This document shows, one piece after another, positions 1 through 33,929 of a stretch of DNA of 33,929 nt (positions are counted from its first letter, which is position 1; each line of letters begins with the position of its first letter). The stretch lies in NCBI GenBank assembly GCA_902727905.1, contig CACVAR010000149.1, positions 1 to 33,929 on the forward strand. The letters run 5' to 3'. This DNA is from an uncultured Sulfurovum sp. (GTDB taxonomy: Bacteria > Campylobacterota > Campylobacteria > Campylobacterales > Sulfurovaceae). Position numbers and translations under genes: made by a program. The notes beneath the pieces were generated by a model. The model saw nothing but the letters and a program-made list of their open reading frames with translations, did not search any database and was not told the DNA's origin.

Positions 1-71
1 CCACAACTATTATGCCCATTTTTTACGCTATTAATACTGCCACACTTTTTACATCTTGGTCTATGTCTCAT
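1..71 (-). CDS. Partial zinc-ribbon protein running off the window start; resembles the N-terminus of IS1/IS1595-type transposases
   Basis: Minus-strand reading from ATG at 71: MRHRPRCKKCGSINSVKNGHNSCG..., a CxxC zinc-knuckle followed by a VKNGHN-like motif; truncated by the window edge and not in the supplied ORF list. Confidence 0.35.
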   Translation of the reverse strand, partial: MRHRPRCKKCGSINSVKNGHNSC

Positions 72-101
72 AAACTCATTATACCTTGCTACTCTTATCA
101 A

Positions 102-428
102 CTAATTTGAGATGCACGACCAAAAAATAATACCAAAACCCATTTCAGCAATATTTATAAATAATAAAAATGTCATATTACTAATTAACAACAAAGTAAT
201 CATCACATAAAGTAAATGTATAAACTTATCATTCGAATATCCCACCATTAGAAGTGATAATATCGTAACAACTGCAGGGATAATTCCCCACAATAAAATA
301 ACCGTACTACTTATAACTAATTCCATCAACTCTACTGATAATACTTGATCTAGAACACTCAACAAAAATAAAAAACTTAAAGTGAAAAACAATATACTTA
401 CCACAACTTTTGTTTTTAAAGTTTTCAT
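102..428 (-). CDS. Small multi-TM membrane protein, unknown function
   Basis: ORF 102..512 has an internal Met (MKTLKTKVVVSILFFTLSFLFLLS) at 428, giving a hydrophobic protein starting just after the stop of the upstream ABC1 kinase ORF (430); the longer start would overlap it by ~80 nt. Confidence 0.6.
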   Translation of the reverse strand: MKTLKTKVVVSILFFTLSFLFLLSVLDQVLSVELMELVISSTVILLWGIIPAVVTILSLLMVGYSNDKFIHLLYVMITLLLISNMTFLLFINIAEMGFGIIFWSCISN

Positions 429-429
429 T

Positions 430-1764
430 TTACATCCCCTCTCTAACCAGTTTCTGTGCAAACCTCGTATCAATCGTCGCTTCCATCTTCTCAAATATAT
501 TGTAATACCCAAGTAAAGTGCGATCTATAAAAATATAATCTGCATTCACTTTATGTACAGCATGACGTTGACTCTTTTGTACTTTCATAATGGTGTTAAA
601 CCCACGTTGTGAAAAGTCAGCATTCTTTTTAAAATCAAACTTCTCTTCTTCAAAAATTTCAATGTAAATTCGATCTAAAGGTTTAATGGTTGACTGATAA
701 AAAGCTAACATCTCAGCTTTGTCTCCACGGTCTACCATATTCACATTGGCGTACTGTTCGGTTACCTCTTCATCTGATACTTTGTCAATGAGTAAAACAT
801 GTAGTTTTGAAAACTCTTTCAAAAACTCCTTGTCAACTTTTTTAACACAGCCAAAGTCAATCATGCCTAACATATTGTCAGTCATAAAAATGAAGTTACC
901 CGGATTTGGATCAGCATGTATCATCTTAAGTCTGTAAAGTCCTATGAAAAAAGAGTCAAATATGAGTTGAGCATAATGATTACGAACTGCTTCACTTGGA
1001 TTACTCTTTAGAAACTCTTCAAAGCCTTTCCCCTCTAAAAATGTAGACGTTAAAACACTCTTACTTGACAAGTTTTCAATAACGCTTGGCACAACGATGA
1101 GTTCATGATTTAAATGCTTTTCATAAAACTTTGTATTCGCTGCTTCCAACTCGTAGTTAACCTCTTCTGTCAAACGTTGTTCGACCTCTTGCATAAGATG
1201 GTCAATGTCTTGACCTTTAGCAAAACGTTTTAATCCAAAGTTGATAACTGACAAATCAGACTCAATACTTGACGCAATACCCGGATACTGAACTTTTACA
1301 GCCAAGGCTTTACCGTCTAAGGTCGCTTTATGCACCTGTCCTAAAGAAGCTGCGCCAAAGGCATTGTTGTCAAAAGTGTCAAACACATTTTGTGGATAAT
1401 CATGAAGCTCCTGTTTAATGATTTTTCGTATTAATGCTTTGTTAATAGGAGGAATTGAATTGAATGACTTAGAAATTTCATCCAAATACTCCTGTGGTAA
1501 AAAAGGCAAACCCAAAGCAATTTGTTGGGCAATCTTTACAGACACGCCTTTAAGTTCACCTAAAGAGTCTATGATGACCTTTGCAATCTGGGCATGCGTA
1601 TCTGACTTAGAAACTTCTTTCTCTTCTTTTGACATAAAAGCTCTTTTCACAGCTCCTTTACTAGAAACTACACTTATTTTGAACATCGCTTTTCCAGCTA
1701 CTTTTCCACGTGAAAGTTTGGTGATTGGGATTTTCTTTTGTAAAGTATCGTTATTGGTCTGCAT
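430..1764 (-). CDS. ABC1/AarF (UbiB-like) atypical protein kinase family
   Basis: KGVSVKIAQQIALGLPFLPQEY, AAASLGQVHKA-like (GAASLGQVHKATLDGKALAVKVQYPG) and HADPNPGNF...IDFG motifs. Confidence 0.9.
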   Translation of the reverse strand: MQTNNDTLQKKIPITKLSRGKVAGKAMFKISVVSSKGAVKRAFMSKEEKEVSKSDTHAQIAKVIIDSLGELKGVSVKIAQQIALGLPFLPQEYLDEISKSFNSIPPINKALIRKIIKQELHDYPQNVFDTFDNNAFGAASLGQVHKATLDGKALAVKVQYPGIASSIESDLSVINFGLKRFAKGQDIDHLMQEVEQRLTEEVNYELEAANTKFYEKHLNHELIVVPSVIENLSSKSVLTSTFLEGKGFEEFLKSNPSEAVRNHYAQLIFDSFFIGLYRLKMIHADPNPGNFIFMTDNMLGMIDFGCVKKVDKEFLKEFSKLHVLLIDKVSDEEVTEQYANVNMVDRGDKAEMLAFYQSTIKPLDRIYIEIFEEEKFDFKKNADFSQRGFNTIMKVQKSQRHAVHKVNADYIFIDRTLLGYYNIFEKMEATIDTRFAQKLVREGM

Positions 1765-2494
1765 CTAAAACTCCTCTTAACTTTCGTTTCATTTTAGAAA
1801 AACCTGTCTTTTTTACAGAGAATCTTTCCAATGCTCCGAGCAGATGAGTTTTAAACAAAAACATCCCCAAATCATTGGCTCGGTTTAAAATATGTGATTG
1901 TAACAAGGCTTCAACTACCCCTAAAGAGTGGTCTATAAACTGTGTGGTATTTTCAAACATCTCAGAGTCGTCTTTTAGCCAATAAGCAACGACCATAATG
2001 TAATAGTCCCAAAAAAGTCTTGGTAAATGCTCTTCAAAAGGAGGGGTTGGAATCTCTTCGGCTTCAATGGCAATGATTAACATATCTGCCACCATGTCGG
2101 TAAACACTTCATTGTTTCCATAAAGTGCATCCAGTTTTAAACCACCTGATTGAAACACCATGTCAGAAATTTGTAAAATAAACTCTCTGTCTTCCAAATA
2201 AAGCTCTAATTCTGTCTCTATAAGTGTTTGTAGTTGTTCTCTAAGTGAATAAGTATGAAAATCTTCAATGCTTTGTAAAATCTCTGCTGTCTGCTTATGT
2301 TTTTCTTCAACATAGGCAAAAACAATTTTTTCTTTTGTTGAAAAGTAGTTGTAAATAGTAGGATTAGAGACTCCAGCATTCTTTGCCATCTCTCTCATCG
2401 AAGCATTTTTAAAGCCTTTTTCTATAATAAGATTGACAGCTTCTTCCAAGATTTTTGCTTTTGTTTGTTCTTTTGCTGACTTTGAGACCTTCAT
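1751..2494 (-). CDS. TetR/AcrR family transcriptional regulator
   Basis: N-terminal HTH: AKILEEAVNLIIEKGFKNASMREMAKNAGVSNPTIYNYFSTKEKI; 14-nt overlap with the ABC1 kinase start. Confidence 0.92.
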   Translation of the reverse strand: MKVSKSAKEQTKAKILEEAVNLIIEKGFKNASMREMAKNAGVSNPTIYNYFSTKEKIVFAYVEEKHKQTAEILQSIEDFHTYSLREQLQTLIETELELYLEDREFILQISDMVFQSGGLKLDALYGNNEVFTDMVADMLIIAIEAEEIPTPPFEEHLPRLFWDYYIMVVAYWLKDDSEMFENTTQFIDHSLGVVEALLQSHILNRANDLGMFLFKTHLLGALERFSVKKTGFSKMKRKLRGVLDADQ

Positions 2495-2660
2495 AAATAC
2501 TCCTAAAGTTTTAAATATTTAACTAAGTATAGTAAAAATAGCAATATTTGTCAATATTTTATATACTAAATTAAAATTTTAATTTTATTCTCTATTTTAT
2601 AGTTAATTTGTATTATTTATTGTTATAATTTTAATGGGTTAAATAATGATGACCCTAATG

Positions 2661-2695
2661 CACAAGAAGTATTTTAGTTACAGATACTTCTTGTG
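2661..2695. repeat. 12-bp perfect stem-loop (CACAAGAAGTAT / ATACTTCTTGTG), compact copy of an element also found at 6991-7100
   Basis: CACAAGAAGTAT 2661-2672, loop 2673-2683, ATACTTCTTGTG 2684-2695; lies in a divergent intergenic region. Confidence 0.75.
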
Positions 2696-2720
2696 TTAGT
2701 GTCGTGCATCTATAAATATA

Positions 2721-3959
2721 ATGGAGAGTATCATGAAAAAACAATCGCATACTTTTATAATAGGAGGATTTGTCCTCTTTGCTACATACCTCTATTATCT
2801 TTCAGCTACACCTATCCCTGATCCCTTAACAATTAAAGAAGTACCCAAATTAAATATTCAAGTAGAAGAACAAAATGCACTTAACTATCTAAACTCTTTA
2901 CGCATAGGTGCTGGTCTTGTTCCTTTTCAAAGTCAACACCAACTAAATAAAGCAGCTAGAAGTCATGCCAACTATTTAACGAACCATTTTACTTATGGAC
3001 ACCAACAACAAGCAATACATAAAGATTTTACTGGAAAGTTTGCTTCCTCGCGTGTAACCCATGCAGGCTATGCTACTCCTCTAGTGATAGAAAATGTTTC
3101 AACCCATAATCAAAACTATAAAGAGTCAATCAATGGTCTTTTCTCTGCCATCTACCACCGTTTAGCATTTTTGGATTTTCGTTCAGATGCTATAGGTATT
3201 GGTATTAGCCAACATAGACATCAAAAACAGCAAACAGCTTTTGTTTATAATATGAGTTCAAAAACCTTAGAAACACTCTACAAAAAAAATAAAAATGCAA
3301 GCTCTACAGAGATTAATCAAGCGCTGAATAGTAATAAAAAACGTAATCAAAATGTTGTTATTTATCCTTTTAACAAGCAACAAGGCGTACCTCCTGCATT
3401 TTTTGATGAACTACCAGACCCTCTCCCAGAGCATAAAGTAAGTGGTTTCCCTATAAGTGTTTCTTTTAATTCAGCTTTTCATAAAGAGGGGAAACTCTTA
3501 AAGTTTGAACTCTATAATAATGATGGTGTTCAAATACATAATACGTTAAAATTTAACCATCAAACAGATCCCAACAAACGTTTAGAAAAACTAGACTTCG
3601 TGCTTTTCCCACTAAAAAGACTTGAATGGAATAGTAAGTACCATGTAAAATTCCTAGCAATTATTGATAAAGAGATAGTAAGTAAAGAGTGGAGTTTTCA
3701 AACACAAAAATTTAATATACCTCTTCATGTTATCAATCATAACAATCATGTTTTTACCGTTAAAGAAAATCACTCTCGTATTTTTTATTTTCCTCCAACA
3801 TCTAAAGTAGATCTATTACAAGATATTGCTTATCCTTCTAATGTAGACATTGAGTTTATAGACAAAAACACCATTAAACTAACAGCCCTCGCCAGTATAC
3901 AACGTAAACAAAAACTATCCATTGGGAAATACCATTTAACTTTAGACATCAGAAGATAA
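2721..3959 (+). CDS. CAP (SCP/PR-1-like) domain secreted protein with N-terminal signal/anchor
   Basis: MKKQSHTFIIGGFVLFATYLYYLS leader; ALNYLNSLRIGAGLVPFQSQHQLNKAARSHANYL..FTYGH CAP motif. Confidence 0.85.
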   Translation: MESIMKKQSHTFIIGGFVLFATYLYYLSATPIPDPLTIKEVPKLNIQVEEQNALNYLNSLRIGAGLVPFQSQHQLNKAARSHANYLTNHFTYGHQQQAIHKDFTGKFASSRVTHAGYATPLVIENVSTHNQNYKESINGLFSAIYHRLAFLDFRSDAIGIGISQHRHQKQQTAFVYNMSSKTLETLYKKNKNASSTEINQALNSNKKRNQNVVIYPFNKQQGVPPAFFDELPDPLPEHKVSGFPISVSFNSAFHKEGKLLKFELYNNDGVQIHNTLKFNHQTDPNKRLEKLDFVLFPLKRLEWNSKYHVKFLAIIDKEIVSKEWSFQTQKFNIPLHVINHNNHVFTVKENHSRIFYFPPTSKVDLLQDIAYPSNVDIEFIDKNTIKLTALASIQRKQKLSIGKYHLTLDIRR

Positions 3960-3976
3960 TGCTGATATAATTCTTT

Positions 3977-4753
3977 ATGTATTTAACCAGCATTGACAAT
4001 CCCAATATTCCAGAACTTCTTATTTATCAACAACTTCGTGACAATGCTTTTACAGAAGACAACTCTTTTATTGCCGACTCAGCTAAAGTTGTAAACCTAA
4101 TCTTGGAAACTGGTATAGAGGTAAAAAGTATATTTGCTACGCAAGAGTACTATAATGAGTTCGCTACACTTATAGAAAAAAAGAACATCCCTAAACTTTA
4201 TGTTGCAACAAAAGAACTCATGCAAACCATTGTTGGACATAAAGTACACCACAATGTTATGTTACATGGCATACGTCCTAGTCAAATAAAGATTAATGCA
4301 CTGGACAAAGAGATTGTCATGCTAGACAACATTACTTCAAGTGAAAATGTAGGCTCCATAGCCCGTTCAGCTACTGCTTTAGGCATAAACTCTTATATGC
4401 TACCCAAACAAGGTCCTCACCCCTTTGGGAGACGTGCTTTAAGAGTTTCTATGGGACATACAAGCCACTTAAAGACACATCTATATGATGATATAAAAAC
4501 CACACTCAAAGAGCTAAAGACTAGGGGTTACACCATTTATGCAGCTGAAATTACTGAAACATCAACTCCCTTGTCTAAAGTAACAGTTTCGGATAAATGG
4601 GTTTTACTCATGGGTCATGAAGGTCATGGCATTTCAGAAGATATACTAGAACTCTGTTCAGAAGTGGTACACATAGAAATGGAACCCAACATTAAAAGTT
4701 TTAACGTTGCTGTAGCAGCTTCAATTCTTATGTATAAATTTAAATTTAAATAA
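3977..4753 (+). CDS. TrmH/SpoU family RNA 2'-O-methyltransferase
   Basis: SSENVGSIARSATALGINSYML, LLMGHEGHGIS, IEMEPNIKSFNVAVAASILMY motifs. Confidence 0.93.
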   Translation: MYLTSIDNPNIPELLIYQQLRDNAFTEDNSFIADSAKVVNLILETGIEVKSIFATQEYYNEFATLIEKKNIPKLYVATKELMQTIVGHKVHHNVMLHGIRPSQIKINALDKEIVMLDNITSSENVGSIARSATALGINSYMLPKQGPHPFGRRALRVSMGHTSHLKTHLYDDIKTTLKELKTRGYTIYAAEITETSTPLSKVTVSDKWVLLMGHEGHGISEDILELCSEVVHIEMEPNIKSFNVAVAASILMYKFKFK

Positions 4754-4800
4754 AAAATTTAATATTTCACAATTAAAACACAACTTTAATTTATACTTAT

Positions 4801-4925
4801 GCCATGAGAGTCATTCATACTGTTTTCCCTTCATGATGATTTTACTGGCTCTCATCAATTAGCTTTTACTTCATACTTTTCTCTTCCCACCCGACTTTAT
4901 TTGGTCAGGGTAAAAGCTATTTTAT
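4801..4925. other. Structured intergenic region with nested inverted repeats (candidate structured RNA or leader)
   Basis: TAGCTTTTAC (4860-4869) pairs perfectly with GTAAAAGCTA (4910-4919); inner CCCGAC..GTCAGGG pairing; upstream ATGAGAG...CTCTCAT. Confidence 0.4.
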
Positions 4926-5010
4926 TACTACATTAATAAATCATCATACTTTTTTCTCCTTTTAATACTTCTTTAGATACATTGTCGCTAACTAGCATAG
5001 AGGAATAACA

Positions 5011-5898
5011 ATGAAAACTGACAAACTAAAAGGACTCATTTGGTGTTCACTACTTGGTGATGCCTATAGCTTAGGGGGACATTGGATTTATGACCAAGAA
5101 CAACTAGCAAACTCTACCCTTAACTTTAATGGTTTAAACGACCCACTATCTAACTATCATTCTACTAAAAAAGCAGGAGACTTTACCCACTATGGAGACC
5201 AAACAGTTTGGCTTTTAGAACACTTACAAGAAACCAAGAGCTATGATCCGTTTGATTATGCTAGCTACTGGCAAAAGAGCATGAGTAACTACAATGGATA
5301 TAAAGATGGTGCATCTGAAGCTTCTTTAAAAAACCTTAATGATGGGAAATCTTTTATGGGCTGTGGGTCTGACTCTACCGATTTATCAATTGTAGGTAGA
5401 CATTCTCCTTTATTGTTTACATTAAAAAATATAGATGAATTATTAGAGAGTATTAAACTCCATAACTGTTTAACACATTTAAGTAAAGAGACTTTAGATG
5501 CGAGTAAATATATTATGGAAGTTACGTTGGCAATGATCTATGATTTAGATGTTGAAAAAACTTTAAAGGAACGTTCAGTCTTTTATGGTGATATGGTTGA
5601 GGAAGAAGTTTCAAAAGCTTTTTTATTAAAGAACAAACCTGCTAATGAAGCACTACAAGAACTAGGTATCTCATGTGATGTCAAAGGTGGTTTAGCCTCA
5701 ACTGTCTATTTACTCCTTAACTATCACAATGATTTTACTGCTTTACTCAAAGCTAATCTACTCGCAGGAGGAGACTCAGCATCAAGAGCAATGGTTGCTG
5801 GAATGGTTGTGGGGGCAAAATATGGTTTTGAAGCTACTAAGCCAGCATGGATAAAAGAGCTTAATCAATATGAAAAGTTAAGTGAACTTATCAATTAA
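5011..5898 (+). CDS. ADP-ribosylglycohydrolase family protein
   Basis: LKGLIWCSLLGDAYSLGGHWIYD N-terminus, YGDQT, LLAGGDSASRAMVAGMVVGA C-terminal metal-binding-like motif. Confidence 0.85.
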   Translation: MKTDKLKGLIWCSLLGDAYSLGGHWIYDQEQLANSTLNFNGLNDPLSNYHSTKKAGDFTHYGDQTVWLLEHLQETKSYDPFDYASYWQKSMSNYNGYKDGASEASLKNLNDGKSFMGCGSDSTDLSIVGRHSPLLFTLKNIDELLESIKLHNCLTHLSKETLDASKYIMEVTLAMIYDLDVEKTLKERSVFYGDMVEEEVSKAFLLKNKPANEALQELGISCDVKGGLASTVYLLLNYHNDFTALLKANLLAGGDSASRAMVAGMVVGAKYGFEATKPAWIKELNQYEKLSELIN

Positions 5899-5908
5899 GC
5901 TTTGTGAG

Positions 5909-6403
5909 TCATAAAGTGAACAGCTTTAAATAGATAAATATAAGTACTATTCCCCCAACAGCAAAAAAGAAATGCTCCTTTGGGTTTGACTCAATAAAGA
6001 AAATATCCATAGATTTATTGTTAGAAAGAAAGTAAATAGGAACAATAAAGAGTAACGCCCAAACCACATTAGTCAATATCACTTCCATGCTGCTAAAAAT
6101 TTCCTCATAATCAACAGAGAAAAGAAGTACGGAGCTATCCAGTAAAAAGTTTGCTACGAAAGGAAATAGTGCTATACTGTAAAGTGTCACCAAAGTAAAT
6201 GCTCTTGCGAACTTACAACGAAGTAAAATACCAGCAATCATAAAAATACCCAAAAGAATGGGTAAAATTTTTATTAAGAGTGGGGTTTCTTCATCTATTA
6301 TCACTTGCACTAGCAGAAAACTTAATGCGAAGGCTATTAACCAAATAATCACTACTGTTAATTTCTTTTTAAAAGAACTTCCATCAGAGTAAAGCGTTAA
6401 CAT
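5909..6403 (-). CDS. Small membrane protein (DUF2569-like topology), unknown function
   Basis: Four hydrophobic TM segments; tail-to-tail with the upstream ORF. Confidence 0.65.
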   Translation of the reverse strand: MLTLYSDGSSFKKKLTVVIIWLIAFALSFLLVQVIIDEETPLLIKILPILLGIFMIAGILLRCKFARAFTLVTLYSIALFPFVANFLLDSSVLLFSVDYEEIFSSMEVILTNVVWALLFIVPIYFLSNNKSMDIFFIESNPKEHFFFAVGGIVLIFIYLKLFTL

Positions 6404-6540
6404 ATGTTTTTCCTTATTTCTATATGTTACATTATATCAAATATATATTATTCTATAATAAGATTATTTAGTCAATTTTATTTATTAAGTATTAAGTTAT
6501 TTTCTACTATAAATAGCTCCATATAATATGAAGGTAAAAC

Positions 6541-6981
6541 ATGAACTACAGTATCATCCCACACAATGCAAATTACGTTCCACAAGTACAAAAACCAAAC
6601 GCAACATTCTTAGCTCAGGTTGGTGAACAGGGAATTCGAGACTTACTATCACGTTTTTATGTCTGTTTAGACCAAAGTGCCATTAGAGACATATTTCCAG
6701 CTAAAGATGCTGCAGAGATGGAAAAGGCTGCACAAACTTCTGCTGACTTTTTCATACAAATCTGTGGTGGACCAGCCTATTTTAACCAGAGACATGGAAT
6801 GCCTAAAATGCGTCAAAGACATATGCCTTTTACCATTACAGCTGAAGGAAGACTTCATTGGTTAATTTGTTTTGAAAATGCATTACAACCTTTAGAGAGT
6901 TCAGTTAAAGAGGAAGACTTACAAAGTTTTTGGGATTATCTTAATACTTTTTCAATTATGATGATTAATGCGCACGGTTAG
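6541..6981 (+). CDS. Truncated haemoglobin (group II-like globin)
   Basis: VGEQGIRDLLSRFYVCLDQSAIRDIFP...FFIQICGGPAYFNQRHGMPKMRQRHMPFTITAEGRLHWLICFENAL. Confidence 0.9.
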   Translation: MNYSIIPHNANYVPQVQKPNATFLAQVGEQGIRDLLSRFYVCLDQSAIRDIFPAKDAAEMEKAAQTSADFFIQICGGPAYFNQRHGMPKMRQRHMPFTITAEGRLHWLICFENALQPLESSVKEEDLQSFWDYLNTFSIMMINAHG

Positions 6982-6996
6982 GAGTTAAGTCCTAAC
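6977..6996 (+). promoter_or_regulatory. Hairpin GTTAGGA-gttaag-TCCTAAC overlapping the globin stop codon
   Basis: Perfect 7-bp stem 6977-6983/6990-6996; right arm is shared with the alternative long stem at 6991-7004/7087-7100. Confidence 0.5.
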
Positions 6997-7100
6997 ACAA
7001 GAAGTAAAAGGGAGGAAGAATATAATGAATTTAGGGAGGTTTCATTAGAAATAATATAAGCTTAGTAAAACTAAGCGTTACAAAACCTTCTTGTGCTAGG
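6991..7100. repeat. Second copy of the CACAAGAAG stem-loop element, expanded by an internal insertion containing another hairpin
   Basis: CCTAACACAAGAAG (6991-7004) pairs with CTTCTTGTGCTAGG (7087-7100) with one mismatch; internal GCTTAGT-aaa-ACTAAGC 7060-7076. Confidence 0.7.
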
Positions 7101-7204
7101 CTTGACGTATTATATAAGTATTTCGTGTATAATATGTGTAGTAATATAGCTTATACAAATAATTATTAAAATAATAAATTATACCTAAGGAAAATCTTTA
7201 GCTC

Positions 7205-7822
7205 ATGTCAAACCCAAAAGAGACTGAAAAACATCATAACTGTCCACAGTGTGGAGATAGACTCAGTATATTTTTTAAGTACTCTAAACTCATTAAGTGT
7301 CAATCATGTAACTCCTCAATTTTTTTAGAAGATGAAAGTGTCAAACTTATTGGTGAAAGTTCCGTATTAAGTTCTGAGCCATCTCTTATTCAACTCTATC
7401 AAAGATTCAAACTCCAAGGAAAAACATTTATACCCCTAGGAAAAATACGTTATGACTATGGTCGAGGTTTTTGGGAAGAGTGGTTTTTAAATGATGAACG
7501 CAACAAAGAGTTTTGGCTTAGTATTGATGAGGGTGATTTTGTTTTAGAAGAAAAAAATAAGCTCTCTCTTCCTTTTAAAGACTTTTCTAAATTTACAGTT
7601 GGATCTCGTCATGGTAAATACATTGTCACTGAAAAAGGTGAAGGTACTTGTATAGGTTTTGACGGTGAACTAGCAGAAGAAATTAAAATGGGTGAAAAAC
7701 ACCAATATATTCATCTAAGTCAAGGTGGTGGTAACCTTGTCACACTTGAGTTGACAAAAACATCAAGCCAAACTTTTAAAGGTAAATGGATTGACCCCTT
7801 GGACATTGAGGTACTTAACTAA
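7205..7822 (+). CDS. Zinc-ribbon DUF4178-type protein
   Basis: HNCPQCGDRLSIFFKYSKLIKCQSCNSSIFL zinc ribbon, then LQGKTFIPLGKIRYDYGRGFWEEWFL..GDFVLEEK. Confidence 0.65.
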   Translation: MSNPKETEKHHNCPQCGDRLSIFFKYSKLIKCQSCNSSIFLEDESVKLIGESSVLSSEPSLIQLYQRFKLQGKTFIPLGKIRYDYGRGFWEEWFLNDERNKEFWLSIDEGDFVLEEKNKLSLPFKDFSKFTVGSRHGKYIVTEKGEGTCIGFDGELAEEIKMGEKHQYIHLSQGGGNLVTLELTKTSSQTFKGKWIDPLDIEVLN

Positions 7823-9159
7823 TGAGTCAAGTTAAAAGCATTAAATGTACTAACTGTGCTGCGCCACTTGACCTTCTAGGTGGTGGACGTGTTGAAAGTA
7901 TTACTTGTCCTTACTGTAAATCAGTGCTTGACCTAAATGAAAACTATAAAGTGCTAAGTAACTTTAAAAACAGTAGAAAATTACATAAACTGCCTTTTGA
8001 AATAGGTATGAAAGGTCAACTTAACAGCATTGATTACACCATTATTGGTAGAGTTACTTATCAATCCATTAACTATCCAGATTCTATTTGGACAGATTTT
8101 TTACTCTATTCACCTCTTTATGGTTATGCCTATTTGACCTATGAAGATGGACACCTCATCTACTCGAAACGTAACCGAACTTTTCCCAACGTAACATGGT
8201 CACAACTTACAAAACAATCCTCTATTCTTGTCAATGGAAATGATTACAATCCTTTTGACCAGTATGAGGCTAAAGTTATTTACGTTGAAGGTGAACTAAC
8301 ATGGATAGCCAAACGTAATGACAAAACATACTTTACAGACTTAGTCAACCCACCCCATGGTATTAGTGTTGAAAAAACAAAAAATGAAATTGAGTATTAT
8401 GAAGCTAAATATTTAGACAGTGATGAAGTTTACACTGCCTTTAACATTGAAAAGCAAGAAAAACCTAAAACATTTAATGCTTTACAACCTTTTGAACGTC
8501 CATTTTTAAAATCACTCTCTTACATTGCTTATTGGGTTCTATTCATTGTTGCACTATTGACACTTGTTACCTATGTAGATGGTTCAGGAAAAGTCATTAC
8601 AAAGATTGCTGCCAATAATGAAGCTGTAAAGCATCTTGACTTTAGAGTAAAACATAAACGCTATTTAGTTGACCTAGAGTTACAAGCTTCAACATCCAAA
8701 GCACTCAATAACTTTAACCTACAAATTCATAAAAATAAAAAGATTGTCTTTTCTCTAACACCACATACAGCTTATATTTTTAATGAGACAACAGGTTCTG
8801 TAGAAAAAAATCTACACCCTTGGGAAAAAGATAGTAAAAAAGTACGTGTTTCCCTTAACTTAGCTTTAGGAAACTATCATCTAAGTATTAAGCCTATTAA
8901 TCCAAGTCTGAAAAGTACACTGTTTGTTAATATTACAGAAGCTTCATCACGGCTCAACTATTTGGTTTGGTTCTTTATCTTTACAACTTTCTCGTGGATA
9001 CTTTACAAGTTCTATCAATGGCGACATAAACTAAAAGTTGATGATGAACGAGGAATTGATATGATACATGACAATGCAAGGTATAGTGGGAGTCGTGAAC
9101 AAATGACGCTCTATCTTATTGTACTCGCCATAATACTAATCTTAGTATTTGGTGAGTAA
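7822..9159 (+). CDS. Zinc-ribbon DUF4178-type protein with two C-terminal TM segments
   Basis: IKCTNCAAPLDLLGGGRVESITCPYCKSVLDL; IGMKGQLNSIDYTIIGRVTYQS..SIWTDFLLYSPLYGYAYLTYEDGHL; TM segments near residues 235-250 and 375-390 and at the C-terminus; TAATG overlap with the upstream stop. Confidence 0.75.
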   Translation: MSQVKSIKCTNCAAPLDLLGGGRVESITCPYCKSVLDLNENYKVLSNFKNSRKLHKLPFEIGMKGQLNSIDYTIIGRVTYQSINYPDSIWTDFLLYSPLYGYAYLTYEDGHLIYSKRNRTFPNVTWSQLTKQSSILVNGNDYNPFDQYEAKVIYVEGELTWIAKRNDKTYFTDLVNPPHGISVEKTKNEIEYYEAKYLDSDEVYTAFNIEKQEKPKTFNALQPFERPFLKSLSYIAYWVLFIVALLTLVTYVDGSGKVITKIAANNEAVKHLDFRVKHKRYLVDLELQASTSKALNNFNLQIHKNKKIVFSLTPHTAYIFNETTGSVEKNLHPWEKDSKKVRVSLNLALGNYHLSIKPINPSLKSTLFVNITEASSRLNYLVWFFIFTTFSWILYKFYQWRHKLKVDDERGIDMIHDNARYSGSREQMTLYLIVLAIILILVFGE

Positions 9160-9168
9160 GGAGTTCTT

Positions 9169-9357
9169 ATGGCAAAATTTATAATACTCTTTTTTCTGAT
9201 TACAGGTGGAGCTACTAGCTACTTAACCTATACGGGTACAGGTCAAGAACGCATGGAAACGCTCGAAAAAGAGAGTGTCCGTTCTAACTCTTACCGTAGT
9301 GGGGGTAGCTGGGGTGGTTCTTCTTATAACTCTAGTGGTTATAGTTATGGTAAATAG
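9169..9357 (+). CDS. Small membrane protein with Gly/Ser/Tyr-rich tail
   Basis: FIILFFLITGGATSYLTYTGTG TM; tail SGGSWGGSSYNSSGYSYGK; 9 nt downstream of the DUF4178 gene. Confidence 0.6.
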   Translation: MAKFIILFFLITGGATSYLTYTGTGQERMETLEKESVRSNSYRSGGSWGGSSYNSSGYSYGK

Positions 9358-9379
9358 TATTTTAACAAATACTATTTAC
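9350..9379. terminator. Bidirectional terminator-like palindrome containing both convergent stop codons
   Basis: GTAAATAGTATTT (9350-9362) taac AAATACTATTTAC (9367-9379): perfect 13-bp stem, 4-nt loop. Confidence 0.7.
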
Positions 9380-9590
9380 TTCGTTCATCTTCATTCTGCC
9401 ATCGTTTAATCAGTTCAAGCCCCATTTCAAAAGGAAGTTCCCCTTTGATACTAAGCTCTTCTACTTTTTTCTCAAGTTCAGCTGTAGGAATGGTCTTGTA
9501 CTCAACATTACTTGATGTAGCATATGCCGTCACCATGAAAATTCCAACAGCTAAAAATGGAAACATAATTGTTTGTTTTATATTCTTCAT
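9372..9590 (-). CDS. Small exported/anchored protein, unknown function (SHOCT-like C-terminal segment possible)
   Basis: MKNIKQTIMFPFLAVGIFMVTAYA leader; ELEKKVEELSIKGELPFEMGLELIKRWQ. Confidence 0.5.
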   Translation of the reverse strand: MKNIKQTIMFPFLAVGIFMVTAYATSSNVEYKTIPTAELEKKVEELSIKGELPFEMGLELIKRWQNEDERSK

Positions 9591-9702
9591 TTTAAATCCT
9601 TATAATTAAGTTATAGAGCGAATAATATAAATTTTTTGGAAACGTACTACTGAAGTTTTCATCTATTTTACGATTCAAATATAAATAATTATTACCTTGG
9701 AT

Positions 9703-9727
9703 TATAAGTTATGTATTATAACTTATA
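9703..9727. promoter_or_regulatory. Palindrome TATAAGTTAT-gtatt-ATAACTTATA upstream of response-regulator operon
   Basis: Perfect 10-bp inverted repeat, 5-nt spacer, 50 bp upstream of the first RR start. Confidence 0.4.
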
Positions 9728-9776
9728 CTAATATATATTTGAGAAAAATAACCTTTAATTAAGTAGTATTTTTACA

Positions 9777-10232
9777 ATGTTCAGTAATACTCTTACTAAT
9801 ATAATGTTTGTAATAAAGGGTATAGCTATGTATTTAAATGAAATAACTATTTTATATGTAGAAGATGAGCTAGAGACTCAAGAGGTTATCAAAGAGATTT
9901 TAAATAGGGTTTGTAAAGAGGTTTTTATTGCTTCTGATGGAGTTGAAGGATTGGAAGTCTATAAAGACAAAGAACCAGATATTGTACTCTCAGATATTGT
10001 GATGCCAAACATGAACGGCATTGAGATGTGTCAAAAGATTAAAGAAATTAATCCTAATCAACTCATCGGACTTTTTACTGCTTATAATGAACCAGAATTT
10101 AAAGCACAAGCTTCAGAGCTTAAAATAGACAGCTATATTATGAAACCTTTTGATGACAAACAGTTCTTTTCTGCACTCAACTACATGGCAATGGCATTTC
10201 ATACCGATTTAAACATAAGTAAGGAGCTTTAG
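9777..10232 (+). CDS. REC-only response regulator (likely true start at MYLNEITILYVEDE)
   Basis: ILYVEDELETQ, DIVLSDIVMPNMNGIEM, LFTAYNE, SYIMKPFD; no output domain. Confidence 0.9.
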   Translation: MFSNTLTNIMFVIKGIAMYLNEITILYVEDELETQEVIKEILNRVCKEVFIASDGVEGLEVYKDKEPDIVLSDIVMPNMNGIEMCQKIKEINPNQLIGLFTAYNEPEFKAQASELKIDSYIMKPFDDKQFFSALNYMAMAFHTDLNISKEL

Positions 10233-10873
10233 TGCCTGCAATTAAAAATGAAAAATTTAGAATTGGTGCTTCGCATACTATTGGGACTTGTGTTCTTCCA
10301 GGAGAAATCATCACAAAGGTTCATCAAGAAGTTAATAGACGCATAACACTTAATATATCAGCTTGTAATGAGATAGTAAAAGCTGTTAAAGCAAGAAAAA
10401 TTGACATGGGGTTTATAGAACTTAAGATTGAAGATAATGCTTTAAACTGTACCCCATGGATGGATGATGAGTTGGTATTTTGTTCCAAAAAACAATTACC
10501 AGCTGCACTCGCTAAAGAAGAGTTAAAACAGTATAGACTTTTATGTGCAAAGGTTGAGTCTATAGACCGAGATGTATTGGATGTGGTACTACTAAAACAA
10601 GATGTTTACCGTGATGATTTTAACGCCATACAAGAGCTAGACAATCCAACAGCAATTATACAAAGCATTAAGTTCTCAAATCCTCATGCTAGCGTCACGC
10701 CTATTGGTGTAGTCTCTAAACGTGCCATAGAGTATGAGCTAAAGTACAACCATTTCTATGTTACCTCCATTAACCATGCAAAAATATTAAAGAAATTTTA
10801 TATTGTCTATAGAAACGACTCTGCTTATGCTAATGAGATTAGCCGTATTTGTAAAAAAGTTCATAGTCATTAA
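10232..10873 (+). CDS. Stand-alone LysR-type effector-binding domain protein lacking the HTH
   Basis: FRIGASHTIGTCVLPGEIITKVHQEVNRRITLNISACNEIVKAVKARKIDMGFIE...DDELVFCSKKQLP...VGVVSKRAIEYEL; GTG start overlapping the RR stop (TAGTG). Confidence 0.75.
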   Translation: MPAIKNEKFRIGASHTIGTCVLPGEIITKVHQEVNRRITLNISACNEIVKAVKARKIDMGFIELKIEDNALNCTPWMDDELVFCSKKQLPAALAKEELKQYRLLCAKVESIDRDVLDVVLLKQDVYRDDFNAIQELDNPTAIIQSIKFSNPHASVTPIGVVSKRAIEYELKYNHFYVTSINHAKILKKFYIVYRNDSAYANEISRICKKVHSH

Positions 10874-10884
10874 TGTTCAATACT

Positions 10885-10907
10885 ATAATGCATAGGATAT
10901 GCATTAT
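10885..10907. terminator. Bidirectional terminator-like palindrome between convergent genes
   Basis: ATAATGCATA gga TATGCATTAT perfect 10-bp stem between stops at 10873 (+) and 10910 (-). Confidence 0.6.
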
Positions 10908-10909
10908 GT

Positions 10910-11305
10910 TTAGTAAAATTCTTTTAAAAAGCTATCTCTAATCGTTTCAAATTGCCGGTAACCTTCAGCATTACAACCATCAGCCACAATAAATCTATTA
11001 ACTATTTTTAGAAACTCCATAATCTCAAACTTATTGTTATTTAACTCTTCTTTTATATAAGCAATTTTTTCATTAACAGCATTTTTATCGATATCATTTT
11101 TAATACCATTAAGCTCTTTTTCTGATATATTAAACTGTGTTTGAAAAAGTTTACAATACTTTTTTTGATCTTTTTTATTGGCATCAATGACATTATGTAC
11201 TACATCACAAATCAATGTTGCAGAAGCCAATTTAAAAGCTTTTTCATCTTGGAGGTTCTCTTTATTATTAATTAAAGAACAAATCGTATTAAGCTCGCTA
11301 CTCAT
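10910..11305 (-). CDS. TerB-like all-helical protein
   Basis: FKLASATLICDVVHNVIDANKKDQKKYCKLFQTQFNISEKELNGIKNDI...FEIMEFLKIVNRFIVADGCNAEGYRQFETIRDSF fits the TerB helical repeat (ADG motif); 8-nt overlap with upstream RR. Confidence 0.5.
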   Translation of the reverse strand: MSSELNTICSLINNKENLQDEKAFKLASATLICDVVHNVIDANKKDQKKYCKLFQTQFNISEKELNGIKNDIDKNAVNEKIAYIKEELNNNKFEIMEFLKIVNRFIVADGCNAEGYRQFETIRDSFLKEFY

Positions 11306-11708
11306 TGGCTACTCCTTCATTCTCCATTTCTAAGGTCAGAACCAAAAAACTTAATGAATTAAAAAATTGTTCCCGATTAAGAGGTTTCATCATATAAGTA
11401 TCTATATTAAGCTGAGCAGCTTTTTTTAAATAAGCAGGGTCATTAAATGCTGTAAAAAGTGCAAGTACCTGTGTTGATTTAATCTTTTTTATCTCTTCTG
11501 CCATAACCAATCCATCCATAACAGGCATAGAGATATCAGAAATGACAATATCTGGAGACTCTTGGTTATAAATAGATAAACCTTCCTCCCCATTATTCGC
11601 CACAAATACCTTTTTGAAATAAGTTTCCAAAATACTTTGTATTGCTTCTTGTGTTTCAATCTCATCTTCTACATAGAGTATTGAAAAATTATTCTCTTTC
11701 ATTTTCAT
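11298..11708 (-). CDS. REC-only response regulator
   Basis: FSILYVEDEIETQEAIQSIL, DIVISDISMPVMDGLVM, LFTAFND, TYMMKPLN. Confidence 0.9.
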   Translation of the reverse strand: MKMKENNFSILYVEDEIETQEAIQSILETYFKKVFVANNGEEGLSIYNQESPDIVISDISMPVMDGLVMAEEIKKIKSTQVLALFTAFNDPAYLKKAAQLNIDTYMMKPLNREQFFNSLSFLVLTLEMENEGVANE

Positions 11709-11872
11709 CCTTTTTTTCTAATTTGTAGAATAGCAAAAAGTGAATCAAGATAGTTTTAAATTAGAGTAAATATTTATTAGTTTTACTTATATTATAACAG
11801 TAATTGTTACTTTATAAAGTAGTTAAGCTATAGTACAAGAGAAGATTTATAGAAATCTAAAAGGTATTGCTT

Positions 11873-14800
11873 ATGGAAAATGAAAGATTTGAGATAGTAG
11901 GAATTGGTGCTAGTGCTGGTGGGTTTGAGGCACTGCAACTTTTTATCAAGAATTTAGAGTTAAAACAAGACATAGCTTATATTATTGCCCAACATCTCGA
12001 CCCCAAACAACCGACTATGTTGGTAGAACTTTTAGCAAAATCTACAAAAATTCCTATTACAAAAGTAATAGATGGGGAAATACCTCAAAAGAATCATATC
12101 TATATCTGTCCTCAAAACAAAAACATTACCCTTGTTGATTTTCGCTTTAGACTCACTGCTCCTGAAGTTAGAATTATGCCTAAACCATCTGTCAATATCT
12201 TCTTTAGCTCTTTAGCCAAAGATTTAGAGAATTTAGCTGTTGGTGTTATTCTATCAGGAACAGGTAGTGATGGGGCAGAAGGAATTAAAGCCATTAAAAA
12301 TGCAGGGGGCATCACCATTGCCCAAGAAGAAAAAAGTGCTAAATACCCATCTATGCCAAAGTCATCAATTGAGACAGGTTATGTAGATGCTGTCCTTACA
12401 CCTGAACAGATGGCAATTGAGATACCAAAGATTATAAAATCTCCTAGAATTTTAGAAGAGATCAGTGATGTACCTAAAAATCTTGACCGTATCTATGATT
12501 TACTCTTAATGAAAGTAAAAATTGATTTTTCAGACTATAAGCTCTCAACCATTCAACGAAGAATAGAAAGAAGAATGAGTGTCACACAAACAGAGTCTTT
12601 AGAAGAGTACGTAACTGTCTTAGAAAAATCAAAAAAAGAGATTCACCTACTCCATAAAGATTTACTGGTCATTGTAACCTCATTTTTTAGAAACAAAGAA
12701 GCTTTTGAAGCATTAGAAAAAGTCATTGCTAATAAGTTAAATACCTATAGTGACACCATAAGAGTTTGGATATCAGGATGTGCTACAGGGGAAGAAGCCT
12801 ATACCATAGCAATGTTATTACATAAGCTTTTAAAGCAAAAAGGTATTGAAAAAAAGATACAAATATTTGCAACAGACATTAGTGATGAAGCCATTATAAA
12901 AGCACGTGCAGGAACTTTTATTAAAGAAGAGATTGAGAATATAGACAACTATTATATTAAGAACTATTTTGTAAAAAAAGATGAATATTATGAGATAAGT
13001 AAACAGATACGAGACATGATAATTTTTTCAACACATGATATTGTTAAGGATCCAGCTTTTTTAAAAATTGATCTCATAAGTTGTAGAAATCTTTTAATCT
13101 ATTTTAATAATAGTCTGCAAAAAAGAATTTTTTCTATTTTTCATCACTCATTAAACAGTAATGGCGTTCTCTTTTTAGGAAAAAGTGAAAGTACTTCAAA
13201 TCTATTGCACTATTTTAAAAATATAGATTCTAAGTGGAAAATATTTTCAAAAGAAAACACACTCTCTTCCCCAAACATTACTAATATGACCTATTATCCT
13301 AAAAGATATCCTCGAAACTATTTACAAAAGCCCATGAAGGAACCCATCAATAAGAACGATAAAAAATCAATGATTTTTGATGCCATAAACCTGTCAATAA
13401 CAAAAGCCTTTGCCAATGACTTTTTAATTGTAGATAGAAACAATCAAATTGTATTTACCAATGGGGAGATTAATAAGTACATAAAAATTCCTGTTGGAAA
13501 CTTCAATAACGATGTCTTTTCATTTATAAATGATGACATCAGAATCGATTTAAGGGCAATTCTCTCAAAAGCAAAAAGAGAGTTAGTCTCTAGTAACCAA
13601 AGAGTACGAACCACCTTAAATGGTAGTAGTACCCTACAATATATCAATATTTTAGCATTTTCCTTAGAAGAAAATGAAGTTTTGGATGATGCTATTTGTA
13701 TTATGTTCATAGAGAGTTCTGATAAAATAGATACACAAAATATTACCGTTAACAAAAATAGTGAACATGCCCTTTATGAGATGGAAAATGAACTTCTGTT
13801 AATGAAAGAAAGACTTCAAACAACCAATGAAGAACTTGAAACAACCAACGAAGAACTGCAGTCTACCAATGAAGAGTTACAAAGTTCAAATGAAGAACTC
13901 CAATCTACCAATGAAGAGCTTCAAACATCAAATGAAGAGCTTCAAAGTTCAAACGAAGAGTTAACTACTGTTAATGATGAATTAGAGGTAAGGAGTTTAG
14001 AGTTAAGAGTCTCAAATACCGACCTTGAAAACACCTTTAATACCCTACATTTTGGTGTGGTGATTCTTGATAAAAAATTAAAAATACGAAAATACACGGA
14101 TGATATCAATAAAATTTTTGATATACGCATTTCAGATATTGGTGAAACCATAAATTCTGTTCAGTTTTATGGTAAAAAAGAGAACTTAAAAATGCTCTTA
14201 CTAGCGTGTTTAACAGAAAAGAAAGTTTATAACTTTGAGTTAATCTGCAGAAATGAAATCTATAATGCTGTGTTTGAACCCTATTTAAACGAGCAAAATA
14301 ATGTAGATGGCTTAATTTTAAGCTTTTACAATATTTCTAAGCTAAAAGAAAATGAACAAAAACTACTAAAAACAACACTTGAATTAGAGCGACATAAACA
14401 TAATTTAGAAGAAATTGTAGACATAAGAACTAAAAAACTTGAAAAATCGCATAGTGATATAGAAAATCTTTTAAACAGTGTCAACAACATCATTGTTGTT
14501 TCTAAAAATGGACAAGAACTCATTAATGCTAATCAAAAGTTTTATGACTTTTTTAAAGAGTATCAATCCCTAGATGAATTTAATGAAAGACATGATTGCA
14601 TATGTGAATTTTTTGAGATTTGTGATGAAAGTGATGACTTTATATATAGTGAAAAAGTTATGAAAAACAATCTCAACTGGGTAGACTTTATCTTAAGTTC
14701 TAAAAATAAAATGTTTAAAGCCAAGATTATAAAAGAAGAAAAGACTTTTATTTTTGACTTAAAAGTAACATTGATGCCAGACAATGATAATCTAAACTAT

Positions 14801-15595
14801 ATCATCGCCATGAATGATATCACCCTTTTACATGAATACCAAACATCTTTAAAGCTAAAAGTAGAAGCAGAAACAAAAAGTAGACTTGAACAAGAAAAAT
14901 TTTTAATTCAACAAAGTAAACTCGCATCCATGGGAGAGATGATAGGAAACATTGCCCATCAATGGAGACAACCCCTAAACTCTTTAAGTGCTTTAAATAT
15001 TGGACTCTCACTTAAACACCAAAAAGGTCGAATCCCCTTTGAAGAGATGACATTATTTGAAAAAAAGTCAAGTATTATTATCCAAAGAATGAGTAAAACC
15101 ATTGATGATTTTAGAAACTTTTTTGCGCCTAATAAAGTGTCTGAGACTTTTATGCTAAAAGAGGTCATAGAGGAAGCAACGCAATTCATACAACCTTCTT
15201 ATAATATCAACCATATTAAACTCATTAACCATGGTTCAAGTAACATCAAGATAAAAAATCATAAAAATGAACTCATACAAGTTTTACTGAACCTCTTTAA
15301 CAATGCTAAAGATGCCATAGTCGAGTTTAACCCCAATCATGGATTAGTCATTATTAATATCATAGAATTAGAAAAGCATGTACAAATAACGGTTGAAGAC
15401 AATGGAGGAGGAATTAAACAAGAAGTCATTGACAGGGTTTTTGAACCCTATTTTAGTACAAAATTTAAAGATGAAGGAACAGGTATTGGACTCTATATGT
15501 CAAAAATGATTATCGAAGAGTCCATGCAGGGAGAACTAAAGTTAGAAAACTGTAAAGAGGGTGTTTTAGCCACCATTACTTTACAAAACATCTAA
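11873..15595 (+). CDS. CheB methylesterase-CheR methyltransferase-coiled coil-PAS-histidine kinase fusion
   Basis: CheB: GIGASAGGFEAL/AQHLDP/GTGSDGAEGIKAIKNAGG; CheR: RRIERRM, GCATGEEAYTIAM, FATDIS, DLISCRNLLIYF; heptads NEELQST; HisKA GEMIGNIAHQWRQPLNSL; HATPase NLFNNAKDAI, EDNGGGI, GTGIGLYMSKMI. ATG at 11873 preferred over TTG at 11867. Confidence 0.95.
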   Translation: MENERFEIVGIGASAGGFEALQLFIKNLELKQDIAYIIAQHLDPKQPTMLVELLAKSTKIPITKVIDGEIPQKNHIYICPQNKNITLVDFRFRLTAPEVRIMPKPSVNIFFSSLAKDLENLAVGVILSGTGSDGAEGIKAIKNAGGITIAQEEKSAKYPSMPKSSIETGYVDAVLTPEQMAIEIPKIIKSPRILEEISDVPKNLDRIYDLLLMKVKIDFSDYKLSTIQRRIERRMSVTQTESLEEYVTVLEKSKKEIHLLHKDLLVIVTSFFRNKEAFEALEKVIANKLNTYSDTIRVWISGCATGEEAYTIAMLLHKLLKQKGIEKKIQIFATDISDEAIIKARAGTFIKEEIENIDNYYIKNYFVKKDEYYEISKQIRDMIIFSTHDIVKDPAFLKIDLISCRNLLIYFNNSLQKRIFSIFHHSLNSNGVLFLGKSESTSNLLHYFKNIDSKWKIFSKENTLSSPNITNMTYYPKRYPRNYLQKPMKEPINKNDKKSMIFDAINLSITKAFANDFLIVDRNNQIVFTNGEINKYIKIPVGNFNNDVFSFINDDIRIDLRAILSKAKRELVSSNQRVRTTLNGSSTLQYINILAFSLEENEVLDDAICIMFIESSDKIDTQNITVNKNSEHALYEMENELLLMKERLQTTNEELETTNEELQSTNEELQSSNEELQSTNEELQTSNEELQSSNEELTTVNDELEVRSLELRVSNTDLENTFNTLHFGVVILDKKLKIRKYTDDINKIFDIRISDIGETINSVQFYGKKENLKMLLLACLTEKKVYNFELICRNEIYNAVFEPYLNEQNNVDGLILSFYNISKLKENEQKLLKTTLELERHKHNLEEIVDIRTKKLEKSHSDIENLLNSVNNIIVVSKNGQELINANQKFYDFFKEYQSLDEFNERHDCICEFFEICDESDDFIYSEKVMKNNLNWVDFILSSKNKMFKAKIIKEEKTFIFDLKVTLMPDNDNLNYIIAMNDITLLHEYQTSLKLKVEAETKSRLEQEKFLIQQSKLASMGEMIGNIAHQWRQPLNSLSALNIGLSLKHQKGRIPFEEMTLFEKKSSIIIQRMSKTIDDFRNFFAPNKVSETFMLKEVIEEATQFIQPSYNINHIKLINHGSSNIKIKNHKNELIQVLLNLFNNAKDAIVEFNPNHGLVIINIIELEKHVQITVEDNGGGIKQEVIDRVFEPYFSTKFKDEGTGIGLYMSKMIIEESMQGELKLENCKEGVLATITLQNI
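13820..13987 (+). repeat. Eight 21-nt tandem units encoding heptads (T/S)(T/S)NEEL(Q/E)
   Basis: TTNEELE TTNEELQ STNEELQ SSNEELQ STNEELQ TSNEELQ SSNEELT TVNDELE. Confidence 0.95.
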
Positions 15596-15613
15596 TGCTT
15601 TATAGCCTAAAAA

Positions 15614-18600
15614 TTAACTTTCAAAACTAATCGTTGCCAATGCTCCTCCAGCATGATTTTCTAATGTCAAGTATCCTGACATAGACTCTTCTACAATCAT
15701 TTTTGCCATGTAAAGCCCTATGCCTGTACCGTCACTTTGAAACTTAGTGGTAAAGTAAGGTTCAAAAACTTTTTTAACTATCGCATCTGAAATACCACCA
15801 GCATTATCTTGTATTGTAATGTCTATGCCTTTATTTGTCTTTTTTGAGGATACTTTTACTTTTCGGTCATTAATCTTATTTTCCACTAAAGCATCTTTTG
15901 CATTGTTCAGTAAAATCAATAAAACCTGCATTAACTCATTTTTATAACTCTCCAGTACCAAGTCTTTTTCACACTCAAATATAAACTTAATATTATTACT
16001 AATATAACTGGCGTTAACAAAGTCCACACACTCCTTAACTGCTTCTTCCACTTTAAACTCTACTTTTTCTTTATCGGCTCTGAAAAAGTTTTTAAAGTCA
16101 TTAATCGTTGAACTCATTTTTTGTATAAGTTTATTGGATTTTTCAGTAAAGGCTTCCATATCATTCTTATTAAAATCATTATCAGAATATTTTGAAGAGA
16201 GTAGGTAAACAGAGGCACTTAAAGCATTAAGAGGTTGTCTCCATTGATGGGCAATGTTTCCTATCATCTCTCCCATGGATGCCATTTTACTTTGTTGCTG
16301 TAACATTGTTTCATGCTCTCTAAGTATCGTAATGTCTGTAAACGTGACAACTTGAGCATCTTTGTATATCTTTTTACTTGCTTTAACAACAAATACATGC
16401 TCTAAGCCATTCTTGTCATCTATGTAAACTTCATGAATTTCGTTGCTATATTTATTAATATAATCTATCCATAGAAGTCCATCCATTTCTGCTTTTAGAT
16501 GTTTTACATTTTTTTTATCTTTAAATAAGTCACAAATACAAAGATGTACTTTTAAAAAACTCTCAAAACTCTCGTAACCAAACATTGCTAAAAATTGTTT
16601 GTTTCCACTGGTTATTTTTTTACCATCTGTCAAAATAGTAATGGTTTCTTGTTCATCAAGAAGTTTTGTCACCCTATTTTTCTCTTCATTAATTGCTTTT
16701 TGACTCTCTATTAACTTCTGTTCACTCTCTTTGATGTACGTAACATCCATAAAAGTTAAAATAGCACCATCATAAATAAGCCTTCTATTCTCTCTATTCA
16801 CATAAGGATAAATTGTAATCTGATAATGAACCCCTTCATGTTGTAGTTCTAGTACACTTTTTTCTCTTTTCTCTATAACGTCAAGAATTAACTCTCTAAT
16901 GTTTCCTAAATCAATTTTAGTACCAACTGTAGTAATCAACTCATGAATGTTTTGATTGCTAATCTCAAATATCTCTTTAGCTTCTTGGGTAAATGATTTA
17001 ATTTTAAGATTATTATCGACAATAATCATACCAAAATCCAAAACCCTAAAAACATTTTCAAAGTCACTGTTACTCTCTCTAAGAAGAGAAGATTTTGTCT
17101 CTAGCTCTTCATTGACTGTTATGAGTTCCTCATTGGAACTTTGTAACTCTTCATTAGAAGTTTCTAGTTCTTCATTGGTACTTTGTAACTCTTCGTTAGA
17201 GCTTTGTAACTCTTCATTCGTACTTTGTAACTCCTCATTGGTGGTCTCTAGTTCTTCTATGGTTACCTGCAATTGCTCTTTTACAAGCATAAGCTCAGTC
17301 TCTAGTTCCCTTGCATAGTTAGAAGTAACGACTTTATCGTCTTTAATAATAACCACCTCATCAGAACTCTCCATAAATACAAGGGCCACAGAATCAGAAA
17401 GGAAATCATTGTTCTGTAGAGGAAAAACAATAATATTAATGTACTTTATTTTGTCTCCATTATCATCTACTTCTACCTTAACCCTTTTGTTAAAAGAAGC
17501 TGAAGATTTTCTAGCTTTAGCAATGAGTACCCTAATGTCCAGTCTAATTTCGTCTTTAATAAAAGAAAAAACATCTAAATTAAAGTTCCCTATGGGAAAG
17601 TCAATGTATCTTCTCGCATTCCCACCAATATAAGTAATGGAATCATTTCTATCAATAATTAAATAATCTTTAAAAAGTTTATCTTTAATAGAACTTGCCA
17701 TAGAACTTTCTATGGCAGAATCTTTGTCTAAAACTTTTTCTTTTTCATGAACTACTTTTTGATTACCTGTATAAATTCTTTTAGAGTAACGTTTTGGATA
17801 GTAGGCTAAGTTTCCAACGTTTAAATCCTTAGTATTTGCATCTTTTTTAAATATCTTGGCTTGATGATCTACCGTAATATACAAATCCTTTAAAGAGTTA
17901 ACAGCTTCACTTTTTCCCAAAAAGAGTATGCCAGAGTTTTTTAATGAATGGTGAAAAATAGAGATAATACGTGTCTGTAGTGTTGTGTTAAAATAAATTA
18001 ATAAATTACGACATGAAATAAGGTCTACTGAAAGAAAGGGAGGATCTTTAACTAAATCATGTACTGAAAATATAAGTGATTCTCTCACCCTTTTACTTAT
18101 TTCATATCGTTCATCTACAAGTTCAAAATAGTTATCAATATAAAAACTATCTATATGCTCTATCTCCTCTGGGGTGAAAGAGTTATTTCTAGCTGTATCT
18201 ATGGCTTGTTCACTAATGTCAGTGGCAAATATTTGTATGGTTTTCTTGACATCATATTCATCTAAAATCTTATGAATCACCATCGCAATACTATAGGCCT
18301 CTTCTCCTGTGGCACAACCAGCAACCCATACCCTAATACGCTTTTCATTTGAAGTAACCAAAGAGAGTATGGACTTTTCTAAAGACTCAAAATAAGCCTT
18401 ATCCCTAAAAAAGGAGGTGACAATAATAAGTAAATCTTTATAAAGTAGCGTAAGCTCATTTGAAGATTTTTTTAACAACTCTATATAGGCTTGTAAACTA
18501 GAAGACCTATTTACTACCATTCTTCGCTCTATTCGCCTTTGAATCGTCCCTAACTTATAATCTGTAAAATCAACATCAAACTTCTCTATAAGTAAATCAT

Positions 18601-19234
18601 AGATGGTATCAATACTCCCAACACTCACAATACTTTCATGGGGAGCATCAGGTAAGGTTAAAATTTTCAATATATCTTCTGCCATCTCTTTAGGGGTCAA
18701 AATAGCATCTACATCCCCAGTACGTATGGCAGCTTTAGGCATAGACGAGTACTTTGCACTCTTTTCATCTTGCGCAATGGTTATTCCTCCTGCATTTTTA
18801 ATCGCTTGTATGCCCTCACAACCATCACTTCCTGTACCTGAAAATATAATTCCCAAACATCTTGATTCAAATGTTTTAGCCAATGAAGTAAAAAAGATAT
18901 TTACCGAGGGTTTTGGGTATTGTTTTTTTAAAGGAGGAGAGAGTTTAAACAAATTATCTTTCATCGTTAAGTTATTATTAGGAGGACAGATGTATATTTT
19001 GTTCGCAACCACAGGCATATTGTCTTCAATCATCACAATAGAGATATCTTCAATATCACGGGCAAGTAATTCTAAGAGCATGGTAGGTCTAGCTGGATCT
19101 AAATGCTGTGTAATCACATAGGCAATGTGTTTGTTTTTACTGGTATTAAGGTGTGAAAAAAACTCTTGCATAGCTTCATAACCACCAGCACTCGCACCAA
19201 TGCCAACCACTCTTAAGTTTTCTTGTTTTTTCAT
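15614..19234 (-). CDS. CheB-CheR-coiled coil-PAS-histidine kinase fusion, paralog of the preceding gene, convergent
   Basis: [50 protein letters not shown]; (S/T)(S/T)NEELQ heptads; [60 protein letters not shown]. Confidence 0.95.
   Translation of the reverse strand: [1206 protein letters not shown]
17099..17266 (-). repeat. Seven to eight 21-nt tandem units encoding NEEL heptads, inverted relative to 13820-13987
   Basis: (VTIEELE) [49 protein letters not shown] on the minus strand. Confidence 0.95.
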
Positions 19235-19385
19235 ATTTTGTTCACTTTATACATAATTGGAATTATAACAAATTTCTCTCTTAAATAATTTAGTTGCTTA
19301 TTGCCTAACTTATGGAAAATATTCTTGAAAATGTTACTGAAAAATTGAAGGGAAAAATTATTAAGAAGTCAGCTTTTAATGCTGG

Positions 19386-19421
19386 AAATCCTCTCTGTTT
19401 TTATAAAGATAGAGAGGATTT
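19386..19421. terminator. 11-bp perfect stem-loop downstream of the small exported protein gene
   Basis: AAATCCTCTCT (19386-19396) / AGAGAGGATTT (19411-19421), 14-nt loop; no strong T-tract. Confidence 0.4.
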
Positions 19422-19443
19422 AGAAGCTAAACCATTGGCTATA

Positions 19444-19698
19444 CTAATGCTTAATGGTAGGCTCTAGAGTTTTTTCAGACGAGACAGCTATCACTTCTTT
19501 TTTCTCATTCTCTTTTGTCTCAGTAGAAGTAGCTTCTTTTATATTCTCAGATACGTTTACAATTGAATCCTTAGTATCTTCAGCCATAGAAGTCGCAGCT
19601 TCCTTCATATCGACAAACATGTCCCTAAAACTAAACTCAGCTTGTGCGTTTATTGACAGTGCAACTACTGCCACAAATGTCATCATCAACTTTTTCAT
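19444..19698 (-). CDS. Small exported charged helical protein, unknown
   Basis: Signal peptide MKKLMMTFVAVVALSINAQA; mature part rich in E/K/T/S. Confidence 0.55.
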   Translation of the reverse strand: MKKLMMTFVAVVALSINAQAEFSFRDMFVDMKEAATSMAEDTKDSIVNVSENIKEATSTETKENEKKEVIAVSSEKTLEPTIKH

Positions 19699-19964
19699 TT
19701 TCCATCCTCTTTTTAAATTAATGTTATAAAGTAGTATAACTTGTAGTAAGTAGTTTAATAATTAAAACGTACCATTTAAAAATTTATTTTTATAATATAA
19801 AGTTATAATAATAAATTTTGTGGCATTTCAAATGAAAATCTTAAACAAAAAACAAAAACTTCTCAAACTAATATAACTTTTTTGGTTATAGTTATAAAAA
19901 ATAAGTTACTACAACATCTAAAGTCAACATTAAAAAATTCAAACATTGTTGTAAAGGAAGAAAC

Positions 19965-20177
19965 ATGGAAACATTTCAAATATCAGGTGTTTTATCTGCA
20001 CTCATTTATTCTGGTTTAGGTATTGCTGTTTTAGCATTGGTATTTTTACTCGTAGAAATAGTCACTAAATACTCAATTAACCGTAAAATATCCCATGATG
20101 GAAACATTGCCCTTGCAATTGTACTCGGTTCAATGATTATTGCCATTGGTATGATTATCTCAGCAGCCATTCGCTAA
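19965..20177 (+). CDS. DUF350 family membrane protein
   Basis: Two TM segments with VEIVTKYSINRKISHDGNIALAIVLGSMIIAIGMIISAAI. Confidence 0.8.
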   Translation: METFQISGVLSALIYSGLGIAVLALVFLLVEIVTKYSINRKISHDGNIALAIVLGSMIIAIGMIISAAIR

Positions 20178-21698
20178 ATGTCATCAACCATTGACAACAA
20201 AGCCAAAGAGATAGCATTACTCTTTGGTACTTTTCTCATTGCCATCTCTGGACTGGTCTACCAGCTCTTAGAGGGGACTTTATCTTCTTACCTTATGGGA
20301 GACTCCATTTACCATTTTTCATTGGTTATTGGGCTTTTTATGTCTTCCATGGGTATTGGTGCTTGGCTCTCTCGTTTTATTGAAGAGAATTTAGAACGTG
20401 CTTTTGTCAAACTACAACTTGCCATTGCACTTTTGGGTGGATTTTCTGCCTTTATTCTATTTTTTGCTTTTGCCTACATAAACAACTATGATGCTTTTCT
20501 CTATCTGGTCACTGTTTTACTAGGCTCTATGTTAGGGATAGAAATTCCCCTTATTATCCGTATACTCAAAGAGAGCTTTTCATTAAAAACCAATATCTCT
20601 AATGTTTTTACAGTAGATTACATAGGAGCATTATTTGCTTCTTTACTTTTCCCATTGGTTTTAGTTCCTAAACTCGGTCTCATGCAAACCTCTTTTCTTT
20701 TTGGTTTACTCAACCTGTTTGTCGCCACCATGTCCTGGTATATTTTTCGTAAACTTCTAGGTAAACAGTATATTTTGTATCTCTTGACAGTTTTTGTCGT
20801 ACTCTTGTTAGGCTTTTGGCAATCAAGTAAACTAACAAGCATGCTTGAAAATAAGCTTTATAAAAACAATATTATTTATGCTACCCAAACACCTTATCAA
20901 AAAATTGTAATTACAGCTAACAATGGACGAGTACAATGTTACATCAACGGTGCTATTCAGTTTGACAGCATTGATGAACACCGATACCATGAGTCCTTAA
21001 CCCATCCAGCTATGTTGACCAGTCCTAAACATGACAACATACTTATCATTGGTGGTGGTGATGGTATGGCTCTGCGTGAAGTTTTAAAATATGATGATGT
21101 ACAAAAGATTACTTTAGTTGATTTGGATCCAATGATGACCAAAATATTTAAAGAGCATAAAACCCTCAGTAAACTCAACGACAATGCCTACGACAACCCT
21201 AAAGTAACCGTTGTCAATCAAGACGCATGGAAGTTTATGGAGAATGCCACAACACTTTACGATGTAATTATTATTGATTTACCCGACCCAAATAACATTT
21301 CACTTTCACGTCTTTACAGCCAAACCTTTTACAAAATCTTAGCCAACCACCTCTCACGTTCAGGCGTCATGGTAACCCAAGCTACATCACCTATATTTAC
21401 CCCCAAAGCATTTTGGAGTGTTAAAGAGACCATGGCAAGCACAGGACTTGAAACCAAAGCCTACCATACTTATGTACCAAGCTTTGGAGAGTGGGGCTTT
21501 GTTATGGCTTCCAAGTTTCCAATCCATTTTAAAAACCATGAACCAATAAAAAATTTAAAATACCTCAACAAAGAAGTTCTACAACGTATGGAGATTTTTG
21601 AAAAAGATATTACCCAACAAGAGGTTAAAGCAAATAAACTGAGTAATCATAAACTCATTGAGTACTACAATGAAGGTTGGGATGTTTGGTATGAATAA
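20178..21698 (+). CDS. Membrane-anchored spermidine synthase-like (polyamine aminopropyltransferase) protein
   Basis: N-terminal multi-TM region; ILIIGGGDGMALREVLKYDDVQKITLVDLDP, DVIIIDLPDPNNISLSRLYSQTFYKIL, GEWGFVMAS. Confidence 0.9.
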   Translation: MSSTIDNKAKEIALLFGTFLIAISGLVYQLLEGTLSSYLMGDSIYHFSLVIGLFMSSMGIGAWLSRFIEENLERAFVKLQLAIALLGGFSAFILFFAFAYINNYDAFLYLVTVLLGSMLGIEIPLIIRILKESFSLKTNISNVFTVDYIGALFASLLFPLVLVPKLGLMQTSFLFGLLNLFVATMSWYIFRKLLGKQYILYLLTVFVVLLLGFWQSSKLTSMLENKLYKNNIIYATQTPYQKIVITANNGRVQCYINGAIQFDSIDEHRYHESLTHPAMLTSPKHDNILIIGGGDGMALREVLKYDDVQKITLVDLDPMMTKIFKEHKTLSKLNDNAYDNPKVTVVNQDAWKFMENATTLYDVIIIDLPDPNNISLSRLYSQTFYKILANHLSRSGVMVTQATSPIFTPKAFWSVKETMASTGLETKAYHTYVPSFGEWGFVMASKFPIHFKNHEPIKNLKYLNKEVLQRMEIFEKDITQQEVKANKLSNHKLIEYYNEGWDVWYE

Positions 21699-22755
21699 TA
21701 TCATGCCCACACCTTACTTTATTATGTATGAAAACAAACTCATACAAAACCTCAAAAAACTAAATGAGCTAGAAGAAAAATCCAACATTCACATCTTGCA
21801 CACGCTTAAGAGCTTTAATCAAAGCTCTGTATTACCTATTATCAGTGCTAAACTCTCAGGCATGAGCATTACAAGCCCTAAAGAGTTAGAAATGGCTAAA
21901 AACTCCCATGCTCAGCATATTCATCTTTATGCTCCTGCATTTACAAAATCCTCTTTAGACAACATGCTCAGACACATCTCAACCCTTTCACTCAACTCTT
22001 TAAACCAATGGAAACGCTTTCAAACACTGCCTAGCTCTAAAGGCTTACGTATTAATCCCAAACTTCATTTAGTCATTCCCAAACATTGTAACCCCAACCT
22101 AAAAGCCTCACGTTTAGGTGTTGATTATATTGAGTTTTTAGAACAATATCATAGTAACCCTAAGCAATTTACAACATTAGAAGGTTTACATTTTCATGCA
22201 CTCTTTCAAGACAAAGGTGAAGGCTTAAAACTTTTATTTGAACATCTCAACGCTCACTATCAAGATGTTTTACCTCAACTCAAATGGCTCAATCTTGGTG
22301 GGGGACATGACTTTACAAGCCTTGACTATGACGTTAATCTACTCATCAATGAGCTTAACAGTTTTCAGACAAAGTACCCAAAGCTAAAAATTTATTTTGA
22401 ACCAGGAGAATCTGTAACTAAGGGATGTGGAGACTTTGTTAGTAGCGTTTTAGACATTGTCACTATCGACAAATTGAACATTGCCATTCTTGACACCTCC
22501 ATTGAAACCCATCTTCTTGATGTTGCCATAGTACAACAAAAACTCAAAGTTAAAAATACCCAAGAAAAACCTACTCCTCACCTTTATGAACTCACAGGAA
22601 ACTCTTGTTTACAAGGCGACATCATTGGTACTTACTGCTTTACAGAAGCTTTAAATATAGGGCAAAGAATTGTCTTTGAAGACATGATGCCTTACACCAT
22701 GGTCAAGATGACTGAGTTTAATGGCATGGAAAAGGCTGGGTTTTATCTACACTAA
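21691..22755 (+). CDS. nspC: Carboxynorspermidine/carboxyspermidine decarboxylase-like PLP enzyme
   Basis: TPYFIMYENKLIQNL, LKSFNQSSVLPIISAKLSGMSITSPKELEMA, PQLKWLNLGGGHDFTSLDYDVNLLI, FEPGESV, LTGNSCLQGDIIGTYCF, YTMVKMTEFNGM; ATG at 21691 overlaps upstream stop by 8 nt. Confidence 0.8.
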   Translation: MNNIMPTPYFIMYENKLIQNLKKLNELEEKSNIHILHTLKSFNQSSVLPIISAKLSGMSITSPKELEMAKNSHAQHIHLYAPAFTKSSLDNMLRHISTLSLNSLNQWKRFQTLPSSKGLRINPKLHLVIPKHCNPNLKASRLGVDYIEFLEQYHSNPKQFTTLEGLHFHALFQDKGEGLKLLFEHLNAHYQDVLPQLKWLNLGGGHDFTSLDYDVNLLINELNSFQTKYPKLKIYFEPGESVTKGCGDFVSSVLDIVTIDKLNIAILDTSIETHLLDVAIVQQKLKVKNTQEKPTPHLYELTGNSCLQGDIIGTYCFTEALNIGQRIVFEDMMPYTMVKMTEFNGMEKAGFYLH

Positions 22756-25695
22756 ATTCATCTCAGAAATCATCTGTGACAACTCATTGCCATTTATCTT
22801 TGTTCTAAAAGAAACCTCTATCCCTTTTTGCTCCTTTAAACTCTCAAAAAAACGTTCAGCACTTTTAATTTTGAGTTTTTCAGCATTCCCAATCTCTGAA
22901 AAAGCATCATAACCTTTCGTCTCAACGACCAAATAAAGTTCTGATGATTCCCCATTGTCTATAACATAAGCAAAATCAGGACTGTAACTTTTACCATGTG
23001 GGGTAGGAATCTTTAACGATGGAAGCTTTCCAAATACCGTAATCTTTTGATGCATCGATTCATCTATGGTCACTTTTTCTATTTCAGAATCTACTTCCAT
23101 GAACTTTTCATCATAAATGGACTTTTCTAAAACGCTTTTATTACGTATGGGATAAACCTCTTTACCTAACGCTCCCCCTTTTAAAGCCTCCCTAAGATTT
23201 CCATTTTTATCTATGAACGCCGTATTGTTCACCTTTACTTCTTTAATATCATAAGAGATTTTATTCACAATCACTTCATAAATAGCACCTATAAAGATAT
23301 CTTTTAACCGTCCCAATGCCATGTTTTCATTGGAAGCGATGAGTAGAAACTTCTCTTTGTTAATTTTAGATAAAACCGTACTAACCGTTTGCATACTTAA
23401 CTTAGTCGCATTTGACAAGGACTTCACAAACTCATACAGGGTAAAGATTGAGGTACTCTCTACCTTAATTGTCTCATCATAACTGTGATGAACTTCAAGG
23501 TTTTCCACCTCTTTGTCAGTTCTTATAATAATGTCTTGCCCACCAATGCTAAAGTCATTATTAATACTTTCAATAGCACTTCCAATCAACACTTCGCTAT
23601 CTATTTCATATTTTATGGTCGCTTCATGGTTCAAACTCTCCCAAAGTGTTTGAAAACGTTTAAAGTTTTGAGCATTGATTTTAATATGTTGTTTTTTCTT
23701 AGCTTGACGACTTTCTTTAGTTTTTATACGGTTAGTGGTCTTAAAAAATGCATCAAAGTAGGCTTTTAGCTTTTGATTATCCACACCTTTCATCTCTATC
23801 TCTTTTAAAGCTTTAACTTCTTTATCATACGCTTCTTTGGAAATTGTTATTTCACTCATTCCATCATCATCATCAATGCTAATAAACCCTAAATCTTCAA
23901 GTTCATCTAAAAGCCTTACAGCAAATCTAGCTGTTGTGGCTATCTCATTTTCTACCATAATCTCTTCATTAAACAGTTTAGCTACCTTTTTAACACTATG
24001 CTCACTTATCTCATTTTGTATGGAGGCTACAAAGTCTTCTTCTGTTGAAGGTACGACCACAAAAAGTTCATTCACAAAGTCAAAATCTTCATGCTCTTTG
24101 GTAATACGCTCTCCCTTTTGATTCACAGCCAAACGCAATCCACGTCCTATCTGTTGGAGTTTGGTTATTTTGGAGTTAGAGGGGGCTAGTTTACAAAGGG
24201 TAAAGACATTAGGGTTATCCCATCCCTCTTGTAATGCCCATTGAGAAAAAATAAAACGTAAATCCGTATCAAAGGACAACAACTCCTCTTTTTTATTCAG
24301 TATAAGAGCAATCGCTTCTTCTTCATCTTTAATTTTAGACGATTTGGCAAAATACCCATGATGAACTTGTGCTATATTTTCTTTACTTCGCTCTAAATAA
24401 GTCCTGTAAGCCTCATCTAAATTTTTAGTCAAAACTTCATTTAAATTTTTCAGATATAGTTTTTCAAAAAGCTCTGCCAGTACGCCTTGGCTACCATCGT
24501 CTTGTAAATACTTACTCACCCCATCTATAAAAAAGAGACAAACAGCTTTAATGCCCAGTTTAAAAAGCTCCTCTTCACGTTCAAAATGGTTTTTAATGGC
24601 TCTGTCGACAATCACCTTTTGCATCTCATCAAACAACACCCCATAACTCTCAACCTCATCAAGTAGCAGTGAAATACCATTAGAAAAGAGTATCTCTTTT
24701 TTAGTGATTTTCTCTACCACATAAGCATTTAAATACGCTATGCCTACCACTTCTCCAAAGTTATCACCTTTTGACAAAGCACAAGTTTTATTTTTTGCTT
24801 CTATGTCTTTGTAGGCAATGGTTGCTACATAATCTTTTTGGGTTCTTCCCACAACTTTTTTAAGTTCTAAAGTATGATCATCGATGTTTTTGTTTCCAAT
24901 GGTATCTACCGAAATACCTTTAACCAATCCTCCTGAAAAAGCGTCAATACTGTCCAAGGTATAAAGTAAATTTTTATAAACATCATCTTTAAACGTCGCC
25001 CCAAACCGAAGCGTAAAAAGTGGATTGAATTTTTTAAGATATTCGGTTGTCTGCTTCCCCTCAAAACGGTGAGGCTCATCAATGACAATCACAGGTCTTA
25101 ACTCTGCCACAGCTTCCATATAAGACTTGGCACGACCTATTAAAGACTGCTCAACACCACGTTTGTTAATGGTGTTTTTTGCTTTATTAAACGATTGATA
25201 GGTTGAGACCAATACTGAAATATTTTGGTTCGAGTTATTCACATAGTTTCCAATGGTCTTGTCACTGTAGTTAAAAACAGAAATGCTTTTACCATACTCT
25301 TTGACAAAAAACTCTTTGGTTATGGCTATGTTTTTAAGTGTTCCTTGACGAATGGCATTGGAGGGAACCAAGATTATAAACTTACTCAATCCATAGTCAC
25401 GATTTAGCCGATAAATAGATTCTAAAAAAGTAAACGTCTTCCCCGTTCCTGTCTCCATAAGTGTGTCAAGAACCAACTCATCTTTGATGCTTACGTCTCC
25501 AATGCTTATAGCATTTTGTTCACGTACTTCTTTAATATTTTCAGCCAACATGGGTTTACTCGCTGTTAGCGAAAAACTTGGGTTACTTTTAGCATTACTA
25601 TTGGGTTTAAAGGCTATGTTTTTAAAGACATTGGAGATACTATTAACAGCTTTTTCTTGATAATCTAGTCGGTCAAATTTTATTTTTAGGCTCAT
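22747..25695 (-). CDS. res: Type III restriction-modification restriction/helicase subunit
   Basis: Walker A METGTGKTFTFLE, VIDEPHRFEG, QIGRGLRLAVNQ, C-terminal PD...ETK nuclease motif (SPDFAYVI..LYLVVETKG). Confidence 0.93.
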   Translation of the reverse strand: MSLKIKFDRLDYQEKAVNSISNVFKNIAFKPNSNAKSNPSFSLTASKPMLAENIKEVREQNAISIGDVSIKDELVLDTLMETGTGKTFTFLESIYRLNRDYGLSKFIILVPSNAIRQGTLKNIAITKEFFVKEYGKSISVFNYSDKTIGNYVNNSNQNISVLVSTYQSFNKAKNTINKRGVEQSLIGRAKSYMEAVAELRPVIVIDEPHRFEGKQTTEYLKKFNPLFTLRFGATFKDDVYKNLLYTLDSIDAFSGGLVKGISVDTIGNKNIDDHTLELKKVVGRTQKDYVATIAYKDIEAKNKTCALSKGDNFGEVVGIAYLNAYVVEKITKKEILFSNGISLLLDEVESYGVLFDEMQKVIVDRAIKNHFEREEELFKLGIKAVCLFFIDGVSKYLQDDGSQGVLAELFEKLYLKNLNEVLTKNLDEAYRTYLERSKENIAQVHHGYFAKSSKIKDEEEAIALILNKKEELLSFDTDLRFIFSQWALQEGWDNPNVFTLCKLAPSNSKITKLQQIGRGLRLAVNQKGERITKEHEDFDFVNELFVVVPSTEEDFVASIQNEISEHSVKKVAKLFNEEIMVENEIATTARFAVRLLDELEDLGFISIDDDDGMSEITISKEAYDKEVKALKEIEMKGVDNQKLKAYFDAFFKTTNRIKTKESRQAKKKQHIKINAQNFKRFQTLWESLNHEATIKYEIDSEVLIGSAIESINNDFSIGGQDIIIRTDKEVENLEVHHSYDETIKVESTSIFTLYEFVKSLSNATKLSMQTVSTVLSKINKEKFLLIASNENMALGRLKDIFIGAIYEVIVNKISYDIKEVKVNNTAFIDKNGNLREALKGGALGKEVYPIRNKSVLEKSIYDEKFMEVDSEIEKVTIDESMHQKITVFGKLPSLKIPTPHGKSYSPDFAYVIDNGESSELYLVVETKGYDAFSEIGNAEKLKIKSAERFFESLKEQKGIEVSFRTKINGNELSQMISEMNLV

Positions 25696-25730
25696 TTTTT
25701 CTCTTTTTATTTTTCACATGATATATCATG

Positions 25731-25824
25731 AAAGTAACTTATAGATTTGCTTAAGTTACTTTAACGAACTAAAGTAACTTATAAATTATCTTATGTTACT
25801 TTAACGAACTAAAGTAACTTATAA
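25731..25824. repeat. 40-bp tandem repeat (2 full units plus a partial third) built of palindromes
   Basis: Units at 25731, 25771, 25811 beginning AAAGTAACTTATA and ending GTTACTTTAACGAACT; perfect 12-bp stem TAAGTTACTTTA-acgaac-TAAAGTAACTTA at 25752-25781. Confidence 0.95.
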
Positions 25825-25827
25825 GTA

Positions 25828-26955
25828 CTAAAATAGCTCCAAATACTCTTCAAAGACAAAACTTTGATTTCTTTGAAAACCTGTAAATTCTACCAAAATA
25901 CCTTTTTCTTCAAAATCTTTTAATAACGCTCTTGCCGTCTTAGCACTTACCTCTAAAATTTCCATACATATTTTTACATTAATCACAGGGTGTCCGTAAA
26001 GGTACTCAACAACTTTTTGTGCATTTTGAGCTTTTTTACCAAAGTCAAAAAGCTTGATATCTATGTCACTTTTAAGTTTTAGAATACCATTAAAGGTCTC
26101 TATGCTACTTTTAGAGGTCTCAATGACAGCTGTTAAAAAGAACTTTACCCAATGTACTAAGTCATTAGAAGCACGAACCACTGTTAAAGCATCATAGTAT
26201 GCTCCTTTATTGCGTTCAAAAAAATCAGAAAGGTAAAGTGATGGATGCTGAAGTAACCCATTGCTTACAAGATAAAGGGTAATCAACAGTCGTCCTATAC
26301 GACCATTACCATCTAAGAAAGGATGTATTGTTTCAAACTGATAATGAATAATTGCCAATTTTATAAGATGTGGAACATTTAACGTATCGTTATGAATAAA
26401 ACTTTCTAAATCACTCATAAGCTCTTCTACTTCATCTTGATGAGGGGGAATATAAAAGGCATTATTAATGTTGCTTCCACCTATCCAATTTTGAGAAATT
26501 CTAAATGCACCAGGTTGCTTTTTTTCACCTCTCACCCCAGAGAGGAGTTGCGTATGAGTCTGTTTAATCAGTCGCTTACTTATGGGTAAGACTTCTAGTG
26601 ATTCTATGGCTTCACTCATCGCCTTAATGTAGTTTTGAACTTCCTCCCAATCATCACGCCGTTCAGGGTCAATACTTTCTCTCTCCATTAATGCTTCATC
26701 CATCTGTGTTTGAGTACCTTCTATTCTACTTGAAGTATTAGCTTCTTTCGTAATGTGCATTTGAACAAAAAGGTCAACATTTGGCACGATTAGTGTATAC
26801 GCATTTAATTGTCCTAGTAAAATATTGGCTTCTTCCAACAATACATTAATACTTGCATCATTCCATGTAAATGTGTGGTTTATTTTTTCAGGAGAAAAAC
26901 TATGATATTTATACTGTTCTTTGTAATGTCCTGCTATAAAATCTTTAAGTTCCAT
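25828..26955 (-). CDS. Fic domain protein (DUF4172/COG3177-like) with C-terminal winged-helix-like domain
   Basis: HPFLDGNGRIGRLL Fic motif; N-terminal inhibitory-type motif TSSRIEGTQTQ; C-terminal NVKICMEILEVSAKTARALLKDFEEKGIL. Confidence 0.93.
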   Translation of the reverse strand: MELKDFIAGHYKEQYKYHSFSPEKINHTFTWNDASINVLLEEANILLGQLNAYTLIVPNVDLFVQMHITKEANTSSRIEGTQTQMDEALMERESIDPERRDDWEEVQNYIKAMSEAIESLEVLPISKRLIKQTHTQLLSGVRGEKKQPGAFRISQNWIGGSNINNAFYIPPHQDEVEELMSDLESFIHNDTLNVPHLIKLAIIHYQFETIHPFLDGNGRIGRLLITLYLVSNGLLQHPSLYLSDFFERNKGAYYDALTVVRASNDLVHWVKFFLTAVIETSKSSIETFNGILKLKSDIDIKLFDFGKKAQNAQKVVEYLYGHPVINVKICMEILEVSAKTARALLKDFEEKGILVEFTGFQRNQSFVFEEYLELF

Positions 26956-26958
26956 TTT

Positions 26959-27963
26959 TTATCTCCTACTCTTTTCTATTAGCTCATTAACTGACTTATC
27001 AAAGTCAGATTCATAGTTTTGGTTTTGAATCTGTTTAAACTTATCATATTCACCTTCTGCTTTTTGTTTAGCCTCTTTATGAGAAATAGCACCCAAGTTA
27101 TCTAAAACTTTATACTCATTAAAATCAAGAAACTTGTCCACACTCTTCTGTAAACCTAACATGTCCAAAACTACTTCTCTCTCCAATAAACCTTCAATAT
27201 AGTCAAAGTAAGCACTAGAAATACGCTCTAACGCTTTAATAGACTTTTCATCTAAGTAATTCTTAGCAGTAGCAACATCAGACTTAATCACCTTACCATC
27301 AGGTGAGTTCTTCCATGTGTGTAACCCCATATTTGGCTTTTGACTGTCTACCGTGTAAAAAACTATCTCAGCAGCTGTTTGTCCAGCTATGGCAAAATGA
27401 AACTTGTTTTGTATATGAGCATAAAAGTTTTTAGCAATGCTAGAGTCTTTGTCATAGTCAATACAACATTCTGCAAATATATCGGTAATTTGTTGATAGA
27501 TACGCCGTTCACTATTGCGTATTTCTCGTATGCGTTGTAGTAACTCTTTGAAGTAGTCTTTACCAAAGTGTTGACCATTTTTAAGACGTTCATCGTCTAG
27601 TACAAAACCTTTTTGAACAAACTCAGAAAGTGTTTTAGTTGCCCATATTCTAAACTGTGTTGCCTCTTTAGAGCTAACCCTATAACCTACTGAAATAATC
27701 ATATCAAGATTATAAAACTCTATCTCTCTTTTGACTTCACGGTTACCCTCTTTTTGAACTTGTGCAATTTTTGCACAAGTTGAATCAGCTAACTCTTCAT
27801 CTAATAAAATATTTTTAATATGCTTGGTGACAACTGACCTATCAACACCAAATAAATCTGCTATCTGTTTTTGAGAAAGCCAAAAACTATCATCTTGATA
27901 AACAAAATCTAAATGACTGGTATTGATTGCTGTTTTGTAAAATATAATCTTATGTCTTTTCAT
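26959..27963 (-). CDS. rhuM: RhuM family protein
   Basis: FWLSQKQIADLFGVDRSVVTKHIKNI..ELADSTCAKIAQVQKEGNREVKREIEFYNLDMIISVGYRV, ATQFRIWAT, AGQTAAEIV characteristic of RhuM. Confidence 0.92.
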   Translation of the reverse strand: MKRHKIIFYKTAINTSHLDFVYQDDSFWLSQKQIADLFGVDRSVVTKHIKNILLDEELADSTCAKIAQVQKEGNREVKREIEFYNLDMIISVGYRVSSKEATQFRIWATKTLSEFVQKGFVLDDERLKNGQHFGKDYFKELLQRIREIRNSERRIYQQITDIFAECCIDYDKDSSIAKNFYAHIQNKFHFAIAGQTAAEIVFYTVDSQKPNMGLHTWKNSPDGKVIKSDVATAKNYLDEKSIKALERISSAYFDYIEGLLEREVVLDMLGLQKSVDKFLDFNEYKVLDNLGAISHKEAKQKAEGEYDKFKQIQNQNYESDFDKSVNELIEKSRR

Positions 27964-27965
27964 CC

Positions 27966-29801
27966 CTAGCCCCTAAATCTCAACTTATCACCCTTAATGC
28001 CCACTTGTTCCACAGCAGATTCAAGTTCCAGTGTAAACTTGTCGTTGTCCACTAAAGGAGAGTAAACGGTAATGTATTCTAAACCATTTAAGGCTTTTAG
28101 GTGTGTGACAAGTTCATCTATGTTTAAAGAGCCTAAAATAAAAAGTACATTTTCAACCCTATAAAGTTTTTGTTCCATTAAAACCTCAACCTTTGAACTA
28201 AGCGACAAGCTTTCAGCAACCAAAAGGTTATAAAGTATCTCTTCATGGCTCTCTATACTTGGTGTTTGGCTAAAGCTCAAAAGGTCTTCTTGCGATGCTT
28301 GGTCTAGTGGTTTTTGGTAGAGTTTTTGTTTCACATCTTCTACTACTTCAAAGGTTCTAAAACCTATATCTCCTTGACCTATCTGCTCTCCTGCACGGTC
28401 TATGCGTTCCTTGGTAATGTCAAAGATGGTCTCATATCCTGCTTTTCGTGCTTCTGACTTTTCAGGTGTTTCTTCTGCCCATTGCACCAAAATAAACTTT
28501 CGATTTCCATTGTCTTTGGCATTAAAATCCATAACAGCATGAGCTGTTGTACCTGAACCTGCAAAAAAGTCTAGGATGATGTCATTACTTTTTGTAGATA
28601 AGTAAAGAATTCTGTTTAATAGCTTTGTTGGCTTTGGTGTGTCAAAATAAATATTACCATCAAATAAGTCTCTAAGTTCTTTTGTAGCATCTTGATTATG
28701 CCCAACATCTGTATACTTCCATATAGTTAAAGGAACTGTACCATCTTGAACTTCCGTTAAAAATCTTTTTATTGATGGTGTACTATTTCCATCGCTCCCG
28801 AACCAAATTCGATTATCTTTAACAAGTTCTTGAAACTTACTTTTGGAAACTCTCCAACACTTATTCTTAGGGGGGTTAACTATCTTTCCAGATGGTAGTT
28901 TAATTGAATAGTCATAACTTTCTGAATATGTCTTTACTGATAAATCCCCTGATTTCCAATTACCTCTGGAGTCATTATCGGGATTTTTGTATCTTTTATT
29001 TTGTTCATCTGTTCGAGGTAATAATCGTGGTCTCCAAATTTCTTTATTTTTAGTATAAATTAAAACATAGTCATGGTTATCACTAAACCACTTTGCATCA
29101 TTTGACGGACTATATTTTTTCTCCCAAATAATACTAGCCACAAAATTCTCCTCCCCAAAAACCTCATCACAAAGTAATCGAAGCTGAGCCACTTCATTGT
29201 CGTCTATACTTATAAAAATAACCCCATCCTCTTTAAGTAAATCTTTTGCCAATAACAAACGTGGGTACATAAAACTAAGCCAACCAGAGTGCGTCTTTGC
29301 TCCTTGAATGTTTTCGATGTAGTCCACATACTCTTTGTCATAACCCAAAGCGTCTAAAGTTTCTTCGGTTGTCTCGGTAAAATTGTCATTGTAAACAAAG
29401 CCATCATTTTTCGTGTTGTAAGGTGGGTCGATGTATATCATTTTTATGGCTTCAAAGTAGTTCTGCCGTAAAATCTTTAACGCATCTAAGTTATCACCTT
29501 TTAGAAGTATGTTGCCTGTTGCACCCCAATCTTTACTCTGCTCTTCTAAAGGTTTTAAAACTTTTTGATTTTTGCTAAATGCTGTATGGTACGCCTCTTT
29601 TTTACCAACCCAATTTAAACCATAACCCTCTTCTTTTGTTTCAGCTAAAGAGGGTTCTAAATCCATTTGTAGTTTCTCTCTGTCAATGAGGTACTTACCA
29701 TTTTCATCGATGCTAACAGCATGGGGAAAAAGTCTTTTAAGTTCTTTATATTTGTTGTCGTTAACACTTTGTTCGTCTATTACATTCTTGTTTAATGGCA
29801 T
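27966..29801 (-). CDS. mod: Type III restriction-modification DNA methyltransferase
   Basis: MIYIDPPYNTKNDGFVYND (DPPY), VIFISIDDNE, DIILDFFAGSGTTAHAVMD, RKFILVQWAEETPEKSEARKAGYETI. Confidence 0.95.
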   Translation of the reverse strand: MPLNKNVIDEQSVNDNKYKELKRLFPHAVSIDENGKYLIDREKLQMDLEPSLAETKEEGYGLNWVGKKEAYHTAFSKNQKVLKPLEEQSKDWGATGNILLKGDNLDALKILRQNYFEAIKMIYIDPPYNTKNDGFVYNDNFTETTEETLDALGYDKEYVDYIENIQGAKTHSGWLSFMYPRLLLAKDLLKEDGVIFISIDDNEVAQLRLLCDEVFGEENFVASIIWEKKYSPSNDAKWFSDNHDYVLIYTKNKEIWRPRLLPRTDEQNKRYKNPDNDSRGNWKSGDLSVKTYSESYDYSIKLPSGKIVNPPKNKCWRVSKSKFQELVKDNRIWFGSDGNSTPSIKRFLTEVQDGTVPLTIWKYTDVGHNQDATKELRDLFDGNIYFDTPKPTKLLNRILYLSTKSNDIILDFFAGSGTTAHAVMDFNAKDNGNRKFILVQWAEETPEKSEARKAGYETIFDITKERIDRAGEQIGQGDIGFRTFEVVEDVKQKLYQKPLDQASQEDLLSFSQTPSIESHEEILYNLLVAESLSLSSKVEVLMEQKLYRVENVLFILGSLNIDELVTHLKALNGLEYITVYSPLVDNDKFTLELESAVEQVGIKGDKLRFRG

Positions 29802-30001
29802 GGGTTACCTTGTGGCTAAATTATAAAAGATTATAGAATAAATTTTTGAACAATGTTCTAAAATATGACAAATTGTAAGATGAAGTAGCGTAAAAAACAG
29901 AGCTAAAATAAGCACTTTTTTTATTTTTTGAATAGTAGAAGTTGAATTTAATAGTAAAATGGCTTATTTTAAAAGATAGATAGCTTTATGATGATTATTA
30001 G

Positions 30002-30055
30002 CTGTAGATTCAATTTTATCGAACAATTTAACATTCGATGAAATCGAACCTACAG
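30002..30055. repeat. REP/MITE-like 22-bp imperfect inverted repeat
   Basis: CTGTAGATTCAATTTTATCGAA (30002-30023) vs TTCGATGAAATCGAACCTACAG (30034-30055): 19/22 complementary, 10-nt loop; right arm itself contains palindrome TTCGAT-gaa-ATCGAA. Confidence 0.75.
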
Positions 30056-30077
30056 ACTTTTTTAATTATTTAACTTT

Positions 30078-32465
30078 TTATTGACACCCAACACATTCCA
30101 TAGAACGGTCCTCTACATCATTAGAAGTTTCAGGAGATTGGCTTCTTAGATAATAAGTTGACTTTAGTCCAAACTTCCAAGCATTCATGTAAATCTCATT
30201 TAAGTACTTACCAGATGCTTTGTCAAGTGTAATGAAAATGTTAAGCGACTGACCTTGGTCAATCCACTTTTGTCTAATGGCTCCAGCTTTAACCAAAACA
30301 TTTTGATCAAGGTCATACGCAGGAGTATAATAGTTCCACGTGTCAGCTGACAACTTTGGTGCACATACAGGAATGAGTCCTGACAAATTCTCTTCAAACC
30401 ATTTACGTTTGTAAACCGGCTCAATGGCTTGTGTTGTTCCTGTCAAGATAGAGATTGACGAAGTTGGAGCAACAGCCATGAGGTAACCATTACGCATTCC
30501 ATCGGTTTTTACTTTTTCTTTCAACTTTGCCCAGTCATGGGTGTAACCAAAAAGTCCACCACGTTCAACAAGTTTACATGCCTCTTCACTTGCATTGTCA
30601 ATAGGGAAGATTCCTTTTGACCAATCTGAACCTTCATAAGTAGGGTACTGACCTTTTTCAATGGCTAAGTCAGATGAAGACTTAATAGCATAGTAAGAAA
30701 CAGACTCCATCACTTCATCTACTTTGTAGAAATGTTCGTTTGAACCCCATGCTATACTTTCTTCAGCCAACATTTGTGCTTCACCCATGACCCCTAAACC
30801 AATAGAACGAGATTTTTGGTTTGTCTTTTTCACTTTTGCCAATGGATAAAAGTTTAAGTCAATAACATTGTCAAGCATTCTAACAGCTGTTGGTACGACT
30901 CTAGCAATGTCTTCATTAGTATGAATCTTAGAAAGGTTAATTGACGCTAAGTTACAAACGGCTGTATCACCATCTGTTTTCTCTTTGTCAACCATCCAAA
31001 CTTGTTTACCATTTAGTGTGTCAAGTGCTGTAACTTTTTTAGCTGGCTTTGTCATACCATTACCAACCGTTAACATCTCATCTTCTTCATATACTTCAAC
31101 TGAACCGTCATCATATGTCAACTGAATCTTATAATGGTTCGGTGCTGTATTTTGAAAAATCTCAGTACAAAGATTTGAAGATCTAATAATGCCTGCATGT
31201 TTATTAGGATTAGATCGGTTAGCTGTGTCTTTAAATGTCAAGAATGGGTTTCCTGTTTCAAAGTATGAACGTAAAATCTCTTTCCATAAGCCTTTAGCAG
31301 AAATAGTTTCTCTCGCAATGTTATCTGTACCTGATTCAAGTTCTAAGTAACGTGCTTCAAACTCTTCACCATACATGTCTGTCAGCTCTCTTACTTCGTA
31401 TGGGTCAAACAGCGTCCATGTAGCATCTTCTTCTACTCTTTTCATAAAGAGGTCATTTAGCCATAACGCAGGGAAGAGGTCATGCGCTCTTCTTCGTTCT
31501 TCACCAGAGTTCTTTTTAAGGTCAAGGAAGTCACGTACATCAATATGCCAAGGCTCAATGTAAACAGCAATAGCCCCTTTACGCGTTCCAAGTTGGTCAA
31601 CAGCAATGGCAACGTCATTGGCAATCTTTAAGAAGGGTACAATTCCACCTGCTGCATGTTTGTGTCCATCAATATATGAACCCATACCACGAACCTGTGA
31701 CCAGTCCCAACCAATACCACCACCAAACTTAGAAAGCAATGCCATCTCTTTGTAAACATCAAATATACCTTCAATGTTGTCAGTTGACGAACCAATGTAA
31801 CATGATGACAACTGATGTCTAGGTGTACGTGCATTTGACAAGGTTGGTGTTGCAGCCATTACTTCAAACTTTGACAAAATGTCGTAAAACTTCTTTGCCC
31901 ATGTTTGACAATCAAACTCGTTTTGAGCCAAGAACATAGCAACACCCATAAAAAGCTGCTGAGGAAGCTCTATGGGGCTTCCTTCGCTGTCTTTAAGTAA
32001 ATAACGATCATAAAGTGTACGTATACCAAGGTAGTTAAATTGTAAATCTCTTTCAGGTACTAAATAATCATTTAAATCATCAAGGTCATACTTGTCTTTA
32101 AGCCCAAGAAGAATTCTACCTTCAGCCTCTCCTTTTTCAAAATACTTGCTCAAGTGGAAATAAGGTGTACCTTTAATACCACCAACATTCCGTCCTACTT
32201 TATGATACAAGTCATAAAGAAAAAGTCGAGAAGCAACAAAAGTCCAGTTAGGCTTATCAATATCAATCTTGTCAACAGCTGTTTTAATAAGCGTCTGTTG
32301 AATGTTCTCAGAAGTCATCATATCTTGAAACTGTAAATTGGCGTCAACTTCCAGCTCACTTTGACTTACACCCTCTAAACCTTCTACCGAAGATGAAGTG
32401 TTTTTTTGAATTTTTGTGATATCTAAAGTCTCAACACGACCATTTCTTTTTACAATTCTTATCAT
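30078..32465 (-). CDS. nrdA: Class I ribonucleoside-diphosphate reductase alpha subunit
   Basis: ATP-cone N-terminus; ATPTLSNARTPRHQLSSCYI, GGIGWDWSQVRG, LCTEI, CNLASINLS, C-terminal MECVGCQ. Confidence 0.96.
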   Translation of the reverse strand: MIRIVKRNGRVETLDITKIQKNTSSSVEGLEGVSQSELEVDANLQFQDMMTSENIQQTLIKTAVDKIDIDKPNWTFVASRLFLYDLYHKVGRNVGGIKGTPYFHLSKYFEKGEAEGRILLGLKDKYDLDDLNDYLVPERDLQFNYLGIRTLYDRYLLKDSEGSPIELPQQLFMGVAMFLAQNEFDCQTWAKKFYDILSKFEVMAATPTLSNARTPRHQLSSCYIGSSTDNIEGIFDVYKEMALLSKFGGGIGWDWSQVRGMGSYIDGHKHAAGGIVPFLKIANDVAIAVDQLGTRKGAIAVYIEPWHIDVRDFLDLKKNSGEERRRAHDLFPALWLNDLFMKRVEEDATWTLFDPYEVRELTDMYGEEFEARYLELESGTDNIARETISAKGLWKEILRSYFETGNPFLTFKDTANRSNPNKHAGIIRSSNLCTEIFQNTAPNHYKIQLTYDDGSVEVYEEDEMLTVGNGMTKPAKKVTALDTLNGKQVWMVDKEKTDGDTAVCNLASINLSKIHTNEDIARVVPTAVRMLDNVIDLNFYPLAKVKKTNQKSRSIGLGVMGEAQMLAEESIAWGSNEHFYKVDEVMESVSYYAIKSSSDLAIEKGQYPTYEGSDWSKGIFPIDNASEEACKLVERGGLFGYTHDWAKLKEKVKTDGMRNGYLMAVAPTSSISILTGTTQAIEPVYKRKWFEENLSGLIPVCAPKLSADTWNYYTPAYDLDQNVLVKAGAIRQKWIDQGQSLNIFITLDKASGKYLNEIYMNAWKFGLKSTYYLRSQSPETSNDVEDRSMECVGCQ

Positions 32466-32572
32466 ATAACTTCTCCTTGATTGTCTATATTATCTTACTT
32501 AAAATTTACTTTATTATTTGTTAAATATTATTATTTATTATTTATTAAAATTATTTATCTCTATTTAATAAC

Positions 32573-32645
32573 ATTGGCTAAAATGAACTTTACAAACTCG
32601 AAACAATATTAACATTAACTAGCTGTAATATCAAGTTTAGCCAAT
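32573..32645. promoter_or_regulatory. Inverted repeat ATTGGCTAAA...TTTAGCCAAT between purB and nrdA
   Basis: Perfect 10-bp arms at 32573-32582 and 32636-32645 with 53-nt spacer. Confidence 0.45.
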
Positions 32646-32655
32646 ATAGTATCTT

Positions 32656-33929
32656 TTACTTAAAAACTCTTTTAAAAATTGCATCTACGTTTTTCGTATA
32701 GTAGTCATAGTTAAAACACTCTCTAATTTGTTCTTCAGAAAGTGAGTTTCTTAACTCTTCATCGGCTAGTAAGTGACCTAAGTATAATGACTCACCTTCT
32801 TCATTGACCGTTGGCTTTCCTTCTTTAATCTCTTCCCAAACTTTCATGGCATTTCTCTGTACGATTCTATAAGCATCTTCTCTTGATACTCCTTGAAGAG
32901 GTAATTCAAGTAATACTCTTTGAGAAAATACCAATCCACCTGTTAGGTTCAAGTTTTTCATCATGTTCTCTGGCATTACCGTTAAGTTCGCAATAACATT
33001 GTTCATACGGTGCATCATAAAGTTAGTCGTAATGAATGCATCTGGCAACCAAAAACGCTCAGTAGATGAATGAGAAATATCTCTCTCATGCCATAATGCA
33101 ACATTTTCCATCGCTGGGTTTGCATAGGCTCTAATCATTCTTGCTAAACCTGTAATGTTCTCAGTCAAAATAGGGTTTCTTTTATGAGGCATTGCCGATG
33201 AACCCTTTTGACCTTTTGCAAAGAACTCTTCTGCTTCGTATACTTCGGTTCTTTGTAAGTGTCTTACTTGTACAGCAAACTTTTCAATAGAAGAAGCCAT
33301 GGTTGCCAATGCAGTTGCAAGTCTTGCGTATCTGTCTCTGTGTACCACTTGGTTTGAACATGGCTCAGGTTTTAACCCTAACTCTGCCATTGCATACTCT
33401 TCAAGTTCAAGTGGTGCATGGGCAAAGTTACCCATAGCACCAGAGATTTGACCGACGGCAATAACATCCATGGTCTGCTCTAAGTTCAGTAAATGTCTTG
33501 CCATTTCGTCATACCATACTGCTAAGGTTAAACCAAAAGTAATAGGCTCTCCATGAATACCATGTGATCTTCCTACCATAAGTGTCATCTTATGTTCTTC
33601 AGCTCTTTTCTTAATAGACTCCATAAGCATTTTTGTGTCAGCAATGATAATTTCCAATGAAGCTTTCATTTGAAGTGCCACACCTGTGTCAACAGCATCA
33701 GAAGAGGTCATACCATAGTGAAACCATCTTGACTCTTCACCCAATGATTCTGAAACAGAAGTATTAAACGCAATAAGGTCATGTCGCGTAACTGCTTCAA
33801 TCTCTTCGATTCGCTCAACTGAGAAAGTTGCATTTTTAACAATCTTGTCTGCATCTTCTTGAGGAATTTTTCCAAGCTTCGCCCAAGCTTTTACAGCTGC
33901 TTTTTCAACTTCAAGCCATGCTGCGTATC
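32656..33929 (-). CDS. purB: Adenylosuccinate lyase, 5' end truncated by window edge
   Basis: GEESRWFHYGMTSSDAVDTG, VGRSHGIHGEPITFG, GSSAMPHKRNP signature; frame stays open to 33929 (AAWLEVEKAAVKAWAKLGKIPQEDADKIV...). Confidence 0.96.
   Translation of the reverse strand, partial: YAAWLEVEKAAVKAWAKLGKIPQEDADKIVKNATFSVERIEEIEAVTRHDLIAFNTSVSESLGEESRWFHYGMTSSDAVDTGVALQMKASLEIIIADTKMLMESIKKRAEEHKMTLMVGRSHGIHGEPITFGLTLAVWYDEMARHLLNLEQTMDVIAVGQISGAMGNFAHAPLELEEYAMAELGLKPEPCSNQVVHRDRYARLATALATMASSIEKFAVQVRHLQRTEVYEAEEFFAKGQKGSSAMPHKRNPILTENITGLARMIRAYANPAMENVALWHERDISHSSTERFWLPDAFITTNFMMHRMNNVIANLTVMPENMMKNLNLTGGLVFSQRVLLELPLQGVSREDAYRIVQRNAMKVWEEIKEGKPTVNEEGESLYLGHLLADEELRNSLSEEQIRECFNYDYYTKNVDAIFKRVFK

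Follow-up and report, generated by a model that had tools for sequence, protein, structure and literature searches.

Our analysis suggests that the tandem array between fic and res in a type III restriction-modification locus of an uncultured Sulfurovum sp. is probably a DNA operator whose multiple half-sites are read by the winged-helix domain of the adjacent Fic protein. Among homologous loci, the array sequence tracks the recognition helix of Fic, and paralogues differ in both, so that a multi-site operator for the Fic winged helix-turn-helix (wHTH) is very probable. From the same comparisons, we predict with high confidence that Fic binds the array, while we regard it as evenly balanced whether the main effect of this binding would be repression of the downstream gene. 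A sequence-only reading had proposed an operator, an RNA switch, or a recombinational copy-number switch. Of these, the operator is strongly supported, since the AlphaFold2 (AF2) model of Fic ends in a wHTH, arrays recur beside fic genes, and their sequence follows the helix at residues 338-350.

The window (the whole stretch of 33,929 nucleotides that was analysed) comes from a draft genome of 422 contigs and carries the locus on its reverse strand. The genes are the type III methyltransferase gene mod (27966 to 29801; Pfam, PADLOC), rhuM (26959 to 27963; Virulence_RhuM in Pfam, PDC-S05 in PADLOC), fic (25828 to 26955; 375 aa, Fic_N, Fic and C-terminal wHTH domains with a SoFic fold by Pfam, PADLOC, AF2, and Foldseek), and res, encoding the 982-aa restriction subunit (22747 to 25695; domain and defence models). 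The intergenic gaps are 2 bp between mod and rhuM, 3 bp between rhuM and fic, and 132 bp between fic and res. Therefore, the array does lie in the only sizeable gap of the cluster, as had been noted from the sequence. The start of res is ~35 bp beyond the end of the array, which places the putative operator directly 5' of the restriction gene. Scans for a sigma-70-like promoter or a terminator in the fic/res gap gave nothing above chance level. RhuM matches the PADLOC candidate defence family PDC-S05 with E=2.5e-140. Elsewhere, the window holds two very large convergent open reading frames (11867 to 15595, forward; 15614 to 19234, reverse) with 21-bp tandem repeats within their coding sequence, the latter encoding a CheB-CheR-PAS-histidine-kinase fusion (Pfam).

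The array (25730 to 25824, reverse strand; defined by sequence comparison and TRF) begins 6 bp past the fic stop codon and is therefore part of the fic 3' end. It consists of five half-sites of ~12 bp that alternate in orientation: half-site 1, TAAGTTACTTTA (25810 to 25821, reverse); half-site 2, TATGTTACTTTA (25792 to 25803, forward); half-site 3, TAAGTTACTTTA (25770 to 25781, reverse); half-site 4, TAAGTTACTTTA (25752 to 25763, forward); and half-site 5, TAAGTTACTTTC (25730 to 25741, reverse). In short form, the half-site reads TAAGTTACTTT or TAAGTTAC. Each 40-bp unit is a 30-bp palindrome (a 12-bp half-site, a 6-bp spacer, and the inverted half-site) followed by 10 bp, and the window holds two and a half such units, with adjacent half-sites 18-22 bp, or 61-75 A, apart from centre to centre. 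TRF calls the repeat at 25731-25824 with a period of 40, 2.3 copies, and 92% matches, confirming the two full units and one partial unit described earlier; the perfect 12-bp stem (25752-25763 with 25770-25781) and the perfect 11-bp pairing (25731-25741 with 25752-25762) were likewise found as described. The two full units share 90% identity, and AAAGTAACTTATA is present three times, exactly 40 bp apart. When scored for strict geometry (three half-sites in 40-bp register), the window array reaches 24/24, exceeding all 100 dinucleotide shuffles, and no further palindromic pairs of its half-site were found elsewhere in the window. A perfect 14-bp palindrome, CATGATATATCATG (25717 to 25730, no strand), lies between the array and res; its sequence is unlike the half-sites, and it forms a hairpin in the fold.

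The Fic domain of the adjacent protein matches PF02661 (Pfam, E=5e-20), and the catalytic motif HPFLDGNGRIGR (residues 211-222; 26290 to 26325, reverse; matched to HPFx(D/E)GNGRxxR) is intact. The class II inhibitory motif SSRIEG (residues 75-80; 26716 to 26733, reverse; matched to (S/T)xxxE(G/N), the definition given in PMC10628234) is intact as well. The AF2 model (mean pLDDT 85) ends in a wHTH with helices at 306-319, 327-334, and 338-350 and a wing strand, so that the recognition helix begins at residue 338; its codons for residues 338-350 (AKTARALLKDFEE), assigned from AF2 secondary structure, lie at 25906 to 25944 on the reverse strand. The closest folds are the SoFic structures 3ZCN and 3EQX (Foldseek, 351-352 columns), which are also among the best PDB sequence matches, with only 27% identity over the fold. 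The protein matches the PADLOC SoFic model with E=1e-118 and scores 165.9 bits against the NCBIfam SoFic equivalog, below its cut-off of 550 bits.

We scanned 84,980 genomes and obtained 80 further fic loci encoding proteins 55-81% identical to the window Fic, which makes 81 loci including the window. The hosts belong to Campylobacterota, Gamma-, Alpha-, and Deltaproteobacteria, Chlorobi, Ignavibacteria, Cloacimonadota, Omnitrophota, and Planctomycetes, and the gene neighbours of fic mostly differ between loci. Among the carriers of the module is an isolate, Sulfurospirillum diekertiae (L068). A strict test, requiring three 8-bp half-sites in 40-bp palindromic register, was positive at 40/79 fic 3' ends vs 0/71 control 3' ends, taken from the other genes of these loci, so that arrays do recur beside fic homologues in other genomes. 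With a general motif finder, 56/81 loci reached p<0.05. By inspection, 68 loci have a readable half-site array, and ~10 of the 81 lack a recognised one. As an exact sequence, the window repeat is unique in the phylum sample (a search of 298 genomes returned the window itself and one unrelated single palindrome), but close fic homologues carry 40-bp arrays with half-sites of their own in the same place, so that the refuting condition set by the sequence-only reading, a lack of repeats at every homologous locus, does not hold. We dropped a reading of the array as unique, given this divergence of sequence within a conserved layout at homologous loci.

In the common layout, a 12-bp half-site starting with TA (TANNTANN..), a 6-bp spacer, the inverted half-site, and 10 bp recur every 40 bp, for one to four 40-base units. 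The position of the first half-site relative to the fic stop is fixed within groups (median -6 in group B and -12 in group C; the usual value is -12 for TAGTTAAAGTTA loci and -6 for AGTTAAGGGAAA loci), and the arrays of groups B and C overlap the last fic codons. Half-site variants across loci include TATGTAAG, TGTGTAAA, TAGTTAAAG, TAGTTAAGG, TAGTTCAAG, TATTTTACTTT, TATTATACTTT, TATTTTAAG, and TATTAAAG. Each locus's own motif occurs as pairs upstream of fic in only 3/68 loci, and elsewhere in the loci it is not found beyond chance (17 pairs vs 33 for the reversed motif). Thus, the 3' array appears to be the sole near-locus address of Fic, and this confinement fits a road-block to, or an occlusion of, the restriction gene.

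Several searches and more distant proteins complete this survey. The count of AGTAACTT near fic homologues was nothing notable, scans of viral sequences for window-type and TATGTAA-type arrays returned none, and a search among relatives of G447 found nothing. Four deltaproteobacterial fic homologues with the helix NQRTIRN (L099, L108, L115, L121) have no recognisable 3' array. A distant Fic clade on viral contigs (L143-L157), with FNT/YNS helices, has GAAATAA/TTATTTC repeats 5' of fic in 9/9 cases and none 3'. Fic proteins of two cyanobacterial plasmids (L167 and L169, on pSYSX and pAQ6; helix YPNAN) have common TATTAACGAAA-type and TTTTCxGATAATAT-type elements 5' of fic, which are close to the TATTAAAG sites of YPS/IPS-helix proteins (L047-L049, L091, L156).

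We then considered to which gene the array belongs. Among close fic homologues (58-81% identical), palindromic 40-bp arrays stand in the same place, within ~10 bp of the fic stop, and in the same-family genomes with the closest fic homologues, the stretches examined hold no homologue of mod, rhuM, or res. Conversely, three close type III relatives with Res proteins 65-67% identical to that of the window (mod and res adjacent in L178, rhuM and res adjacent in L177, mod-X-res in L179) lack both fic and the array. Since arrays accompany fic homologues and are absent from fic-less type III relatives, we conclude that the array belongs to fic. The tie to res is therefore looser than the sequence-only reading proposed: the array is in front of res, yet fic-less type III relatives lack it and solo fic genes keep it. 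In L177, L178, and L179, the interval between mod and res is empty or holds rhuM or another gene, and it seems to be a hotspot where accessory genes insert.

Across loci, the half-site co-varies with the recognition helix. For 28 loci, the half-site consensus was read by eye, the groups being set from the arrays before the helix sequences were viewed, and an automatic version agrees. Helices starting with THQ/SHQ go with TATGTAA, SKPTAN/STPTAN with TAGTTAA, xKATxSS with TAGTTCAA, TP(R/K)xAN with TATTTTAC, and NYVPAN with TATTATAC. At the level of single residues, H338 is found with TGTA (21/21), K338 or T338 with GT.. (34/34), P338 with TTTT (6/6), and Y338 with TTAT (2/2). No variable column of Fic explains half-site class better than residues 338 and 339, in 1st and 2nd place; with automatic half-sites at three thresholds, they rank 2nd and 1st, 2nd and 1st, and 4th and 1st, respectively. 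Half-site and helix remain correlated in a partial Mantel test with the catalytic core and the remainder of the C-terminal domain as controls (r=0.365, p=0.0005), also when a program makes every half-site call (r=0.17-0.35, p=0.001-0.007).

On the core tree, half-site class has undergone 19 or more changes. Two paralogues in one metagenome-assembled genome, each 5' of an hsdR gene, have cores that are 88% identical and differ in both helix and array (SKATTSS with TAGTTCAA in L069; THQTASK with TATGTAAA in L082). Eight K338 loci that played no part in deriving the association all have TAGT-type sites, seven of them 3' of fic and one (L135) 5' of it; searches of plasmids, phages, and E. coli for held-out H338 Fic proteins with TATGTAA-type sites gave no matches. 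All tree-based independent pairs are concordant, with 2-3 pairs on supported branches, too few for significance alone. The APC-corrected mutual information does not set the helix residues apart, because the lineage signal is strong. Altogether, these comparisons support the view that half-site, protein, and specificity evolve together as one fic-array module.

In 53 loci, the gene after the array shares the strand of fic, and in 12 it is convergent; the median gap is 133 bp. Among 45 downstream products scanned, the window Res included, 26 match ResIII and 21 match HSDR_N; others are DEAD-box or DruE-like helicases. HsdS is the upstream product in 18/45 loci, and in most loci fic stands directly behind hsdS or rhuM with hardly any gap. 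Therefore, the typical order is hsdS-fic-[array]-hsdR, with mod-rhuM-fic-[array]-res in the window, and the comparisons support a module that has come to lie between mod/rhuM and res in the window and, in other loci, between hsdS and hsdR or next to further defence helicases. Solo modules with no adjacent restriction gene also occur, e.g., between EamA and ABC-transporter genes (L084), by thymidylate synthase (L081), by glutathione synthetase (L107), and in L103 and L100; for several of them, the array is kept although the neighbour is convergent and unrelated. Solo pairs among unrelated genes imply that the array must matter to Fic itself and not only to res.

Under the operator explanation, Fic dimers would sit side by side along the array, on alternating half-sites ~20 bp (68 A) apart, and the bound row would lie across the path from fic to the next gene. 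At high Fic levels, transcription of the restriction or helicase gene would then be held back, either by a road-block or by an occluded promoter, and this delay of restriction would give methylation a head start. Against such control of res stand the negative promoter and terminator scans of the gap and the solo modules with a convergent, unrelated neighbour. Binding to the array may also keep the class II AMPylator DNA-bound and restrained. The closest precedent is CccR of Yersinia pseudotuberculosis, a type VI effector with a Fic domain and a C-terminal HTH, which binds as a dimer to two inverted 10-bp boxes of its own promoter, one 46-bp inverted repeat with an N26 spacer, and represses it; its recognition helices are ~70 A apart (PMC9755527). 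The window Fic shares with CccR the SoFic-like fold, class II inhibition, the C-terminal HTH, and inverted repeats beside its own gene, and the CccR spacing compares with the 61-75 A between neighbouring half-sites here. In contrast to the promoter site of CccR, the sites here comprise two to eight half-sites in 40-bp units, 3' of fic and before the restriction gene; CccR-like sites were not found in fic's own promoter, and nothing of the type VI effector kind was seen.

Other Fic proteins share parts of this picture. CbFic2 of Coxiella burnetii is, like the window protein, a class II Fic with a C-terminal HTH, and its DNA-driven dimerisation switches between AMPylation and deAMPylation; its DNA binding was measured on arbitrary oligomers, a cognate site array is not described, and DNA binding by SoFic had not been demonstrated, according to the same study (PMC10628234). 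SoFic of Shewanella oneidensis (SO_4266, PDB 3EQX/3ZCN) has the same three-domain architecture as the window protein and is a defence protein in PADLOC. E. coli Sofic has an antitoxin protein gene downstream (PMC12249575), and nothing corresponding to it was seen in the window locus.

C proteins, which control type II restriction genes, provide a further comparison. In those systems, the gene of a small regulator, an Xre-type HTH protein, and an operator lie before the restriction gene, and restriction is timed to follow modification. The window resembles this arrangement in having a putative operator directly before the restriction gene, as the restriction or helicase products downstream of the homologues (26/45) also suggest, whereas the putative regulator here is a 375-aa protein that joins a wHTH to an AMPylator, and it occurs in type I and type III loci. 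Similarly, the PrrC anticodon nuclease sits between hsdS and hsdR of EcoprrI, and fic likewise lodges a potential toxin between the S and R genes of type I systems, although the enzyme differs; we know of no 3' operator array for PrrC.

The strongest competitor to the operator explanation, which we consider possible but unlikely, is that the array acts as a DNA leash or antitoxin, with Fic dimers docked at their own 3' array and held inhibited or deAMPylating. Free Fic, arising from over-production or from loss or occupation of the array, would then AMPylate its targets, and any effect on res would be incidental. The locking of arrays to the fic stop, which in groups B and C extends to an overlap with the final codons of fic, the solo modules, the intact catalytic and inhibitory motifs of the window Fic, and the changes in activity and dimerisation of CbFic2 on DNA (PMC10628234) are all consistent with a leash. 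However, the co-directional bias of downstream genes (53:12) and their restriction or helicase products suggest a link to the next gene, and in distant Fic clades the sites are found 5' of fic, the usual arrangement for autoregulation.

Ordinary negative autoregulation of fic, with sites merely 3' rather than 5', is somewhat more doubtful still. It has a precedent in CccR, which represses its own promoter through inverted repeats (PMC9755527), and the upstream GAAATAA repeats of the distant clade would suit it. Among the close homologues, however, the own motif is scarcely ever paired upstream of fic, and a 3' site could not block initiation at an upstream promoter unless the DNA were looped. 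Moreover, fic is apparently devoid of a promoter of its own, because it follows hsdS or rhuM with hardly any gap in most loci.

We consider it improbable, and offer it speculatively, that the fic-array module is a mobile guard in which the array would serve as both cis antitoxin and sensor. The AMPylator would be harmless when leashed and would be released to halt growth if the restriction locus were attacked, titrated, or misregulated, guarding type I, type III, and other defence loci as PrrC guards EcoprrI.

The remaining readings are far less probable. An RNA switch, in which alternative hairpins of the fic-res transcript would limit Res translation, had been suggested from the repeats, and the strand does fold better than shuffles (z = -3.35), as any palindrome array would. 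Nevertheless, arm mismatches show no excess of G.U (51 G.U vs 57 A.C, p=0.63, in 167 palindromes), there is no Rfam match, the half-site sequence follows a protein helix, and arrays persist where the next gene is convergent, so this suggestion is not supported, and we regard it as very improbable. An operator for RhuM or another regulator of type III loci is slightly less credible again: rhuM is in the same operon, but the fic-less L177, L178, and L179 lack the array, arrays stand beside fic in type I and non-restriction loci, and RhuM is immediately upstream in 0/44 homologous loci. A recombinational copy-number switch or passive tandem duplication, for which the species-level range of one to four units between homologues and the 90% identity of the window units could be cited, is equally remote, given that units have diverged within many arrays while the 40-bp register and half-sites are retained, which points to selection on the sites.

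Returning to the operator for Fic, a regulator that combines Fic with a wHTH is of a known kind. What appears to be new, and is well supported by the comparisons, is the multi-site 3' array 5' of a restriction gene together with the helix-to-site code. Our literature search, with subscription papers and preprints outside it, found no description of arrays beside SoFic-type genes or in restriction loci, nor of such a control point. Our results predict that an AMPylator with docking sites exactly before the restriction gene is present in many defence loci of the type I, type III, and helicase kinds. SoFic-type proteins of defence loci, previously with no known DNA site, now have ~70 putative cognate arrays, and the readable code, in which residues 338 and 339 would specify half-site bases 3-6, makes DNA binding by the family directly testable, with L069 and L082 representing a helix swap already made by evolution.
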